A stretch of DNA of 64,000 nt, from assembly GCF_009709675.1 (NCBI RefSeq), contig NZ_WMLB01000022.1:62001-126000 (forward strand), read 5' to 3'. Of the stretch, positions 1 through 64,000 are shown one piece after another; positions within the stretch are counted from its first letter, which is position 1; every line of letters begins with the position of its first letter. Position numbers and translations under genes: made by a program. This stretch comes from Agromyces bracchium (GTDB lineage Bacteria > Actinomycetota > Actinomycetes > Actinomycetales > Microbacteriaceae). Below the pieces are notes generated by a model. It did not search any database and was not told the DNA's origin. It saw only the letters and a program-made list of their open reading frames with translations.

Positions 1-1
1 G

Positions 2-418
2 GTGGTCTCGACACGCCCGCGGCTCTCCGACGGCACGCCGTTCCCGACCTTCTACTACCTGACGCACCCGGTGGCGACGGCCGCGATGTCGTTCCTCGAG
101 GCCGCGCAGCTCATGGTCGAGTTCACCGAGCTGCTCGCCGACGACGCCGAGCTCCGGGAGGCGTATCGCGCGGCGCACGAGCAGTACCTCGCCGACCGCG
201 AGATGTTCGGCGTCGTCGACGAGATCGCGGGCGTCTCGGCGGGCGGCATGCCGACCCGCGTCAAGTGCCTGCACGCGCTCGCCGGCCACGCCCTCGCCGC
301 CGGTCCCGGGGTGAATCCGATCGGCGACCTGGCACTCGAACGGTCGACGTGGTCGCCCGCTGTCTGCCGGTGCCCCGACTACGGCGTCGACGACGTCGAC
401 GAGGAGGCGCCCGCGTGA
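2..418 (+). CDS. DUF501 family protein, 5'-truncated by window edge
   Basis: The 138 visible residues carry the DUF501 hallmarks: a proline-rich start with DGTPFPTFYYL near residue 10, and GMPTRVKCLHALAGHALAAGP near residues 82-102. The family is a small actinobacterial protein of unknown biochemical role, usually found next to the divisome gene ftsB/divIC and enolase. Family members usually have about 30 more N-terminal residues, so the GTG at base 2 is probably internal and the true start lies off the window. It overlaps the downstream protease gene by four bases (GTGA), implying translational coupling. Function is unknown. Confidence 0.75.
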   Translation: MVSTRPRLSDGTPFPTFYYLTHPVATAAMSFLEAAQLMVEFTELLADDAELREAYRAAHEQYLADREMFGVVDEIAGVSAGGMPTRVKCLHALAGHALAAGPGVNPIGDLALERSTWSPAVCRCPDYGVDDVDEEAPA

Positions 419-1737
419 GTCCGGCCCGCAGCCGTCGCGTTCGGCGACCCGCTGAGCGGTCGTCGAGGCCCGCGCGCCGACGCTCGATCTGGCGTGCGAG
501 CGTCGGCGCCCTCGTCGCCGGGGTGCTCGCGCTCTCCGGGGCCGCCCCGGCGCAGGCCGACACCGTGCGCGACCTCGAGTACTGGCTCAACGATTACGGC
601 TTCACGCAGGCGTGGACCACGTCGCGCGGTGACGGCGTGACCGTCGCGATCATCGACACCGGCGTGAACGGCGACGTCGCCGAGTTGCAGGGCGTCGTGA
701 TCGGGGGCACGGATGTCTCGGGCATCGGCTCTCCCGACGGCCAGACGCCGGTCGGCGAAGAGGAGGAGCACGGCACGATGGTGGCCTCGCTCCTGGCCGG
801 TCGCGGCACCGGTGAGGGCAACGGCGTGATCGGCGTCGCGCCCGATGCCGACCTGCTGACGGCATCCGTCGCCTTCGGCCTCGAGACCGGCGCCGAGAAG
901 ACGAACGACGAGCAGATCGCCGAGGCCGTGGTGTGGGCGGTCGACAACGGAGCCGACGTCATCAACATGTCGCTCACCCGGAACACGCCCGACTGGCCCG
1001 AGAGCTGGGACGACGCGTTCCTCTACGCGTTCGAGAACGACGTCGTCGTGGTCGCCGCGGCCGGCAACCGGGGATCCGGGACCACTCAGGTCGGCGCGCC
1101 CGCGACCATCCCGGGCGTGCTCGCCGTCGCCGGCGTCGACCGCGACCAGAATGCGAGCTTCGACGCGAGCTCCCAAGGCATCACCATCGCCGTCGCCGCG
1201 CCGAGCGAGGACCTCGTCGGCGTGCTGCCCGACGGCAGCCACGTCGTGTGGTCGGGCACCAGCGCTGCCGCACCGCTCGTGTCGGGTCTCGTCGCGCTCG
1301 TGCGCGCCGAGTACCCCGAGCTGGATGCCGCGAACGTCATCAACCGCGTCATCCGCACCGCCGACCCGAAGGGCGAGGAGGTGCCCGGCCCGCTGTACGG
1401 CTACGGCATCATCGATCCGGTCGCGGCACTCACTGCCGAGGTCGAGGCGGTGGAGCAGAATCCCCTGGGCAGCCTCGAGGAGTGGATCCGCGTCCACCGG
1501 CGCGCCGACGTTCCCGATGAGGAGGGCTCGGGGAGCACCGACGACCAGGAGATCGTGCCGATCGCCGACCCGCCGCCGCCGCGAGCGGACAGCGCGAAGA
1601 CGCTCCTGCCGACCCCGTGGACGTTGTCTTATATCACGGTGCCGCTCTCGCTGGTCGCCGGGTTTGGTACGCTAGCAGCGCTGTTGGGCATCGGCGCCAC
1701 TCGGCACATCAGGCGTTCCACGCGGTCCGACGCGTAG
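415..1737 (+). CDS. Secreted, membrane-anchored S8 (subtilisin-like) serine protease
   Basis: 440 residues from a GTG that overlaps the previous stop. An Arg-rich n-region and a hydrophobic stretch ending ALSGAAPAQA (about residues 20-50) form a signal peptide. The catalytic triad is complete: Asp81 in AIIDTG, His119 in HGTMVASLLAG, Ser283 in SGTSAAAP, with oxyanion Asn218 in AAGN. After a Pro-rich linker a single C-terminal TM segment (about residues 405-430) precedes a basic tail. The layout resembles mycosins, the proteases of type VII secretion, but no ESX genes are visible, so a general cell-surface protease is the safer call. The ORF can be read in frame upstream to 265, but that stretch is a frame shadow of DUF501. 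Confidence 0.88.
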   Translation: MSPARSRRVRRPAERSSRPARRRSIWRASVGALVAGVLALSGAAPAQADTVRDLEYWLNDYGFTQAWTTSRGDGVTVAIIDTGVNGDVAELQGVVIGGTDVSGIGSPDGQTPVGEEEEHGTMVASLLAGRGTGEGNGVIGVAPDADLLTASVAFGLETGAEKTNDEQIAEAVVWAVDNGADVINMSLTRNTPDWPESWDDAFLYAFENDVVVVAAAGNRGSGTTQVGAPATIPGVLAVAGVDRDQNASFDASSQGITIAVAAPSEDLVGVLPDGSHVVWSGTSAAAPLVSGLVALVRAEYPELDAANVINRVIRTADPKGEEVPGPLYGYGIIDPVAALTAEVEAVEQNPLGSLEEWIRVHRRADVPDEEGSGSTDDQEIVPIADPPPPRADSAKTLLPTPWTLSYITVPLSLVAGFGTLAALLGIGATRHIRRSTRSDA

Positions 1738-1775
1738 GCGACGCAGGCATCACAGATCCAAGGAGTCCATTCACC

Positions 1776-3197
1776 GTGCCCAAGATTCTGATCGTCGGTG
1801 GCGGCTATGCGGGGTTCTACACGGCGTGGAAGCTCGAGAAGTGGCTGCGTCCCGGCGAAGCCGAGGTGACCGTCGTCGACCCGCTGCCCTACATGACCTA
1901 CCAGCCCTTCCTCCCCGAGGTGGCCGCGGGTTCGATCGAGGCCCGCCACTCGGTGGTGTCGCTGCGTCGTCACCTGAAGAAGACCAACGTCATCACGGCG
2001 AAGGTGACCGGCATCGACCACGCGTCGAAGTCCGCGACCATCACGCCCGAGGCCGGCGAGCCGTGGCAGTTCGACTACGACGTGGTCGTGGTCACCGGCG
2101 GTGCCGTCTCGCGCACCTTCCCGATCCCCGGCGTCGCCGACCAGGCGTACGGCCTCAAGACGATCGAGGAGGCCGTCGCGATCCGCGACCGCCTGCTCAC
2201 GAACTTCGACAAGGCCGCGAACCTGCCGGCCGGCCCCGAGCGCGACCGCCTGCTGACGGTCGTCGTCGTGGGCGGCGGCTTCGCCGGCATCGAGGTGTTC
2301 GCCGAGCTCCGTTCGTTCGCGAGCGCGCTGCTCGAGTTCTACCCGCAGCTCTCGTTCGACGACACCCACTTCCACCTCATCGAGGCGATGGGCCGCATCA
2401 TGCCCGAGGTGTCGCTCCCGACGAGCCACTGGGTCATCAAGCACCTGGCCCAGCGCGGCGCCGAGATCCACCTCGACACGCAGCTCACGAGCGCGGTCGA
2501 CGGCCGGATCGAGCTCTCGACGGGCGAGACCTTCGAGACCGACCTCATCGTGTGGACCGCGGGCGTCATGGCGAACCCGGCCATCGTGCGCACGAGCGAC
2601 CTGCCCGTCGAGGAGCGAGGGCGCATCAAGGCCCGTCCCGACCTCCGCGTGGGCGACGAGGACGACATCGTTCCCGACGCGTGGGCGGCCGGCGACATCG
2701 CCGCCGTGCCCGACCTCACCGGCGGAGGCGTCGGCGGCTACTGCGTTCCGAACGCACAGCACGCGGTGCGCCAGGGCAAGCTCATGGCGAAGAACATCGT
2801 CGCGGTCCTCCGCGGCGAGGAGCCGAAGGACTACATCCACAAGAACCTCGGCGCGGTCGCCGGCCTCGGCATCGGCTCCGGTGCGTTCCAGTCGGGCAAG
2901 ATCGCGATCACGGGCCTTCTCGCGTGGTTCGCGCACCGCGGCTACCACGGCCTCGCGATGCCCACGTGGGAGCGCAAGTTCCGCGTGTTCTGGGGTTGGT
3001 GGAACAACTTCTGGCTCGGCCGCGACATCGTCTCGCTCAGCGCCGTGCAGAACCCGCGTGCCGAGTTCGAGCGCTTCGCCGCCCGTCCGAAGCCGGCCGG
3101 CGAGGTCGCCGCACCCGCCGCCCCGGCGAAGCCCGAGGCCAAGAAGGCCGTGACGAAGTCGGCGAAGCCGGCCGAGAAGGCCGTCGCCGCCAAGTAG
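1776..3197 (+). CDS. NAD(P)/FAD-dependent oxidoreductase, type II NADH dehydrogenase-like
   Basis: 473 residues. An FAD-binding GGGYAG motif lies at residues 8-13 and a second dinucleotide motif (VVVVGGGFAGIE) near residue 165, the two-Rossmann fold of NDH-2 enzymes, which pass electrons from NADH to quinone at the membrane without pumping protons. The WAAGDIAAVP segment (about residues 306-315) is the usual FAD-contacting region. The C-terminus has an unusual Ala/Pro/Lys-rich tail of about 30 residues that may bind membrane or nucleic acid; this is speculation. The GTG start is chosen because AGGAG lies 10 nt upstream (1761-1765). The gene stands alone and is followed by a tRNA. Confidence 0.88.
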   Translation: MPKILIVGGGYAGFYTAWKLEKWLRPGEAEVTVVDPLPYMTYQPFLPEVAAGSIEARHSVVSLRRHLKKTNVITAKVTGIDHASKSATITPEAGEPWQFDYDVVVVTGGAVSRTFPIPGVADQAYGLKTIEEAVAIRDRLLTNFDKAANLPAGPERDRLLTVVVVGGGFAGIEVFAELRSFASALLEFYPQLSFDDTHFHLIEAMGRIMPEVSLPTSHWVIKHLAQRGAEIHLDTQLTSAVDGRIELSTGETFETDLIVWTAGVMANPAIVRTSDLPVEERGRIKARPDLRVGDEDDIVPDAWAAGDIAAVPDLTGGGVGGYCVPNAQHAVRQGKLMAKNIVAVLRGEEPKDYIHKNLGAVAGLGIGSGAFQSGKIAITGLLAWFAHRGYHGLAMPTWERKFRVFWGWWNNFWLGRDIVSLSAVQNPRAEFERFAARPKPAGEVAAPAAPAKPEAKKAVTKSAKPAEKAVAAK

Positions 3198-3203
3198 GGC
3201 GCC

Positions 3204-3209
3204 TATGCT
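3204..3209 (+). promoter_or_regulatory. -10 box of tRNA gene
   Basis: TATGCT lies 33 nt before the mature tRNA 5' end, right after the stop of the flavoprotein gene. I see no convincing -35. It would give a short 5' leader removed by RNase P. Confidence 0.5.
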
Positions 3210-3242
3210 GTGACGCGGTGCCGGCCCTCGGGCCGGTACCGC

Positions 3243-3316
3243 GCTCCCGTAGCCCAATCGGCAGAGGCAGGCGACTTAAACTCGCCTCAGTCTGGGTTCG
3301 AATCCCAGCGGGAGCA
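3243..3316 (+). tRNA. tRNA-Leu (anticodon UAA), type I fold
   Basis: A 74-nt cloverleaf can be drawn without mismatch in three stems: acceptor GCTCCCG/CGGGAGC, anticodon GGCGA/TCGCC around loop CTTAAAC, T arm CTGGG/CCCAG around TTCGAAT. The D stem pairs GCC/GGC. Anticodon positions read TAA, so it should decode UUA/UUG. The discriminator is A, followed by genomic CC. The variable region is only 5 nt (TCAGT), whereas bacterial leucine tRNAs normally have a long variable arm (type II). The call by anticodon is firm; charging with leucine is an inference. Confidence 0.85.
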
Positions 3317-3375
3317 CCGAATCCGGGGTGACCGATGCCGTCGATACCGCCGATCGGCGGCCGGCCGCGGCCGCC

Positions 3376-4302
3376 TCAGGAGAGCCGGTCGATCCGCCGC
3401 AGGATCAGGCCCTCACGGAGGGCCCAGGGCGAGACCTCGAGCGTCTTCGCCTTGAACGCGCGCATGGTCTCGGAGAGCACCACGGCCCCGGCGACGATCT
3501 GGAAGGTCCGGTCGGCGGTGATGCCGGGCAGGTTCGGCCGCGCGTCGGCGGGGATCTTCGCCAGGCGCGGGATCCAGTCGTCGAGGCGTGAGAGCTTCAG
3601 GATGCTGCGCTCCTCCGAGCCGACGCCCTCCTCGGTGCTCCCGGCGAGCCGGGCGAGCGACCGGATGGTCTTCGACGACCCGACGACGTGGTCGACCTCG
3701 GGGATGCCGCCGATCTCCTCGACGGTCGAGCGCAGCACGGCGCGCGCGTGCGCGCGGAGCGCGTCGACCTGCTCGTCGGTCGGCGGGTCGGTGGCGAGGT
3801 ACTCGATCGTGGAACGGCCGGCGCCGAGGGGCACCGACCGGGCGTGGTCGGGGACCTCGTCGCCGCCGTGCGCGATCTCGAGCGACCCGCCCCCGATGTC
3901 GAAGAGCAGGATGCGGCCGGCCGACCAGCCGTACCAGCGGCGCACGGCGAGGAACGTGATGCGCGCCTCGTCGGCGCCGCTCAGGACGTCGAGGTGGATG
4001 CCGGCGGCCTCCTCGATGAGGGCGAGCACCTCGGCGCCGTTCGTGGCCTCGCGGATCGCGGAGGTGGCGAACGCGAGCAGTTCGTCGATGCCCGATTCCT
4101 TCGCGACAGCGGATGCCTCGCGCACGGCCTCGAGGATGGCGTCGACGCCGTCCTGGCTGATCGACCCGTCGTCGTCGAGGTAGCGCATGAGTCGCAGCAC
4201 CGCCTTGTGCGACGCGGCCGGGATCGGGCGCGCGCCGGGGTGCGCGTCGACCACCAGCAGGTGGACGGTGTTGGATCCGACGTCGAGAACCCCGAGGCGC
4301 AT
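3376..4302 (-). CDS. Ppx/GppA exopolyphosphatase-type phosphatase
   Basis: 308 residues. The ASKHA-fold N-terminus MRLGVLDVGSNTVHLLVVD and the second phosphate loop LLFDIGGGSLEIA (about residue 138) are the family signatures; ATSAIREATNG is also typical. Such enzymes hydrolyse polyphosphate and/or pppGpp. This is the short form lacking the C-terminal HD-like domain, common in actinobacteria and often linked to polyphosphate rather than pppGpp. ATG at 4302 is chosen over upstream in-frame starts because it begins exactly at the conserved MRLGVLDVGSN. No strong ribosome site is seen. It faces the tetR gene across about 120 bp. Confidence 0.9.
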   Translation of the reverse strand: MRLGVLDVGSNTVHLLVVDAHPGARPIPAASHKAVLRLMRYLDDDGSISQDGVDAILEAVREASAVAKESGIDELLAFATSAIREATNGAEVLALIEEAAGIHLDVLSGADEARITFLAVRRWYGWSAGRILLFDIGGGSLEIAHGGDEVPDHARSVPLGAGRSTIEYLATDPPTDEQVDALRAHARAVLRSTVEEIGGIPEVDHVVGSSKTIRSLARLAGSTEEGVGSEERSILKLSRLDDWIPRLAKIPADARPNLPGITADRTFQIVAGAVVLSETMRAFKAKTLEVSPWALREGLILRRIDRLS

Positions 4303-4346
4303 GAGGCGAGCGTAGCGGGAGGCTGGTGCGATGCGCGCGGTGCGTG

Positions 4347-4380
4347 CATACTGGGTCGAACTGGGACGATCGTCCCAGTT
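4347..4380 (+). promoter_or_regulatory. Promoter -10 and perfect 22-bp TetR operator
   Basis: CATACT (4347-4352) is a likely -10. Starting 7 nt later, 4359-4380 is a perfect palindrome with 11-base arm AACTGGGACGA. The site sits at the expected transcription start of the tetR operon, so bound repressor would block initiation. A perfect palindrome of this length directly upstream of a TetR gene is the classic autoregulatory layout. Confidence 0.8.
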
Positions 4381-4426
4381 TTCGTGTCTCGCCCAAGGCG
4401 CCGAGCACGAGTCCGAGAGGAGCGCC

Positions 4427-5023
4427 GTGTCCCGCATGTCCGCCGCCGAGCGCCGCCCGGTGCTCATCGAGGCGGGCCTGCGCGTCATCGCGCGCGAGGG
4501 CATCGCCGGCGCGAGCACGCGGGCCATCGTGGCCGAGGCGGGGATGTCGCTGGCGAGCTTCCACTACGCGTTCGACTCGCGCGACGCGTTCCTCGACGAG
4601 CTCATCGCGACCGTCGTCGCGCGTGAGGCCCAGGCCGTGCTGCCCCTGCCCGACGTCGACGGCGACCTGCGCGAGGTCGTCGACGCGGCCTTCCGTCGCT
4701 ACCTCGAGCACCTGCGGGCCGATCCGGCGCACGAGCAGGCCATGCTCGAGCTCACGCAGCACGCGCTGCGCGCGCCGGAGCGGCATCCGCTCGCCGTCGC
4801 CCAGTACCGGCGGTACGCCGACCTCGCCGAGCGCGCGCTCACGCTCGCCGCCGAGCGGGCCGGCGTCACGTGGCGCGCGCCCGTGTCGGAGGTGGCCGGG
4901 GTGCTCATCGCGTTCTCCGACGGCATCACCCTGAACTGGCTCGTCCACCGCGACGACGACGCCGCGCTGGCGGCCGCCCGCGCCGCCGCCGACGCCCTCT
5001 CGAGAATGGCGGAACCCCGGTGA
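4427..5023 (+). CDS. TetR/AcrR family transcriptional regulator
   Basis: About 198 residues. The N-terminal helix-turn-helix is clear (PVLIEAGLRVIAREGIAGASTRAIVAEAGMSLASFHYAFDSRDAFLDELI), followed by an all-helical ligand domain. An AGAGGAG sequence at 4416-4422 supports either GTG 4427 (spacing 4) or ATG 4436 (spacing 13); I list the GTG. The stop overlaps the next GTG (GTGA), so regulator and transporter are co-translated. With the 22-bp operator upstream it most likely represses its own operon. The inducer is unknown, but the downstream enzymes suggest a D-amino acid or a sugar-lactone derivative. Confidence 0.88.
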   Translation: MSRMSAAERRPVLIEAGLRVIAREGIAGASTRAIVAEAGMSLASFHYAFDSRDAFLDELIATVVAREAQAVLPLPDVDGDLREVVDAAFRRYLEHLRADPAHEQAMLELTQHALRAPERHPLAVAQYRRYADLAERALTLAAERAGVTWRAPVSEVAGVLIAFSDGITLNWLVHRDDDAALAAARAAADALSRMAEPR

Positions 5024-6321
5024 CCCGGACCCACGACGCCTCGCCCACGCCGCCCGGAGCGGCGTCGACCACGACGCCGGCCGCCGGCGCGTTCGAGGAA
5101 CCCACCCGCCCGGTCCGCGCCGGTTGGATGGCCGCGTTCGCCGCGGCCTGGCTCGGCATCTGGATGGCGCAGCTCACCCCCGTGCAACTGCTGCTGCCGG
5201 CCCAGATCGACGCCGAGCTGCACCCCGACGACTGGATCGAGAGCGTCGTCGCGTTCGGCGTGGTCTCCGGGATCGCCGCCGTCTTCGTCGTGATCGCCTA
5301 CCCGCTGACAGGCGCCCTCTCCGACCGGACCACGTCGCGGTTCGGCCGTCGCCGGCCGTGGATCGCGGGCGGCGCCGTCCTCTTCGCCGGGTCGCTCGTG
5401 CTGCTCGGCCTCCAGCACGAACTGTGGGCCATCGGCGTGGCGTGGGTCGGCGCGACCATCGGCTTCTGCGTGATGACCGCGGCGCTGACGGCGACGATCT
5501 CCGACCAGGTGCCGGTCGAGCAGCGCGGCGTGGTCTCGGGGTGGATGTCGGCACCGCAGGCCGTCGGGATCATCCTCGGCCTCGTGCTCGTGACCATGGT
5601 GTTCACGGGTCAGCTCACGGGCTATGCCGTGATCGCGGCGGCGCTCCTCGTGCTGGCGGTTCCGTTCCTCCTCCGCCCCGACGCCCCGCTCGCCCCAGCC
5701 GAGCGCGCACGCGTGACCGCCCGCGGCATCCTCTCGAGCCTCTGGATCAGCCCGCGCGCGCACCCCGACTTCGGCTGGACCCTGCTGAGTCGCGTGCTCG
5801 TCTCGATCGGCAACGCGCTCGGCACGAGCTTGCTGCTGTACTTCCTGATGTTCGGCCTCGGCGACCCGAACGCCGAGGACGACCTGCTCGTGCTGACCCT
5901 GATCTACATGGTCTTCGTGATCATCGCCTCGCTCGCGTTCGGCCGGCTCTCCGATGCGCTCGGACGGCGGCGGATCTTCGTGCTCCTCGCGTCGGCGCTG
6001 CAGGGGGTCGCGGCGCTGCTGCTCGCCGTCATGCCGTCCGTCGCCGTCGCGATGGTCGCGGCCGGCCTCCTCGGCCTCGCGTACGGGTGCTTCCTCTCGG
6101 TCGACCAGGCGCTCGCGACCCAGGTGCTTCCCGATCCCGCCGCGCGCGGCAAGGACCTCGGCATCATGAACATCGCGACCGCCGTGCCCCAGTCGATCGG
6201 CCCGCTGCTCGGCGCGCTCGCCGTCGCCGCGACGGGCTCGTTCACGCTCGTCTTCGCACTCGGCGCGGCGTTCGCGTTCGCCGGTGCGGTCGCGGTCTCG
6301 CGGGTGCGGGGCGTCCGGTGA
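5020..6321 (+). CDS. MFS transporter
   Basis: 433 residues with about 12 hydrophobic segments. The loop after TM2 reads GALSDRTTSRFGRRRPWI, a variant of the MFS motif A (GxLSDRxGRR) often seen in glycoside/cation-type or SLC45-like carriers. The N-terminal 35 residues are a hydrophilic Thr/Pro/Ala tail. GTG start overlaps the TetR stop; the gene's own stop overlaps the next start. Being inside a TetR operon with two catabolic-type enzymes, it could import the substrate or export a toxic compound; the sequence does not decide direction. Confidence 0.88.
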   Translation: MTRTHDASPTPPGAASTTTPAAGAFEEPTRPVRAGWMAAFAAAWLGIWMAQLTPVQLLLPAQIDAELHPDDWIESVVAFGVVSGIAAVFVVIAYPLTGALSDRTTSRFGRRRPWIAGGAVLFAGSLVLLGLQHELWAIGVAWVGATIGFCVMTAALTATISDQVPVEQRGVVSGWMSAPQAVGIILGLVLVTMVFTGQLTGYAVIAAALLVLAVPFLLRPDAPLAPAERARVTARGILSSLWISPRAHPDFGWTLLSRVLVSIGNALGTSLLLYFLMFGLGDPNAEDDLLVLTLIYMVFVIIASLAFGRLSDALGRRRIFVLLASALQGVAALLLAVMPSVAVAMVAAGLLGLAYGCFLSVDQALATQVLPDPAARGKDLGIMNIATAVPQSIGPLLGALAVAATGSFTLVFALGAAFAFAGAVAVSRVRGVR

Positions 6322-7616
6322 CGGCCGCGCTCGACCTGCGCGGCGCCACGACGGCGACGACGGATGCCGCGGCGCACGCTCCGGCCGAGCGCGCCGTCGG
6401 CGCGCAGCCCTGGCTCGAGCCATCCGCCCACTGGCCGGCGCTCAACGAGGCGACGCGGCACCTGGACGCGCCCGTCGGCGCGCTGCACCTGGGCGCCCTC
6501 CGCTGGAACGCGCACGAGATGCTGCGCCGCGCCGCGGGCACGCCGATCCGCATCGCGACGAAGTCCGTGCGAGTCAGGGCGGTGATCGAAGCCCTCCTCG
6601 ACCTCCCCGGCTACCGGGGCGTGCTCGCATACACGCTCGCCGAGGCGATCTGGCTGGCCGAGCGGATGCCGCGGCTCGACGACCTCGTCGTCGGGTACCC
6701 CACTGCGGAGACCGCGGGCATCCGCCGGCTCTCGACCGACCCCGACCTGGCGCGCCGCATCACGCTCATGGTCGACGCGCCCGCGCAACTCGACCTCGTG
6801 GACGCCGTCCTCCCGCCGTCGCAGCGCGAGGAGATCCGGGTGTGCCTCGAGCTCGACGCCTCGTGGCACGCGCCCGTGCTCGGTCACCTCGGCGTCCGGC
6901 GATCGCCGGTGCACGAACCCGACGACGCCGGCGCGCTCGCCGCGTACGTCGCCGGCCGCCGCGGGTTCCGCCTGGTCGGCGTGATGGCGTACGAGGCGCA
7001 GGTCGCGGGCGTCGCGAACGCGCCGCACGGTCGCCCGGTCGACGGGGCCGTCAACCGCTGGATGCAGTCCCGCTCGATGCCCGAACTCGTCGACCGCCGG
7101 GCGCGAGCCGTCGCCGCGGTGCGCCGCCACGCCGATCTCGAGTTCGTCAACGGCGGCGGCACCGGCTCGCTCGAGGCCACCGCGGCCGACCCGTCGGTCA
7201 CCGAGCTCGGCGCGGGCTCGGGCATCCTCGCGGGCCACCTGTTCGACGGCTACGCGCACTTCACGCCCGCGCCGGCGGCCGCGTTCGCGCTCGACGTGGT
7301 GCGTTCGCCGAGTGCGCGCCACGCGACGATCCTCGGCGGCGGCTGGGTGGCCTCGGGTCCGCCCGGCGGCGATCGATTGCCGCGGATCGCCTGGCCCGAG
7401 GAGCTGAGGATGCTGCCGCGGGAGGGCGCCGGCGAGGTGCAGACCCCGGTGACCGGGCGCGGTGCGCCGCGGCTCCGGCCCGGCGACCGGGTCTGGCTGC
7501 GGCACACGAAGTCGGGCGAGCTCGCCGAGCACCTGAACGAGTTCGCGCTCGTCGACGGCGACGAGGTCGTCGGCACCGTGCCGACGTACCGTGGAGAGGG
7601 GAAGGCGTTCCTGTGA
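6318..7616 (+). CDS. PLP-dependent amino acid deaminase/aldolase (alanine racemase-type fold)
   Basis: 432 residues. The protein resembles the D-threonine aldolase/D-serine dehydratase-like branch of fold type III PLP enzymes: a barrel with RIATKSVRVRAVIEALL near residue 75, where the Lys of ATKS is the expected PLP-binding residue, and a C-terminal beta domain containing GDRVWLRHTKSGELAEHLNEF, with a family-typical His-x(n)-His segment for metal. Such enzymes cleave or deaminate beta-hydroxy-D-amino acids. Start is a GTG overlapping the transporter stop, and its stop overlaps the oxidase start. The pairing with a sugar-lactone oxidase recurs in actinobacteria as far as I recall. The substrate is unknown. 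Confidence 0.8.
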   Translation: MTAALDLRGATTATTDAAAHAPAERAVGAQPWLEPSAHWPALNEATRHLDAPVGALHLGALRWNAHEMLRRAAGTPIRIATKSVRVRAVIEALLDLPGYRGVLAYTLAEAIWLAERMPRLDDLVVGYPTAETAGIRRLSTDPDLARRITLMVDAPAQLDLVDAVLPPSQREEIRVCLELDASWHAPVLGHLGVRRSPVHEPDDAGALAAYVAGRRGFRLVGVMAYEAQVAGVANAPHGRPVDGAVNRWMQSRSMPELVDRRARAVAAVRRHADLEFVNGGGTGSLEATAADPSVTELGAGSGILAGHLFDGYAHFTPAPAAAFALDVVRSPSARHATILGGGWVASGPPGGDRLPRIAWPEELRMLPREGAGEVQTPVTGRGAPRLRPGDRVWLRHTKSGELAEHLNEFALVDGDEVVGTVPTYRGEGKAFL

Positions 7617-8971
7617 CGGCGAGCGGAGCGGTCTGGCGCAACTGGGGGCGCACCGCGGCGGTGCGTCCGAACCGGATCGAGCGTCCGGCCGACGAGGGCG
7701 CCGTGCAGCGCGCGGTCGTCGCGGCCGAGGGGCGGCGCATCAAGCCCGTCGGCTCGGGCCACAGCTTCACGGCGATCGCGGCGGCCCCCGACATCCAGCT
7801 CGACCTCGCCGACCTCTCGGGCGTGTATGCCGCGGATGCCGCGACCGGGCGCGTCTCGCTCGGCGCCGGCACCCCGCTGCATCGACTCCCGCACCTGCTC
7901 GCGCCGTACGGCCTCGCGATGCCGAACATGGGCGACATCGACCGGCAGACGATCTCCGGGGCGACCTCGACGGGCACGCACGGCACCGGCATCGGCTTCG
8001 GCGGCCTCGCGACGCAGGTCGTCGGCGCGCGGCTCGTCACCGGCACCGGCGAACTCCTCACGGTGAGCGAGACCGAGCGGCCCGAACTGCTTCCCGCGGT
8101 GCGGGTCGGCCTCGGCGCGCTCGGCGTGATCACCGAGCTCACGCTCCAGCTCGTGCCGCGCTTCGTGCTGCACGCCGTCGAACGGACCGAGCCGCTCGAC
8201 CTGGTGCTCGACGAGTGGATGCCACGGGTCCGCGAGCACGACCACTTCGAGTTCTACTGGTTCCCGCACACGGCGACAGCCCTGACGAAGACGAACACGC
8301 GGCTGCCCGGCGACGCGCACCGTACGCCGCTCGGTCGCGCCGAGCGCTGGCTCTCCGACGAAGTGCTCGCGAACGGCGTCTACCGCGCGATGTGCGCGCT
8401 GGGCCGGATCGCGCCCCCGGTCACGCCGCCGCTCGCCCGCCTCGTCGATCGGTTCACGGGCAATCGCGACTTCAGCGACTTCTCGCCGAACGTGTTCACG
8501 ACGAACCGGTCGGTCCGGTTCCGCGAGATGGAGTACGCGATCCCGCTCGAGGCGATCCCGGAGGCGTTCCGCGCCATCCGCTCGCTGATCGAGGCACGCG
8601 GATGGCGCATCAGCTTCCCGATCGAGGTGCGCGCCGCGGCATCCGACGAGAACTGGCTCTCGACCGCCTACGGACGGCAGACCGGGTACATCGCCGTGCA
8701 CCGGTACTTCCGCGAGGACCCGACCGAGTACTTCGCCGGCGTCGAGGAGATCATGCGGTCCTTCGGCGGACGGCCGCACTGGGGCAAGATGCACACGCAG
8801 ACGGCCGAGACGCTCCGCGAGGTCTACCCGCGCTTCGACGAGTTCCTCGAGGTGCGCGACCGACTCGACCCCGACCGGCGGTTCGCGAACCCGCACCTCG
8901 ACCGCGTGCTCGGCGGCGCCGAGGGGCGGGGCGGCCGGTCGACGGTCAGGGCGTTCGACGGCGCAGCGTGA
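7613..8971 (+). CDS. FAD-linked sugar-1,4-lactone oxidase (D-arabinono/L-gulono-lactone oxidase family)
   Basis: 452 residues. The N-terminal FAD-binding PCMH domain is plain (KPVGSGHSFTAIAA near residue 43; GATSTGTHGTGIGFGG near residue 122), and the C-terminal ALO domain ends with the conserved PHWGKMHTQTAETLREVYPRFDEFLEVRDRLDPDRRFANPHLDRVLG region. The family oxidises aldonolactones or alditols using FAD and O2 or a carrier. In vanillyl-alcohol-oxidase relatives a His in the GSGHS motif can carry FAD covalently; it is present here. Last gene of the TetR operon. Its 3' end overlaps the convergent ABC permease gene by 26 nt. Confidence 0.9.
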   Translation: MTASGAVWRNWGRTAAVRPNRIERPADEGAVQRAVVAAEGRRIKPVGSGHSFTAIAAAPDIQLDLADLSGVYAADAATGRVSLGAGTPLHRLPHLLAPYGLAMPNMGDIDRQTISGATSTGTHGTGIGFGGLATQVVGARLVTGTGELLTVSETERPELLPAVRVGLGALGVITELTLQLVPRFVLHAVERTEPLDLVLDEWMPRVREHDHFEFYWFPHTATALTKTNTRLPGDAHRTPLGRAERWLSDEVLANGVYRAMCALGRIAPPVTPPLARLVDRFTGNRDFSDFSPNVFTTNRSVRFREMEYAIPLEAIPEAFRAIRSLIEARGWRISFPIEVRAAASDENWLSTAYGRQTGYIAVHRYFREDPTEYFAGVEEIMRSFGGRPHWGKMHTQTAETLREVYPRFDEFLEVRDRLDPDRRFANPHLDRVLGGAEGRGGRSTVRAFDGAA

Positions 8972-9680
8972 TCGACCCGAGCACGATCGACCCGATGATC
9001 CACGCCCCGATCACGAGGACCTTCCCCCAGATCCACGCGGCGTCCTCCGAACCGTCGGCGACGGCCGTGAGCGCATCGATCGCGAAGCTCAGCGGAAGCG
9101 CATCGCCGATCGCCTGGAGCACCTCGGGCAGCTGGTCGCGGGGCAGGAAGATGCCGCCCAACAGGATCTGAGGGAACACGAGCACCGGCATGAACTGCAC
9201 GACCTGGAACTCGGTGCGCGCGAACGCGCTCGCGAGGAGCCCGAGCGACGTGCCGAGCAGGGCGTCCGCGACCGCGACCGCGAACAGGAGCCAGACCGAC
9301 CCCTCGATCTCGAGGCCGCACACCCAGACGGCCCACGACACCGCGATCGCCGTCTGGAAGATCGCGAGCAGGCCGAAGGCGAGCGCGTACCCGAGGATGA
9401 AGTCGCCTTTGCCGAGCGGCATCGAGAACAGCCGCTCCAACGTACCCGTCCGGCGCTCGCGCAGCGTCGCGATGCTCGTGACGAGGAACATCACGATGAA
9501 CGGGAACAGCGCGATCATCGCCGGGCCGATGTCGGCGAACACGTCGGTGTCGGTGAAGATCCACGCGACGAGGCCGATCAGCAGGCTCGGCACGACGAGG
9601 AGCAGGCCGATCGTGCGAGGGTCGTGGCGGATCTGGCTGAGCACCCGACCGGCGGTCGCGAGGGTGCGCATCGGGGTCAT
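8946..9680 (-). CDS. ABC-2 type transporter permease
   Basis: 244 residues with six predicted membrane segments and a typical ABC-2 membrane layout (ATLRERRTGTLERLFSMPLGKGDFILGY in a cytoplasmic loop; FPQILLGGIFLPRDQLPEVLQAIGDALPLSFAIDAL near the C-terminus). ATG overlaps the stop of the ATPase gene (ATGA, 9677-9680), so the two form one unit. ABC-2 pairs export drugs, lipids or polysaccharides; the linked enzymes give no hint about cargo. Tail-to-tail overlap with the lactone oxidase gene means the two 3' ends share 26 bp of coding sequence. Confidence 0.9.
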   Translation of the reverse strand: MTPMRTLATAGRVLSQIRHDPRTIGLLLVVPSLLIGLVAWIFTDTDVFADIGPAMIALFPFIVMFLVTSIATLRERRTGTLERLFSMPLGKGDFILGYALAFGLLAIFQTAIAVSWAVWVCGLEIEGSVWLLFAVAVADALLGTSLGLLASAFARTEFQVVQFMPVLVFPQILLGGIFLPRDQLPEVLQAIGDALPLSFAIDALTAVADGSEDAAWIWGKVLVIGAWIIGSIVLGSITLRRRTP

Positions 9681-10510
9681 CGCGGCGCCTCCTCGTCGGT
9701 CATCGGCGTCGTCGCGCGCTCGATGAGCGTGAGGAACGCGGTCTCCATGTCGTCGGTGCCGGTCGCGGCGAGCACGTTCGCCACGGTGGCGTCGGCGAGG
9801 AGCTCGCCGTTGCGCATGAGCAGGAGCTGGTCGCAGCGCTTGGCCTCGTCCATCACGTGGCTCGAGACGATGAGCGTCGCGCCCTCGTCGGCGAGCTGGT
9901 GGAACAGCTCCCACAGCTCGACACGGAGGACCGGATCGAGCCCGACCGTGGGCTCGTCGAGCACGAGGAGCTCGGCATCGCCGAGGAGCGCGGTGGCGAG
10001 CGAGACCCGGCTCCGCTGCCCGCCGGAGAGCGAGCCGGCGAGGCGCCGCTCGACGTCGCCCAGGTGCGTCCGCGCGATCGCCTCGTCGACCTTCGCCTTC
10101 GGCACGCCGAGCACGCGCGCGAAGTAGGCGAGGTTCTGGCGCACCGTCAGGTCGTCGTAGACGCTCGGCTGCTGCGTGACGTAGGCGACGCGGCTGCGGA
10201 GTTCGCGCGAACCAGCGGCCAGGCCGAGGACCTCCACGGTGCCGGACTGCACGACCTGCACGCCCACGATCGAGCGCATGAGCGTCGTCTTGCCGCTGCC
10301 GCTCGGGCCGAGGAGCCCCACGATGCGTCCGCGCCGAACGGTGAGCGAGAGCCCGTGCAGGACCGGCGTCTTCGCGCGTCGCACGTGCAGGTCGCGGACC
10401 ACGATGACGGCCTCGGCGGCGTCGCCGCCATCCGCTCCGCCGGAACCCGGCACCTGAACCGATTCGGTCGGGGCGCGATGACGCGCGTGCGCGGCGGAGG
10501 ACTCGTCCAC
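9677..10510 (-). CDS. ABC transporter ATP-binding protein (ABC-2 partner)
   Basis: 277 residues. Walker A GPSGSGKTT at residues 68-76, Q-loop TQQPSVYDDLTVRQNL, signature LSGGQRSRVSLA, Walker B LLVLDEPTVGLDP, H-loop IVSSHVMDEAKRC. The first 33 residues are a disordered-looking Ala/Gly/Ser tail, so an internal start cannot be excluded, although no better ribosome site is visible. It energises the permease encoded immediately downstream. The SHVMDEA form of the H-loop is typical of DrrA/antibiotic-efflux type ATPases. Confidence 0.9.
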   Translation of the reverse strand: MDESSAAHARHRAPTESVQVPGSGGADGGDAAEAVIVVRDLHVRRAKTPVLHGLSLTVRRGRIVGLLGPSGSGKTTLMRSIVGVQVVQSGTVEVLGLAAGSRELRSRVAYVTQQPSVYDDLTVRQNLAYFARVLGVPKAKVDEAIARTHLGDVERRLAGSLSGGQRSRVSLATALLGDAELLVLDEPTVGLDPVLRVELWELFHQLADEGATLIVSSHVMDEAKRCDQLLLMRNGELLADATVANVLAATGTDDMETAFLTLIERATTPMTDEEAPR

Positions 10511-10642
10511 GGGCCGAGCCTACGCCCGGAGGCGCGCCTCCGCTCGCTTCGAGTCTCATGGGAGTTCCCCGCACGTCAGCGGCGTGATCGTTAGGATTGA
10601 ATGTCCGCAGATTTCGTCGCCGAAGCCTCAGGAGTCCCCGCC

Positions 10643-11209
10643 ATGGAATGGCTGATCCCGCTCATCATCGTCGTCGTCCTCGTCCTGGTGATCGGCATCT
10701 ACCTGTGGGCGACCTACAACTCGCTCGTCACGCTCAACGTGCGCGTCGACGAGGCCTGGAGCGACATCACGGTGCAGCTGAAGCGGCGCGCCGACCTCAT
10801 CCCGAACCTCATCGAGGCGGTCAAGGGCTACGCCGCGCACGAGAAGGCCGTCTTCGAGAACGTGACGAAGGCGCGCGCCGAGACGCTGTCCGCGAGCGGG
10901 CCGGCCGAGGCATCCGCCGCTGAGAACCACATGCAGCAGGCCCTGAAGTCGATCTTCGCGGTGGCCGAGGCCTACCCCCAGCTCCAGGCGAGCCAGAACT
11001 TCCTGCAGCTGCAGTCCGAGCTGGTCGACACCGAAGACAAGATCCAGGCGTCGCGCCGCTTCTACAACGGCGGCGTGCGCGAACTCAACACCAAGATCAA
11101 GGTCTTCCCGAACACGCTGTTCGTCCGCAGCCTGGGCTTCCACGAGCGCGAGTTCTTCGAGGTGACGGAGGCGGCGGCGATCGCCGAGCCCCCGCGCGTG
11201 CAGTTCTAG
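10643..11209 (+). CDS. LemA family protein
   Basis: 188 residues. One N-terminal TM (residues 4-22) followed by the LemA core, with DLIPNLIEAVKGYAAHEKAVFENVTKARAE and an LQSELVDTEDKIQASRRFYNGGVRELNTKIKVFPN segment, all highly conserved. ATG 10643 is chosen because AGGAG sits 8 nt upstream (10630-10634); an in-frame ATG at 10601 would place 14 extra residues before the TM. LemA proteins are membrane coiled-coil proteins of unclear role, often paired with HtpX as here (6-bp gap), suggesting a shared role in envelope protein quality control. Confidence 0.92.
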   Translation: MEWLIPLIIVVVLVLVIGIYLWATYNSLVTLNVRVDEAWSDITVQLKRRADLIPNLIEAVKGYAAHEKAVFENVTKARAETLSASGPAEASAAENHMQQALKSIFAVAEAYPQLQASQNFLQLQSELVDTEDKIQASRRFYNGGVRELNTKIKVFPNTLFVRSLGFHEREFFEVTEAAAIAEPPRVQF

Positions 11210-11215
11210 CCGCCG

Positions 11216-12088
11216 ATGTACCGAGCGATCGCCCGGAACAAGCGCAACTCCGTCTTCACGATCATCCTCTTCCTCGCCATCGTCGGCGGACTCGGCTACC
11301 TCGCCGCGGTGATCTACCAGGACCTCACGATCGTCGTGATCACGCTCGTCATCGCGACGGGGTACGCGCTCTTCCAGTACTTCACCGCCGACCGCCAGGC
11401 GCTGGCGATGTCCGGGGCCGTCGAGATCCACAGCGTGTCGGAGCATCCGCGGCTGTGGCGCACGGTCGAGAACCTCTCGATCACGACGGGCACCCCGATG
11501 CCGCGGGTCTTCGTGATCTCCGACCCCGCGCCGAACGCCTTCGCGACGGGGCGCGACCCCGAGCACGCGGTCGTCGCGGCGACCACGGGGCTCCTCGAGA
11601 TCATGGACGACTCGGAGCTCGAGGGTGTCATGGCGCACGAGCTCGGGCACGTGCGCAACTACGACATCCGGCTGTCGATGATCGTGTTCGGCCTCGTCGT
11701 CGCCGTCGGCTTCATCTCCGACATGTTCGTGCGCATGGCGTTCTTCGGCCGCAACAACAACGGCAACCCGGTCGTCATGATCTTCGGCCTCGTCGCGATG
11801 CTCATCGCCCCGCTCGTGGCGAGCCTCGTGCAGCTCGCGATCTCACGACAGCGCGAGTACCTGGCGGATGCCACGGGCGCGATGACCACGCGGCACCCCG
11901 ACGCACTCGCCCGAGCACTCCTGAAGCTCGAGCAGTACGGGCGCCCGATGCGGCGGCAGAACTCGTCGATGGCGCACCTCTGGATCGCCGACCCGCTGAA
12001 GCCGGGCGTCATCGACCGGCTGTTCGCGACGCACCCGCCGATCGCCGAGCGGGTCCAGCGGCTCCACGAGATGGGCCGCAGCTTCTAG
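11216..12088 (+). CDS. htpX: M48 family membrane zinc metalloprotease HtpX
   Basis: 290 residues. Two N-terminal TM segments (about 15-35 and 38-56), zinc motif HELGH at residues 141-145 inside VMAHELGHVRNYD, two further TM segments, then REYLADATGAMTTRHPDALARAL containing the third zinc ligand Glu. The C-terminal ATHPPIAERVQRL is also conserved. HtpX degrades damaged membrane proteins from the cytoplasmic face. Directly follows lemA, presumably one transcript. The 3' end overlaps the convergent glycosylase gene by 4 bp. Confidence 0.93.
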   Translation: MYRAIARNKRNSVFTIILFLAIVGGLGYLAAVIYQDLTIVVITLVIATGYALFQYFTADRQALAMSGAVEIHSVSEHPRLWRTVENLSITTGTPMPRVFVISDPAPNAFATGRDPEHAVVAATTGLLEIMDDSELEGVMAHELGHVRNYDIRLSMIVFGLVVAVGFISDMFVRMAFFGRNNNGNPVVMIFGLVAMLIAPLVASLVQLAISRQREYLADATGAMTTRHPDALARALLKLEQYGRPMRRQNSSMAHLWIADPLKPGVIDRLFATHPPIAERVQRLHEMGRSF

Positions 12089-13317
12089 ATCGCCGCCGCC
12101 CTGGTCGATGAAGCGCCGAGCGCGGCGCCCAGGGCGGGGGAGAGGTCGCCGCGACCGGCCACCGACACCTCGTCGACCCCCTGCCATGCCGCCGCCTCGC
12201 GCAGCACCGGCGCGAGGCGCTCCGCAAGCTCGGGCGGCGCTCCCTGTTCGGCCCACGCCGACTGCACGCGGAGCACGCCGGCCTTGCGATCGCTCTTGAG
12301 GTCGACCCGGCCGACCACACGGTCGTCGACGAGCACCGGGAGCGAGTAGTAGCCGAACTTCCGCTGGGGTTCGGGGGTGTAGATCTCGATGCGGTAGTGG
12401 AAGTCGAAGAGGCGCTCGGTCCGCGGTCGGAACCACACGACGGGATCGAACGGCGAGAGCAACGCGACGCCCTCGATGCGGCGCGGCCTGCGGGCGTCGC
12501 GATGCACCCAGGCGGGCCCCGGCCGGCCGCCGTTGCCCCAGCCGGGCACCTCGACGGGCACGAGCACGCCCGCATCGACGAGGTCGGCGATCGCGGGGCG
12601 CACGTCGGCCTGCCGCATGCGCCAGTAGTCGGCCAGGTCGGCCGAGGTCGCGATGCCGAGCGCGGCCGCGGCCCGCTCGACGAGCAGGCGGATCGAATCG
12701 GGCTCGGACGGCCCGTGCTCGAGCAGGTGCGGCTCGAGCGCCTGCTCGGGGAGCGCGTAGACGCGCTCGAACCGGCGACGCTCGACGCAGACGACCTCGC
12801 CGGTCCGGAACATCCACTCGAGCGTGCGCTTCGCATCGGACCAGCCCCACCAGGGCCCGCGCCGCTCGTTCGCATCGTGCTCGATCGCGCTCGCCGGCAT
12901 GGGTCCGTTCTCGGCGAGCTCGGAGCGCAGCCATGCGGCGAGCTCGCGGTTCTCGCTGAGCCAGCCGCCCCACTCGGACGTGCCCTCGCGGCGGTACTCG
13001 GCGCGACGGAACTCGAACAGCGGCCACAGCTCTCGCGGGATGAAGGCCGCCTGGTGCGCCCAGTACTCGACGAGGCGCCCCCGGCGCCCCCACGCCATGC
13101 GGTCGAGCAGCTCGCGGTCGTACCGCCCGAGGCGGCTGAACGCGGGGAGGTAGTGGCTGCGCTCGAACACGTTCACCGAGTCGATCTGCAGGAGCCCCAG
13201 CCGGTCGACCACGCCGGAGACCTGCCGCGTGCCCGGCGTCGTGGGAACGGAGCGCCCGAAGCCCTGGGCGGCGAGGGCGATGCGGCGTGCGAGCGCCGGC
13301 GAGACGGAGTCGACCAT
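12085..13317 (-). CDS. Winged-helix DNA glycosylase, AlkX/YcaQ (AZL) family
   Basis: 410 residues of the HTH_42 superfamily: tandem winged-helix repeats and a C-terminal beta barrel (WFRPRTERLFDFHYRIEIYTPEPQRKFGYYSLPVL). Near the N-terminus LGLLQIDSVNV carries Q44-I-D46, the QxD active-site pattern reported for E. coli YcaQ/AlkX, which unhooks DNA interstrand crosslinks by excising N7-alkylated bases; the AlkZ branch has QxQ. This gene therefore belongs with general crosslink-repair enzymes rather than antibiotic self-resistance. Start is ATG 13317 (MVDSVSP), the first start that does not run into the divergent AI-2E promoter. Confidence 0.85.
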   Translation of the reverse strand: MVDSVSPALARRIALAAQGFGRSVPTTPGTRQVSGVVDRLGLLQIDSVNVFERSHYLPAFSRLGRYDRELLDRMAWGRRGRLVEYWAHQAAFIPRELWPLFEFRRAEYRREGTSEWGGWLSENRELAAWLRSELAENGPMPASAIEHDANERRGPWWGWSDAKRTLEWMFRTGEVVCVERRRFERVYALPEQALEPHLLEHGPSEPDSIRLLVERAAAALGIATSADLADYWRMRQADVRPAIADLVDAGVLVPVEVPGWGNGGRPGPAWVHRDARRPRRIEGVALLSPFDPVVWFRPRTERLFDFHYRIEIYTPEPQRKFGYYSLPVLVDDRVVGRVDLKSDRKAGVLRVQSAWAEQGAPPELAERLAPVLREAAAWQGVDEVSVAGRGDLSPALGAALGASSTRAAAI

Positions 13318-13376
13318 GGTGCCTCGACCATAGCCGCGACCGCCGACACATGGCCGACCGAGCATGGGTCCGCGCC

Positions 13377-13382
13377 TAGACT
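13377..13382 (+). promoter_or_regulatory. -10 box, leaderless promoter of AI-2E permease gene
   Basis: TAGACT ends 6 nt before GTG 13389. A GTG at 13383 directly abuts the box and would lie upstream of the transcription start, so this box decides the start codon. Confidence 0.6.
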
Positions 13383-13388
13383 GTGACG

Positions 13389-14624
13389 GTGACCGAGGCG
13401 AAGGGGACCTCGCGTGCGCGGCGGATGCGCGTGCGCCGATCCTCCACGTCCGAGCGGGCGGCCGATCAGGCCCCACGCGATGCCGAGCCGGTGCGCGACG
13501 CCGCGGCATCCGTGCCCTACCCGATGCGCGTCGCGGCCGCCTGGTCGTGGCGACTGCTGCTCGTCGGCGGCGTGCTCGCCGTCGTGATCTTCCTGATCAT
13601 CCAGCTCCGCCTGGTGATCATCCCCGTGCTCGTGGCGATCCTCATCTCCGCGCTCCTCGTACCGTTCTCCGGGTTCCTGCAGCGGCACCGCTGGCCGAAG
13701 GGTCTCGCGGTCGCGGCCGCGATGGTCGCGACGCTCGCCTTCGTCGGCGGGCTGCTCACGCTCGGCATCTCCCAGATCGTGCGCGGCTCCTCCGACCTCG
13801 CCGAGCAGAGCATCGTTGCGTGGGAGGACTTCCGCTCCTGGCTCCTCGAGGGGCCGCTGCACGTGACACCCGACCAGATCGACCAGTTCGTGCAGCAGGC
13901 CGTCGAGGCCGCCCAGTCGCAGAGCGGGGTGCTCGTCTCGGGGGCGTTGTCGGTCAGCTCCTCGATCGGGCACTTCCTCGCCGGGCTGCTGCTCGCGCTC
14001 TTCGCGACGCTCTTCATCCTCATCGACGGCCGGGGCATCTGGGACTGGATCGTCGGGATCTTCCCCCGGCGGGCGCGTGCCGCGATCGACGGGGCCGGCC
14101 GGTCCGGTTGGGCGACGCTCGAGAACTTCGTCCGCGTCCAGATCTTCGTGGCGGCCATCGACGCCGTCGGCATCGGCCTCGGTGCACTGCTGCTCGGCGT
14201 GCCGCTCGCGATCCCGATCGCCGTGCTCGTCTTCCTCGGCTCGTTCATCCCCATCGTCGGTGCGGTCGTCACCGGTGCCCTCGCCGTGTTCGTGGCGCTC
14301 GTCTACAACGGCTGGGGCATCGCGCTGGCGATGCTCGGGGTCGTGCTGCTCGTGCAGCAGGTCGAAGGACACGTGCTGCAGCCCCTGATCATGGGCACGG
14401 CCGTGAAGGTGCACCCGCTGGGCGTGGTCGTCGCGGTCGCCACCGGGTCGCTGCTCGCGGGCATCCCCGGGGCGCTGTTCGCGGTGCCGGTCGCCGCGGT
14501 CGCCAACGTCATGATCATGTACATCTCAGGCGGCGCCTGGAAGCAGGCCGAACCGCCCCCGCCCGCCGAGATCCGATCTCCGCTGTGGCGCACGGTACCC
14601 CAGCGACCCGGATACGGACGGTGA
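13389..14624 (+). CDS. AI-2E family transporter (PerM-like)
   Basis: About 411 residues. A hydrophilic, basic N-terminus (about 45 residues) precedes eight hydrophobic segments in the family arrangement: two, then a large extracytoplasmic helical domain (ARGSSDLAEQ...VEAAQSQSGVLVSG), then the cluster containing LGSFIPIVGAVVTG and HVLQPLIMGTAVKVHPLGVVVAVA, both family hallmarks. Members include the autoinducer-2 exporter TqsA and Na+/H+ antiporters, so the substrate is open. Start GTG 13389 follows the leaderless -10. Followed after 1 nt by the threonine deaminase gene, so probably co-transcribed. Confidence 0.88.
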   Translation: MTEAKGTSRARRMRVRRSSTSERAADQAPRDAEPVRDAAASVPYPMRVAAAWSWRLLLVGGVLAVVIFLIIQLRLVIIPVLVAILISALLVPFSGFLQRHRWPKGLAVAAAMVATLAFVGGLLTLGISQIVRGSSDLAEQSIVAWEDFRSWLLEGPLHVTPDQIDQFVQQAVEAAQSQSGVLVSGALSVSSSIGHFLAGLLLALFATLFILIDGRGIWDWIVGIFPRRARAAIDGAGRSGWATLENFVRVQIFVAAIDAVGIGLGALLLGVPLAIPIAVLVFLGSFIPIVGAVVTGALAVFVALVYNGWGIALAMLGVVLLVQQVEGHVLQPLIMGTAVKVHPLGVVVAVATGSLLAGIPGALFAVPVAAVANVMIMYISGGAWKQAEPPPPAEIRSPLWRTVPQRPGYGR

Positions 14625-14625
14625 C

Positions 14626-15915
14626 ATGAACCACGCCCTCGACACCACCTCCACGGCGCCGCACGGCGCGAGCGGGGCCCTGCCCGGGATCCCCGGCCCC
14701 ACGCTCGCGGACTTCGAGCACGCCCAGCGCACGGTCGCCGCCATCGCGCGCCGCACCCCGATGGAGACCTCGCGCCACCTCGGCGCGATCGCGGGAGTGC
14801 CCGTGCACCTGAAGTGCGAGAACCTGCAGCGCACGGGCTCGTACAAGCTCCGCGGCGCGTTCAACCGCCTCTCCGCGCTCACAGCCGAGGAGCGGGCGCG
14901 GGGCGTCGTCGCCGCATCGGCGGGCAACCACGCGCAGGGCGTCGCCTACGCCGCGCGCGAGCTCGGCGTCCGCGCCACCATCTTCATGCCCGTCGGCGTC
15001 GCGCTGCCGAAGCTCGAGGCGACCCGCGCGTACGGCGCCGACGTCGTGCTCCGCGGCGACTCGATCGGCGAGACGCTCGAGGCCGCCGCACGCTTCGCCA
15101 CCGAGACCGGAGCGACCGTCATCCCGCCGTACGACCACGCGGACGTCATCGCCGGGCAGGGCACGCTCGGCCTCGAGATCCTCGAGCAGGCACCGGATGC
15201 CACGACCATCGTCGTGCCGATCGGCGGCGGCGGGCTCGCCGCCGGCATCGCGAGCGCCGCGAAGCAGAAGGCGGCGGCGCTCGGCCGGAGCATCCGCGTG
15301 ATCGGCGTGCAGGCGGAGAACGCCTCGCCCTACGTGCCCTCGCTCGCCGCGGGCGAGCCGACGACGGTGCCCGTCGTGCCCACGATCGCCGACGGCATCG
15401 CCGTCTACCGGCCCGGCGAACTCAACTTCGAGATCATCCGCGACACGATCGACGAGATCGTCACGGTCACCGAGGACGACATCGCCCGCGCCCTGCTGGT
15501 CCTGCTCGAGCGCGCGAAGCTCGTCGTCGAGCCGGCCGGAGCGGTCGGCGTCGCCGCCCTGATGACCGGCAGGGTGCACTCCGACGGGCCGCTCGTGGTC
15601 GTGCTCTCGGGCGGGAACATCGACCCGCTGCTCATGCAGCGGGTCATCGCGCACGGGCTCGCGGCATCCGACCGCTACCTGACGCTGCGCATCGGGCTGC
15701 CCGACCGGCCGGGCCAGCTCGCGCGCATCTCGGAGCTCCTCGCCGCGGCGAACGCGAACGTCGTCGAGGTGCTGCACACGCGCCACGGCGCGGGCATGCA
15801 GATCTCGGAGGTCGCGCTCCAGCTCTCGGTCGAGACCCGGGGCCCCGCGCACCGCGAGGAGGTCGTGGCGACCCTGCGCCGAGCCGGCTACGAGCCCGAG
15901 ATCATCGCGGAGTGA
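14626..15915 (+). CDS. ilvA: Threonine ammonia-lyase (threonine deaminase)
   Basis: 429 residues. PLP lysine K74 in TGSYKLRGAFN; the phosphate-binding Gly loop IGGGGLAAGIA near residue 200; SAGNHAQGVAYAA near residue 103. A single C-terminal ACT domain (about residues 345-420, RIGLPDRPGQLARISELLAAANANVVEVLHTR) marks the shorter, catabolic/TdcB-ACT layout rather than the two-ACT biosynthetic E. coli IlvA. It converts L-threonine to 2-oxobutanoate and ammonia, feeding isoleucine synthesis or catabolism. Starts 1 nt after the AI-2E gene, so the pair may be linked by amino-acid export or uptake, an inference. Confidence 0.92.
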   Translation: MNHALDTTSTAPHGASGALPGIPGPTLADFEHAQRTVAAIARRTPMETSRHLGAIAGVPVHLKCENLQRTGSYKLRGAFNRLSALTAEERARGVVAASAGNHAQGVAYAARELGVRATIFMPVGVALPKLEATRAYGADVVLRGDSIGETLEAAARFATETGATVIPPYDHADVIAGQGTLGLEILEQAPDATTIVVPIGGGGLAAGIASAAKQKAAALGRSIRVIGVQAENASPYVPSLAAGEPTTVPVVPTIADGIAVYRPGELNFEIIRDTIDEIVTVTEDDIARALLVLLERAKLVVEPAGAVGVAALMTGRVHSDGPLVVVLSGGNIDPLLMQRVIAHGLAASDRYLTLRIGLPDRPGQLARISELLAAANANVVEVLHTRHGAGMQISEVALQLSVETRGPAHREEVVATLRRAGYEPEIIAE

Positions 15916-15939
15916 GCCTCGGGTGACCCCGGAAACGCG

Positions 15940-15969
15940 GAACGGCCCCTCCTGACGGAGGGGCCGTTC
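15940..15969. terminator. Bidirectional terminator between ilvA and greA
   Basis: A 13-bp perfect stem (GAACGGCCCCTCC with its complement) closed by a TGAC loop sits between two convergent genes. The flanking bases are not T-rich, as is common for high-GC actinobacterial terminators. Confidence 0.8.
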
Positions 15970-15990
15970 GCGTTCGAGCCGGTCAGTGCC

Positions 15991-16482
15991 TCACTGGCCC
16001 GACCAGGTGTCGACGCCCGTGACCTTCACGGCGATCTCGCGGCCGTTCGGGGCCGTGTACGACGTGGTGTCGCCGACCTTGAGGCCGAGGATCGCCGCGC
16101 CGAGCGGCGACTGCTCGCTGAAGACGTCGAGCTCGGAGTCGCCGGCGATCTCGCGGCTGCCGATGAGGAAGCGCTCCTCGTCGCCCGCGACGACGGCGGT
16201 GATGACGGTGCCCGACTCGACGACGCCGCTCGAGGTGGGGGCTTCGCCGACCTCGGCGTGGCGGAGCAGTTCGGTGAGCTGTCGGATGCGGGCCTCCTGC
16301 TTGCCCTGCTCGTCTTTCGCGGCGTGGTAGCCGCCGTTCTCCTTGAGGTCGCCCTCCTCACGCGCGGCCTCGATGCGCTTGGCAATCTCTTCGCGGCCGG
16401 TGGTGGAGAGGTGCTCGAGTTCGCTGTTCAGGCGGTCGAAGGCCTCCTGAGTGAGCCAGGTGACGGTGGCGTCCTGCGCCAT
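15991..16482 (-). CDS. greA: Transcription elongation factor GreA
   Basis: 163 residues. The N-terminal coiled-coil finger (LTQEAFDRLNSELEHL...REEGDLKENGGYHAAKDEQGKQEARIRQL) holds the acidic tip residues that enter the RNA polymerase secondary channel and rescue backtracked complexes. The C-terminal FKBP-like domain contains SPLGAAILGLKVGDTTSY. Start ATG 16482 follows GGGAGTG; an in-frame ATG 9 nt upstream lacks this spacing. Monocistronic, ending at a strong terminator. Confidence 0.95.
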   Translation of the reverse strand: MAQDATVTWLTQEAFDRLNSELEHLSTTGREEIAKRIEAAREEGDLKENGGYHAAKDEQGKQEARIRQLTELLRHAEVGEAPTSSGVVESGTVITAVVAGDEERFLIGSREIAGDSELDVFSEQSPLGAAILGLKVGDTTSYTAPNGREIAVKVTGVDTWSGQ

Positions 16483-16542
16483 GGTGCACACTCCCGTGAA
16501 TAGACATGTCGCCCCAGCGTCTGCCGGGGCGAATCCCCAATT

Positions 16543-17034
16543 CTACCGAAGCCAGCAGTTCGAGATCAAACCGGTGTTCGCCTCCTGCGCCGTGCGCACG
16601 GTCTCGGTGAACGTCCGCAGCGGTCGGTCGGATGCCGGGATCTCGACGACCTTCCACCCCACGACGGTGAAGTCCTCGTTGTAGGCCTGCACGATGCACG
16701 CCGTGGCGTTGCCCGAGGGCACCGAGAGGCGCCAGGTCACCTCGACCGCACGCGTGTCGAGCAGTTCGTGGCCGAGGTCGGTGGCCTGCACGAGCGGCTT
16801 GCTGCCGTCGAGGCCCGCCCACACCACCCAGGAGACGAGGACCACCGCGAAGGCGATCGCGGCGCCGACGAGGACGAACCGGTCGCGACGGCGACGGGCC
16901 GGGGTCCGGCCGTAGCGGCCGGCGAGGTCGGATGCCGCGGGCGCGTCGCCCTGTGCAGCGCCGGCGGCGGCGGCGGCGACGCCGTCGAGTGCGGCGTCCT
17001 CGGCCGCCGCGTCGGCGGACTCGCGTGGGGGCAC
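16543..17034 (-). CDS. DUF4307 single-pass membrane protein
   Basis: 163 residues. A disordered Ala/Asp-rich N-terminus, GRYGRTPARRRRDR, one TM (about residues 53-74), then an extracytoplasmic beta domain with two cysteines (TACIVQAYNEDFTVVGWK; ISNCWLR at the very end) that may form a disulfide. DUF4307 is an actinobacterial family of unknown function found beside greA and mca. GTG start. The basic stretch before the TM predicts the N-terminus in the cytoplasm. Confidence 0.85.
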   Translation of the reverse strand: MPPRESADAAAEDAALDGVAAAAAGAAQGDAPAASDLAGRYGRTPARRRRDRFVLVGAAIAFAVVLVSWVVWAGLDGSKPLVQATDLGHELLDTRAVEVTWRLSVPSGNATACIVQAYNEDFTVVGWKVVEIPASDRPLRTFTETVRTAQEANTGLISNCWLR

Positions 17035-17107
17035 CGCGCGGCTCCTTCCCGGGTGGATCGTCTAGGCTTGGCTCCCAGCCTAACCGTCCGTCCCTGAAGG
17101 GAATCCG

Positions 17108-17152
17108 ATGCTCGTCGCGTCCGCCGTCACCACTCGCGGAGACCGTCGATGA
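17108..17152 (+). CDS. Possible 14-residue leader peptide ORF
   Basis: ATG 17108 opens a 14-codon frame (MLVASAVTTRGDRR) preceded by AAGGGA about 6 nt upstream, and its TGA overlaps the ATG of the next gene (ATGA). It could be a translated leader coupling expression of the membrane protein, or a remnant of a gene lost from this position. Nothing in the peptide is recognisable. Confidence 0.3.
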   Translation: MLVASAVTTRGDRR

Positions 17153-17469
17153 GCCCCGCGCTCGCGTCGGCGTTCACGTTCGTCGCGGCCGCCGAGGAGG
17201 AGTTCGACCCGAACGACGTGACCCCCGGCGTGGTCGGCTTCATCGCGACGATCCTCATCATGGTCGCGGTGCTGCTGCTCGTGCTCGACATGGTCCGCCG
17301 CATCCGCCGGGTCAACTACCGCGCGGAGGCGCGCGAGCGCATCGAGGCGGAGGAGGCCGCCGCGGCCGAGGCGGCGGCCGGGAACGTCACGTCGGCCGAC
17401 GACGCGTCCGAGGTGCAGGCGGATGCCGCGGCATCCGATGCACCGCCCGCCGACCGCGACGAGCGGTAG
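17149..17469 (+). CDS. Small single-pass membrane protein (mca-associated type)
   Basis: 106 residues. Short N-terminus with EEEFDPNDVTPGVVGFIATILIMVAVLLLVLDMVRRIRRVNYR giving one TM (about residues 27-48) followed by a basic, then Ala/Glu-rich helical tail ending in an acidic disordered segment. A similar small membrane protein (Rv1083 in Mycobacterium tuberculosis) sits between mca and trhA, so family context is good although its function is unknown. No strong ribosome site precedes ATG 17149; translation may depend on the overlapping 14-codon frame. Confidence 0.75.
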   Translation: MSPALASAFTFVAAAEEEFDPNDVTPGVVGFIATILIMVAVLLLVLDMVRRIRRVNYRAEARERIEAEEAAAAEAAAGNVTSADDASEVQADAAASDAPPADRDER

Positions 17470-17515
17470 CGCTCGAGCCGTACGCCGGCGACTCGCCGCC
17501 GCCCGGCGCCGCCCG

Positions 17516-18313
17516 TCAGCCCCCGTGGTAGGCGGGCTGGATCGCGATGAGCAGCGTCGCCGCCCAGTGGCACATGAACGCCAGCACCGTGCACACGTGG
17601 AAGATCTCGTGGAAGCCGAAGTGGCCGGGCCACGGGTTCGGCTTCTTCAGGCCGTACACGACGGCGCCGATCGTGTAGAGCACGCCGCCCACGATCACGA
17701 GCACCATCATCGCCACGCTCGCCGCGAGCAGGTCGCCGAGGTACATCACGGCGGCCCAGCCGAGCAGCACGTAGATCGGCACGTAGAGCCAGCGCGGCGC
17801 GCCGATCCAGAACACACGGAAGGCGATGCCGACGAGCGCGCCGCCCCACACGAGCACCAGAAGGAGGAGGCCCTTCTCGGGCGGAAGCGCGAGGACCGAC
17901 AGCGGGGTGTAGGTGCCGGCGATCAGCAGGAAGATGTTCGCGTGATCGATGCGCTTCAGGATCACCTTCGTGCGCGGCCGCCAGTTGAACCGGTGGTACA
18001 GGGCCGAGTTGCCGAAGAGCAGCATCGAGGTCAGCATGAAGACCGCCGAGGCCCACTTCGCGGCCGGGCCGTCGGCGAGGACGATGAGCACGATGCCCGC
18101 CGCGATCGTGAGCGGGAAGGTCGCGGCGTGGATCCAGCCCCGCCACGACGGCTTGACGTCGGTCGGATGCTCCGGCGAGGCATCGATGAGGGGGAGGTTC
18201 GGCAGGTCGGGGCCGAGACGTTCGTCGGCCGCGACCGCGGCGTCGGCGCGATCGAGTTCGGCCACCGGTCGATGCAGGTGCTCGGCGACGTCTTCTGGCT
18301 CGCGCTGGGTCAT
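17516..18313 (-). CDS. trhA: Hemolysin III/TrhA family seven-TM protein (PAQR-like)
   Basis: About 265 residues. After a 55-residue hydrophilic N-terminus come seven TM segments with the PAQR-family signatures: WIHAATFPLTI in TM1, SALYHR (first His), DHANIFLLIAGTYTP (Asp-His), and FGFHEIFHVCTVLAFMCHW with two further His residues. The conserved Ser-His-Asp-His set suggests a metal-dependent hydrolase. Its bacterial role is proposed to be membrane lipid homeostasis. ATG 18313 or GTG 18319 could be the start. Divergent from uppS. Confidence 0.88.
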   Translation of the reverse strand: MTQREPEDVAEHLHRPVAELDRADAAVAADERLGPDLPNLPLIDASPEHPTDVKPSWRGWIHAATFPLTIAAGIVLIVLADGPAAKWASAVFMLTSMLLFGNSALYHRFNWRPRTKVILKRIDHANIFLLIAGTYTPLSVLALPPEKGLLLLVLVWGGALVGIAFRVFWIGAPRWLYVPIYVLLGWAAVMYLGDLLAASVAMMVLVIVGGVLYTIGAVVYGLKKPNPWPGHFGFHEIFHVCTVLAFMCHWAATLLIAIQPAYHGG

Positions 18314-18376
18314 GGTCACAGCGTAGGACGAGCCCCATCACGGCTTGCTGTGAGTGTCCGATCGCGTGCGGGGGAG

Positions 18377-18382
18377 TAGCGT
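18377..18382 (+). promoter_or_regulatory. -10 box, leaderless promoter of uppS-like gene
   Basis: TAGCGT ends 6 nt before GTG 18389, with no ribosome site in between. Confidence 0.6.
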
Positions 18383-18388
18383 GGTCGG

Positions 18389-19174
18389 GTGCAGACGAGC
18401 GATCAGCGCCCCGGTCGCGGCCTCCTCTATCGGCTCTACCAGAACCGGCTCCGCCGGGAACTCGACCAGGCGGAACTCCCACGACACGTGGCCATGATCA
18501 TCGACGGCAACCGTCGGTGGGCGAAGCAGCTGGGCTACGACTCGGCCGCGCACGGCCATCGCGCCGGCGCGGCGAAGATGCGGGAGTTCCTCGAGTGGTG
18601 CGACGACCTCGGGATCTCCGTGGTGACGCTGTACCTGCTCTCGGCCGACAACCTCGGCAACCGGACCTCGGAGGAGCTCGCCGACCTCATCGAGATCATC
18701 GCCGAACTCGCCGAGGAGCTCAGTCACTACCGCGACTGGCGCGTCCAGCACGTCGGGTCCGACGCCGGCCTCCCCGAGCCGCTCGTCGCCGCGCTCGACG
18801 CCGCCGAGCACCGCACCGAGGGCAAGAAGGGCCTGCACGTCAACCTGGCGGTCGGCTACGGCGGGCGGCGCGAGATCACCGACGCGATGCGCTCGATCGT
18901 GGCATCCCACCATGCCGAGGGCCGCAGCCTGGAGGACCTCGCCGAGTCGCTCACGCCCGAGCTGATCGGGGAGCACCTCTACACCGGCGGACAGCCCGAC
19001 CCCGACCTCGTGATCCGCACCTCGGGCGAGCAGCGCCTCAGCGACTTCATGCTGTGGCAGGCCGCGCACAGCGAGTTCTACTTCGTCGAGGCGCTCGGCC
19101 CCGACCTCCGCGAGGTCGACTTCCTGCGCGCCATCCGCGACTACACGCGCCGACACCGTCGCTTCGGCGGCTGA
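18389..19174 (+). CDS. Isoprenyl transferase (cis-prenyl transferase, UppS family)
   Basis: 261 residues. The catalytic motif reads MIIDGNRRWAK with Asp39; SGEQRLSDFMLWQAAHSEFYFVE near the C-terminus is the conserved region V that binds IPP. Enzymes of this family elongate allylic diphosphates in cis to make carriers for cell-wall synthesis. The DGNRRWA form and the trhA neighbourhood match M. tuberculosis Rv1086, a short-chain Z-farnesyl diphosphate synthase, better than the long-chain enzyme with DGNGRWA, so a short product is possible. Transcribed from a leaderless-type promoter. Confidence 0.9.
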   Translation: MQTSDQRPGRGLLYRLYQNRLRRELDQAELPRHVAMIIDGNRRWAKQLGYDSAAHGHRAGAAKMREFLEWCDDLGISVVTLYLLSADNLGNRTSEELADLIEIIAELAEELSHYRDWRVQHVGSDAGLPEPLVAALDAAEHRTEGKKGLHVNLAVGYGGRREITDAMRSIVASHHAEGRSLEDLAESLTPELIGEHLYTGGQPDPDLVIRTSGEQRLSDFMLWQAAHSEFYFVEALGPDLREVDFLRAIRDYTRRHRRFGG

Positions 19175-19235
19175 TCGCGCACACGTGCCGATCAGGATTC
19201 TGTCAGGATATGCCTCGGAGAAGGGGGCACCGCCC

Positions 19236-20354
19236 GTGAGCATGGACGACTACCTGGCCGGGTTCGGCGAGGAACCCGGCTACCTCGACTACGCCCGGGT
19301 GGGCCCGCTGGCGCGCGTCGCGGCGGAGGAGACCCTGGCGTTCACGCAGGTGCTCGAGCGCGCACGCCACGGCAGCATGGAGGCCTTCGCCCAGCAGGAC
19401 CGGCGGCTCCGCGAGGCGGCATCCGCCTTCACCGGCATCGCGGCCGACCGCATCGTCGCGATCCCGAACACGTCGACGGGCCTCATGCACGCGATGTTCG
19501 GGCTGACCGGCACCGTGCTCCTCTCGCCGGGCGAGTTCCCGAGCGTGCCGATCGCCGCGGTGCGGGCGAACGAGGCGCTCCACTCGGTGCAGCCCGCGTG
19601 GCTCGAGACCGACCACGGCAAGGTGACCCCGGGCCTGATCCGCGACCAGCTCGAGTCGAACGTCGCCGCGGTCGCCGTCAGCCTCGTCGACAGCCGGACC
19701 GGCTACCTGTGCGACCTCGAGGGCATCCGCCAGGTGATCGGCGACCGGCTCCTCATCGTCGACGCGATCCAGGGCTTCGGCATCGTCGATGCGCCGTGGG
19801 AGGTCGCCGACGTCGTCGTCACCGGCGGGCAGAAGTGGTGCCGCGCCGGGTGGGGCACGGGCGTCATGGCCCTCTCCGAGCGGGCGGCCGAGCGGCTCAC
19901 GCCCGTGTTCTCCGGGTACACCGGCACGACCGACGACGAGGTGTGGGACGAGGTGCCGCCGCCCGCGCCCGGCGCGCGGGCGTTCCGCGTGTCCAATCCC
20001 GACCCGATCGCGGGGGCCCGCTTCGCGGCCGCGCTCGAGGAGCTCGCCGAGGTCGGCGTGGCGGCGGTCAACGCCCGCGTGGCCGAGCACGTCAGCCGAG
20101 TGATCGACCTCGCCGACGAGTTCGCCGTCCCGGTCGTGAGCTCCCGCGACGAGCGGGAGCGCGCCGGCATCGTGGTGCTCGAGCCCGAACCCGAGCAGGT
20201 CACCGTGCTCACGGCCTCGCTGCACAACCACGGCCTGACCACGACCACGCGACTCGGCACCGTGCGCCTCGGCGTGCACGCGGCGCTCCACGAGGAGACC
20301 GTCGAGATGCTGCGCGGCGCCTTCGTCTCGTTCAACACCGCCGCGGCGTACTGA
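19236..20354 (+). CDS. Class V aminotransferase-fold PLP enzyme
   Basis: 372 residues. PLP-binding Lys200 in VVVTGGQKWCRAGWG and Asp176 in LLIVDAIQGFG match the class V (cysteine desulfurase/isopenicillin epimerase-like) fold. No desulfurase Cys loop is seen. Substrate is unknown; relatives include kynureninase-like and serine-glyoxylate enzymes. GTG 19236 is chosen because AAGGGGGC lies 8 nt upstream; ATG 19242 is the alternative. Follows uppS by 61 bp in the same direction. Confidence 0.82.
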   Translation: MSMDDYLAGFGEEPGYLDYARVGPLARVAAEETLAFTQVLERARHGSMEAFAQQDRRLREAASAFTGIAADRIVAIPNTSTGLMHAMFGLTGTVLLSPGEFPSVPIAAVRANEALHSVQPAWLETDHGKVTPGLIRDQLESNVAAVAVSLVDSRTGYLCDLEGIRQVIGDRLLIVDAIQGFGIVDAPWEVADVVVTGGQKWCRAGWGTGVMALSERAAERLTPVFSGYTGTTDDEVWDEVPPPAPGARAFRVSNPDPIAGARFAAALEELAEVGVAAVNARVAEHVSRVIDLADEFAVPVVSSRDERERAGIVVLEPEPEQVTVLTASLHNHGLTTTTRLGTVRLGVHAALHEETVEMLRGAFVSFNTAAAY

Positions 20355-20558
20355 GCCCTCGCGTTCGAGCCGTCGCGCTCCGAGCCGCCGATTGTGAACA
20401 GCGGATGTCGCGCCGCGTGTCGCTTCGGCGGATGTCGCCGGTCGGACGTACCGTCAGGACATCGGGCAAGGCGCCCGGTCGAGTCGGCTCGTGAACCGCT
20501 CGTGGGAGGATCGCCGGCCGGCGCGTGAGCCGAGCGAGAGCTCGGGGCAGGAGCGGTC

Positions 20559-21947
20559 GTGACCTCTGTCGATCCCATCAAGCCCCTCGGACCGGTCGAG
20601 CCGGAGGCGCAGCACCAGCGCCGTCCCGGCGAGGCGTCGGCCGGGGGTGCCGCGCAGGACGAGCGCACCTACGTGCTGGACACGTCGGTGCTGCTGTCGG
20701 ACCCGCGCGCCCTGTTCCGATTCGCGGAGCACCCGGTGGTGCTGCCCGTCGTCGTCATCACGGAGCTCGAGGCCAAGCGCAACGACCCCGAGATCGGGTA
20801 CTTCGCCCGAGCGGCGCTGCGGCTGCTCGACGACCTGCGCGTGCAGCACGAGCGACTGGACTTCCCGATCCCCGTCGGGGACGGCGGGTCCCTCCGGGTC
20901 GAGCTGAACCACTCGAGCCTGTCGGTCCTGCCGAGTGGCCTGCAACTGGCAGACAACGACTCGCGCATCCTCGCGTGCGCGATGAACCTCTCCAACGACG
21001 GCGTCGCCGTGACGGTCGTCTCGAAGGACCTGCCGCTGCGCATCAAGGCCGCCTCCATCGGCCTCGACGCGCAGGAGTACCGCGCCGAGCTCGCCGTCGA
21101 CTCGGGGTGGACCGGCATGGGCGAGGTCGCCCTCGGCTCGAACGACATGGCGAAGCTCTACGAGCACGAGCACCTCGAGACGGACGCGGTCGTGGGCATG
21201 CCGGTGAACACCGGACTCGTCATCCATTCCGACCGCGGGTCGGCGCTCGCCCGGGTCGTCGGCGATCGCGAGGTGCGGCTCGTCCGCGGCGACCGCGACG
21301 CGTTCGGCGTGCACGGCCGCTCGGCCGAGCAGCGCCTGGCGATCGACCTGCTGCTCGACCCCGAGATCGGCATCGTGTCGCTCGGCGGCCGCGCGGGCAC
21401 CGGCAAGTCGGCGCTCGCGCTCTGCGCGGGGCTCGAGGCCGTGCTCGAACGGCAGCAGCACAAGAAGATCATGGTCTTCCGCCCGCTCTACGCGGTCGGC
21501 GGCCAGGAACTCGGCTACCTGCCAGGCGATCAGGGCGAGAAGATGAACCCCTGGGCGCAGGCGGTCTTCGACACGCTCGGTGCGCTCGTCTCCGACAACG
21601 TGCTCGACGAGGTCGTCGACCGCGGCATCCTCGAGGTGCTGCCGCTCACGCACATCCGCGGGCGGTCGCTGCACGACGCGTACGTGATCGTCGACGAGGC
21701 GCAGTCGCTCGAGCGGAACGTCCTGCTCACGGTCCTCAGCCGCGTCGGGCAGAACTCGCGCGTGGTGCTCACGCACGACGTGGCCCAGCGCGACAACCTG
21801 CGCGTCGGCCGCCACGACGGCGTCGCGAGCGTGATCGAGACGCTGAAGGGGCATCCGCTCTTCGCCCACATCACGCTCACGCGGTCGGAGCGTTCCGCGA
21901 TCGCCGCCCTCGTCTCCGAGATGCTCGACGGCGCCGAGCTCGCCTGA
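20559..21947 (+). CDS. PhoH2-type protein (PIN domain fused to PhoH ATPase)
   Basis: 462 residues. N-terminal PIN ribonuclease domain starts at [12 protein letters not shown] with Asp41, followed by further acidic residues ([20 protein letters not shown]). The C-terminal PhoH/RecQ-like P-loop ATPase has Walker [10 protein letters not shown] at residues 276-284, and Walker [11 protein letters not shown]. In mycobacteria PhoH2 is an ATP-dependent RNA helicase/ribonuclease, sometimes with an upstream antitoxin-like PhoAT ORF; I see no clear phoAT here in the 204 bp upstream. The first 33 residues are disordered. GTG start with AGGAG at 5 nt. Confidence 0.92.
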
Positions 21948-21985
21948 CGCCGGCAGCACGCCCGGCACGCGCCCCGCCCACGCAC

Positions 21986-22024
21986 GACGGCCCCGGAACC
22001 GCGAGAGCGGATTCCGGGGCCGTC
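21986..22024. terminator. Bidirectional terminator between phoH2 and fumC
   Basis: A 13-bp perfect outer stem (GACGGCCCCGGAA and its complement) continues into a 4-bp inner stem CCGC/GCGG with a GAGA loop, separated by one bulged A. It lies between convergent genes. Confidence 0.85.
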
Positions 22025-22053
22025 GGCGTTGCGTGCGAACGGATGCCGCGGGC

Positions 22054-23481
22054 TCAGCCCTGCTGCGGCGGGCGGGTCATCGAGAGCAGGTGGAGCGCCT
22101 CGTCGAGCTCGGCCTCGGTGAGCTCGCCCCGCTCGACGTGACCGAGGTCGATCACGGCCTCGCGCACGGTGATGCCCTTCGACACCGAGTGCTTCGCGAT
22201 CTTCGCCGCGGCCTCGTAGCCGATGATCTTGTTCAGCGGGGTCACGATCGAGGGTGACATGCCCGCGAGCGCCGTCGTGCGCGCCTCGTTGACCTGCAGG
22301 CCGTCGACCGTCTTGTCGGCGAGCACGCGCACCGAGTTCGAGAGCAGGCGGATCGACTCGAGGAGCGCGGTGCCCATGACGGGGATCTGCACGTTGAGCT
22401 CGAACGAGCCGGAGGCGCCCGCCCACGCGATCGTCGCGTCGTTGCCGATGACGCGCGAGGCGACCATGAGCACGGCCTCGGGCACGACCGGGTTGACCTT
22501 GCCGGGCATGATCGACGAGCCGGGCTGGAGGTCGGGGATGAAGAGCTCGCCGAGGCCCGTGTTCGGGCCGGAGCCCATCCAGCGGACGTCGTTGCAGATC
22601 TTGGTGAGGCTGACCGCGATCGTGCGCAGGGCGCCCGACGCGTCGACCAGGCCGTCGCGGTTGGCCTGGGCCTCGAAGTGGTCGGCGGCCTCGGTGATCG
22701 GCAGCTCGGTCTCCTGCTGGAGGAGTTCGATCACCAGCTGCGGGAAGCCGGCGGGCGTGTTGATGCCGGTGCCGACGGCGGTGCCGCCGAGCGGCACCTC
22801 GGCGACGCGGGGGAGCGCCGTGCGGACGCGCTCGATGCCGAGGCGGATCTGGCGGGCGTAGCCGCCGAACTCCTGGCCGAGCGTGACGGGCGTCGCGTCC
22901 ATCAGGTGCGTGCGACCGGCCTTGACGATGCCGGCCCACGCCTCCGCCTTCGCCTCGAGGGCGACCGCGAGGTGGTCGAGCGCCGGGATCAGGTCGTCGA
23001 TGAGCGCGGCGGTCACGGCGATGTGCACCGAGGTCGGAAAGACGTCGTTCGAGGACTGCGAGGCGTTGACGTGGTCGTTCGGGTGCACGGCGCTGCCGAG
23101 CTTCTGCGTCGCGATGGTCGCGAGCACCTCGTTCATGTTCATGTTCGAGGACGTGCCCGAGCCGGTCTGGTAGACGTCGACCGGGAAGTGCTCGGTGAAG
23201 CCGTGCGTGCCCGCGATGACCTCGTCGGCGGCGTCGGCGATGGCCTGCGCGAGCTGGCCGTCGAGGACGCCGAGGCGCGCGTTGGCGAGCGCAGCGGACT
23301 TCTTGATGCGGGCGAGCGCGGCGATCTGGGCGGGCTCGAGGCCGGCGCCCGAGATCGGGAAGTTCTCGACCGCGCGCTGGGTCTGCGCGCGATAGAGCGC
23401 CGCTGCGGGGACCCGCACCTCGCCCATCGTGTCGTGTTCGATCCGGTAGTCGGCGGCGTTGTCCACCACGGTGTGCTCCAC
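22054..23481 (-). CDS. fumC: Class II fumarate hydratase
   Basis: 475 residues. The superfamily signature [11 protein letters not shown] is near residue 320, with [14 protein letters not shown] near residue 107, the [17 protein letters not shown] region that includes the substrate-binding residues, and [12 protein letters not shown] with the catalytic His. It interconverts fumarate and malate in the TCA cycle, using no iron-sulfur cluster. GTG start. Preceded (on its strand) by carbonic anhydrase in an actinobacterial core gene order with DUF4245, xseBA and ispH. Confidence 0.95.
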
Positions 23482-23530
23482 TTCGATCTCGGAATACGTG
23501 CGGCGCGGCGGTGGGATGCCGCCGGCGGCG

Positions 23531-24184
23531 TCAGATGCGACCGACGACGACGTCGGTCTCGGCGCGGCCCTCGAGCAGGCGGTAGTTCGCGCCGACGACA
23601 GCCAGCGTACCCGCTGCGATCGCGTCGCTGATCACCTCGGAGCGCTCGAGCAGCTGGGAGACCGTGTTGCGGAGGTGCTCCCGGCCGACGTAGCCGGCGT
23701 CGAGGTGGTCGGTCGCGATCGGGCCCTCGTCGATGCCGGCGACCTTCCGCACCGCGGGCACGATCTCGTCGACGATGCCCCTGATGTGCGCCGGGAGCGG
23801 TGCGGCGTCCTCCGCCTGCGAGTCGATCGCCGCGCGCACCGCGCCACACTCGTCGTGGCCGAGCACGAGGATGAGGGGGACGCCGAGGACGGCGACGGCG
23901 TACTCGAGCGAGCCGAGCACCGAGTCGGAGGGGACCTGGCCGGCGTTGCGCACGACGAAGGCGTCGCCGAGTCCGACGTCGAAGATGATCTCGGCCGACA
24001 GGCGCGAGTCGCTGCACCCGAAGATCGCGACGAGCGGTCGCTGGTGGTTCGCGAGCTCGGTCCGGCGGTCGACGTCCTGTCGGGGGTGCAGGGGTGCGCC
24101 GGCCACGAACCGGGCGTTGCCGGCACGCAGCTCGCGCCACGTCTCGGCGGGGGTGGTCGGTCGTGCGGGTGCGTGCTTGCTCAC
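23531..24184 (-). CDS. Beta-class carbonic anhydrase
   Basis: 217 residues. All zinc ligands and the Asp-Arg dyad are present: C57-S-D59-S-R61 and H110-DE-C113. The enzyme hydrates CO2 to bicarbonate and is needed to supply carboxylases at low CO2. GTG 24184 is preferred because GAGGAG is 8-9 nt upstream; an ATG 15 nt further upstream overlaps that ribosome site. The start is 11 nt downstream of the DUF4245 stop, so the genes likely form one transcript reading xseA-xseB-DUF4245-carbonic anhydrase. Confidence 0.93.
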
Positions 24185-24195
24185 GGCCGCTCCTC

Positions 24196-24837
24196 TCATC
24201 GCTGCGCGTCGATCGCCGGCGCGAGCGCGCCGGCGAGGGTCTCGAACTCCTCGGGGGTCGCGGTGCCGAGCACCACGAAGGTGCTCTCGCCCGCCTCGGT
24301 GACGAGCCCGTATCGCGCGTTGCCGACGTCGGCGTCGGTCTCGCGGTTGTCGTAGACCGTCCACTCGACGCCGTCGACGGTGACGACGCCGGTCGCGATC
24401 GTGTTCTTCAGCAGCTCGGCCGTCCAGGTCGGGTTCGCCCCGAGGCCCTGGTACATGCCCGCGTACTCGTCGCTCGGCGTGAGGTACCCGGCGTACCAGG
24501 CGGTGATGCCGTCGGCGTCGCGCGTGCGCAGTTCTGCCGCGTTCGAGCGCCAGCCGTCGGGCAGTTCGGGCACGGCGAGCGGTTCGTCGATGCCGACCTG
24601 CGCCTGGTCGGCGACGGAGGCCACGTCGATGTCGCGCTCGATCGGGGTGTCGCTGCGCGGCACGAGCAGCACGATGAGCGCGACCACGGCCACGCACGCC
24701 ACGAGCGAGCCGATGAGGTTGCGCAGCGTCTGCCGCTCGCGGTGCTTGCGGGACTGCTCGGCCCTGCGATCGGCCGTCTCCTGCGGGGTCTCGGGGCGGC
24801 CGAGCTCGGCGACGACCCGCGGCGCGCGCGCGGCCAT
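24196..24837 (-). CDS. DUF4245 single-pass membrane protein
   Basis: 213 residues. Cytoplasmic N-terminus, one TM (about residues 41-60, LIGSLVACVAVVALIVLLVP) and an extracytoplasmic domain with WRSNAAELR and GYLTPSDEYAGMYQGLGANPTWTAELLKNT, typical of DUF4245. The function of the family is unknown; its conserved position beside exonuclease VII and fumC/glpX in actinobacteria is its best-known property. ATG overlaps the xseB stop by 1 nt (TGATG). Confidence 0.88.
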   Translation of the reverse strand: MAARAPRVVAELGRPETPQETADRRAEQSRKHRERQTLRNLIGSLVACVAVVALIVLLVPRSDTPIERDIDVASVADQAQVGIDEPLAVPELPDGWRSNAAELRTRDADGITAWYAGYLTPSDEYAGMYQGLGANPTWTAELLKNTIATGVVTVDGVEWTVYDNRETDADVGNARYGLVTEAGESTFVVLGTATPEEFETLAGALAPAIDAQR

Positions 24838-25139
24838 CAGGCCTCGCCGCCGTCGAGGTCGAGCGCGTCGGGCGCGGTCGGTGCGCCCCCGGCGGTCGCG
24901 GAGGTACCGCCCGAGGCGGCGGCCGCCCCGGCGCGCGCCGCGTCGAGCCGCGCCTTGGCGCCGACGAGCCACTCCTCGCACCGCTGCGCGAGGGCCTCGC
25001 CCCGCTCCCACAGCGCGAGCGACTGCTCGAGCGTCGCGGAGCCCTGCTCGAGCTCGCCGACGACGCGCACGAGTTCGTCGCGCGCCTGCTCGTAGCTCAG
25101 CTCGGAGACATCCGTCGAAGTGGGGGGCATGGAGGGCAT
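24837..25139 (-). CDS. xseB: Exodeoxyribonuclease VII small subunit
   Basis: 100 residues. [52 protein letters not shown] is the two-helix coiled-coil core of XseB. A Gly/Ala/Thr tail of about 30 residues extends beyond the core. It combines with XseA to degrade single-stranded DNA into oligonucleotides. Starts 1 nt after the xseA stop (ATG 25139, or ATG 25130), so translation is coupled. Confidence 0.92.
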
Positions 25140-25140
25140 T

Positions 25141-26364
25141 CTATTCGGCGTCGCCGAGCGCTCCCCGAGATGTCGCCGCGAGACGACCCTCGGCGAGCGT
25201 GATCCGCAGCCCGGTGCCCTCGGGCGCCTGCTCGGGGTCCGTCAGCACGCCGTCGTGCTCGCGCTGCACGATCGCGTACCCGCGCTGCAGCGTCGCGAGC
25301 GGAGAGAGGGCGCGCAGCTGCGAGCGGAGCTCGGCGGTCCGGACGGCGGCGCGCTCGATCGCGCGCTCCGCGAGGTCGCTGCCGCGCGCGACCCACCGGG
25401 TGACCTCCTCGGCTCGGCGGTCGATCATCCACCCCGGGTCGGCGAGCGCCGGCCGGCTCCGCAGGTGCCCGAGCCGGTCGACCTCGTGGTTCACGAGCGT
25501 CGTCACGCGCATGCGGAGGCGCGCGCGGGCCTGCTCGACCCGGATCAGCTCCTCGGCGACGTCGGGCACGACGCGCTTCGCGGCATCCGTCGGCGTCGAC
25601 GCCCTGAGGTCGGCGACCTCGTCGAGCAGGGGGCGGTCGGCCTCGTGGCCGATCGCGCTCACGATGGGGGTGGATGCCGCGGCCGCGGCCCGCACGACGC
25701 GCTCGTCGCTGAACCCCAGCAGGTTCTGGAAGTCGCCGCCGCCGCGCGCGACGATGATGACGTCGACCTCGGGGTCGGCGTCGAGGCGACGGATGGCGCC
25801 CGCCACCTCGGGCGCAGAGCGGTCGCCCTGCACCGCGGCGTACGCCATCCGGAACTCGACGGCCGGCCAGCGCAGGCGGGCGTTGCGCACCACGTCCTTC
25901 TCGGCGTCGCTGTCCCTGCCCGTGACGAGGCCGATGACCTGCGGCAGGAAGGGCAGCGGCCGCTTCCGGTCGGCGGCGAACAGGCCCTCTGCCGCGAGCT
26001 GCGCGCGCAGCCGCTCGAGCCGCTCGAGCAGGTCGCCGAGCCCCACATGGCGGAGGTCGAAGACCTGCATCGTGAGCGAGCCGCCCTTGACCCACCAGTT
26101 GGGCTTCACGAGCGCGACGGCGTGGTCGCCCGCCTTGAACTGCTCGGTGAGCTTCGCGCGCGTCGACGACCAGATCGTGAACGACACCGTGGCATCCGTC
26201 TCGAGGTCCTTCAGCTTGCCGTAGACGTTGCCGGCGGACACGCCCCACTGCGTGATCTCGCCCTCGATCCAGACGGTGCCGAGACGGTCGAGGTACTCCT
26301 TCAGCTTCGCCGAGAGCACCGAGACGGGCCAGGGCCTCTCGCGGGTGGTCGGTCCCTCGGCCAT
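25141..26364 (-). CDS. xseA: Exodeoxyribonuclease VII large subunit
   Basis: 407 residues. N-terminal OB fold ([35 protein letters not shown]), then the catalytic domain with [51 protein letters not shown] and [33 protein letters not shown], all invariant blocks. A long helical arm follows. Slightly shorter than E. coli XseA (456) because of the C-terminal region. Divergent from ispH. Confidence 0.95.
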
Positions 26365-26397
26365 GCGCCTCCCAGCGGCCCGTCATCATCGCCCGCG

Positions 26398-26403
26398 TAG
26401 GAT
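26398..26403 (+). promoter_or_regulatory. -10 box, leaderless promoter of ispH
   Basis: TAGGAT ends 7 nt before GTG 26411. The in-frame ATG at 26402 lies inside the box, which argues against that start. Confidence 0.65.
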
Positions 26404-26410
26404 GGCACCC

Positions 26411-27496
26411 GTGACGAGCTTGACGGATGCCCCGCGAATCGACCTCGGCATGCCTCGGATCCCGAGCGTGCGCGGCCGGCTCAAGGATATCCCCGTCCCC
26501 GGACGCAAGAAGGTGCTGCTCGCGGCGCCGCGCGGCTACTGCGCGGGCGTCGACCGGGCGGTGATCGCCGTCGAGAAGGCCCTCGACCACTACGGCGCGC
26601 CCGTGTACGTGCGCAAGCAGATCGTGCACAACATCCACGTCGTGACCGAGCTCGAGAAGCGCGGCGCGATCTTCGTCGAGGAGGTCGACGAGGTGCCCGA
26701 GGGCGCCCACGTCGTCTTCAGCGCGCACGGCGTCTCGCCTGCGGTCGTGAACTCGGCCGCGGAGCGCGGCCTGCACGCGATCGACGCCACGTGCCCGCTC
26801 GTGACCAAGGTGCACCGCGAGGCCGTGCGCTTCGCGCGCGACGACTACGAGATCCTGCTCATCGGCCACGAGGGGCATGAAGAGGTCGAGGGCACGGCCG
26901 GCGAGGCGCCCGACCACGTGACCCTCGTGAACAGCCCCGACGACGTGCCGAACATCGAGGTGCGCGACCCCGAGAAGGTCGTGTGGCTCTCGCAGACCAC
27001 GCTGAGCGTCGATGAGACCATGGAGACCGTGCGACGCCTGCGCGAGCGGTTCCCGAACCTGCAGGACCCGCCGTCCGACGACATCTGCTACGCCACGCAG
27101 AACCGCCAGGTCGCGATCAAGAAGGTCGCGCAGGGCGCCGACCTCGTGATCGTCGTGGGCTCGGCGAACTCGTCGAACAGCGTTCGCCTCGTCGAGGTCG
27201 CACTGGAGTACGGCGCCAAGGCCGCCTACCGGGTCGACTACTCGACCGAGGTGAAGCAGGAGTGGCTCGAGGGCGTCGAGACGGTCGGCGTCACGAGCGG
27301 TGCGTCCGTGCCCGAGGGGCTCGTGAAGGAGGTGCTCCTCGAGCTCGAGGACGCCGGCTTCGGCGACGTCGAAGAGGTCAAGACGGCCGAGGAGGACCTG
27401 ATGTTCTCGCTGCCGAAGGAGCTCCGCAAGGACCTCGCGGGCAACCGCGACGCGCGGGCGCTGGGCGGCCGCAACCGGGCGGGCGCGAACGCCTGA
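26411..27496 (+). CDS. ispH: 4-hydroxy-3-methylbut-2-enyl diphosphate reductase
   Basis: 361 residues. The three Fe-S cysteines are C44 ([10 protein letters not shown]), C128 ([11 protein letters not shown]) and C226 ([10 protein letters not shown]). HNIHVV and SAHGVSP supply the conserved His residues, and GSANSSNS the conserved Ser-Asn block. It performs the last step of the MEP pathway, giving IPP and DMAPP, the substrates of the UppS-type enzyme also in this window. Start is the GTG placed 7 nt after a TAGGAT -10 box. Confidence 0.95.
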
Positions 27497-27505
27497 GCCG
27501 TCGCG

Positions 27506-27523
27506 CCGCGCCGGGCGGCGCGG
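27506..27523. terminator. Short GC hairpin after ispH
   Basis: A 7-bp stem CCGCGCC/GGCGCGG with a GGGC loop lies between the convergent ispH and DUF6264-like genes. No T-run follows. Confidence 0.45.
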
Positions 27524-27565
27524 CCGAGCGTCGCCGTGCGACTCGCACGACCGCGCCGCGCGGCG

Positions 27566-28186
27566 TCAGACGCCCGTCATCCGCTCCAGGTACGACTGGA
27601 ACGTCGGGTCGGTGAGGAACACGATCGACGTCAGCACCATGGTCGCGAGGAACGCCACCGCGCCGCCGACGAGCGGCACCCAGAACGCGAGCTTGCGCGC
27701 CCGCAGCCGCATGATCGACCACCCGAGCACGGCCGCGTAGAGCGCGAGCATGAACACCGTGCCGATGAGCGCGAGCGTCGGCAGCCACGCCTGGGGTGTG
27801 TAGGTGCCGACGCCCTGGTCGGCGTAGACGCCCTGGATGGCGCCCGGCAGCTGCTGCAGGCTGACCGACGTGTTCCACGCGCCGATCGCGCCGAGCGCGA
27901 GCAGCAGGATCGTGAAGAACCGGTCGGTCGTGCGCGGCGGGCGGCCCGTCGTGTCGGCCGCGGCCGGCCCGGTCGCGCGGGTCGGCGCGGGTGCTGCGGG
28001 CGGGGGCGGCGGTGCCGGGGCGGATGCCGCGGCATCCGCTCGCTCATCGGCCGGAGGCTGCCACGACCAGCCCTCGGGCGCGTACTCGCCGTACTGCGGG
28101 CGAGGCCGCTCGTCGCGCGGCGGGGGAGCGGCGCCGTCGTCGGCGCGCTCCGGCGTCTCGTTCCGAGCGGCCTCGTCCTGCGTCAT
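27566..28186 (-). CDS. DUF6264-like membrane protein
   Basis: 206 residues. Proline-rich hydrophilic N-terminal half (YGEYAPEGWSWQPP motif and a poly-Pro/Ala stretch) followed by four hydrophobic segments in the C-terminal half. Similar proteins occur in Microbacteriaceae; no function is known to me. ATG 28186 begins 8 nt after the stop of the aldolase gene, so the pair should be one operon. An acidic, proline-rich cytoplasmic region in front of a small membrane domain suggests a protein-protein platform, but this is only a guess. Confidence 0.7.
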   Translation of the reverse strand: MTQDEAARNETPERADDGAAPPPRDERPRPQYGEYAPEGWSWQPPADERADAAASAPAPPPPPAAPAPTRATGPAAADTTGRPPRTTDRFFTILLLALGAIGAWNTSVSLQQLPGAIQGVYADQGVGTYTPQAWLPTLALIGTVFMLALYAAVLGWSIMRLRARKLAFWVPLVGGAVAFLATMVLTSIVFLTDPTFQSYLERMTGV

Positions 28187-28194
28187 CCGTCGCC

Positions 28195-29226
28195 CTACGC
28201 CGTGAGCGAGTTGCCGGCCGAGCCGAGCTGGCGGGTCGACTCGCCGACGCGCACCGCCATGGCGGACTCGGCGACCTTGCCCCAGGCGCGCGGGTCGTAC
28301 TGCTTCTTGTTGCCGACCGAGCCGTCGACCTTGAGCACGCCGTCGTAGTTCTGGAACATGTAGCCGGCGATCGAGCGCGTGAAGGCGTACTGCGTGTCGG
28401 TGTCGATGTTCATCTTCACGACGCCGTTGGCGACCGCCTCGGCGATCTCGGCGTCGGTCGAGCCGGAGCCGCCGTGGAAGACGAGGTCGAGCGGCTTCTC
28501 GCCCGTTCCGTACTTCGCCGCGAGGCCGTCCTGGATCTCCTTGAGGAGCGCCGGACGGAGCTTCACGTTGCCGGGCGCGTACACGCCGTGCACGTTGCCG
28601 AACGTGAGGGCGGCCATGTAGCGGCCCTGCTCGCCGAGGCCGAGCGCCTCGACCGCCGCGATCGCGTCGTTCAGGGTCGTGTAGAGCGCCTCGTTCGAGC
28701 CCTCGTGCTTGACGCCGTCCTCCTCGCCGCCGACGACGCCGATCTCGACCTCGAGGATGGCGTTGATGTTCTTGAGCTTCGGGAGGATCTCCTTCGCGAT
28801 CTCGAGGTTCTCCTCGAGCGGCACGGCCGAGCCGTCCCACATGTGCGACTGGAAGATCGGGTTGCGGCCCGCCTTGACCTCTTCCTCGGAGGCGGCGATG
28901 AGCGGGTACACGAAGTCGTCGAGCGCGTTCTTCGGGCAGTGGTCGGTGTGGAGCGCGACGGTCACGGGGTAGGACTTCGCGACCTCGGTGGCGAACTTCG
29001 CGAACGCGAGTGCGCCCGTCGCGCGGGCCTTGACGGTGTGGCCGGCGAAGTAGTCGGCGCCGCCGGTCGTGACCTGGATGATGCCGTCGGAACCCGACTC
29101 GGTCAGGCCCTGCAGCACCGCGTTGAGGGTCTGCGAGCTCGAGACGTTGAACGCCGGGAAGGCGAAACCCTTGGCCTTGGCGGTGTCGAGCATCTCGGCG
29201 TACTGCTCGGGCGTTGCGATGGGCAT
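28195..29226 (-). CDS. fba: Class II fructose-bisphosphate aldolase
   Basis: 343 residues. Zinc ligands appear in ALHTDHCPK and in FGNVHGVYAPG and VFHGGSGS; DTDTQYAFTRSIAGYMF and EVEIGVVGGEEDG are diagnostic of the class IIA (long) type. It cleaves fructose 1,6-bisphosphate to DHAP and G3P in glycolysis and the reverse in gluconeogenesis. AAGGAG lies 7 nt before ATG. Divergent from a class II fructose bisphosphatase paralogue, a functionally related step. Confidence 0.95.
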   Translation of the reverse strand: MPIATPEQYAEMLDTAKAKGFAFPAFNVSSSQTLNAVLQGLTESGSDGIIQVTTGGADYFAGHTVKARATGALAFAKFATEVAKSYPVTVALHTDHCPKNALDDFVYPLIAASEEEVKAGRNPIFQSHMWDGSAVPLEENLEIAKEILPKLKNINAILEVEIGVVGGEEDGVKHEGSNEALYTTLNDAIAAVEALGLGEQGRYMAALTFGNVHGVYAPGNVKLRPALLKEIQDGLAAKYGTGEKPLDLVFHGGSGSTDAEIAEAVANGVVKMNIDTDTQYAFTRSIAGYMFQNYDGVLKVDGSVGNKKQYDPRAWGKVAESAMAVRVGESTRQLGSAGNSLTA

Positions 29227-29344
29227 ACCTTGCTCCTTCGGAGGTGAGTGGGATCGGCACGAGTCTACCGAGGTGTCGAGTCCGCCTCAGGTGCGATGAC
29301 GCAAGGGGTGACGGATGCCGCGGCGCGCGCGGCAGGATTGGGGC

Positions 29345-30256
29345 GTGACTCAGGATCCCGGGGACTTCCACGACGCACTGGCCGACGGCGTCGCCGCCGC
29401 CGTGCGGGCCGCGGCGCTCGCGGCCGTGCCGTTCGTCGGCAGCGGCGACCGCGACGCGGTCGACGGCGCCGCGGTCGCGGCGATGCGATCGGCGCTCGCG
29501 GGGCTCGCCGTCGACGGGCGCGTCGTCGTCGGCGAGGGCGAGAAGGACGAGGCGCCCATGCTGCACCTCGGCGAGCGGTTCGGCACGGGCGACGGTCCGG
29601 CCGTCGACGTCGCCGTCGACCCGGTCGACGGCACGAGCCTCGCCGCCGCCGGCCTACCCGGGTCGATGGCGATCCTCGCGGTCGCGCCGCGCGGCGGCTT
29701 CCTCGACATCGGCCCCGCGCACTACATGGCGAAGCTCGTCTCACGCGTACCCGGGCTCGAGATCGACGCGCCGGTCCGCGAGGCGATCGCGCGCATCGCC
29801 GAGGCCCGCGGTGCGCCCGTGTCGGAGGTGCGGGTCGCGGTGCAGGATCGGCCGCGGAACGAGGCGATCGCCGAGGCGGCCGAGGCGACCGGAGCGCAGG
29901 TCGAGCGGTTCGTGCACGGCGACGTCGAGCGGTGCCTGCGCGCCGCCCGCGCCGACGGCGACCTCGACCTCGTGATCGGCATCGGCGGCGCGCCCGAGGG
30001 CGTGCTCACGGCTGCCGCAGTCCGCGCGCTCGGCGGGTGGATGCAGGCGCGCCTCGCGCCGCAGTCGGCGGGGGAGTCCGAGCGGCTCGCGGCCGCGGGC
30101 GTCCCCCTCGGTCACGTCGTCGGACTCGACGAGCTCTGCGCCGAGCCCGTGGCGGTCTTCCTCACCGCGGTGACGCCGTGCGACCTCGGGCCCGGCGCCC
30201 GGCTCGATGCGGGACGTTCGTGGGGGATCGGGTCGACGGAGGTCTTCCGCGGCTAG
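29345..30256 (+). CDS. Second class II fructose-1,6-bisphosphatase (GlpX paralogue)
   Basis: 303 residues. The GlpX active-site blocks are intact: VVVGEGEKDEAPML (metal ligands) and VAVDPVDGTSLAAAG. Compared with the other copy at 35489 it is about 30 residues shorter: it ends at ...GIGSTEVFRG and lacks most of the segment that in the longer copy runs from GVTDGELVDGV to the end. Lys and Arg residues of the middle part are also changed. It may be active with a different sugar bisphosphate. GTG 29345 follows a CAGGAT box by 5 nt, a weaker leaderless-type start. Divergent from fba. Confidence 0.85.
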   Translation: MTQDPGDFHDALADGVAAAVRAAALAAVPFVGSGDRDAVDGAAVAAMRSALAGLAVDGRVVVGEGEKDEAPMLHLGERFGTGDGPAVDVAVDPVDGTSLAAAGLPGSMAILAVAPRGGFLDIGPAHYMAKLVSRVPGLEIDAPVREAIARIAEARGAPVSEVRVAVQDRPRNEAIAEAAEATGAQVERFVHGDVERCLRAARADGDLDLVIGIGGAPEGVLTAAAVRALGGWMQARLAPQSAGESERLAAAGVPLGHVVGLDELCAEPVAVFLTAVTPCDLGPGARLDAGRSWGIGSTEVFRG

Positions 30257-30300
30257 TCTGGAGGCGACCTGTCCGAGAGCAGGCAGCTGATCGGAGTCGC

Positions 30301-31020
30301 ATGGCCCGCAAGTCGCTCGTCGCCACCGTCGCGGATGCCGTCCTCGACGCGATCGTGCGCGGCGACCTCGCGCCGGGCGACTCGCTGCCGAGCGAGGCCG
30401 AGCTCGGCGGCATCCACGACGTCAGCCGCATCACCGTGCGCGAGGCGATCAAGACGCTGCAGGCGCAGGGCGTCGTGCGCGTGGAGAACGGCCGCGGCAG
30501 CTACGTGAACCCCATCGACGAGTGGGTCTCCCTGGACGCCGTGCTGCGCGTCACGTCGGCCGGCGGGCGCGACGACACCGTCGCCGTGCAGCTCATCGAG
30601 GTGCGGCGGATGCTCGAGACCGGCGCCGCCGCGCTCGCCGCCTCGCGGTGCGACGACGACGACCTCGAGCGGCTCGCCGCGTGCGTCGCGGAGATGCGCC
30701 GCGCCCACGACGCCGGAGAGGTTCCCGAGTTCGTGCGGGCCGACCTCGAGTTCCACGACATCATCCTCGGGGCGAGCGGCAACGTCTTCCTGCGGGTGCT
30801 GTTCGAGCCGCTCGCGCGCGTGCTCGCCGAGCGCCGCGCGCAGACCTCGCGCGTCCCGGAGATCCAGGCCCACGCGATCGACGAGCACGCCCGCGTGCTC
30901 GAGGCGCTGCGCACGGGCGACGCGGAGGCGTCGCGGCGTGCCATGGACCGGCACATGGACCAGACCATGGCCGACCTGCAGCACTACGTGCTCGGTGCGG
31001 AGCAGGCCGTCTCCTCCTAG
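30301..31020 (+). CDS. GntR family regulator, FadR/FCD subfamily
   Basis: 239 residues. N-terminal winged helix (DAIVRGDLAPGDSLPSEAELGGIHDVSRITVREAIKTLQAQGVVRVENGRGSYV) and a C-terminal all-helical FCD domain with Asp-His-type metal ligands (FVRADLEFHDIIL; AIDEHARVLEAL). It binds small organic acids in this subfamily. A TAGTCT -10 at 30255-30260 and GGAG 5 nt before the ATG are visible. The palindrome over the promoter of the next operon, 80-100 nt downstream, is its likely target, so it should repress the sugar-acid genes. Confidence 0.9.
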   Translation: MARKSLVATVADAVLDAIVRGDLAPGDSLPSEAELGGIHDVSRITVREAIKTLQAQGVVRVENGRGSYVNPIDEWVSLDAVLRVTSAGGRDDTVAVQLIEVRRMLETGAAALAASRCDDDDLERLAACVAEMRRAHDAGEVPEFVRADLEFHDIILGASGNVFLRVLFEPLARVLAERRAQTSRVPEIQAHAIDEHARVLEALRTGDAEASRRAMDRHMDQTMADLQHYVLGAEQAVSS

Positions 31021-31081
31021 CCGCCGTGCCGGGCAGGGCCCGCGACGGAGTCCTCGTCGCGAGCGGGTTCGAGCCCTGCGC

Positions 31082-31125
31082 TTGACATCCGCGTTCAGGG
31101 CGCTAACCTATATGACAGCAGATAG
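31082..31125 (+). promoter_or_regulatory. Promoter and GntR-type operator of sugar-acid operon
   Basis: A consensus TTGACA (31082-31087) is followed after 16 nt by TAACCT (31104-31109). An 18-bp imperfect palindrome, CTATATGACAGCAGATAG (31108-31125), overlaps the -10 and start; its arms match at 6 of 7 positions, fitting a FadR-type half-site pair. A tandem AGCAGAT repeat (31117-31130) overlaps its right half. Confidence 0.75.
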
Positions 31126-31170
31126 CAGATGGGTCGAAGACCCGGCTGCGGATACGAAGGAGTAGCCACC

Positions 31171-32607
31171 ATGGACGAACGCGAACTGCTCGCGGCATTC
31201 CCGGGTCCCGTCGAGGTCCCCGCCGCTCGCGTCGCCGCGGCGATCGCCGCCGCACCCCGCACCCTCGTCGTCCTCGACGACGACCCGACCGGCACCCAGT
31301 CCGTCGCCGGGCTGCCGGTGCTGACCGGCTGGGAGGTCGCGGACTTCGCCTGGGCCATCGCGCAGGGTGCGCCCGCCGTGTACGTCCTCACGAACACGCG
31401 CAGCCTCGACCCCGAGACCGCCGCCACCCGGAACCGTGAGATCGTCCGGAACGCGCTCACCGCGGCATCCGGCCGGCCCCTCGCCTTCGTCAGCCGCGGC
31501 GACTCGACGCTCCGCGGGCACTTCCCGCTCGAGACCGACGTCATCGCCGAGGAGCTCGAGGCCGCGGGCGCGGGCGTGGTCGACGGCGTGGTCGTCGTCC
31601 CCGCGTTCCCCGACGCCGGCCGCATCACGGTCGGCGGCGTGCACTACATGCGTCGGCCCGACGGCATCGTACCCGTCGGCGAGACCGAGTTCGCCCGCGA
31701 CTCCACGTTCGGCTACGCAGAGTCCGAACTCGCGCGGTGGGTCGAGGAGAAGACCGGCGGCCGCGACCGCGCCGAGGACGTCATCGTGCTCGACCTCGCG
31801 ACCATCCGCGCGGGCGCCGAGGCGATCGCCGCGGCGCTCGCCGGAGCATCCGCCCGCCGCCCGGTCGTCGCCGACGCCGTCACCGAGGACGACCTGCGGC
31901 TGCTGGCGCTCGGCCTCGACCTCGCCGAACGGGCCGGCAAGACCTTCCTCTACCGCGTCGGCCCGCCGTTCGTCCGCGCCCGGATCGGGCAGGAGCCGCG
32001 GCATCCGCTCACCGCCCCCGAGATCTTCGGCGCCCGCCCGCCCGCGACCCGCGGCGGACTCGTCGTCGTCGGCTCGCACGTCGGCCTCACCTCCCGCCAG
32101 CTGGCGGCGCTGCGCCGCGAACGGCCGGCCGCGGTGACGTTCGAGATCGACGTCGACCGCGTGGTCGGGGCGGATGCCGCGGGCGCGGCCGACCTCGAAC
32201 CCACCGCGTACCTCGCCGAGATCTCCGCGGGCATCGCGACCGCGCTCGAGACGGGCGACGTCATCGTGCACACGAGCCGCACGCTCGTGAAGACCGACGA
32301 CCCAGACGAGAGCCTCGCCATCTCCCGGCGGGTGTCGGCCGCCGTGGTCGACGTCGTGCGCCGTACGCTCGCGCTTCGCGCTCCGCGGTTCGTGATCGCG
32401 AAGGGCGGCATCACCTCGAGCGACGTCGCCGCGCACGGCCTCGGCATCCGCCACGCCACCGTCCGCGGGCCGATGCTGCCCGGCATCGTCTCGCTCTGGG
32501 AACCCACCGACGGCCCCGCCGCCGGCATCCCGTACATCGTCTTCGCCGGCAACGTCGGCGACGACGACTCGCTCGCCGACGTCGTCGACGTCCTGAGCGC
32601 CGCCTGA
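31171..32607 (+). CDS. Four-carbon acid sugar kinase (DUF1537, OtnK/LtnK type)
   Basis: 478 residues. N-terminal TLVVLDDDPTGTQSVAGLPVLTGW is the D-D-D-P-T-G-T motif of the DUF1537 kinases, with FVSRGDSTLRGHFPLE following; the nucleotide-binding C-terminal domain holds VIAKGGITSSDVAAHGL and FAGNVGDDDSLADVV. These enzymes phosphorylate 3-dehydro-four-carbon acids from L-threonate, D-threonate or erythronate. ATG 31171 has GAAGGAG 8 nt upstream. It heads a probable operon with a dehydrogenase and a GntP permease under GntR control. Confidence 0.9.
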   Translation: MDERELLAAFPGPVEVPAARVAAAIAAAPRTLVVLDDDPTGTQSVAGLPVLTGWEVADFAWAIAQGAPAVYVLTNTRSLDPETAATRNREIVRNALTAASGRPLAFVSRGDSTLRGHFPLETDVIAEELEAAGAGVVDGVVVVPAFPDAGRITVGGVHYMRRPDGIVPVGETEFARDSTFGYAESELARWVEEKTGGRDRAEDVIVLDLATIRAGAEAIAAALAGASARRPVVADAVTEDDLRLLALGLDLAERAGKTFLYRVGPPFVRARIGQEPRHPLTAPEIFGARPPATRGGLVVVGSHVGLTSRQLAALRRERPAAVTFEIDVDRVVGADAAGAADLEPTAYLAEISAGIATALETGDVIVHTSRTLVKTDDPDESLAISRRVSAAVVDVVRRTLALRAPRFVIAKGGITSSDVAAHGLGIRHATVRGPMLPGIVSLWEPTDGPAAGIPYIVFAGNVGDDDSLADVVDVLSAA

Positions 32608-32647
32608 CCCGCGGCTCCGCACCAACGCTCGACCGAGGAGGATCGAC

Positions 32648-33565
32648 ATGACCACCACCACCGCCACCCGCACGGGAACCGTCGCCGTGCTCGGGCTCGG
32701 CGCCATGGGCCTGCCCATGGCCACGCGCCTCACCACCGGCCTCGCCGTGCACGGCTTCGACATCGCCCCGGCTCGGCTCGAGCTGGCCGCCGAGGCCGGC
32801 GTCGCGCCGTTCGGCTCGGCGCGCGAGGCGGTGGCCGACGCCGACGCCGTACTGCTCGCCGTGCGCGACTCGGCCCAGCTCGACGACCTGCTCTTCGCCG
32901 ATTCGACCGGCATCGCCGCGGCACTCGCGCCCGGTGCCGTCGTAATCCTCACCAGCACGGTCGGCACCGACGGCATCGCCGCGGTCGCCGAGCGACTCGC
33001 GGCGCACGGCGTCGACCTCGTCGATGCGCCGCTCTCGGGCGGCCCCGTGCGCGCGGGCGCGGGCGACCTGCTCATCGTCGTGGGCGCCGAGCCCGCCGCC
33101 CTCGAGAAGGCGCGCCCGGTGCTCGAACTCCTCGCCTCGACGCTCACCGTGGTCGGCGACCGGCCGGGCGACGGCCAGGCGCTGAAGACCGTGAACCAGC
33201 TGCTCTGCGGGGTGCACATCGCCGCCGCCGCCGAGGCGCTCGCGCTCGCCGACGCGCTCGGACTCGACCTCGACCGCACGCTCGACGCCCTGCAGGCGGG
33301 CGCCGCGGGTTCCTTCATGCTCGGCAACCGCGGCCCTCGCGTCCTGCAGGCGTACGACGAGGGCGGCGCCGAGGTGCTCAGCCGTCTCGACATCTTCGTC
33401 AAGGACATGGGCATCGTCGGGAAGGCGGCCCGCGCCGCCGGCCTCGCCACGCCCGTGGCATCCGCCGCCGAGCAGCTCTACCTCATCGGCCAGGCCCAGG
33501 GCCTGGGCGCCGCCGACGACTCCGCGGTCGTCCGCGCGGTCGCCCCGGAGCGCCGCCACCGCTGA
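32648..33565 (+). CDS. NAD(P)-dependent beta-hydroxyacid dehydrogenase (LtnD/GarR-like)
   Basis: 305 residues. N-terminal Rossmann motif VAVLGLGAMGLPMATRL, substrate motif DAPLSGGPVRAGAGDLLIVVG, and catalytic Lys region GQALKTVNQLLCGVHIAAAAEALALA, the usual order for 3-hydroxyisobutyrate dehydrogenase relatives. In this operon it most likely oxidises L-threonate or a similar acid to the 3-dehydro form used by the kinase. AGGAGG is 6-7 nt before ATG. The dehydrogenase acts before the kinase in the expected pathway although its gene comes second. Confidence 0.9.
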   Translation: MTTTTATRTGTVAVLGLGAMGLPMATRLTTGLAVHGFDIAPARLELAAEAGVAPFGSAREAVADADAVLLAVRDSAQLDDLLFADSTGIAAALAPGAVVILTSTVGTDGIAAVAERLAAHGVDLVDAPLSGGPVRAGAGDLLIVVGAEPAALEKARPVLELLASTLTVVGDRPGDGQALKTVNQLLCGVHIAAAAEALALADALGLDLDRTLDALQAGAAGSFMLGNRGPRVLQAYDEGGAEVLSRLDIFVKDMGIVGKAARAAGLATPVASAAEQLYLIGQAQGLGAADDSAVVRAVAPERRHR

Positions 33566-33683
33566 GCGGCCCCCGCCGCCCACCAGTTCACCCCCGGCTC
33601 CACCCGCACCACCGCTCCAACCGTCCACCCCGAGCGCGGGCCGCCCCGGCACCGCACGTACCCTCAACGTCAAAGGAGACATC

Positions 33684-35180
33684 ATGTCGACGATCGCCCT
33701 CTTGGCCATCGCGGCGGGAGGCATCGGCCTCCTGCTGCTGCTCATCATCAGGTTCAAGGTCCACGCGTTCCTCGCCCTGCTCATCGTGAGCGTGCTCGTC
33801 GGCCTCGCGGCCGGCCTGCCGCTCGCCACCATCCCCGCCACGGAGGACCAGCCCGAACAGCTCGGCATCATCCCCGCGATCGTCGCGGGCATGGGCGGAA
33901 CGCTCGGCACCGTCGCGATCCTCGTCGCGCTGGGAGCGATGCTCGGCAAGATCATCGAGCTCTCGGGCGGCGCGGAGAGCCTCGCCGGACGATTCACGAA
34001 GATCCTCGGACCCAAGCGGATCGCCGGGGCGCTGACCGCCGCCGCGCTCGTGCTCGCGATCCCCGTGTTCTTCGACGTCGGCTTCATCGTGCTCGTGCCG
34101 ATCATCTACGGCTTCGCGAAGCTCGCCGGCGTGAACCCCGTGAAGTTCGGCCTCCCGATCGCCGGCATCATGCTCGCCGTCCACGTCTCGATCCCGCCGC
34201 ACCCCGGCATCGTCGGCGGCGCCGCGCTCCTCGGCGCCGACCTCGGCTGGATCACGCTCATCGGCCTCGCGGTCGCCGTCCCGCTCGGCGTGCTCTCGCA
34301 CTTCGTCTCGAAGTGGCTGAACCGCCGCGACTTCCCGATGCTCGCGGCGACCGCCGAGGCGTTCCGCTCCTTCGGCGCCGAGCGCGACGACCTGGGCGGC
34401 CGCGGTGGCGGCAACGGCGGTGGCGGCGCGGGCGGCTCGTCGCGCGGCCTCACTCCGACGGGCGCCACCTCGGTGCTCACCAAGACGGAGGCCCCGCCGA
34501 GCGCGGGCATGATCGTCGGCCTGATCCTCACCCCGCTCGTCATGATCGGCCTCGGCACCGTCGGCGCCACGTTGCTGCCTGCCGGCGACCCGGTCCGCGA
34601 CGTGCTCGGCTTCATCGGCTCGCCGATCTTCGCCCTCCTCGTGACGGTGCTCCTCGCCGGGTACCTGCTCGGCACGCGCCGGGGCTGGTCGGCCGCCCAC
34701 CTCGCGGAAGTCTCGGAGTCGGCGCTCGGCCCGGCCGCCGTGGTGATCCTGGTGACCGGCGCGGGCGGCGCGTTCGCGAAGATCCTGACCGAGTCGGGCA
34801 TCGGCACCGCGCTCTCCGAGTCGCTGCTCGCGACGGGCCTGCCGCTCCTCGTGCTCGCCTTCCTGGTCTCGCTCGCGCTCCGCGCCGCTCAGGGTTCGGC
34901 GACCGTCGCGATCCTCACGACGTCCGGCCTGCTGGCCGCGAGCGTCGCCGAGGGCGGTTACACGCCGCTGCAGATCGCCCTGCTCGCCCTCGCCATCGCG
35001 TTCGGCGCCCTCGGGCTCTCGCACGTCAACGACTCGGGCTTCTGGGTCGTGACGCGCTACCTCGGACTGTCGGTCCGCGACGGCCTGCGGAGCTGGACGA
35101 TCCTGACGACCGTGCTCGGTCTGGCCGGGTTCCTGCTCGTCTCGGTCGCGTGGGGCATCGTCAGCGCGATCGGCGCCTGA
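33684..35180 (+). CDS. GntP family permease (gluconate/sugar-acid:H+ symporter)
   Basis: 498 residues and about 12 membrane segments. GntP motifs include MGGTLGTVAILVALGAMLGKIIELSGGAESLA, AIPVFFDVGFIVLVPIIYGFAK and VSIPPHPGIVGGA. A glycine-rich cytoplasmic loop (about residues 233-252) is unusual for the family. In this operon it should bring in the four-carbon sugar acid. AAAGGAG lies upstream. The gap of 118 bp from the dehydrogenase shows no clear terminator, so I treat the three as one transcription unit. Confidence 0.9.
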   Translation: MSTIALLAIAAGGIGLLLLLIIRFKVHAFLALLIVSVLVGLAAGLPLATIPATEDQPEQLGIIPAIVAGMGGTLGTVAILVALGAMLGKIIELSGGAESLAGRFTKILGPKRIAGALTAAALVLAIPVFFDVGFIVLVPIIYGFAKLAGVNPVKFGLPIAGIMLAVHVSIPPHPGIVGGAALLGADLGWITLIGLAVAVPLGVLSHFVSKWLNRRDFPMLAATAEAFRSFGAERDDLGGRGGGNGGGGAGGSSRGLTPTGATSVLTKTEAPPSAGMIVGLILTPLVMIGLGTVGATLLPAGDPVRDVLGFIGSPIFALLVTVLLAGYLLGTRRGWSAAHLAEVSESALGPAAVVILVTGAGGAFAKILTESGIGTALSESLLATGLPLLVLAFLVSLALRAAQGSATVAILTTSGLLAASVAEGGYTPLQIALLALAIAFGALGLSHVNDSGFWVVTRYLGLSVRDGLRSWTILTTVLGLAGFLLVSVAWGIVSAIGA

Positions 35181-35488
35181 CACGCGCGAGACCGGATGCC
35201 GGGAGGCCGTGCCGCGCGTCGGCCCCTCCCGGCTTCCGCCCCTCGACTGCGCGGATCCGCGACGCGTGCGCGAGGTCCGGCCCGCGCAACCGTCGCGGAT
35301 CCGCGCACTCGAGCGCGGCGCAGGACGGCGTCGCGTTCGCGCCGACCGTTAAGAATGCACGAACTTTCACGCCCGATCGCGGTCGCACCGGCCCGTTCCG
35401 GCACCCCCGTCAGTAGGCTCGAAGACAGTCGCCCCGGCCCGTTCCGAGCCGTGCGGGCGCAGCGCCCATGAACCAGGAGGATCCCTCG
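35181..35488. other. 308-bp intergenic region with 17-bp inverted repeat and direct repeats
   Basis: No gene is seen here. A perfect 17-bp inverted repeat (35248-35264 and 35291-35307, 26 bp apart) has arms that each contain the palindrome CGCGGATCCGCG. Further on, a 13-bp direct repeat CCGGCCCGTTCCG (35388-35400 and 35434-35446) flanks a TAGGCT -10-like box (35414-35419) that probably drives glpX. Confidence 0.7.
35248..35307. repeat. Inverted repeat, 17-bp arms
   Basis: Arm TGCGCGGATCCGCGACG and its exact complement are separated by 26 bp. It could act as the terminator of the GntP operon, but each arm is also self-complementary, unlike a plain terminator. Confidence 0.8.
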
Positions 35489-36490
35489 ATGGCGAGCACC
35501 GAACACGACAGCCTCTACCTGCACCCCGACCGCAACATCGCGCTCGAGCTGGTCCGGGCGACCGAGGCGGCCGCCATCCGTTCGTACCCGTGGATCGGCC
35601 GCGGCGAGAAGCTCGCCGCCGACGGGGCCGCGGTGGATGCGATGCGCGCGTTCCTCGGCACGGTGAACTTCGACGGCGTCGTGGTGATCGGCGAGGGCGA
35701 GAAGGACGAGGCGCCCATGCTCTTCAACGGCGAGCGCGTCGGCAACGGGCGCGGGCCGGCGTGCGACATCGCGGTCGACCCGATCGACGGCACGTCGCTG
35801 ACCGCTGCCGGTCGCCAGAACGCGCTGTCGGTCATCGCGGTCGCCGACCGGGGCACCATGCTCGACGCGTCCTCGGTGTTCTACATGGACAAGATCGTGA
35901 CGGATGCCTCGGGCTTCGGCGTCGTCGACATCCGCAAGCCCATCGGCGAGAACCTGCGGGCGCTGGCGAAGGCCAAGGGCAAGGAGGTCGGGGAACTGCG
36001 CGTCGCGGTCCTCAACCGTCCCCGGCACGAGCAGCTGATCGCGGAGATCCGCGAGGCGGGCGCCGGCACGCGGCTGATCAGCGACGGCGACGTCGCGGGG
36101 GGCATCAACGCGGCCCGGTACGAATCGCGCATCGACATGTGCGTCGGCATCGGCGGCAGCCCCGAGGGCATCACGACCGCGTGCGCGATCAAGGCGCTCG
36201 GCGGGTTCATGCAGGGCCGGCTCGCGCCGAAGGACGACGAGGAGCGGGCGCGCGGCGAGGCCGCGGGCCTGGACTGCGACCAGGTCTACGAGCTCGACGA
36301 CCTCGTGCGCAGCGACAACACGTTCTTCGTCGCGACGGGCGTGACCGATGGCGAGCTCGTCGACGGCGTGCGCAAGAAGGGCCCGATCATCCGCACCGAG
36401 TCGATCGTGCTCCGCGGCAAGTCGGGCACCATCCGCCGCATCGTCGCCGACCACCTCGTCGAGAAGTGGCTCGACGACACCGACCGCTGA
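35489..36490 (+). CDS. glpX: Class II fructose-1,6-bisphosphatase
   Basis: 333 residues. Full-length GlpX: VVIGEGEKDEAPMLFNGERVG, DIAVDPIDGTSLTAAGRQNALSV, MYMDK-like region, GIGGSPEGITTACAIKALGG and the C-terminal SIVLRGKSGTIRRIVADHLVEKWL. It removes the 1-phosphate of fructose 1,6-bisphosphate and is the usual actinobacterial gluconeogenic FBPase. ATG 35489 is chosen over ATG 35468 because AGGAGGA (35475-35481) gives 7 nt spacing and lies inside the longer form. This is the canonical copy; the paralogue is at 29345. Confidence 0.94.
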   Translation: MASTEHDSLYLHPDRNIALELVRATEAAAIRSYPWIGRGEKLAADGAAVDAMRAFLGTVNFDGVVVIGEGEKDEAPMLFNGERVGNGRGPACDIAVDPIDGTSLTAAGRQNALSVIAVADRGTMLDASSVFYMDKIVTDASGFGVVDIRKPIGENLRALAKAKGKEVGELRVAVLNRPRHEQLIAEIREAGAGTRLISDGDVAGGINAARYESRIDMCVGIGGSPEGITTACAIKALGGFMQGRLAPKDDEERARGEAAGLDCDQVYELDDLVRSDNTFFVATGVTDGELVDGVRKKGPIIRTESIVLRGKSGTIRRIVADHLVEKWLDDTDR

Positions 36491-36540
36491 TCGCCGGGTC
36501 GCGGGCGCTCTGATCCAGGTGCTCGCCCCACTGCCCTGAG

Positions 36541-36579
36541 CGGACGGGCCTGTCCGATTCCGGGCGAGTGCCGCAGACT
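36541..36579 (+). promoter_or_regulatory. Near-palindrome and -10 box upstream of MFS gene
   Basis: CGGACGGGCCTGTCCG (36541-36556) is a 16-bp palindrome with one mismatched pair. CAGACT (36574-36579) ends 6 nt before GTG 36586, giving a leaderless-type start. The palindrome could be an operator for the exporter or part of the glpX terminator. Confidence 0.5.
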
Positions 36580-36585
36580 GGTCGG

Positions 36586-37956
36586 GTGACCTCCGAGACC
36601 CGGATGCCGCGCGCACTGCGGCCGTTCTCCTCGGCCCAGTATCGACGGCTCGTGGTCGCCCTCTCCGCGTCGTTGCTCTCGGCGGGGGCGTGGATCGTCG
36701 CTGCCGCGTGGCAGGTCATCGAACTCGGCGGAACGCCGATCGACCTGTCGATCGTGGCCGTCGGGGCGAGCCTCGGTCTCGTGCTGGCCGTGCTCGTCGG
36801 CGGGGTCGTCGCCGATCGCGTGCCGCAGCGGCGGATCCTCCTCGTCATCGAGACGGCGCGGGCCGTGGTCTTCGCGGTCGCCGGCCTGCTCGCCGCGGCG
36901 GGGCTCATCGAGGTGTGGCATCTCGCGGTGCTCTCCTTCGTCCTGGGCGTCGCCGACGGGTTCTTCTACCCGGCGTACTCGGCGTGGCTGCCGGCACTGC
37001 TGCCCGCTGAGCAGCTGCTCGCGGCGAACGGCGTCGAGGGCGTGCTGCGACCGGTCGCCCAGAATGCGGCGGGCCCGGCGCTCGCGAGCCTGCTCATCGC
37101 GGTGCAGGCGCCGTGGCTCGCGTTCCTCGTCGTCGGCGCGCTGCAGGTGGTCGCGATCGTCGCGCTCGCGGTCATGCGGACCACTCCGCTGCGGCGCGAC
37201 CTCGAGGAATCGGAGGCGCACCCGCTCCGGCAGATGGCGGTCGACCTCCGCGACGGCTTCGCCTACCTGCTGCGCACGAGGTGGCTCTTCGCTACGCTGG
37301 CGTTCTCGATCCTGCTCGTGCTCGTCGTGATCGGCCCGATCGAGGTGCTGATCCCGTTCGCCGTGCGCGACCAGACCGGCGGCGGGGCCGGCGAGTTCGC
37401 GCTGGTGCTCGCGTCGTTCGGGATCGGCGGGGCGATCGGGTCGTTGCTGGTGTCGTCGTTCCGGCTCCCGAGACGCTACCTGACCCTCATGATCCTCGCG
37501 TGGGGGTTCGGGTGCCTGCCGCTCGCCGTGATCGGCGTGACGCCCTGGCTCTGGGTGATGGTCGTCGCGACGTTCGTCTGCGGCTTCCTGTTCGATGCGG
37601 CCCAGGTCGTGTGGGGCACGCTGCTGCAGCGGCGCGTGCCGCCCGCGATGCTCGGACGCGTCTCGAGCCTCGACTTCTTCGTCTCGCTCGCCCTCATGCC
37701 GTTGTCGATGGCGATCGCGGGGCCGGTCGGCGAGTGGCTCGGGCTCGCACCCGCCTTCCTCATCGCGGGCGTCGTGCCGCCGATCCTCGCGATCGTGACC
37801 CTTGCGACGGCGCGACTCGGACAGGACGAGCTCGCGCACCCGCTCGACGACGGCCAGATGGATGCCATGCAGACGACGGGTGCCGAGGCGGCCGCGGGGT
37901 TCGCGCCGCCGGTCGATGAGCGGCACGCACCCCCGGACTCCGAGCAGTCGACCTGA
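36586..37956 (+). CDS. MFS transporter (EntS/MFS_3-like exporter)
   Basis: 456 residues and 10-12 hydrophobic segments. GGVVADRVPQRRILLVIETARAVVFA after TM2 and the FYPAYSAWLPALLPAEQLLAANGVEGVLRPVAQNAAGPALA block are typical of EntS-like exporters of siderophores and drugs. A hydrophilic tail of about 45 residues ends the protein. No regulator or substrate genes are adjacent. GTG 36586 is chosen from the leaderless -10. Confidence 0.87.
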   Translation: MTSETRMPRALRPFSSAQYRRLVVALSASLLSAGAWIVAAAWQVIELGGTPIDLSIVAVGASLGLVLAVLVGGVVADRVPQRRILLVIETARAVVFAVAGLLAAAGLIEVWHLAVLSFVLGVADGFFYPAYSAWLPALLPAEQLLAANGVEGVLRPVAQNAAGPALASLLIAVQAPWLAFLVVGALQVVAIVALAVMRTTPLRRDLEESEAHPLRQMAVDLRDGFAYLLRTRWLFATLAFSILLVLVVIGPIEVLIPFAVRDQTGGGAGEFALVLASFGIGGAIGSLLVSSFRLPRRYLTLMILAWGFGCLPLAVIGVTPWLWVMVVATFVCGFLFDAAQVVWGTLLQRRVPPAMLGRVSSLDFFVSLALMPLSMAIAGPVGEWLGLAPAFLIAGVVPPILAIVTLATARLGQDELAHPLDDGQMDAMQTTGAEAAAGFAPPVDERHAPPDSEQST

Positions 37957-37981
37957 CCGCGCGGCGAGCGGTCGCCCGACG

Positions 37982-39478
37982 TCAGGAGGACGCCGAGCGC
38001 CGGATGTGCTCGTCGAGGTCGGCGCCGTCGAAGTCGTCGTCGATCTCGAGCGTGAACCCGTCGGTCGCCTGGGCTTCAGGGTCGGCCGCCTCGGCCCCGC
38101 CGCGGGCCTCGTCGGCCGTCGGCGACGCGGCCGCCTCGGCGCCGAGCGGATCGCCCCCGGTGAGTTCGGGCGCCGACAGGCGCCGGGGGGACTCGTGGAT
38201 CGGCGTCGGCTCCTCGACGAGCGAGAGCTTGGTCTCGTTGATGCCCGGGAACTGGCGCGCGGTCACGAGCACGCGCGACTCGAGCGAGCTGGCGAACTTG
38301 TTGTAGCTGTCGACGGTGCGCTCGATGGCCTTGCGCAGCGAGTCGGCGTGGCCGGCGAGCACCCCGATGCGCTGGTATAGCGTGGTGCCGAGGTCGAACA
38401 GCTTCTTCGCCTCGTCGGAGACCGCCTGCTGCTGCCACGCGTAGTCGATGGTCTTGAGGACCGCGAAGAGGTTCACGGGCGAGGCGAGCGCGACGCGTCG
38501 CTCGAACGCGTAGTTGAGCAGGCCGGCGTCGGCCTCGAGGGCGGCCGAGAGCAGCGACTCGTTCGGGATGAACGCGATCACGAACTCGGGGCTCGCGGCC
38601 AGGCCCTCCCAGTAGGTCTTCTTGCCGAGCGCGTCGATGTGCGACCGCATGGCCTTGACGTGCTTCTCGATGAGCGACTTGCGCCGTGCGCCCTCTTCGC
38701 CGGTGGCGGTCTCGGGAATGCTCGACGCCTCGAGGTAGTGCTCGAGCGGAACCTTCGAGTCGAGCGGGATGTACTTGCCGCCGGGGAGGTTCACGACCAT
38801 GTCGGGGCGGCCGCGGCCCTGGTCGGTCGTGACCTGGGTCTGGAGCTCGAAGTCGACGTGCTGGGTGAGGCCGGCGGCCTCGACGACGCGGCGGAGCTGG
38901 GTCTCGCCCCAGACGCCGCGCGTGCTGTTGTTGCGCAGCGCGCTCGCGAGGGACTCGGTCGTCGCGCGGAGCTCGGCGTCGGAGAGCTGCGCGCGCTTCA
39001 GCTGCTCGGCGATCGAGCCGTACTGCTCGCTGCGCTGCTGCTCGAGCTCGGACACCTTGCGCTGCATCGTCGAGAGCGTCTCGCGCACCGGGCTCAGCGC
39101 CTGCAGCACCGCGCTCTCGCGGCGCTCGCGTTCGCTCCGCTCGGCCTGGTCGAGCCGCTGCTGCTCGAGCAGCTCGCGCTGGCGCTGCCCCTGCTGCTCC
39201 ACCTGCTCGCGCAGGCCCGCGGCGGCCGTCTCGGCGGCGGCGAGCTCGGCGCGGAGCGCCGCCTGCACGGTCTGCTGCTCGGCGAGCAGCCGCGCGCGCT
39301 CGGCGTCGGCGGCCGCACGCTGTTCGAGGAGCGCCCGCTCGTGTCGTGCCTCGACGAGCGCCGGGTCTTCGGTGGCGGTCGCCTCGCCCGCGGGGCGACG
39401 CTGCGCGACGACGTGCATGACGAGGGCGCCGAGCGTGCCGCCGACGACGAGCCCGATGACGAGGAGGAGGAGGTCCAT
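37982..39478 (-). CDS. rmuC: DNA recombination protein RmuC
   Basis: 498 residues. One N-terminal TM (residues 2-24), a long Ala/Glu/Gln-rich coiled coil (about 40-175), then the RmuC nuclease-like domain: STRGVWGETQLRRVVEAAGL, GRPDMVVNLPGGKYIPLDSKVPLEHY, SPEFVIAFIPNESLLSAALEAD and SPVNLFAVLKTIDYAWQQQ. RmuC limits inversion and recombination at short inverted repeats in E. coli. The C-terminal 80 residues are acidic and disordered. The coding strand has a GAGG-rich start region. Confidence 0.93.
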   Translation of the reverse strand: MDLLLLVIGLVVGGTLGALVMHVVAQRRPAGEATATEDPALVEARHERALLEQRAAADAERARLLAEQQTVQAALRAELAAAETAAAGLREQVEQQGQRQRELLEQQRLDQAERSERERRESAVLQALSPVRETLSTMQRKVSELEQQRSEQYGSIAEQLKRAQLSDAELRATTESLASALRNNSTRGVWGETQLRRVVEAAGLTQHVDFELQTQVTTDQGRGRPDMVVNLPGGKYIPLDSKVPLEHYLEASSIPETATGEEGARRKSLIEKHVKAMRSHIDALGKKTYWEGLAASPEFVIAFIPNESLLSAALEADAGLLNYAFERRVALASPVNLFAVLKTIDYAWQQQAVSDEAKKLFDLGTTLYQRIGVLAGHADSLRKAIERTVDSYNKFASSLESRVLVTARQFPGINETKLSLVEEPTPIHESPRRLSAPELTGGDPLGAEAAASPTADEARGGAEAADPEAQATDGFTLEIDDDFDGADLDEHIRRSASS

Positions 39479-39585
39479 GTCGGCCAGTGTGGCAGCGGCC
39501 CCCGACATCCCTCGGCAGGCCGCCCGGCAGGGCGGCGAGCGGCCCTGCGAGATGCCCGACCGGCAGGCGCGGGAGCAGCAGCGGA

Positions 39586-40203
39586 CTACTGCAGCGCCAT
39601 CGGCCCGTGCTCAGCGCCCCGTTCGCGCGACGCGACCGCGCCGATCGCCCCGACCCGCACCCGGGTCACGTGCGCGAGTCGTTCGAGGTCGCCCGCCTCG
39701 TGCCGCTTCGCGGCGTGCACGACGATCGCCGCGCACGCCTCGGCGTCGGCCAGCGCGTCGTGGTGGGCGAAGTCGTCGAACCCGGCCGCCGCGGCGGCCG
39801 AGGTCAGCCGGTACGACTCGAGGTGGTACGTGCGCCGCGCGATCTGCAGGCTGCACACGTAGCGGAAGTCGGGCACCGCGAGGCCGTGGGCCTCGGAGGT
39901 CGCCCGGATCACGCCCATGTCGAATCCGGCGTTGTGCGCCACGAGCCAGTCGTCGCCGGCGAACTCGCGGAGGAACGGCAGGTGCACCTCCCACCCGTCA
40001 GCACGCTTGACCAGGTCGGGGGTGATGCCGTGGATCCGGATGTTCCAGGGCGAGAAGTCGCCGTGCGGGAACGGCGGGCGGATGTAGCGGTGCTCGCGCT
40101 CGACGACGCGGCCGTCGACGACCTTCACCAGCCCGATCGAGCAGGCCGAGGCGGCGGAGGGGTTGGCGGTCTCGAAGTCGATCGCGGTGAAGCTCACTGG
40201 CAC
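39586..40203 (-). CDS. DEDDh 3'-5' exonuclease (DnaQ-like)
   Basis: 205 residues. The acidic quartet is visible: D and E in FTAIDFETANPSAASACSIGLV, D in VAHNAGFDMGVI, and HDALADAEACAAIVV with the His and last Asp. This is the short type often annotated as DNA polymerase III epsilon-like and used in proofreading or RNA/DNA trimming. GTG 40203 is chosen because GAGGAT lies about 10 nt upstream; a GTG two codons later is the alternative. Divergent from the methyltransferase. Confidence 0.88.
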   Translation of the reverse strand: MPVSFTAIDFETANPSAASACSIGLVKVVDGRVVEREHRYIRPPFPHGDFSPWNIRIHGITPDLVKRADGWEVHLPFLREFAGDDWLVAHNAGFDMGVIRATSEAHGLAVPDFRYVCSLQIARRTYHLESYRLTSAAAAAGFDDFAHHDALADAEACAAIVVHAAKRHEAGDLERLAHVTRVRVGAIGAVASRERGAEHGPMALQ

Positions 40204-40272
40204 GCGGGCATCCTCGCACGCGCCGCCGACGCGGCCCGGCGGCGGGATCGGCGCGCCGCGGGCACCGCACCA

Positions 40273-40301
40273 TTGACGCGCGTGCCCGCAGGGCGTGGAA
40301 T
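40273..40301 (+). promoter_or_regulatory. Sigma-70-type promoter of methyltransferase gene
   Basis: TTGACG (40273-40278), 17-nt spacer, TGGAAT (40296-40301). It would leave a leader of about 20 nt before ATG 40331, which includes GGGGGTGGG as a ribosome site. Confidence 0.5.
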
Positions 40302-40330
40302 GTCCGGTGGGCGGCATCCGGGGGTGGGCG

Positions 40331-41125
40331 ATGGCTGGCGAGGACGACACGGCGACGAGCGTGCGCGGCGGACTCGTCGCGGATCCGGCCGACCCCGACA
40401 CGCGCCGCGCGGCGCGATCGTTCGGCGCCGTGGCATCCGTCTACGGATCGGCCCGGCCCGGGTACACGCTCGAGGCCGTCGAATGGCTGGTCGGCGACGC
40501 CGGTCGCGTGCTCGACCTCGGCGCGGGCACCGGTCGACTGACCGAGGCGCTCATCGCGCTCGATCGGGACGTGGTCGCCGTCGACCCCGTCGAGGAGATG
40601 CTGGACGAGCTCGAGATCAGGGTGCCGGGCGTGCCGCGCATCCTCGGCACCGCCGAGGACCTCCCCGTCGAGGACGCCTCGTTCGACGCGGTCGTCGCGG
40701 GCCAGGCGTGGCACTGGTTCCTCCGCGAACGCGCCGTGCCCGAGATCGCGCGCGTGCTCCGCCGCGGCGGCGTGCTCGGCCTCGCCTGGAACCGCCGCGA
40801 TGCGAGCCCCGATTGGCTCAGGGCCGCGGGCGAGATCATGCACGAGCAGGAGGACCCGTCGGCCTCGTTCGCCTCGACGGTGCGCATCGGGGGCCCGTTC
40901 GGTGCGGTCGAATCCCATCGGGTCGAGTGGGTCCAGCGGATGTCGCGCGCGAGGTTCCTCGACCTGGTCCGCTCGCGCAGCCGGTGGATCACCGCGCCGC
41001 CCGACGAGCAGCGGACGGTGATCGCCGCCGTCGAGACCCTGCTCGTCACGCACCCGGATGTCGCCGGGGCCGACGAACTCGCGATCCCGTACGTCACGCA
41101 CTGCTTCCGCGCCGTCCGCGGCTGA
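40331..41125 (+). CDS. Class I SAM-dependent methyltransferase
   Basis: 264 residues. Motif I VLDLGAGTGRLTEAL near residue 61, acidic motif II VVAVDPVEEML, and motif IV/post I GTAEDLPVEDASFDAVVAGQAWHWF, the pattern of the Methyltransf_11/UbiE group. The AWHWF block is common in actinobacterial proteins of unknown substrate. Ends 74 bp before the convergent CHAT-related gene. Confidence 0.88.
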   Translation: MAGEDDTATSVRGGLVADPADPDTRRAARSFGAVASVYGSARPGYTLEAVEWLVGDAGRVLDLGAGTGRLTEALIALDRDVVAVDPVEEMLDELEIRVPGVPRILGTAEDLPVEDASFDAVVAGQAWHWFLRERAVPEIARVLRRGGVLGLAWNRRDASPDWLRAAGEIMHEQEDPSASFASTVRIGGPFGAVESHRVEWVQRMSRARFLDLVRSRSRWITAPPDEQRTVIAAVETLLVTHPDVAGADELAIPYVTHCFRAVRG

Positions 41126-41199
41126 CCGCCGAGCGGCGCGCGCGACCGTCCGTCGTCCCCGTCGGAATCGGCCGCGGCGAAGGTCCGCGCCCCGGGCGC

Positions 41200-42492
41200 T
41201 CAGGCCGCGAGGGCCCGTGCGTCCGGGTGGCCGTAGACCGCGTACGCGAGCGCGCACGCCTCGCCCGCCGCCCGCGCCGCCTCGCGCGCCAGGCGGGAGG
41301 CCCGATCCACCGGCGATCCGTCCGCGAGTTCCGCGGAGAAGGCCGCCAGGAACGTCTCCGAGAGCGCGCTCCGGCCGCCGCTGCCGCCGCATTCGACGAC
41401 CACGCCGGCTCCGTTGCGCATCGCGTCGGCGGCGCCGCCGTCGGCGGCCCCGCTCCCGCCGGAGCCGAGGGCGACGACGGATGCCGAGGCGATCGTCGTC
41501 GCCGGGCGCCGCGCCGAGGCATCCGTCGTCGACAACCGCACGGCAGCCGGCGGCGCCACGTCGTACAGCCAGCGGGTGAGGCCGAACTGGCCGAGGAACG
41601 GGTCCGCGTCCGACGGCGCGGTGCCCGGGCGACGCACGACGAGCAGTTCCCACGGCAGTTCGGTCTCGCCGGTGGTCTGGACGACGAACCCGTCGAGGTC
41701 GGCTCGGCGGGACCAGAGCAGGTCGCGGGCGCGTCGGTCGAGCACGCGGTCGGCGAAGCGGGCGCCGACCTCGCGGAGCGCCTGCTCGACCGCGCCCGCG
41801 CGCTCGGCGACGGGCAGTTCAGCGCCGACGTCCTTGGCTCGGGCGAGCGAGTCGCGCACGTCCTGCACGAGGCGGGACTTGTCGGCGAGCCGGACGCGGA
41901 ACCGGTGCACCTCGGGCCCGACGCAGAGTGCGACGTGGAGGATCGAGCGACCCCGGGCGTGCTCCTCGTCGACGCGCAGCGTCGGTCGGGAGGCGATCAG
42001 CGGGTCCGCGGTGCCGATGCGCACCGACGCCCGTGCCAGGCCGGCCTGGTCGTGGTCGTCGGAGGCGACGACCTCGCTCGTGAGGCGTGCCGTCGCGAGC
42101 GGCAGTTCGCCCTCGCCGCGCACCAGCACGGTCACCTCGGCGGGACCACGGTCGACGGCGAGCATCGAGAATCGGATCTCGGCGGGTGCCGTCGCGGAAA
42201 GCCGGACCTGGCGACTGCGCCGACCGCCGACGAGGAATCGCAGGCCCCGCGGCACGACCGTCACGGTGACCGGGCGACCGGTGCTGCCGACCTCGCCGCG
42301 ACCGCTGCCGCCGCTGCCCCCGCCCTCGATGCGAGGCGCCGGCGATTCCGAGGTGGTCGCGGCCGCGGCATCCGCTCGCACCAGCCTGACCGTGAGCGTC
42401 GTGGTCGATCCGACCGTCACGATCGGCGTGAGCTCGGCCTGCAGGTGCGCCGCTGCGGCTCCCTCTGCGACGACGCGCCCGTCCTGCGGCAT
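41200..42492 (-). CDS. CHAT-related protein with deleted catalytic core
   Basis: 430 residues. Residues 15-140 look like a beta-sandwich of the kind found in front of CHAT domains (DUF7363-like). Residues 180-325 carry the pre-CHAT helical region, with RRARDLLWSRRADLDGFVVQ and the family hallmark TELPWELLVV near residues 277-286, then DPFLGQFGLTRWLYDVAPP. From there a normal CHAT protease would run about 100 residues through a His-Gly and a Cys block. Here SVVALGSGGSG (about 338-348) passes almost directly to the normal C-terminal part (GAGVVVECGG...FLAAFSAELADGSPVDRASRLAREAARAAG...YAVYGHPDA). No His-Cys dyad is left although the frame is open throughout. AAGGGG precedes ATG. Confidence 0.7.
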   Translation of the reverse strand: MPQDGRVVAEGAAAAHLQAELTPIVTVGSTTTLTVRLVRADAAAATTSESPAPRIEGGGSGGSGRGEVGSTGRPVTVTVVPRGLRFLVGGRRSRQVRLSATAPAEIRFSMLAVDRGPAEVTVLVRGEGELPLATARLTSEVVASDDHDQAGLARASVRIGTADPLIASRPTLRVDEEHARGRSILHVALCVGPEVHRFRVRLADKSRLVQDVRDSLARAKDVGAELPVAERAGAVEQALREVGARFADRVLDRRARDLLWSRRADLDGFVVQTTGETELPWELLVVRRPGTAPSDADPFLGQFGLTRWLYDVAPPAAVRLSTTDASARRPATTIASASVVALGSGGSGAADGGAADAMRNGAGVVVECGGSGGRSALSETFLAAFSAELADGSPVDRASRLAREAARAAGEACALAYAVYGHPDARALAA

Positions 42493-42656
42493 CCGTTCCC
42501 CCTTCGACGGCGTGGTCGCCGTACAGAAATCAGGGCACCCGAGTGGGCGCCCGCGGAGCGAGACTACGCAGCGCGTGCCCGGCCCGCCTCAGGGTGTGCA
42601 CCGAACCTCGCCGGACGGGTCGGGCGCTCCCGGCGTCCGCACAGTCTCGGAAGCCG

Positions 42657-42662
42657 TAGCAT
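42657..42662 (+). promoter_or_regulatory. -10 box, leaderless promoter of DMT gene
   Basis: TAGCAT ends 6 nt before GTG 42669. Confidence 0.6.
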
Positions 42663-42668
42663 TCCCCG

Positions 42669-43649
42669 GTGCCACGTCGCCGCGCGTTCGTCCTGCTCTC
42701 CCTCGCCAACCTGTTCTGGGCGGGCAACTTCGTGTTCGCAGGCGTCATCGCCGAGCAGGTCGACCCGGTGTCGCTGACGTTCTGGCGGTGGTCGCTCGCG
42801 GCCCTTCCGCTGCTCGTCGTGGCGTGGATCGCCGAGCGCCCCGACTGGCGCGCCGCCGCGCGCGAATGGCGCTGGCACCTCGTTCAGTCGGTCTTCGGCC
42901 TGACCGGGTACGCGCTGCTGCTCTACGCGGGCATCGGCATGACCGGGTCGGTGACGGCATCCGTCATCAGCGCGATCAACCCGGCGACGATCGCGCTCGC
43001 CGCGGCGGTCCTGCTGGGCGAGCGGATGTCGCGGACGCAGGGCCTCGGGATCGTGATCGCGTTCGTCGGGGTCGCCGTGGTGCTCACCGGCGGGGACCCG
43101 CTGGCGGCGTTCGCGGAGGGGTTCGGGGTCGGCGACCTGTTCGTGCTCGGCGCCGTCATCGCGTGGACCGTCTACTCGATCATCGCCCGGCGCCTCACGA
43201 CGCCGCCGATCACGGCGACCGCGCTGCAGGCCGCCTTCGCCACGGTCAGCATGCTTCCGGTGATCGCCGTGACCGGGCTCACCGCGCCATCCGACCTCGG
43301 CGGCACGCTCGCCGTCGCCTACATCGTCCTGCTGCCCTCGGTCGCGGGGTACGCGCTCTGGAACGCCGGCTCGGCGAGCGTCGGGCCCGCACGGGCCGGG
43401 GTGTTCCTCAACCTGCTGCCGGTGTTCACGGTGGTCATCGCGCTGCTGCTCGGCCGGCCGATCGACCCGGCCGCCATCGTCGGGGGCGCGGTCGTGCTCG
43501 TCGGCGTGTACCTGACGGTGCGCGTACCGCGGGCGAAGGTCGCGCCCGCGGAGCCGGCTTCGGGCGACCTCGTCGGCCCCGCGGGTCTCTCTCAGGACGA
43601 CGACGTCGCCGGCTCGGCGCCGACCGGACCCGTGCCCCTGCCCCGGTAG
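42669..43649 (+). CDS. DMT family (EamA) transporter
   Basis: 326 residues and ten hydrophobic segments in two EamA repeats (NLFWAGNFVFAGVIAEQVDPVSLTFWRW opens the first; GDLFVLGAVIAWTVYSIIARRL the second). Such carriers export amino acids or other metabolites; specificity is not visible. The last 40 residues are hydrophilic and acidic. Start follows the leaderless -10 box. Its stop codon TAG is part of the -10 box of ychF, so the two genes are back-to-back with separate promoters. Confidence 0.9.
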   Translation: MPRRRAFVLLSLANLFWAGNFVFAGVIAEQVDPVSLTFWRWSLAALPLLVVAWIAERPDWRAAAREWRWHLVQSVFGLTGYALLLYAGIGMTGSVTASVISAINPATIALAAAVLLGERMSRTQGLGIVIAFVGVAVVLTGGDPLAAFAEGFGVGDLFVLGAVIAWTVYSIIARRLTTPPITATALQAAFATVSMLPVIAVTGLTAPSDLGGTLAVAYIVLLPSVAGYALWNAGSASVGPARAGVFLNLLPVFTVVIALLLGRPIDPAAIVGGAVVLVGVYLTVRVPRAKVAPAEPASGDLVGPAGLSQDDDVAGSAPTGPVPLPR

Positions 43650-43652
43650 ACT
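43647..43652 (+). promoter_or_regulatory. -10 box, leaderless promoter of ychF
   Basis: TAGACT overlaps the DMT stop codon and ends 8 nt before GTG 43661. Confidence 0.6.
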
Positions 43653-43660
43653 GGTCGCCC

Positions 43661-44734
43661 GTGGCACTCACCATCGGAATCGTCGGACTCCCGAACGTCG
43701 GCAAGTCGACCCTCTTCAACGCCCTCACCAAGAACACGGTGCTCGCGGCGAACTACCCGTTCGCGACGATCGAGCCGAACATCGGCGTGGTGAACCTGCC
43801 CGACCCACGACTCGAGACGCTCGCCGGCATCTTCGGCTCCGAGCGCATCCTGCCCGCGGCCGTGTCGTTCGTCGACATCGCGGGCATCGTGAAGGGCGCC
43901 TCCGAGGGCGAGGGCCTCGGCAACAAGTTCCTCGCCAACATCCGCGAGGCCGACGCGATCGCGCAGGTCGTGCGCGGCTTCGAGGACTCCGACGTCGTGC
44001 ACGTCGACGGCAGGGTCGATCCGAAGAACGACATGGAGACGATCAACGCCGAGTTGATCCTCGCCGACCTCGAAACGCTCGAGCGCGCGATCACGCGCTA
44101 CGAGAAGGAGGTCAAGGGCAAGAAGCTCGACCCGTCGGTGCTCGCCGCAGCGAAGGAGGCGCAGGAGGAGCTGCAGAAGGGCACGCCGCTCTCGGCCTCG
44201 AAGGTCGACCTCGCGCCGATCGCCGAGCTCGGCCTGCTCACCGCGAAGCCGTTCATCTACGTCTTCAACGTCGACGAGGCGGTGCTGACGGATGCCGCCC
44301 GCAAGGCGGAGCTCGCCGCACTCGTCGCGCCCGCCGAGGCGGTCTTCCTCGACGCCAAGATCGAGTCGGAGCTCATCGACCTCGACCCGGCGGATGCCGC
44401 CGAGCTGCTCGCCTCGACCGGCCAGGATGAGTCGGGTCTCGACCAGCTCGCGCGCGTCGGCTTCGACACGCTGGGCCTCCAGACCTACCTCACCGCCGGC
44501 CCGAAGGAGTCGCGCGCCTGGACGATCCGCAAAGGCTGGAAGGCCCCGCAGGCGGCCGGCGTGATCCACACCGACTTCGAGAAGGGCTTCATCAAGGCCG
44601 AGGTCATCTCGTTCGCCGACCTCGTCGAGACCGGCTCGGTCGCCGAGGCCCGCGCCAAGGGCAAGGCCCGCATGGAGGGCAAGGACTACGTCATGCAGGA
44701 CGGCGACGTGGTGGAGTTCCGCTTCAACGTGTAG
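43661..44734 (+). CDS. ychF: Redox-regulated ATPase YchF (OLA1)
   Basis: 357 residues. P-loop GLPNVGKS at residues 9-16, [11 protein letters not shown] and [20 protein letters not shown] as G2/G3, NVDE in place of the G4 NKxD, which explains the preference for ATP over GTP, and a C-terminal TGS domain ([35 protein letters not shown]...[11 protein letters not shown]). It binds ribosomes and modulates stress responses. A diverged copy of its last codons occurs again at 45465-45500. Confidence 0.96.
44708..44726 (+). repeat. 19-bp direct repeat, copy 1 (inside ychF 3' end)
   Basis: GTGGTGGAGTTCCGCTTCA encodes VVEFRF at the YchF C-terminus. An identical 19-mer lies at 45474-45492 in the same orientation, 747 bp away. 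Confidence 0.95.
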
Positions 44735-44746
44735 CGCCGCTCGGAA

Positions 44747-44878
44747 ATGAGCTGGAGTCGCAGCCCGAATCGCTCAACGTGGTACGGGGAGCTCGCGGGG
44801 ACCGTCATCGTCGGTATTCTCCTGCCGGTCATGTTCATCGCGCTGATCGACCTCTGGACGACCGCAGGTGGGAGATGA
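44747..44878 (+). CDS. Small membrane protein, 43 residues
   Basis: MSWSRSPNRSTWYGELAG precedes one TM (about residues 18-37, TVIVGILLPVMFIALIDLW). ATG is preceded by a weak CGGAAA. Its TGA overlaps the ATG of the next small gene (ATGA). Codon use is less GC-biased than in the neighbours (AGT, AAT, TCA, ATT). Too short for family assignment; the coding call rests on the hydrophobic pattern and stop-start coupling. Confidence 0.5.
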   Translation: MSWSRSPNRSTWYGELAGTVIVGILLPVMFIALIDLWTTAGGR

Positions 44879-45045
44879 GCGCAGGGGTGGACCTGGGCGG
44901 GCGGTGGGGCGAGGGCACCCTTGGTTCTGCGGTCGCCTCGATCGGCTTCATCGTCGTCGCCTTCATCGTGGCCGAAGTGATGTTGATCCGATCGCTGTGG
45001 CGGCGATGGACGGTGAGGGCTCGCTGTCGGCGTCGCCGACGGTGA
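44875..45045 (+). CDS. Small membrane protein, 56 residues
   Basis: MSAGVDLGGRWGEGTLGS precedes one TM (about residues 19-38, AVASIGFIVVAFIVAEVMLI), followed by a strongly basic tail (RSLWRRWTVRARCRRRRR). It overlaps the upstream small gene by 4 nt. The two-gene pair of tiny single-TM proteins has no recognisable relatives that I can name. The basic tail could place it inside-positive with N-terminus out. Confidence 0.55.
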   Translation: MSAGVDLGGRWGEGTLGSAVASIGFIVVAFIVAEVMLIRSLWRRWTVRARCRRRRR

Positions 45046-45093
45046 TCGGCGACGTGGTCGAATTCCGTCACAGTCAGGCATCTGGGAGAAACC

Positions 45094-45462
45094 ATGGTCG
45101 ACGAGGGCGATCGGGGGAGAGCGCTGGCAGTCGCCGTGGCTGAGCGGGTCACCGCGAAGTACCCTGCGACCTCTGTCGAGATTCGCGACGGTGGAGGTTT
45201 CCACGGGACAGTCGCGACCTTCACCCCTCGAAACCCCGGCGGCGCCCCGCTGGTGTTGCTCGCCGCATATGACTGGTCCTTCGACATCCACGCTGGGCGG
45301 TTCATTCTCTTCGACACGGAGCCGATGGAGGGGAGCGAGCCCGAGCAGGTCGACCTCATCGTGGAGGCGATACTGGAAGTGGCGCGCGAAGGAGTCTCGC
45401 GGGGCTTCTTCGACCGCCTCATCTCATTCGGACGAGATCGAGTGGGGCCGTGGAGCAAGTAG
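45094..45462 (+). CDS. Hypothetical 122-residue protein of the inserted cassette
   Basis: GGGAGA 5 nt upstream supports ATG 45094. The protein is soluble and mixed alpha/beta: VAERVTAKYPATSVEIRDGGGFHGTVATFTP, then PLVLLAAYDWSFDIHAGRFILFDTEPMEGSEPEQVDLIVEAILEVAREGVSRGFF, ending WSK. No family is recognised; the pattern of an acidic D-T-E-P loop followed by an amphipathic helix resembles small immunity-type or SMI1-like folds only vaguely. It is the largest gene of the segment between the two ychF 3' copies. Confidence 0.65.
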   Translation: MVDEGDRGRALAVAVAERVTAKYPATSVEIRDGGGFHGTVATFTPRNPGGAPLVLLAAYDWSFDIHAGRFILFDTEPMEGSEPEQVDLIVEAILEVAREGVSRGFFDRLISFGRDRVGPWSK

Positions 45463-45473
45463 TGGACGGGTAT

Positions 45474-45492
45474 GTGGTGGAGTTCCGCTTCA
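45474..45492 (+). repeat. 19-bp direct repeat, copy 2 (ychF 3'-end remnant)
   Basis: Identical to 44708-44726. The surrounding frame (45465-45500) still reads DGYVVEFRFSS-stop, against [15 protein letters not shown] in ychF, so the copy is a diverged duplicate of the gene end and not only a chance 19-mer. Confidence 0.92.
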
Positions 45493-45512
45493 GTTCATAG
45501 TGCGCGGAGCAC

Positions 45513-45767
45513 TCAGACCTTCGTGACCCATCGCCAGAGCCACCAACCTACGGCGCCGATCGATACGACGACGAGGATCCAGAAGGCCGCCAGTCCGACG
45601 AAGGTCCAGACCGTCGGCTCCGGGTAGACGATCACAGGGCCGAACAGGCCGGCCCATGCCAGCAGGCCGAAGAAGAGGTATATCGCGTACGCCGTGACGA
45701 GGAAGAGCGGCAGCGCGATGAGGATCCGCGCTCCTCGAGTGCGCGGGTTCGGCGGCGGTTCCGACAT
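45513..45767 (-). CDS. Small two-TM membrane protein
   Basis: 84 residues. Proline-rich N-terminus MSEPPPNPRTRG, TM1 (about 14-35, ILIALPLFLVTAYAIYLFFGLLAW), short loop VIVYPEPTVW, TM2 (about 52-75, VGLAAFWILVVVSIGAVGWWLWRW). ATG 45767 is the first start that does not extend through a low-complexity shadow. Convergent with the ychF remnant. Function unknown. Confidence 0.65.
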   Translation of the reverse strand: MSEPPPNPRTRGARILIALPLFLVTAYAIYLFFGLLAWAGLFGPVIVYPEPTVWTFVGLAAFWILVVVSIGAVGWWLWRWVTKV

Positions 45768-45906
45768 GTGGCCCCCAGCTCGAGGACGCCTTCCAAATGT
45801 CGCCCTCCGCGCCGATCCTACTGGTCGGGCTCGCTCGCGGCCGCGAGCGATCGGTCGGAGACGACTGCGCTGCAAGTGGGTGGCCGAGCCCGACGAGCCC
45901 GACGAC

Positions 45907-46470
45907 TCACTCTGCCGGCGGCAGCCTCGGGTGGTCCGTGGGGTAGATGCCGATCGCGAATCCGTACGTGGTGTCGCCGGAACGCGGCATCCGGTCGAAG
46001 TCATCGACGAGCTCGGCCATCCGTTCCCAGAACTGCGACGCCTGCTCGTCGGTGATCCGCGCATGGCGGATGAATCCCCAGAGTCGACCCTGCTCGAAGG
46101 CGTTCGCCGATTCGCGCGCCGCTACCTCGAAGTCGTTGAAGTCGCCCGTCGCCGCGTGGTTCCCCGAGGGCTGCTCGAGCGCGATCGTGAACATCCGAGC
46201 CGTGCGCCCGTAGAACCGCTCCTCGATCGCGCGGACCTTCCGCGTGCGCACCACCCGGAGCAGGCCGTTCCTGGCCAGCACGTCGACGTGGTGCGCGACC
46301 GTGCTCTTGGGGCGGTCGACGGCGGTCGCGAGCTCGGTGACCGTGGCGGCCCGCTCGTGGAGGAGTTGCAGGATCGTGGTGCGGAGCGGATGGCCGATGG
46401 CCTGCACCTGGGCCGGCCGGGTCAGCACGATCCGATCCGCCAGCTCGTAGTCAGGGGGGTTGTCCGCCAT
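45907..46470 (-). CDS. ArsR-type winged-helix regulator
   Basis: 187 residues. QAIGHPLRTTILQLLHERAATVTELATAVDRPKSTVAHHVDVLARNGLLRVVRTRKVRAIEERFYGRTARMF is a HTH_20/ArsR DNA-binding domain; the rest is helical. No metal-binding Cys pair is seen, so it probably senses an organic ligand. Its ATG is 8 nt downstream of a TAGTCT box, so it too looks leaderless. Divergent from a dienelactone hydrolase-like gene over 67 bp, its likely target. Confidence 0.86.
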   Translation of the reverse strand: MADNPPDYELADRIVLTRPAQVQAIGHPLRTTILQLLHERAATVTELATAVDRPKSTVAHHVDVLARNGLLRVVRTRKVRAIEERFYGRTARMFTIALEQPSGNHAATGDFNDFEVAARESANAFEQGRLWGFIRHARITDEQASQFWERMAELVDDFDRMPRSGDTTYGFAIGIYPTDHPRLPPAE

Positions 46471-46515
46471 GGTCGATCAGACTAGCATCACGGAATGTTC
46501 GAGAATAGTCGATCA
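46471..46515. promoter_or_regulatory. Divergent promoter region with GTCGATCA direct repeat
   Basis: On the minus strand TAGTCT (46479-46484) is the -10 of the regulator. GTCGATCA occurs twice in the same orientation (46472-46479 and 46508-46515), 36 bp apart, flanking the core. This is a candidate regulator site shared by both genes. Confidence 0.45.
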
Positions 46516-46537
46516 ATGAGTCGGGGAGACCGCTGAC

Positions 46538-47116
46538 ATGGCCGAAGTACTGCTGTTCCACCACATCCAGGGCCTGACGGACGGGGTGCGCTCCGTCGCC
46601 GACGAGCTGCGACGGGTCGGGCATGTCGTACACACGCCCGACCTGTTCGACGGCCGCACCTTCGACAGCCTCGAGGAGGGATCCGCGTTCGTGCGAGACA
46701 CGGGCTTCGACGCCCTCTGGGAGCTCGGCAGCGCCGCGGCCGACGAACTCGGCGATGGGCTCGTCTACGCCGGGTTCTCGTTCGGCGTCATGATCGCCCA
46801 AGGGCTCGCGCAGACGCGGCCGGGCGCCCGAGGCGCCCTGCTGCTCTACTCCTGCATCCCCGTCTCCGAGTTCGGGGAGGCGTGGCCGGAGGGCGTGCCG
46901 GTGCAGATCCACGGCAAGGAGGGCGACGAGTTCTTCCTGGAGGACCTGCCTGCGGCGCGCGAGCTCGTCGCCTCGACGGCCGACGCGGAACTCTTCCTCT
47001 ACCCGGGCGACCAGCACCTCTTCGCCGACGCCTCGCTCGATGCCTACGACCCCGAGGCATCCGCTCTGCTCATGTCGCGCGTGCGGGCGTTCCTCGCCGG
47101 TCCGGCCGTGCGCTGA
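46538..47116 (+). CDS. Dienelactone hydrolase-like alpha/beta hydrolase
   Basis: 192 residues. Nucleophile elbow GFSFG near residue 80 with Ser in place of the Cys of true dienelactone hydrolase; Asp in EGDEFF and His in YPGDQHLFAD complete the triad. LLFHHIQGLTDGVRSVADELRRVGHVVHTPDLFDGRTF is the family N-terminus. A Ser nucleophile makes an esterase or a non-dienelactone substrate more likely. GGGGAG 15 nt upstream is a poor ribosome site. It is probably controlled by the divergent regulator. Confidence 0.85.
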   Translation: MAEVLLFHHIQGLTDGVRSVADELRRVGHVVHTPDLFDGRTFDSLEEGSAFVRDTGFDALWELGSAAADELGDGLVYAGFSFGVMIAQGLAQTRPGARGALLLYSCIPVSEFGEAWPEGVPVQIHGKEGDEFFLEDLPAARELVASTADAELFLYPGDQHLFADASLDAYDPEASALLMSRVRAFLAGPAVR

Positions 47117-47129
47117 CGCCCCGACGATC

Positions 47130-47159
47130 CCTCCCGCCGGTGATCGCGCCGACGGGAGG
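47130..47159. terminator. Bidirectional terminator
   Basis: An 11-bp stem CCTCCCGCCGG against CCGACGGGAGG (one mismatch) with an 8-nt loop lies between the convergent hydrolase and beta-propeller genes. Confidence 0.7.
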
Positions 47160-47170
47160 TGGTTCGACCG

Positions 47171-48775
47171 TCAGTCGAGGCCGAACGCGTACAGCTTGTC
47201 GTTGGGCATACCGAGGCCGAGGTAGTCGTACCCGGATCCCCAGTACACGGTCCCGTTCGAGATCGCTGCGCCCGAGATGCAGGACCCGCCGCTCGCGAAC
47301 GCCCAGAGCACCTCGCCGGTCGTCGCGTTCAACGCGTACATGTGGCCCTGCGGGTCGAGTGCGCACCCGAACACGACGCCGTTCGCGGTGGTCACCGGTC
47401 CGGCGGTCGATCCGCCGTACGTCGGCCTGGTCTGCCAGCGGATCTGGCCGGTCCGGGCATCGAGCGCGCTCCACACGCCGTCCGTCGAGTCGAGGTACGG
47501 GAGCTGGTTGCTGTTGGCGTTCGCGGTGTAGACCTGCGACCCGTCGGTGGCCGATCCCCACTCCAGGCCGCCGAACGTGCCGCCGGGACCCGCCTCGGTC
47601 GTCCACAGGATGGCGCCCGTCGCGGGATCGAGTGCCCAGAACTTCCCGCTCTCCTGGCCGACGCCGAGGGTCTCCACGCCCTTGTTCCGGTCGGACTTCG
47701 CTGTGAAGAGCATCGGCGCCTGCCCGAAGTCGTGACCCGGGCCGTGCGGCTCGGGGCAGTTGACGCCGTCCCCGAGACCGGGGATGCACGCGAAGTTCCA
47801 CGCGTCGAACGGCAGCGTCCGAGTGACCCACTTGATCGCTCCGGTCCGGAGGTCGAGGGCGACGATGGAGTCGAACAGGTCGTCGGCCGGGATGCACGCG
47901 CGTTGGGCGTTCGGGTCATCGCCCGCCGCCTCCACGCAGGAGAGCACGTCGTCCGGCAGGTCGGAATTGCTGCCAGTCGCGATGTAGACCGACTTGCGCT
48001 TGGTGTCGATCGCCGGCGAGCTTCCCGACACGGCCGCCCCCGGGTAGCCCACGTCCGCCATGTAGGTCGTCCAGAGGATCGCACCGGTCGCGAGGTCGAG
48101 CGCGACGAGGCTCCCGCGGAAGCTGCAGCAGGGATAGTCGGGAATCACGGCGGCGTAGTACGGCTCGATCGAGTCGGTGCCGACGTACACGACACCGTCG
48201 AACACCGTCGCCGATTGCGTGATCATCGCCGTGGGGTGATCCTCGACCTGCGTGCTCCACAGCAGTTCGCCGGTCGCCTTGTCGACCGCGACCACCTCGC
48301 CGCCGCCGCCGCCGAACGGACCCTGGTTCCCGAAGACCAGGGCGGTGTCGGTCACCGCCGGTGTCGCGATGGCCGTGTCGCCCAGAACGCCGGTGTACGA
48401 GCTGATCTTCGCGGACCACACCTGCTGGCCCGTCGCGCGATCGACGGCGAACAGGTTGCCGGCTCCGTCGGGGACGTACACCCGCGTCGCGTCGACGGCG
48501 GGCGTCGCCGCGACGTTGCCTCCGGTGGTGAACACCCACTTGACGGAGAGCCCGCCGACGTTCGCGGCCGAGATCTTCTTCTCGGATGCCGCGTACCGCG
48601 TGTTCTCGCGGTCGCCTCCGGCCACGGGCCATCCGTTGCCCGGGCTGCCTCCCGGCTTGCCTCCCGAGTTGCCTCCCGGGGCCGCGAGCGCGGCGCCACC
48701 GCCGATCAGGAGGGCGATGATCGCTCCTCCGGCGACGCCCGCCCGGACGGCATTCCGCCATGTCGTGCGCATCAT
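47171..48775 (-). CDS. Secreted PQQ-type beta-propeller protein, polyvinyl-alcohol dehydrogenase-like
   Basis: 534 residues. Signal peptide (residues 1-32, ends GGAALAA-PGG), Gly/Asn/Pro linker, then seven to eight propeller blades marked by repeats such as LFAVDRATGQQVWSAK, VVAVDKATGELLWST, LVALDLATGAILWTTY and MYALNATTGEVLWAF. A vicinal C216-C217 pair in DYPCCSFRGS matches the disulfide ring near PQQ in quinoprotein alcohol dehydrogenases. No heme CXXCH is visible, so electrons would go to an external acceptor. PQQ synthesis genes are not in the window. ATG 48775 or 48772. Confidence 0.82.
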   Translation of the reverse strand: MMRTTWRNAVRAGVAGGAIIALLIGGGAALAAPGGNSGGKPGGSPGNGWPVAGGDRENTRYAASEKKISAANVGGLSVKWVFTTGGNVAATPAVDATRVYVPDGAGNLFAVDRATGQQVWSAKISSYTGVLGDTAIATPAVTDTALVFGNQGPFGGGGGEVVAVDKATGELLWSTQVEDHPTAMITQSATVFDGVVYVGTDSIEPYYAAVIPDYPCCSFRGSLVALDLATGAILWTTYMADVGYPGAAVSGSSPAIDTKRKSVYIATGSNSDLPDDVLSCVEAAGDDPNAQRACIPADDLFDSIVALDLRTGAIKWVTRTLPFDAWNFACIPGLGDGVNCPEPHGPGHDFGQAPMLFTAKSDRNKGVETLGVGQESGKFWALDPATGAILWTTEAGPGGTFGGLEWGSATDGSQVYTANANSNQLPYLDSTDGVWSALDARTGQIRWQTRPTYGGSTAGPVTTANGVVFGCALDPQGHMYALNATTGEVLWAFASGGSCISGAAISNGTVYWGSGYDYLGLGMPNDKLYAFGLD

Positions 48776-48879
48776 CGCACCCCTCTCTCACCGTCTGAAC
48801 GGGTCACGAGTGGAACTGCGGCACACGCTACGACTGCCCTTGCGCGGCGGACAGGCCCCGTACGGGGGCCGTCACGCCG

Positions 48880-49173
48880 TCACTCGAGCGGGCTGACGAC
48901 GGTCACGCGGAACGGCTCGGCCATGAGCTCTGCCAGCGGTCCGAAGGCGTTCGTGGCCATCGCGTCCTCCAGGTGCTCCATGCGGGCCTCGACCGAGTCC
49001 CAGTCGGCGATCTCCACGAGCAGGTCGGGGTCGTCGAGCACCTCGTAGCGGGTGCTGCCGAGGAACCCGCGTCGCCCCCGCCCGCGCGTGGCGACGAGGT
49101 CGTCGAGCAGGCGCCTGAGCTCGTCCCGCCTGCCGGGCTGGGCCTTCATCTCGATGATCACCTTGATGGCCAT
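48880..49173 (-). CDS. Antibiotic biosynthesis monooxygenase (ABM) domain protein
   Basis: 97 residues: MAIKVIIEMKAQPGRRDELRRLLDDLVATRGRGRRGFLGSTRYEVLDDPDLLVEIADWDSVEARMEHLED, one complete ABM dimeric ferredoxin-like domain. Such small proteins oxidise quinones or cleave heme, or act as non-catalytic dimers. ATG 49173 is chosen because GAGGAAG lies about 11 nt upstream and the fold starts there. It is separated from the propeller gene by about 100 bp. Confidence 0.82.
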   Translation of the reverse strand: MAIKVIIEMKAQPGRRDELRRLLDDLVATRGRGRRGFLGSTRYEVLDDPDLLVEIADWDSVEARMEHLEDAMATNAFGPLAELMAEPFRVTVVSPLE

Positions 49174-49350
49174 GTCACACCACTTCCTCGTGCTGGAGAT
49201 CGGCGCGGACGGAGGCGCCGCCCAGAGGCTACGCCGGTCGCGCGCCGTCCGGCAGTCCCCGATCCGCCGCATCGTTCGCAGCCTCGCCGCCGGAAGTCGG
49301 AGGTCGCGGGAACTCGGCACGAATCAACATGAGCAAACGTCAGGAATCTC

Positions 49351-49378
49351 TTGCGTCCCGGGCTGAGCGGCGTATGAT
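49351..49378 (+). promoter_or_regulatory. Sigma-70 promoter
   Basis: TTGCGT (49351-49356), 16-nt spacer, TATGAT (49373-49378). The start would be near 49385, about 200 nt before the sigma-factor gene. Confidence 0.6.
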
Positions 49379-49389
49379 CGTGTTCACCA

Positions 49390-49446
49390 CCGGAGGACGC
49401 TCCGGCATAGAAAGGCCCCGACGAGTCGACAGACGCCGAGGCCTTT
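49390..49446 (+). ncRNA. Candidate structured leader or small RNA
   Basis: Immediately after the promoter come a perfect 6-bp hairpin CCGGAG-GACG-CTCCGG (49390-49405) and a longer imperfect hairpin with terminal stem AAAGGCC/GGCCTTT (49411-49446). The second is terminator-like but lacks a T-run. It could be a short RNA of about 65 nt or an attenuator for the sigma gene. Confidence 0.35.
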
Positions 49447-49592
49447 CAGGCTGTCCGGGGTGTTTCGGCAGCGGAAGCCGTGTTCACCCGGTTCCGCGTC
49501 GCGTGCAAGACTCGCCTCAGTCGCGACACAAGCATGGCGTGAGGATCGCCAGCACCGACGCCGCAGACGCCGACACGACCCGGGGGGTGGCG

Positions 49593-50123
49593 ATGCCCGA
49601 TGCAGCCGAACCGCCCGCGACGCCGACGCACGGAGACGACCTCGCCTGGTTCACCGACGTCGTGCACGAGCACTCGCGCGCACTCGTGAAGTACTTCGCG
49701 CGGCGCGGCCCGAGGCAGGATGCCGAGGACCTCGCGGCCGACGTGTTCGCGACCGCGTGGCGGCGCCGCGACGACGTGCCGCGCGAGGCGGTGCTGCCGT
49801 GGCTGTACCGCACTGCCGGGTTCACGCTCGCCAACCACCGGCGAAAGCTCGTCGACCTCCCCGTCGAGCACGTTCCCGACGCGGGAACCTCGCGTGTCGA
49901 CGAGGACCCGGAGCTCAGCGCGCTGTTCGACGCCGAACTGCGTGGGGCGCTCCTGAGCATCGGCGAACGCGATCGGCACATCATCCTGCTCCACGCGTGG
50001 GAGGGCCTCGACGGCGAGTCGCTCGCCGAGGTGCTCGGCATCTCGCGATCGGGGGCGGATGCCGCGCTCTCGCGTGCCCGCAAGCGCCTCCGCGAGGCGT
50101 GGGGCGAGCGCACGTCGTTCTGA
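49593..50123 (+). CDS. ECF-type RNA polymerase sigma factor
   Basis: About 176 residues. Region 2: DLAWFTDVVHEHSRALVKYFARRGPRQDAEDLAADVFATAWRRRDDVP, with LPWLYRTAGFTLANHRR; region 4: LLSIGERDRHIILLHAWEGLDGESLAEVLGISRSGADAALSRARKRLREAW. ATG 49593 or GTG 49587 fits the usual length; a GTG at 49539 would add 18 residues. The next gene encodes a single-TM protein with an N-terminal cytoplasmic part of the size expected for an anti-sigma factor. Confidence 0.88.
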   Translation: MPDAAEPPATPTHGDDLAWFTDVVHEHSRALVKYFARRGPRQDAEDLAADVFATAWRRRDDVPREAVLPWLYRTAGFTLANHRRKLVDLPVEHVPDAGTSRVDEDPELSALFDAELRGALLSIGERDRHIILLHAWEGLDGESLAEVLGISRSGADAALSRARKRLREAWGERTSF

Positions 50124-50199
50124 ACCGTGCAAGGTTCCGCCGACGCGGGACACATGCAGGGTGAGAGAGTCCGGCAGGAACACGAACGAGGTGGGCGAC

Positions 50200-51543
50200 A
50201 TGGACGAGCGCGAGGAACGCCGCGATCCGATCGACGAGCTGCGGGCGGCCGATCCCGCGGAGGGCGTCGAGCCGCGCGCCGGCTTCGCCGACGAGGTCGT
50301 CGCGCGCGTCGCGGACGAGAGCGCGGTCGCGGCATCGCAGGCGAGTGCGATCAAGACGACGGATGCCGCGGCATCCGCCCGCCCGCCGGTCGCCGACCTC
50401 ACGGCCGAACGCACCCGCCGGCGCCCGCGCTGGCTCCCGGTCGCCGCCGTCGCGGCGTCGCTCGCCGTCGTCGGCGCAGTCGGCTACGGCGTCGGCGCCG
50501 CCACCGGAACGACGACGAATCTCGCGGATGCCGCCGCCCCGCCGATCTCGCTGCAGCGTCAGGCCGGCGCGGGGACGACCGAAGCCGGGCCCGTCGCGCC
50601 CGGTGCGGCGGCCGACTCGCGGTTCACCGGCGCCGGCGCCGCCGACCTGTCGTACCCGTACGGCTTCGGGCGCAACGCGTTCCACGCGAGCGGGCTGTCG
50701 ACGGAGGGCGGCACGGCCGCCGCGTACGCGTTCGACGCGCCCGCGGCATCCGACACGGCCACCATCGCGGCGCTCGCCGCCGCGCTCGGCGTCGAGGGGG
50801 AGCCCGTGCTCGCCGACGGGGCCTGGACGGTCGGCCCGTCGGACGGTTCGGCGCCGACGCTGTGGGTGTCGCTCGACGGCACGATGAGCTTCTCGTACAC
50901 CGATCCCGGACTCGACCCCTGGGTCTGCGAGGACGGCGCGGACGTGTGCGAGCCGTCAGGCGAGATCCCGAGCGAGCAGGTCGCGATCGACGCGCTCCGG
51001 CAGCTGCTCGCCGACGCGGGGCGCGACGCGGGCGCCTACGAGTTCTCCTCGGAGACCTGGGAGGGGGCGGTCACCCGCACGGCGACCGCGTGGCCGGTCG
51101 TCGACGGCCAGCGCGTCGACACCGGCTGGTCCGTCGAGGTCACGAACGACGGCCTGTACAGCGCCTACGGCGCGCTCGCCGAGCTCGTGCCGCTCGGCGA
51201 CTACCCGGTGGTGAGCGAACAGGAGGCGTTCGAGCGGCTCTCCGACCCGCGCTTCGGCGCGCAGATGACGATCATGCCGTTCGCGGTCCGCGAGCAGGCG
51301 AGCGACGAGATCGCCGAATGGGTGCCGCCGACCGAGCTGCCCGCGGTGCCCTCGCCGGGCACGGCCCTCTCATGGCCGGTGAACGACGTCGACATCGTCG
51401 AGGCGCGCCTCGGGCTCGCGAGCCAGTGGCAGCCCGACGGCAGCGTGCTCGTGGTCCCGGCGTACGAGTTCACCGATGCCGCGGGCGGCGCGTGGTCGGT
51501 GATCGCCGTCGCCGACGAACAGCTCGACTTCTCGATGGAGTAG
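50200..51543 (+). CDS. Membrane protein, likely anti-sigma partner of the ECF factor
   Basis: 447 residues. Cytoplasmic N-terminus of about 85 residues ([37 protein letters not shown]), one TM (about 88-108, [24 protein letters not shown]) and a large extracytoplasmic domain rich in Ala, Glu, Trp. [10 protein letters not shown] holds a probable disulfide. The arrangement, gene order and 76-bp spacing fit an anti-sigma or sigma-regulated sensor, but no zinc anti-sigma HxxxCxxC motif is present. The outer domain is not recognised. Confidence 0.7.
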
Positions 51544-51640
51544 GCGCCGCTCGGCCGGTCGCCCGAGCCCTGTCGGCGCCGGGGCGATCGGGCTATGGTC
51601 GAGGCAACCCGCGACGGTGCGGGAGGGGGAGCCGAAGCAC

Positions 51641-51850
51641 ATGAGCGATCACGTCTACCGCGTCACCGAGATCGTCGGGAGTTCGCCCGACGGCACCGAC
51701 ACCGCGATCCGCAACGCCATCGCACGAGCGACCGCCACGCTGCGTCACGTCGACTGGTTCGAGGTCGTGTCGACCCGCGGCGTCGTCGAGGGCGGCGGCG
51801 TGGCGCACTTCCAGGTCACCCTGAAGGTCGGGTTCCGGCTCGAGGAGTAG
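51641..51850 (+). CDS. Dodecin family flavin-binding protein
   Basis: 69 residues: [68 protein letters not shown], a complete dodecin. The Trp in HVDWFEV stacks on the isoalloxazine ring; twelve subunits form a hollow flavin store. A TATGGT -10 (51594-51599) gives a leader of about 35 nt with GGGAGGGGGA as ribosome site. Monocistronic. Confidence 0.95.
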
Positions 51851-51897
51851 GCGCGTCGAGCGCCGGGCGCCGTCGCGTCGCGACGGGTGGTGCGGCT

Positions 51898-52491
51898 TCA
51901 GGCGAGACCGGCGGTCGCGTCGTCGATCGGCTCGTTCCGCAGTCGGGGCTCGGTCCGAAGCTCGGGCCGCACCCCGGCCTTGTCGGCGTAGAACGCGCGG
52001 ATCCGGTCCATGTCGGAGGCAACGTTCCCGGTGAGCTCGAACGTCGGGCCGAGGCCCGTCGTCATGGTCGTGCGGTCGACGAACCCCAGGGTGACGGGCA
52101 TGCCGGTCTCGCGCGCGATGCGGTAGAAGCCCGACTTCCAGTACGCGTTCGAGCCGCGAGTGCCGTCGGGCGTCACGACCAGGCCGAACACCTCGCCGGC
52201 GCGGATGCGGTCGACGACCTCGCCGACGACCCGGCTCGGGTCGTCGCGGTCGACGGGGATGCCGCCGAGCCCGCGCATGATCGGACCGCGCCAGCCGCGG
52301 AACAGGCTCTTCTTGCCGAGCCAGCGCACGTCGATGCCGTAGTGCCAGGCGATCGCGAGCATGAGGACGAAGTCCCAGTTCGACGTGTGCGGGGCGCCGA
52401 TGAGCACGGAGGGTCGGCCCGGAGCGGCCTCGCCCGCGAGGGACCACCTGCTGAGGGCCCAGTAGACGCGGGAGACGAGTCGTCGGAGCAT
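51898..52491 (-). CDS. 1-acyl-glycerol-3-phosphate acyltransferase-like protein
   Basis: 197 residues of the PlsC superfamily. The HX4D motif is H35-TSNW-D40 and the second block is PDGTRG (EGTR-type). LFRGWRGPIMRGLGGIPVDRDDPSRVVGEVV follows. It is shorter than classical PlsC and of the type annotated as glycerol acyltransferase in actinobacteria; the acceptor is uncertain. The N-terminus has an amphipathic helix for membrane attachment. Confidence 0.85.
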   Translation of the reverse strand: MLRRLVSRVYWALSRWSLAGEAAPGRPSVLIGAPHTSNWDFVLMLAIAWHYGIDVRWLGKKSLFRGWRGPIMRGLGGIPVDRDDPSRVVGEVVDRIRAGEVFGLVVTPDGTRGSNAYWKSGFYRIARETGMPVTLGFVDRTTMTTGLGPTFELTGNVASDMDRIRAFYADKAGVRPELRTEPRLRNEPIDDATAGLA

Positions 52492-52678
52492 CCGGCAACC
52501 CTATTCGGGCGTGCATGCGCCGATCGGCATGCGTTCGCCGGCGAGGCGCGGCGTCGCGGTCACGTTATCGCGCACCGGTCGGCCACGGCCAGCATTCGCG
52601 CGGGTCCGCCGGCATCTCGATCGCATTCCGGATGCGCGGGTCGGGACGCAGGCGGATGCCGGTCGGCCGCGTCCTGCC

Positions 52679-52684
52679 TATGAT
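52679..52684 (+). promoter_or_regulatory. -10 box, leaderless promoter
   Basis: TATGAT ends 6 nt before GTG 52691 with no ribosome site. It fixes the start of the downstream gene. Confidence 0.65.
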
Positions 52685-52690
52685 CGCGCT

Positions 52691-53443
52691 GTGGACCCGA
52701 ACGCCGCACGCACGATCCTCTCGATCCCCGCCGACCAACCGCTCTCCCTCGAGGCGGTCGACGCCGCGTACCAGCGCGAGCTCTGGCTGCGGCATCCGTC
52801 GCGGTACCCCGACGCCGACGGTCGTCGCGCCGCCGAGGCGTGGCGCGACGCGCTCGGTCGTGCGCGCGCGGTGCTCGTGGCGGAGCTCGCCGCGTCGGCC
52901 GGATCGACGACGGCGGATGCAGGCACCCCGAACCCGACGCGCCGTGGACTCTCCGGCGGCGCGATCGCCGGGATCGTGGCCGGCGGGGTCGTGCTCGTCG
53001 CACTGCTCGTCGCCGGCGGCATCGGCCTGTTCGGGCTCGTGCGCGACGTCGCGTCGACGGCGATCGCGGAGTCGAGCGAGCCGTCGGGCCCCGATACCGA
53101 CGGAGCGGACGTCGACGTCGAGCGGTACGAGTCGTACGAGACCGGCTACGAGTTCCCGGCGGCGCTCGAGGCGTACTGGGACGGCCGCTACGACGCCGAC
53201 TGCTCGATCGGGTTCGTCGAGGGATGCTGGCAGATGGCGCTCTTCACCGAGTCGGACTGCGGCGAGCTCGAGGTGACCATCGTCTTCAACGACGACGCCG
53301 ACTCGTGGGTCGCGGAGGAGACGGAGACCCGACTGGTCTCCGGAGTGCGCGCGGACCAGGCCGTGCCGGTCGTCTTCGGCAACGACGACCGGGAGTTCGG
53401 CTGGATCGATCAGGTGCGCTGCACCGACGGCGCCGACACCTGA
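52691..53443 (+). CDS. Membrane protein with J-domain-like N-terminus
   Basis: 250 residues. The first 60 residues (ARTILSIPADQPLSLEAVDAAYQRELWLRHPSRYPDADGRRAAEAWRDALGRARAVL) have the helical spacing of a J-domain-like module, in which HPS replaces HPD. A single TM (about 95-120) and an acidic outer domain with three or four Cys (DADCSIGFVEGCW; SDCGELEV; VRCTDGAD) follow. The cysteines suggest two disulfides. No function can be assigned. Start from the leaderless -10. Confidence 0.72.
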   Translation: MDPNAARTILSIPADQPLSLEAVDAAYQRELWLRHPSRYPDADGRRAAEAWRDALGRARAVLVAELAASAGSTTADAGTPNPTRRGLSGGAIAGIVAGGVVLVALLVAGGIGLFGLVRDVASTAIAESSEPSGPDTDGADVDVERYESYETGYEFPAALEAYWDGRYDADCSIGFVEGCWQMALFTESDCGELEVTIVFNDDADSWVAEETETRLVSGVRADQAVPVVFGNDDREFGWIDQVRCTDGADT

Positions 53444-53447
53444 CCGA

Positions 53448-53942
53448 TCAGCGAGTTCCCGCAGGCGGGGGAAGGTGGCGCCGGTCCCGCTCGGACGCGA
53501 TCCAGTCCCGCTGCCGCTCGGTGCGGGCGTAGCCGAGCCCGAGGCCGACGGCGACGAGGGCGGCACCGACCACGTAGGTCGCCCAGAACCAGGGCTGGAA
53601 TCCCGGGGCCAGCAGGACGTACACGGCCCCGATGAGGACGACGGCGATGCCCGACGCCTCGGCGATGAGTGAGGCGAGGCGCAGGCCGGGATGGCGCGGC
53701 GCCGATGCCCGGAGGGCGTAGGCCGAGGCGTGGTCGTCGCGGACCTGCTCGACGAGGTCGCGTTCCGGCGACGGCGACATGCCCGCGAGGACCGCGGTCA
53801 GCTGCTCGGCGCGGCGGAGGTCGTCCCGGCCGGCGCCGATCCGCGTCGAGACCACCGCGCCGACGATCGTGAGCACGGCGACGACGATGGGGATGACCGC
53901 GGTGCCGACGGCCGTGGCGCCGGTCTCCATCGACTCCAGCAT
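53448..53942 (-). CDS. Membrane protein of unknown function
   Basis: 164 residues from ATG 53942, which has GGAGG at 6 nt; ATG 53945 would have only 3 nt. One TM near the N-terminus (about 15-32), a helical cytoplasmic part (DDLRRAEQLTAVLAGMSPSPERDLVEQVRDDHASAYALRAS), then two TM segments (about 90-110 and 116-137). No family recognised. It is convergent with the previous gene (4 bp between stops). A 7-bp tandem repeat lies about 40 bp upstream of its start. Confidence 0.68.
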   Translation of the reverse strand: MLESMETGATAVGTAVIPIVVAVLTIVGAVVSTRIGAGRDDLRRAEQLTAVLAGMSPSPERDLVEQVRDDHASAYALRASAPRHPGLRLASLIAEASGIAVVLIGAVYVLLAPGFQPWFWATYVVGAALVAVGLGLGYARTERQRDWIASERDRRHLPPPAGTR

Positions 53943-53983
53943 CATGCGCCTCCGCCCCGCCGTCGCGCTTCATGGTAGTCCCC

Positions 53984-54032
53984 GAGCGGGGAGCGGGGAG
54001 CGGGGAGCGGGGAGCGGGGAGCAGGGAGCGCG
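53984..54032. repeat. 7-bp tandem repeat, about seven copies
   Basis: Five perfect GAGCGGG units run from 53984 to 54018, then GAGCAGG and GAGCGCG, with a partial unit after. It lies in the 115-bp gap between two minus-strand genes, 42 bp upstream of the ATG of the membrane protein gene, where copy-number changes could alter spacing of promoter elements. Confidence 0.92.
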
Positions 54033-54060
54033 GAGCGTCAGCGCGCCGGCCGTCGCCGCA

Positions 54061-54303
54061 TCAGGCCGCCGGCTCGGGGCAGTGGAGGTGCGTCGGCGTC
54101 GTGGCATCCCCGCGATCGATGCGGTGCTCGGCCATCAGCGCTCCGCACAGCGGGCAGGTCGGGTCGGCCGGCGGCACGTAGGGCGCCTCGGGGCGGCCGA
54201 TCCCCACCTGCGCGGGCCCCGCCACGGGATAGAGGAACTGGTTGACCCGCGACCAGAACCCGGGGACGCCCTTCCACGGGTTCGGCAGTTTCTGTTCGTG
54301 CAC
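54061..54303 (-). CDS. Small cysteine-containing protein, 80 residues
   Basis: HEQKLPNPWKGVPGFWSRVNQFLYPVAGPAQVGIGRPEAPYVPPADP precedes TCPLCGALMAEHRIDRGDATTPTHLHCP, a CxxC plus HxHC arrangement that could bind one zinc. GTG 54303 sits just next to the OhrR operator, divergent from ohrR, so the gene is likely controlled by it. Family not recognised. Confidence 0.6.
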   Translation of the reverse strand: MHEQKLPNPWKGVPGFWSRVNQFLYPVAGPAQVGIGRPEAPYVPPADPTCPLCGALMAEHRIDRGDATTPTHLHCPEPAA

Positions 54304-54310
54304 GAATGAT

Positions 54311-54324
54311 TAGTGTACAGACTA
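54311..54324. promoter_or_regulatory. Candidate OhrR operator
   Basis: TAGTGTACAGACTA is an imperfect 14-bp palindrome (TAGT...ACTA arms) in the 32-bp gap between the divergent starts of the Cys protein and the MarR-type regulator. Confidence 0.5.
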
Positions 54325-54335
54325 TTCTGGAGGTC

Positions 54336-54770
54336 ATGACCGATCCGCTCGAGCTCGACCGACAGCTCTGCTTCGCGCTCGCGGCGACGAGCCGCGAGGT
54401 CGTGCGGCTCTACCGGCCGTCCCTCGAGCCGCTCGGGCTCACGCATCCGCAGTACCTCGTCATGCTCGCGCTCTGGGAGCAGAGCCCGCTGCGGCTGCGC
54501 GAGATCGCCGATCGCCTCCACCTCGAGCCCGCGACTGCGAGTCCGCTCATCGGCCGGCTCGAGGCGCTCGGGCTCCTCACGCGGCGGCGCAGCACCGCCG
54601 ACGAGCGAGCCGTCGACATCGCGCTCACCACCGACGGCGAGGCCCTGCGGGAACGTGCGCTCGCGGTGCCCGGCGAGGTCGTCGAGCGCCTCGGCTACCC
54701 CGTCGAGCGACTCGAACGCCTGCGCGACGAGCTCACGGCGCTCCTCGACGCCGCGCACCGCGTCGGCTGA
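54336..54770 (+). CDS. OhrR-like MarR family regulator
   Basis: 144 residues. ELDRQLCFALAATSREVVRLYRPSLEPLGLTHPQYLVMLALWE aligns well with OhrR of Bacillus subtilis, including the redox-active Cys (C12). The winged helix follows (LREIADRLHLEPATASPLIGRLEALGLLTRRRSTADERAV). OhrR is released from DNA when organic hydroperoxides oxidise the Cys. The usual target, ohr, is not in the window; the divergent small Cys protein is. GGAGG is very close to ATG 54336 (2 nt); the upstream ATG 54306 lies in the operator. Confidence 0.85.
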   Translation: MTDPLELDRQLCFALAATSREVVRLYRPSLEPLGLTHPQYLVMLALWEQSPLRLREIADRLHLEPATASPLIGRLEALGLLTRRRSTADERAVDIALTTDGEALRERALAVPGEVVERLGYPVERLERLRDELTALLDAAHRVG

Positions 54771-54980
54771 CACGATCGCCGCCGCAGCATGGGCCGATGG
54801 TCCGTGTCAAGTCCCTCCCGCGATCCGGGATCAGTCCGTACAACTGACTGCGCGGGTCCCCGAAGCCCGCGACAGGCCGTCGGTCACCGCGCGGAGTTCG
54901 ACCACGCGGGCGTCCCGGGACCCCCGGGCGATCGACGGCCTGACCCGTTCCATCGCCATGCCCGGAAGGACCCTCGCCCG

Positions 54981-55334
54981 TTGGGAATGCTCCACGTCGG
55001 CCGCATCACGCGGATCGACCTCCCCGACGCCGTGCTCGCCCACGTGCACGCCGTCCTCATCGCCAAGCTCCGAGTCCACGAGCCGGTGCTCGTCGGATGG
55101 ATCTCGCCCGACGGGCGACGAGACGAAGTGCTCGTGCACCCGTCGATGTCGCTCGTCGTGCGCTACGACGCCGACGACGCCGTCGGCCTCGACCGCGCAT
55201 GGCTCGAACGACTCATGCGCTCGGCGAACGGCGTCGGCGGGCTGCAGCTGACGCCGGACATGATCGACGCGATGCGAGCCCTGGGAGCCGCCGGCGCCGG
55301 CGCGCCGGCCGGTGCGGTCGAGCCCGCGAGCTGA
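54981..55334 (+). CDS. DUF7882-like protein (TTG start)
   Basis: 117 residues. The first residues in frame, TTG-GGA-ATG-CTC-CAC-GTC-GGC, match the M-G-x-L-x-x-G opening of these small Microbacteriaceae proteins, and AGGA (54967-54970) precedes by 10 nt, so TTG 54981 is chosen rather than ATG 54987. VLAHVHAVLIAKLRVHEPVLVGW and WLERLMRSANGVGGLQLTPDM are the conserved parts. It probably binds DNA or a partner, but the function is unknown to me. Confidence 0.75.
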   Translation: MGMLHVGRITRIDLPDAVLAHVHAVLIAKLRVHEPVLVGWISPDGRRDEVLVHPSMSLVVRYDADDAVGLDRAWLERLMRSANGVGGLQLTPDMIDAMRALGAAGAGAPAGAVEPAS

Positions 55335-55379
55335 GGTGCGACCATCGCGGATGTCGGCCGCGGATGCGACCATGGACGC

Positions 55380-56276
55380 GTGCCCGAGATGCCCGAGGTC
55401 GAGGCGCTCGCCGGGTTCCTCGCCGAGCGCACGGTCGGGCACGCGATCGCGTCGGCCCGCGTCGCGGCGATCGCCGCGCTGAAGACCTTCGATCCGCCGC
55501 TGCACGCGATCGAGGGGCGCCCGATCGTCGCGGTCGGGCGGCACGGCAAGTTCCTCGACGTCGAGTTGGGTGGGGCGGATCCCTCCGCCGAGGCCTCGAC
55601 CGACGGGTCGTTGCACCTCGTCTTCCATCTCGCCCGCGCCGGGTGGCTGCGCTGGTACGACGAGCTTCCGGCGACGGTCCTCCGCCCGGGGCGTTCGCCG
55701 ATCGCGCTGCGCGTCCGGCTCGACGACGGCGCGGGCTTCGACCTCACCGAGGCCGGCACGAAGAAGTCGCTCGCGGTGTACGTGGTGCGAGACCCGGCCG
55801 AGGTGCCCGGCGTCGCGCGCCTCGGTCCCGACCCGATGGCCGACGACTTCACGCTCGAGCGGTTCGCCGAGATCCTCGGCGGGCGTCGCACGCGGATCAA
55901 GGGGCTGCTCCGCGACCAGTCCGTCCTCGCAGGGATCGGCAACGCCTACTCCGACGAGATCCTCCACGCCGCGAAGATGTCGCCCTACAAGATCGCGGCG
56001 ACGCTCGACGCGGCCGAGGTCGAGCGACTCTTCGCCGCGATGCGCGGCACGCTCGGCGAGGCGCTGGCCGAGGCATCCGGCAAGCCCGCCGCAGAGCTCA
56101 AGGACGCCAAGCGGCGCCACCTGCGCGTGCACGGGCGCACCGGGCAGGCGTGCCCGGTGTGCGGCGACACGATCCGCCAGGTCGAGTTCCACGACTCGAC
56201 CTTCCAGTACTGCCCGACCTGCCAGACCGGCGGCACCCCGCTCGCCGATCGCGTGCTCTCCCGGCTCGTGAAGTAG
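55380..56276 (+). CDS. Fpg/Nei family DNA glycosylase
   Basis: 298 residues. GTG start gives the mature Pro-Glu N-terminus (MPEMPEVEAL), the catalytic proline of this family. GRHGKFLDVEL carries the beta-loop Lys. H2TH region RIKGLLRDQSVLAGIGNAYSDEILHAAKMSP. Zinc finger C258-x2-C261...C278-x2-C281. It excises oxidised bases (8-oxoG, FaPy, oxidised pyrimidines) and nicks by beta/delta elimination. The divergence from canonical MutM suggests a second, Nei2-like paralogue of actinobacteria. Confidence 0.92.
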   Translation: MPEMPEVEALAGFLAERTVGHAIASARVAAIAALKTFDPPLHAIEGRPIVAVGRHGKFLDVELGGADPSAEASTDGSLHLVFHLARAGWLRWYDELPATVLRPGRSPIALRVRLDDGAGFDLTEAGTKKSLAVYVVRDPAEVPGVARLGPDPMADDFTLERFAEILGGRRTRIKGLLRDQSVLAGIGNAYSDEILHAAKMSPYKIAATLDAAEVERLFAAMRGTLGEALAEASGKPAAELKDAKRRHLRVHGRTGQACPVCGDTIRQVEFHDSTFQYCPTCQTGGTPLADRVLSRLVK

Positions 56277-56357
56277 CTCCTCCGAGCGGGCTGTGGGGAT
56301 GCCGCGAGGCACCTGTGGTCGCTGCCGCGCGTCGCCCGGGCGTGCTTGCATGCTGCC

Positions 56358-57110
56358 ATGGGCTCGTTCGCGATGTTCCCGCTGGGCAGCGTGCTCTTCC
56401 CGCACATGCCGCTCGCCCTGCGCGTGTTCGAGCCGAGGTACCTGGTGATGATGTCCCGGGTCCTCGACGAACAGCCGTGCGAGTTCGGCGTGGTGCTGAT
56501 CGAGAGCGGTCGCGAGGCGGCGGGCGCCGAGTCGCAGCGACGGTTCGGCGTCGGCACCGTCGCACGGGTCACCGAGCTCGGCGCGACCGACGGCGACCTC
56601 GCGGTCATCGCCCGGGGCGGGCGACGCATCGAGGTCGTCGAGTGGTTGCCCGACGACCCGCACCCCGCCGCCGTCGTCCGGGACCTGCCCGAACTCGAGT
56701 GGGATGAGCGCCTGCGCCCGCTGCTCGAGAAGGCCGAACTCGTCGTGCGCCGCACCATCGCGCGGGCGAGCGAGTTCGTCGAACTGCCCTGGGACGCCGA
56801 CGCGGCGCTGAGCGACGACCCCGCCGTGGCGGCATGGCAGCTCGCCGGGATCGCGCCGCTCACGCCGCTCGACCAGGTGCGGCTGCTCGCATCGACGAGC
56901 CTGCGCTCGCTGCTCACCGAGCTGGTCGAACTCACGCTCGGTGCGGGTGAGGTCCTCACCACGTCCTGGGCGTCGGTCGACGACCTGGATGCCGAGATCG
57001 CCGAGGCGCTCGACCGCCCGGACGACGATCGAGCCGGACCCGGCGACGATCCGCGCGACGATCCCGGCGACGGCGAACCGTCCTCCGGGACCGAGGGGAG
57101 CGACCCATGA
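56358..57110 (+). CDS. LON peptidase substrate-binding domain protein
   Basis: 250 residues. FAMFPLGSVLFPHMPLALRVFEPRYLVMMSRVLDEQPCEFGVVLIESGREAAG is the LON N-terminal (PUA-like) domain; there is no AAA+ or protease domain. A helical part and a disordered acidic tail (DDDRAGPGDDPRDDPGDG) follow. Stand-alone LON domains are common in bacteria and of unclear role. ATG 56358 is followed by 4-nt coupling to the zinc-ribbon gene. Confidence 0.88.
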   Translation: MGSFAMFPLGSVLFPHMPLALRVFEPRYLVMMSRVLDEQPCEFGVVLIESGREAAGAESQRRFGVGTVARVTELGATDGDLAVIARGGRRIEVVEWLPDDPHPAAVVRDLPELEWDERLRPLLEKAELVVRRTIARASEFVELPWDADAALSDDPAVAAWQLAGIAPLTPLDQVRLLASTSLRSLLTELVELTLGAGEVLTTSWASVDDLDAEIAEALDRPDDDRAGPGDDPRDDPGDGEPSSGTEGSDP

Positions 57111-57298
57111 CCGACCGCTGGAACCGCATCCGCTGCCCGAACTGCGGCGAGACCTCCGCCGCGCTCGTGACGGTGGTGCCGACGATGGGCGACGCGGGTC
57201 TCGCGGTGACCGACTACCGATGCCCGAGCGGATGCCGCCTCGACGAGCTGCACGCTGAGATCGACGAGGCGCTCGGCATCCGGCACGTCTTCGGCTGA
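57107..57298 (+). CDS. Small zinc-ribbon-like protein, 63 residues
   Basis: NRIRCPNCGETSAALVTVVPTMGDAGLAVTDYRCPSGCRLDELHAEIDEALGIRHVFG: CxxC at residues 10-13 and C-x3-C near residue 40 form a probable zinc ribbon. ATG overlaps the stop of the LON-domain gene (ATGA), so the two are co-translated. No function known. Confidence 0.72.
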   Translation: MTDRWNRIRCPNCGETSAALVTVVPTMGDAGLAVTDYRCPSGCRLDELHAEIDEALGIRHVFG

Positions 57299-57311
57299 TC
57301 GCCCGGTCGGC

Positions 57312-57899
57312 TCAGGCCTCGCGAGCGTGTCGGGGCGCGTGCTCGTCGGTGTCGACCCGGTCGTCGTCGCCGGTGGCGGTCCGCGCCGGAGCGGCCGGGG
57401 CCGTCTCGACGCGCTCGGTTCCGTCGGCGGGAACGGCGTCGGTGCGCCGTCCGTCGGGGATCGCGTCACCCTCGGCGGCCGTCGGCGATGCCTCGGCTGC
57501 GGCCGGAGCCGTCGCCGGTGCTGCGTCCGCGGGGGTCGCATCCGGGTCGATCTCCATCGCGCGTCGCTCCTGCTTCGCCTGCGCGTCGCGCAGCTCGGCG
57601 GCCTGGTCGCGGTGCTCGCGGCTCGACTCGGCCAGTCGCTCGGCCTCGAGCCGCGCGTTGGCGGCGTCGGCCTCGGCGGCGCGGGCCGCGGCATCCGCCT
57701 GCATCGCCTTCGCCTCGCGCTCGCGCGCCTCGCGATCGGTCTGCGCGGCCTGCTCGCGTATCTCCGCCGCGTGGGCGCGCTGGGCCTCGGCGCGGGCCTC
57801 GCGCCGTCGGCCCGCGGTCGCCACGAGCACGATCGCCGCGACCACGACCAGGAGGGCGATGACGCCCACGACGATCCAGATGGTGGTGCTGGTGTCCAC
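57312..57899 (-). CDS. Single-TM coiled-coil protein
   Basis: 195 residues from GTG 57899, which has AAGGGA about 9 nt upstream; a TTG 21 nt earlier lies upstream of that site. One TM at residues 5-28 (TIWIVVGVIALLVVVAAIVLVAT), then a long Glu/Ala/Arg/Gln coiled coil (about 30-100) and an Ala/Pro/Asp-rich disordered tail. The design is typical of membrane-tethered scaffold proteins of unknown role in this family. Confidence 0.72.
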   Translation of the reverse strand: MDTSTTIWIVVGVIALLVVVAAIVLVATAGRRREARAEAQRAHAAEIREQAAQTDREAREREAKAMQADAAARAAEADAANARLEAERLAESSREHRDQAAELRDAQAKQERRAMEIDPDATPADAAPATAPAAAEASPTAAEGDAIPDGRRTDAVPADGTERVETAPAAPARTATGDDDRVDTDEHAPRHAREA

Positions 57900-58032
57900 G
57901 TTCGCACGTCCCTTCGTCAACTGTGGTCACTCAACCCCACGTCGCGGACCCGCGAACAGGGGTTGCAGATGAGGGCGCGGTGTGGTTCGCGCGACCGGTG
58001 GATGCAGAATTCGCCGATCGCTCACGTTCGCT

Positions 58033-58075
58033 TATGCTGGCAGCACCCTTCCCCCTGAACGGGGGAACCCGTTCA
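58033..58075 (+). promoter_or_regulatory. Promoter and structured leader of VWA gene
   Basis: TATGCT (58033-58038) with TTCGCC 17 nt upstream is the likely promoter. The leader then forms an 8-bp perfect hairpin TGAACGGG-GGAA-CCCGTTCA (58056-58075), a GNRA tetraloop. Confidence 0.5.
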
Positions 58076-58122
58076 GACTGGGATCGGCGCCCCCCGACAG
58101 TGCCGGTCGGCTTGGAGTGTCC

Positions 58123-59781
58123 GTGGGACGTCATAGCGTCGCGGCTCCGGCGAAGGCGCCGAGCCGCAGATTCATCCTGTCCATCGTCGCCGGGGTGGCC
58201 GTCATCGGCATCGTCGCGTCCGGTGTGTACCTGTGGGTGGGAGGCCACCTGAACCCCATCTTCGCCTCCGCCGGCGAGCCGGCGTGCGCGGAGATCGACG
58301 AGCTCTCGATCGTCGCCGACACGTCCATCGCGCCGGCGATCGCGGAGCTCGCCGCCGACTTCGACGCCGACACCACGCGATGCGTCGAGACCTCGGTGCG
58401 GGCGCAGGATTCCGCCGACACCGCCGCCGAGCTCGCGTCAGGCACGCTGTCCGCCGACGCCTGGGTGCCCGACTCGAGCAGCTGGCTCACACGCACCGCA
58501 TCGACCGCGGCCTCGCTCGGGCTCGGCGAACCCCAGGCGACCGTGGGCGATTCGGTCGCGACCTCGCCCGTCGTGTTCGCCGCGCCCGCCAGCGAGGCGC
58601 AGGAGCTCGCGGCCGAGCCCGTGAGCTGGGCGCGCGTGCTGAACGGCACGTTGCCCGCGCTCCTGCCCGACCCCGAGGCATCCGCCGCCAGCCTGGCGAG
58701 CCTCTACGCGCTGAAGGGGCAGTCGTCGCCCGACGACCCGCGGCAGTTCGCCGGGGCGCTCATCGCGCTCGGCAAGTCGATCCCCGCCTCGGCGGATGCC
58801 GCGATGACCACGGTCGCCTCGGCGAGTGCGCCGACCGTCGTGCTGACGAGCGAGGCGAGCGTCGCCGCGCACAACGCGGATGCCTCGGCCGAGCCGCTCG
58901 TGGCGGCGTACCCGGAAGAGGGCACGATCGCGCTCGATTACCCGTTCGTGCGCATCGGCGACGCCGAGTCGGCGAGCCTCGACGACTTCGAGGTCGCGCT
59001 CGGCACGGCGACCGAGCACTTCCTCGAGGCGGGGTTCCGAGCCCCCGACGGCACGGGCGAGGTCGATTCGCCTGGCGTGGCCGCGACCGCGCCGCCGACC
59101 CAGACCGAACTCGATGCCGCGGCCCAGATCGAGATCCTGCGTTCGTGGGGCGTCCTGACGCTCCGTTCGCGGATGCTGGCCGTGATCGACGTGTCCGGGT
59201 CCATGGAGGAGCCCGCCGAGAACGGCCTGCGCCGCATCGACATCTTCCAGCAGGCCGCCGTCGGCGCCATGTCGAAGTTCTCGGGCGAGGTCGAGCTCGG
59301 CGTGTGGGTGTTCTCGACGGCCCGCAACGGCGACCTCGACTACGAGGACCTGTCGCCGATCGCGCCGCTCGCCGACGCGTCGCACACGCAGCAGATCCAG
59401 CAGATCATCGGGTCCCTGCCCGCCCGCCTCGGCGGGGCGACGGGCCTCTACGACACGACGCTCGCCGCCTACAAGCGCGTCCAGGAGTCGTACGATCCCG
59501 ACAAGGTCAACTCGGTGCTCGTCATCACCGACGGCAAGAACGAGGACCAGAACGGCATCAGCCTCGACCAGCTGCTCGCCGAGCTCAAGAAGCTCGAGGA
59601 CCCGACCAAGCCCGTCGCCGTGATCATGATCGGTTTCGGCCCCGACACCGACCTCGACGCCATGAAGAGGATCGCCAAGGCGACCAAGGGCGGCGCGTAC
59701 TCGGCGACCAAGCCGGAGGACCTCGGGACGGTGCTCGTCGACGCGCTCTCGCAGCGCACGTGCCGGCCCGACTGCGGCTGA
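58123..59781 (+). CDS. Membrane-anchored protein with substrate-binding-like and VWA domains
   Basis: 552 residues. One TM (about 15-37), then a periplasmic-binding-protein-like domain (IVADTSIAPAIAELAADFDADTTRCVETSVRAQDSADTAAELASGTLSADAWVPDSSSWL), then a VWA domain with an intact MIDAS motif (D356-V-S-G-S, ITDGKNEDQNG). Such proteins occur near cell-surface or sigma-linked loci; ligand unknown. GTG 58123 has GGAG at 5 nt. Two Cys end the protein (TCRPDCG). Confidence 0.85.
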   Translation: MGRHSVAAPAKAPSRRFILSIVAGVAVIGIVASGVYLWVGGHLNPIFASAGEPACAEIDELSIVADTSIAPAIAELAADFDADTTRCVETSVRAQDSADTAAELASGTLSADAWVPDSSSWLTRTASTAASLGLGEPQATVGDSVATSPVVFAAPASEAQELAAEPVSWARVLNGTLPALLPDPEASAASLASLYALKGQSSPDDPRQFAGALIALGKSIPASADAAMTTVASASAPTVVLTSEASVAAHNADASAEPLVAAYPEEGTIALDYPFVRIGDAESASLDDFEVALGTATEHFLEAGFRAPDGTGEVDSPGVAATAPPTQTELDAAAQIEILRSWGVLTLRSRMLAVIDVSGSMEEPAENGLRRIDIFQQAAVGAMSKFSGEVELGVWVFSTARNGDLDYEDLSPIAPLADASHTQQIQQIIGSLPARLGGATGLYDTTLAAYKRVQESYDPDKVNSVLVITDGKNEDQNGISLDQLLAELKKLEDPTKPVAVIMIGFGPDTDLDAMKRIAKATKGGAYSATKPEDLGTVLVDALSQRTCRPDCG

Positions 59782-59797
59782 GCGTCGGACCGACGCG

Positions 59798-59839
59798 GAC
59801 GACGAAGGGCGCCCTCTCCGGAGGGCGCCCTTCGTCGTC
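59798..59839. terminator. Strong bidirectional terminator
   Basis: A perfect 19-bp stem (left arm begins GACGACGAAGGGCGCC) around a TCCG loop separates the convergent VWA and MFS genes. It is the longest hairpin in the window. Confidence 0.9.
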
Positions 59840-59851
59840 GGCCTGGTGCGG

Positions 59852-61405
59852 TCAGTGCCCGGTGCCCGCGCCCGCCGGCATGTCCGCCGGTCGGCGCACG
59901 AGCGTCGCGCCGACGATCGCGAGCAGCGAGACGATCGCGCCGACGAGGAACGCGCTGCGAACGCCCGCGGCCTGCGCGACGATCGCATCGGCGCCGCCCG
60001 CCGAGGCGCCGACCGCGGTCGCGGTCATCACCGTGATGAAGAGGGCGGTGCCCGCCGCCCCGGCGACCTGCTGGAGCGTGCCCACGATCGCCGACCCGTG
60101 CGAGTACAGGTGCGGCTCGACCGACCCGAGGGCCGTCGTGAACAGCGGCGTGAACATGAACGCGAGCGAGATCGAGAGCACGACGTGCGCGGCGAGGATC
60201 ATCCACGGCGGCGTGGTCTCGGTCACGAGCGTCAGCGACCAGAGCACGGCGCTCACGCCGATGCTCGCCGGGACGAGCAGCGGCGTGGGGCCGACCCGGT
60301 CGTAGAGCCGGCCGACGGTCGGTCCGAGCAGGCCCATGACGAGGCCGCCGGGCAGCACGAGGAGGCCGGTCGCGAGCGGCTCGAGTCCGAGCACGTCCTG
60401 GAGGTAGATCGGCAGCAGGATGATCGTGCCGAAGAGCGCGGCCATCATCACCGCCATGAGCGCGATCGAGACGGCGAAGTTCCGCGAGCGGAACGTGCGC
60501 AGGTCGAGGAGGGCCCGATCGCGGCGCTGCAGGAACAGCTGGCGGACGATGAACGCCGCGATGCCGAGCGCGCCGACCGCCAGGGCGATCCACATCGGAA
60601 CCGCGTCGCCGGGCGCGCGGCCGCTCGCGACCTCGCCGACGAGGCTGAGGCCGTACACGAGCCCGCCGAAGCCGAACGCGGAGAGCACCACCGAGAACAC
60701 GTCGATCGGGAAGACGCGGGTCTCGCTGATGTTCTCGACGCGTCGGAGCCCGATGACGAGCATCGCGACCGCGATCGGCAGCACCAGCCAGAACATGTAG
60801 CGCCAGCCGAGCGTGTTGAGGATCAGGCCCGAGATCGCGGGGCCGATCGCCGGCGCGACCGACATCACGATCGAGACGCGCCCCATGAAGCGGCCCCGGT
60901 CGGCCGGTGCGACGACGGTCATCAGTGTCGTCATGAGCAGCGGCATCATGATCGCGGTGCCGGTGGCCTGGATGATGCGGCCGCCGAGCAGGACCTCGAA
61001 GCCCGGTGCGAGCGCGGCGAGCAGCGTGCCCGCGGAGAAGAGCGTCATCGCGGCGCCGAAGATCGGCCGGGTCGGGAAGCGCTGGAGCAGGAACCCGGTG
61101 ATCGGGATCACGACGGCCATGGTCAGCATGAACGCGGTCGTCAGCCACTGCGCCGCGGAGAGCGTCACCCCGAGGTCGTCGACGAGCTCGGGGATCGCGA
61201 CGCTCATGATGGTCTCGTTGAGGAACACCGTGAAGGTCGCGGCGAGCAGGAGCCAGATCACGCGCGTGTTGCGCGCGCCGTGCTCGGGGCGGGCGGCGAC
61301 GATGTGCTGGTCGATGGCGCGATCGGCCGCCTCGGCCTCGGCGGTGGCGAGGTCGGGCTCGGGCACGGTGATCGAATCGGTGTCGGGTGCGGATCGTTCG
61401 CTCAC
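59852..61405 (-). CDS. DHA2 family multidrug MFS exporter
   Basis: 517 residues, 14 hydrophobic segments. AAMTLFSAGTLLAALAPGFEVLLGGRIIQATGTAIMMPLLMTTLMTVVAPADRGRFMGRVSIVMSVAPAIGPAISGLIL contains motifs B and C of drug:H+ antiporters (RxxQGxGxA variant and GPxxGGxL variant). GTG 61405 follows CAGGA. A perfect palindrome about 130 bp upstream suggests a local repressor, but no regulator gene is adjacent; nifS lies beyond. Confidence 0.9.
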   Translation of the reverse strand: MSERSAPDTDSITVPEPDLATAEAEAADRAIDQHIVAARPEHGARNTRVIWLLLAATFTVFLNETIMSVAIPELVDDLGVTLSAAQWLTTAFMLTMAVVIPITGFLLQRFPTRPIFGAAMTLFSAGTLLAALAPGFEVLLGGRIIQATGTAIMMPLLMTTLMTVVAPADRGRFMGRVSIVMSVAPAIGPAISGLILNTLGWRYMFWLVLPIAVAMLVIGLRRVENISETRVFPIDVFSVVLSAFGFGGLVYGLSLVGEVASGRAPGDAVPMWIALAVGALGIAAFIVRQLFLQRRDRALLDLRTFRSRNFAVSIALMAVMMAALFGTIILLPIYLQDVLGLEPLATGLLVLPGGLVMGLLGPTVGRLYDRVGPTPLLVPASIGVSAVLWSLTLVTETTPPWMILAAHVVLSISLAFMFTPLFTTALGSVEPHLYSHGSAIVGTLQQVAGAAGTALFITVMTATAVGASAGGADAIVAQAAGVRSAFLVGAIVSLLAIVGATLVRRPADMPAGAGTGH

Positions 61406-61533
61406 GGTGCGTCCTGTCGTCTGTTCGTCTCGTCGTCGTCGTTGCTCGGTTCGCCGGGCGCGGCAGGCCGCTCCCGGCTGGGCGAACGAGGAATGCAACC
61501 CGCAGTCGTGCGAGCGCTATTCCCGATGCCCGG

Positions 61534-61555
61534 GATGCATGCGAATGCATGCATC
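61534..61555. promoter_or_regulatory. Perfect 22-bp inverted repeat, candidate operator
   Basis: GATGCATGC and its exact complement are separated by GAAT, in an AT-richer stretch of the 197-bp gap upstream of the MFS exporter. GCATGCAT within the arm is itself palindromic. Confidence 0.6.
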
Positions 61556-61602
61556 GACTCGGACTTCCCCCAGGTCGGGCCGGCGGCGTCGCACGGACCC
61601 GA

Positions 61603-62745
61603 TCAGGGGACGATACCGCGCACCGCCGACACCGCTTCGGCGAGCGCACCCGCGGCGGTCGCGGCATCCGCCTCGTCGACCTCACTGCCGAACGAGAACC
61701 GCACGGCCGTCTGCGCCACCTCGGGCGGGAAGCCCATGGCCGTCAGCACGTGCGACGGCTCGTCGCTGCCCGCGGCGCAGGCCGACCCGCTCGAGACGAC
61801 GACCCCGCGCCGTTCGAGCTCGAGCAGCACCGCCTCGCCGCTCGTGCCGGGGAAGACGTACGAGACCGTGCCCGGCAGCCGGCGCGTCGGGTGGCCCGTG
61901 GGCACCGCATCGGGCACCGCCTCCGCGACGAGTCCGCGGAAGCGCGTCGCGGCGGCGGACACGCGCGCCGCGGCATCCGCTCGCTCATCGTCGGCGAGCC
62001 GCAGCGCCGTCGCGAACGCGACCGCGCCCGCGACGTTCTCGGTGCCCGAGCGGCGACCCCGCTCCTGGCCGCCGCCGTGCAGCACGGGCTCGATCGGCAG
62101 TCGACCGCGCACGATCAGCGCGCCCGTGCCCTTCGGTGCGCCGACCTTGTGGCCGGCCAGCGAGAGCGCGTCGACGCCGAGCTCGTCGATCGCGAGCGGG
62201 AGCCATCCGGCCGCCTGCACGGCGTCGGTGTGCATGAGCGCGCCCGACGCGTGCGCGACCGCGGCGAGTTCCGCGACCGGGTTCACCGTGCCGACCTCGT
62301 TGTTCGCCAGCTGCACCGAGACGAGCGTCGTGTCGGGTCGGATGACGCGGGCCAGCGCCGCGGGCGCGACGGCGCCCGTCGCATCGACCTCGACCTCGTC
62401 GACCTCGAACCCGTGCAGGCGCCGGAGCGCGTCGGCGGACGCGAGCACGGCCTCGTGCTCGACGGGGGAGACGACGACGTGCCGTCCGCGCGGGTTCGCG
62501 AGCGCGAGGCCGATGATCGCGAGGTTGTCGGCCTCGGTGCCGCCCGAGGTGAACACGACGTCGCCGGCGCGGCATCCGACCACCGACGCGACCTCGTCGC
62601 GCGCCCACCCCAGCGCGCGCGCGGCTTCCTCGCCGACGCCGTGCCGGCTCGACGGGTTGCCGAACGCGCCCGTGAGGTAGGGCCACATCGCCTCGAGCGC
62701 CTCGCGGCGGACGGGCGTCGTGGCGGCGTGGTCGGCGAAGATCAC
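61603..62745 (-). CDS. nifS: Cysteine desulfurase, NifS-type of NAD operon
   Basis: 380 residues. PLP Lys200 in SLAGHKVGAPKG; active-site Cys323 in SSGSACAAGSDEPSHVL; HEAVLAS and TDAVQAAG blocks typical of IscS/NifS. In actinobacteria this gene follows nadC and is thought to supply sulfur for the 4Fe-4S cluster of quinolinate synthase NadA. GTG overlaps the nadC stop by 4 nt (GTGA). Confidence 0.9.
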   Translation of the reverse strand: MIFADHAATTPVRREALEAMWPYLTGAFGNPSSRHGVGEEAARALGWARDEVASVVGCRAGDVVFTSGGTEADNLAIIGLALANPRGRHVVVSPVEHEAVLASADALRRLHGFEVDEVEVDATGAVAPAALARVIRPDTTLVSVQLANNEVGTVNPVAELAAVAHASGALMHTDAVQAAGWLPLAIDELGVDALSLAGHKVGAPKGTGALIVRGRLPIEPVLHGGGQERGRRSGTENVAGAVAFATALRLADDERADAAARVSAAATRFRGLVAEAVPDAVPTGHPTRRLPGTVSYVFPGTSGEAVLLELERRGVVVSSGSACAAGSDEPSHVLTAMGFPPEVAQTAVRFSFGSEVDEADAATAAGALAEAVSAVRGIVP

Positions 62746-63605
62746 GCCGGGCCCGCCTCGATGACGACGTCGAGGCCGAGGTCGAGCGCGCGCGCCGAGT
62801 GCGTGAGCGCGCCGACGGAGATGACGTCGACGCCCGTCGCGGCGATGCCGGCGACCGTGTCGAGGTTCACCCCGCCCGAGGCCTCGACGATCGCGCGGCC
62901 GTCGATGAGCGCGACGCCCTCGCGCAGCGCGTCGAGGTCGAAGTTGTCGAGCATGATCGTGTCGGCGCCGCCCGCGAGGACGGCCGGGATCTGCTCGACC
63001 CGGTCGACCTCGACCTCGAGGTGGGCGGTGTGCGGCATCCGCTCGCGCGCCGCGCGCAGCGCCTCGGCGAGGTCGGCGCCGCCCGCGGTGAGCACCGCGA
63101 GGTGGTTGTCCTTGGCCATGATCGCGTCGGAGAGCGACCGGCGATGGTTGCGGCCGCCGCCGTCGCGCACGGCCTGGCGTTCGAGGCTGCGGAGGCCCGG
63201 CGTGGTCTTCCGCGTGTCGACGATGCGCGCACGGGTGCCCGCGACCGCCGCGACGTAGCGCGCGGTCAGTGTCGCCACGCCCGACATCCGCTGCACGAGG
63301 TTCAGCGCGACGCGCTCGGCGCGCAGGATGCCGCGGGCCGGCCCGGCCACGCGCGCGAGCACGTCGCCCGCCGCGAACGGCTCGCCGTCGGCGGCGAGCA
63401 CCTCGACCGCGATGCGCGTGTCGACGAGCCGGAACGTCGCCTCGACGACACGCGCCCCGCTGAACACGCCGGGTTCGCGCGCGACGAGCTCGGCCGTCGC
63501 GGTCGCCGCCTCGGGGATCAGCGTCTCGCCGGTGAGGTCGCCCCACGGGGCGTCCTCGTCGAGCGCCATCAGCACGATCCGCTCGATCTCGCGGGTCTCG
63601 GTCAT
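62742..63605 (-). CDS. nadC: Nicotinate-nucleotide pyrophosphorylase (quinolinate phosphoribosyltransferase)
   Basis: 287 residues. GDLTGETLIPEAATATAELVAREPGVFSG at the N-terminus, RKTTPGLRSLERQAVRDGGGRNHRRSLSDAIMAKDNHL (substrate and PRPP site), and EVDRVEQIPAVLAGGADTIMLDNFDLDALREGVALIDGRAIVEASGGVN. It makes nicotinate mononucleotide from quinolinate and PRPP in de novo NAD synthesis. ATG overlaps the nadB stop (TGATG). Confidence 0.95.
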   Translation of the reverse strand: MTETREIERIVLMALDEDAPWGDLTGETLIPEAATATAELVAREPGVFSGARVVEATFRLVDTRIAVEVLAADGEPFAAGDVLARVAGPARGILRAERVALNLVQRMSGVATLTARYVAAVAGTRARIVDTRKTTPGLRSLERQAVRDGGGRNHRRSLSDAIMAKDNHLAVLTAGGADLAEALRAARERMPHTAHLEVEVDRVEQIPAVLAGGADTIMLDNFDLDALREGVALIDGRAIVEASGGVNLDTVAGIAATGVDVISVGALTHSARALDLGLDVVIEAGPA

Positions 63606-64000
63606 CAGGCGGCCTGCCTCTCCAGGGTCGGGCGGTGCGCGCTTCGCGCACCGGCGGGGGCTGCCGGCTCGTCGGTTCGCGTGTGGGCGCCGATGCTCTC
63701 GGAGCGCGCGAGCGCCGCGGCGACGGTGAGCCGGGCGAGCTCGAGGAGGTTGCGGTCCTCGACGCTCCGCCGGTCGACGGGCTCCGGGGCGTGCCAGGCG
63801 TCGAGGCGAGCGGATGCCTCGGCGAGGCCGGCCGCGTCGCGCTCGAGCCCGACGTGGTCCCACATCAGCCGCTGCAGCTCCTCGCGCTCGACCGGCCCGC
63901 TCACCCGGCCCGCGTCCGCATCGGCGGATATACGATCCGCCGCGCCGCCCGGGCCCGGGCCGCCTCCCGTGCGGCGGATCGTATATCCGCTGTCGTGAAC
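63605..64000 (-). CDS. nadB: L-aspartate oxidase, C-terminal part only (cut by window edge)
   Basis: The frame is open from the window edge to 63605. The last about 90 residues (EELQRLMWDHVGLERDAAGLAEASARLDAW...EDRNLLELARLTVAAALARSESIGAHTRTDEP) form the C-terminal helical domain of L-aspartate oxidase. Upstream, a Gly/Pro/Arg-rich stretch (TIRRTGGGPGPGGAADRIS) is encoded by a palindromic repeat. The FAD domain should lie beyond the edge; if it does not, this is a truncated gene. It oxidises aspartate to iminoaspartate for NadA. Confidence 0.75.
   Translation of the reverse strand, partial: VHDSGYTIRRTGGGPGPGGAADRISADADAGRVSGPVEREELQRLMWDHVGLERDAAGLAEASARLDAWHAPEPVDRRSVEDRNLLELARLTVAAALARSESIGAHTRTDEPAAPAGARSAHRPTLERQAA
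63924..63990. repeat. Inverted repeat, 20-bp perfect arms, inside nadB reading frame
   Basis: 63924-63943 and 63971-63990 are exact complements, 27 bp apart. Each arm is also a near-palindrome (GCGGAT-N5-ATCCGC). The centre is AT-rich (ATACG) in a GC-rich gene. Confidence 0.9.

Follow-up and report, generated by a model that had tools for sequence, protein, structure and literature searches.

The window, meaning the whole stretch of DNA analysed here, comprises 64,000 nucleotides of Agromyces bracchium (contig NZ_WMLB01000022.1). In this stretch, ychF is followed by two small units in tandem, bounded by copies of the ychF 3′ end, and by a further segment that precedes the host flank. The encoded YchF is 91-97% identical to its orthologues in 24 same-genus genomes. 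The features of the region, with the basis of each in brackets, are the following:

43661..44734, plus strand: ychF, the host gene (357 aa), whose 3′ end is the proposed integration target (ORF; orthologue identity).
44698..44734, plus strand: copy 1, the ychF 3′ end itself, with the core GTGGAGTTCCG at 44711-44721 (repeat search).
44722..45067, plus strand: cassette C, 346 bp from core to core (repeat spacing; relative of C2 in G045, within its only cassette).
44747..44878, plus strand: C1, a single-TM mini-gene of 43 aa (ORF).
44875..45045, plus strand: C2, a single-TM mini-gene of 56 aa (sequence; G045 relative).
45044..45080, plus strand: copy 2, diverged, with the core GTCGAATTCCG at 45057-45067 (left half ychF-like, right half of the HS type).
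45068..45487, plus strand: cassette B, 420 bp from core to core (alignment to G347).
45094..45462, plus strand: the gene of cassette B, 122 aa (ORF).
45464..45499, plus strand: copy 3 of the ychF end (EFRFSS and a stop), the right end of cassette B, with its core at 45477-45487 (sequence, repeat and probe search).
45500..45906, no strand: a leftover segment of 407 bp absent from the empty site (comparison with G056).
45907..46470, minus strand: a regulator gene labelled HTH by eye, the first gene of the host flank (directly after ychF in G056).

An exact 19-bp repeat, GTGGTGGAGTTCCGCTTCA, had been noticed in an earlier reading of this DNA made from its letters alone (the sequence-only reading). 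It is indeed present at 44708-44726 and 45474-45492, 766 bp apart from start to start and with 747 bp between the copies; a 25-nt probe allowing up to three mismatches found only two sites in the window (44708 and 45474), against 0.00 expected from 100 shuffles. The second ychF end described in that reading, DGYVVEFRFSS followed by a stop codon, was also confirmed by the sequence. Its proposal of a single insertion held for the duplicated ends and failed for the number of units: copy 2, 76% identical over 45044-45072 in the repeat search, lies between copies 1 and 3, so that two units were inserted in tandem rather than one. All three cores are on the plus strand. The core of copy 1 also terminates other cassettes and adjoins large serine recombinases (LSRs), while the right half of copy 2, TTCCGTCACAGTCAGGCA, corresponds to the HS type known from ychF ends elsewhere.

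The gene content between the repeats is as previously described, with two coupled single-TM mini-genes, the start of C2 overlapping the stop of C1 by ATGA, and one gene of 122 residues. In both cassettes, only a few bases separate the stop codon from the next site, whose left half is ychF-like. Neither C1 nor the 122-aa protein matched a Pfam or PADLOC family at E ≤ 0.1. C2 is present in 2 of 60 genus genomes, its own included, and its relative in a G045 cassette directly behind ychF is 56% identical. The 122-aa protein has 10 matches among 5.8 billion proteins, the window's own counted, and its predicted model (mean pLDDT 74) gave no PDB match at E ≤ 0.001. The lower GC content claimed for this region was also confirmed, with values of 0.660 in C (44735-45066) and 0.644 in B (45067-45487) against 0.723 in the window and 0.678 in ychF; only 0.5% of the 400-bp stretches of the window have a GC content of 0.641 or less, and 1.8% of 0.657 or less.

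Cassette B recurs as a unit in G347, a genome of another genus, with cores on both sides (381 of 443 aligned bases identical, 86% DNA identity). The local alignment covers only window positions 45048-45492, reaching 9 bp beyond the left core and 5 bp beyond the right core, with only about 200 bp of the G347 contig available to the left of the cassette. A 48% relative lies directly behind ychF in G379, and 0.4 kb past it there is a weak copy (16/20); G005 has a 42% relative of the 122-aa gene, located 3.7 kb beyond ychF and not accompanied by a copy. According to the sequence-only reading, the same cassette without a second copy would speak against insertion; cassette B is bounded on both sides in G347, and the G005 relative, which lacks a copy, counts against the insertion reading.

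Other cassettes behave in the same way. Cassette A (91 aa) is common to G008 and G062, and the homology stops exactly at GTGGAGTTCCG on the right. Among 10 distinct tblastn loci of a HigB-like gene, 6 (two of them from Brevibacterium, protein identities 57-99%) have the gene start at precisely 57 bp from the core. G062 carries two cassettes in a row (339 and 356 bp), namely A and then an unrelated gene behind an HS-type end. This second cassette was considered as a relative of cassette B and rejected, since tblastn of the 122-aa protein was negative (E ≤ 1e-2, all loci compared) and only the HS-type left end agrees.

Empty sites in relatives, for which the earlier reading had suggested looking, are represented by G056, in which the counterpart of window positions 45907-47098 starts 18 bp past the ychF stop, with an identity of 91.4% over 1192 bp. 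The flank begins again at +660 in G045, behind one cassette with the C2 relative, at +817 in G013 and at +1007 in G046. The window is about 1155 bp longer than the empty site, of which C and B explain about 765 bp. The idea of an insertion at the ychF end is upheld by the empty site and limited by the 407 bp that separate copy 3 from the empty-site flank. On its minus strand, this segment has a reading frame (45513-45767) for a membrane protein of 84 aa; blastn against the ychF-downstream regions compared gave no match at E ≤ 1e-4, and no ychF-end copy is seen at the right border of the segment. Perhaps it is a third unit whose right copy was lost.

To describe how common such copies are, 55 genus genomes, the window included, were read in the orientation of ychF over downstream stretches of 1.6 to 18.5 kb (385,000 bases in total), and G054 was read separately; four of the 60 genus genomes (G047, G052, G069 and G070) had no pattern match and were left out of the ychF reading. 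A further ychF-end copy was found downstream in 16 of the 55 genomes, the window being counted by its HS-type copy, and in 17 of 56 with G054. The 55 genomes contain 18 same-strand copies (at least 17/20) downstream of ychF, and neither opposite-strand copies nor reversed-pattern matches were found in their 385,000 bases. Family-wide, two or more matches of a strict 24-nt pattern occur in at least 28 of 398 genomes; the matches of G139, G281 and G383 are on different contigs, and the ychF-end stretches were read for part of the 28.

Different cargo between ychF-end copies, also among the expectations of the earlier reading, was found in these 16 genomes and in G054. Across the genomes compared, cargo varies and includes a CHAT protein (G008), a GHKL ATPase (G009), an Abi_2/AbiD protein (G198) and a RhuM/Fic protein matching PADLOC PDC-S23 (G060); a HigB-like toxin with its antitoxin, PhnA-like, acetyltransferase and kinase genes were labelled by eye, and some cargo, such as a 302-aa protein of G348, has no family match.

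Several individual arrangements were observed beside these. A PhnA-like gene (by eye) begins inside the ychF stop codon (GTATGA) at L040, L050 and L128 (G018, G021 and G059), and in G021 this gene and the ychF end are duplicated 1.35 kb apart. In G017 (L091), a copy of the ychF end that has an LSR-type left arm lies 17.7 kb past the gene, and the intervening stretch contains genes labelled by eye as transposase-like and GHKL-like; an integrase was sought in that stretch and discarded, there being no Phage_integrase match and no ychF-family LSR at E ≤ 1e-5. Outside the genus, G173 (L282, 3985-4031) has two directly adjoining ychF-end cores of opposite orientation, which form a head-to-head inverted repeat.

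The scan of viral contigs for the ychF end yielded 10 stretches, four with an adjacent LSR and three (L103, L105 and L112) with a small tyrosine recombinase. An alignment of the four viral LSRs was used as a query and returned 71 LSR loci in named genomes. We examined 62 of them (L153-L214), all Actinomycetota by title, leaving out the nine weakest (L215-L223); L165 and L166 are on one contig and have identical arms. An opposite-strand ychF-end copy is located at the LSR start in 26 of the 62 loci, and ychF ends 250 bp or less before the LSR start in 12. Together, one or the other feature is present in 38 loci and absent from 24, although ychF or a copy of its end occurs at another position in some of these 24. 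Under a stricter filter, the opposite-strand copy was present in 29 of 66 cases (the 62 loci and the four viral query LSRs). These proportions do not come from a blind sample, since the query LSRs were chosen for their adjoining ychF end. Domain searches, which for the viral contigs covered L110, L103 and L112, showed that the LSRs at ychF have Resolvase and Recombinase domains; among their relatives of known structure are the TP901-1 and A118 integrases.

The ychF genes adjacent to LSRs end differently from one another. In 11 of 12, the tail after EFR is other than FNV, which Rothia aeria keeps; the tails include HS, TGLTSKK, SGSASKR, SGLASR and HGATSKK. The HS tail of copy 2 of the window is found in two of the 12 (Curtobacterium and Bifidobacterium), and in Curtobacterium sp. 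ZW137 an LSR lies within about 20 bp of the HS-type ychF end. Varied YchF C-termini (SGLTSGGKK, HGGQSGSGKK, TGLTSKK) were also noted among LSR-bearing Actinomycetota at L173-L195 and other loci.

An array was also found in Frigoribacterium sp. PhB116 (G330). It starts with an HS-ended ychF (661451), followed after 322 bp by an HS-type copy (661773). A middle part of 23.9 kb encodes a Type ISP restriction enzyme, an OLD/GajA-like protein, a resolvase and an LSR (684260-685681, minus strand), and the array ends with a copy that has an LSR-type arm (685691) and, 2.2 kb further, a copy that has a ychF-type arm (687928). Small units and a complete LSR element that carries defence genes are thus found together in one array.

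Within the genus, an LSR at E ≤ 1e-30 occurs in 16 of 60 genomes, none of them inside the ychF stretches read. The genome of the window has no ychF-family LSR at this threshold (0 of 27 scored candidates), and a profile of ychF-family LSRs found none in the window. When the cassette loci were scanned at E ≤ 1e-5, a set that does not contain the Frigoribacterium stretch, the only LSR was a partial one in G108, about 5 kb downstream of an HS-ended ychF. Integrases near the site, a further point raised by the sequence-only reading, exist at ychF in other genomes (Curtobacterium, Frigoribacterium and the 38 LSR loci) and not in that of the window, so the cassettes are non-autonomous at best.

The left halves of the sites were compared by means of a matrix built from 28 distinct LSR-adjacent arms, with the consensus ...C.T.A.GTT.TTCT...ACGTAACGTG before the core. 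When each arm was left out in turn, 23 of the 28 scored 2 or more. We collected 80 junction copies from 97 loci, counting identical 55-mers once and including weak 16/20 matches, and 31 of them score above the 99.9th percentile (1.6) of 70,000 random 30-mers. The left arm of ychF itself scores 0.8 (median of 44) and reaches a maximum of 7.9; an arm can therefore be called LSR-type only if it scores above about 8. Under this limit, the 62 stricter junction copies (at least 17/20, or of the HS type) comprise 23 with an LSR-type arm, 12 with a ychF-type arm and 27 with neither. Copy 3 of the window falls below this filter; copies 2 and 3 score -18.1 and -9.0, respectively, and over about 12 nt their left halves resemble ychF (by eye for copy 3). 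Since the left arms in the window are of the ychF type, they constitute the weak point of an LSR origin for B and C, and a tyrosine recombinase is a possible alternative to the enzyme that we infer for them.

Duplicated cores, their fixed orientation in the genus, an empty site, a core-ended cassette shared across genera, LSRs beside the core and a mixed array were all directly observed. Based on these observations, we consider it likely that the ychF 3′ end is an LSR integration hotspot across Actinomycetota and that the window holds two recombinase-less cassettes, C and B, which were probably moved by an LSR acting in trans; LSR catalysis, movement in trans and the exact crossover point are the parts of this reading that we infer. 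The earlier proposal of an insertion that regenerates the end of ychF is supported by the empty site in G056, the other cargo and the duplicated cores. The core of an incoming circle would lie between a left arm and a right arm, the latter encoding a working ychF end. Crossover would occur in or adjoining GTGGAGTTCCG, so that the element would bring new last codons and a stop and leave ychF intact, and recombination at the core would push the old ychF end outward. A new right arm resembling that of ychF would make the site reusable, and units could then stack head to tail. Small cassettes with one to a few genes and no recombinase would need an LSR from another element, a phage or the host; no such LSR was found at E ≤ 1e-30 in the genome of the window, and hence the cassettes are probably at rest now.

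Three other explanations were weighed, which exclude neither each other nor the hotspot reading, and their likelihoods should be read accordingly. The enzyme that moved the cassettes with ychF-like left arms (B, C and A) could be a tyrosine integrase, or a tyrosine recombinase of the host, working on near-identical cores, which we regard as unlikely. Viral contigs L103 and L112 encode a protein of 250-258 aa matching Phage_integrase beside a ychF end of about 40-57 bp (lengths by eye), and the Streptomyces satellite phage Mulchroom (OQ784832.1; L286, 4019) has an annotated tyrosine integrase together with a 20/20 core copy with a ychF-like arm. Tyrosine integrases thus use the ychF end, and the enzyme for B and C could belong to that class, in keeping with the ychF-like left arms of the window copies. 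However, none of the seven Phage_integrase matches in the genome is on the window's contig (C15), which also leaves no IntI-type tyrosine integrase beside the array, and the HS right half of cassette B is the type seen where an LSR directly follows ychF. Mulchroom, L103, L105 and L112 represent a second, unrelated integrase class at the ychF end. The terms attP and attB were absent from the part of the Mulchroom paper open to a term search (PMC10690885). Matches of the HS pattern in viral contigs (27 stretches) had no ychF-like left arm by eye and were taken as chance.

Comparably improbable is the explanation that the small cassettes are decayed remnants, i.e., larger LSR elements shrunk to a gene or two and never mobile as cassettes, which would be compatible with an LSR hotspot. 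The lack of such an LSR in the genome, the divergence of copies 2 and 3, the partial LSR of G108 and, according to the portion of the report available, an ECC remnant with attL and attR at rlmH (PMC6222049) are consistent with decay. Nevertheless, the same small cassette is seen between the same pair of ends in more than one genus or beside other neighbours, which is not what repeated independent decay would give. The least probable origin is homologous recombination or partial ychF duplication, such as single-crossover uptake of a ychF 3′ fragment, with no site-specific recombinase: 174 bp of ychF are repeated in G008 and 69 bp in G049, lengths that vary and are compatible with the partial duplication without insertion that the sequence-only reading had named as contrary evidence, but the same core bounds cassettes in different genera (B, A and the HigB-like type), 23 of the 62 stricter junction copies have LSR-type, non-ychF left arms, and none of the copies in the 55 genus genomes is in the opposite orientation.

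Taking the LSR hotspot as the preferred reading, we tentatively propose, at slightly less than even odds, a gene-cassette array besides those of integrons and pdif modules, in which, across Actinomycetota, one-gene cassettes with fixed ends would be gathered in tandem at the ychF end by LSRs acting in trans; the coding end of ychF would be the permanent entry site, and the last codons of ychF would be rewritten at each capture. If this is true, Actinomycetota would have an integron-like means of collecting and swapping small genes at a predictable chromosomal address, several of the collected genes being defence or toxin-antitoxin genes. Genome scans between ychF-end copies would then lead to new defence genes, many natural LSR/att pairs would become available for genome engineering, and the C-terminus of a widely conserved ATPase would be repeatedly rewritten by mobile DNA.

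Among the matches listed in the open literature, which leaves most subscription journals outside, none dealt with the 3′ end of ychF as the target of an LSR or described arrays of this kind, and the open literature likewise gave no paper on SCC with tandem or pseudo arrays or on an integron with a serine integrase. The ychF prophage of Streptococcus pneumoniae was considered as a case of the same site and set aside, since in the accessible text it lies upstream of ychF, at a different site (PMC6375853). A text search of the available part of a survey of mycobacterial prophages (PMC10654092) returned neither ychF nor EngD.

Several known systems share part of these characteristics. The Resolvase and Recombinase domains of the LSRs at ychF are those of LSR elements and prophages of the phiC31, Bxb1 and TP901-1 kind, and att-type flanking repeats and an empty site, as in LSR integrative elements, are present here, apart from the 407 bp that remain past copy 3. 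LSR elements do not usually take the form of tandem cassettes only a few hundred bp long. The pdif/Xer modules of Acinetobacter plasmids are short, site-flanked, often of toxin-antitoxin content and lack a recombinase; judged from this general description, the ychF cassettes are also short, site-flanked and recombinase-less, and nothing resembling a dif site was noticed at them. Integron cassettes contain one or a few genes with the stop by the recombination site, are arranged head to tail in modular order and are mobilised by a recombinase in trans. The ychF cassettes are similarly small, tandem and modular, with the stop near the site, whereas their array has no tyrosine integrase at the site and begins in a housekeeping gene, and its sites, compared by sequence alone, are copies of the ychF end rather than the known attC hairpins.

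LSR elements at the 3′ ends of housekeeping genes, with recombinase-less remnants, are already known from SCC and ECC: in the parts of PMC6222049 and PMC3637587 available, LSRs target the 3′ end of the conserved gene rlmH, with att repeats, variable content and remnants that lack the recombinase. LSRs at a housekeeping gene 3′ end, flanking att repeats, highly variable genes and recombinase-less units are likewise found at ychF. The differences are that the target is ychF instead of rlmH and the hosts are Actinomycetota, that the LSR beside the ychF core does not appear to be a ccrA/ccrB pair, and that the smallest ychF units measure about 320-420 bp, against 32 kb for the ECC element in the accessible text of PMC6222049. 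Our best reading is that the putative LSR hotspot at ychF has its nearest counterpart in the SCC elements at rlmH and that its form is nearest to that of integrons.
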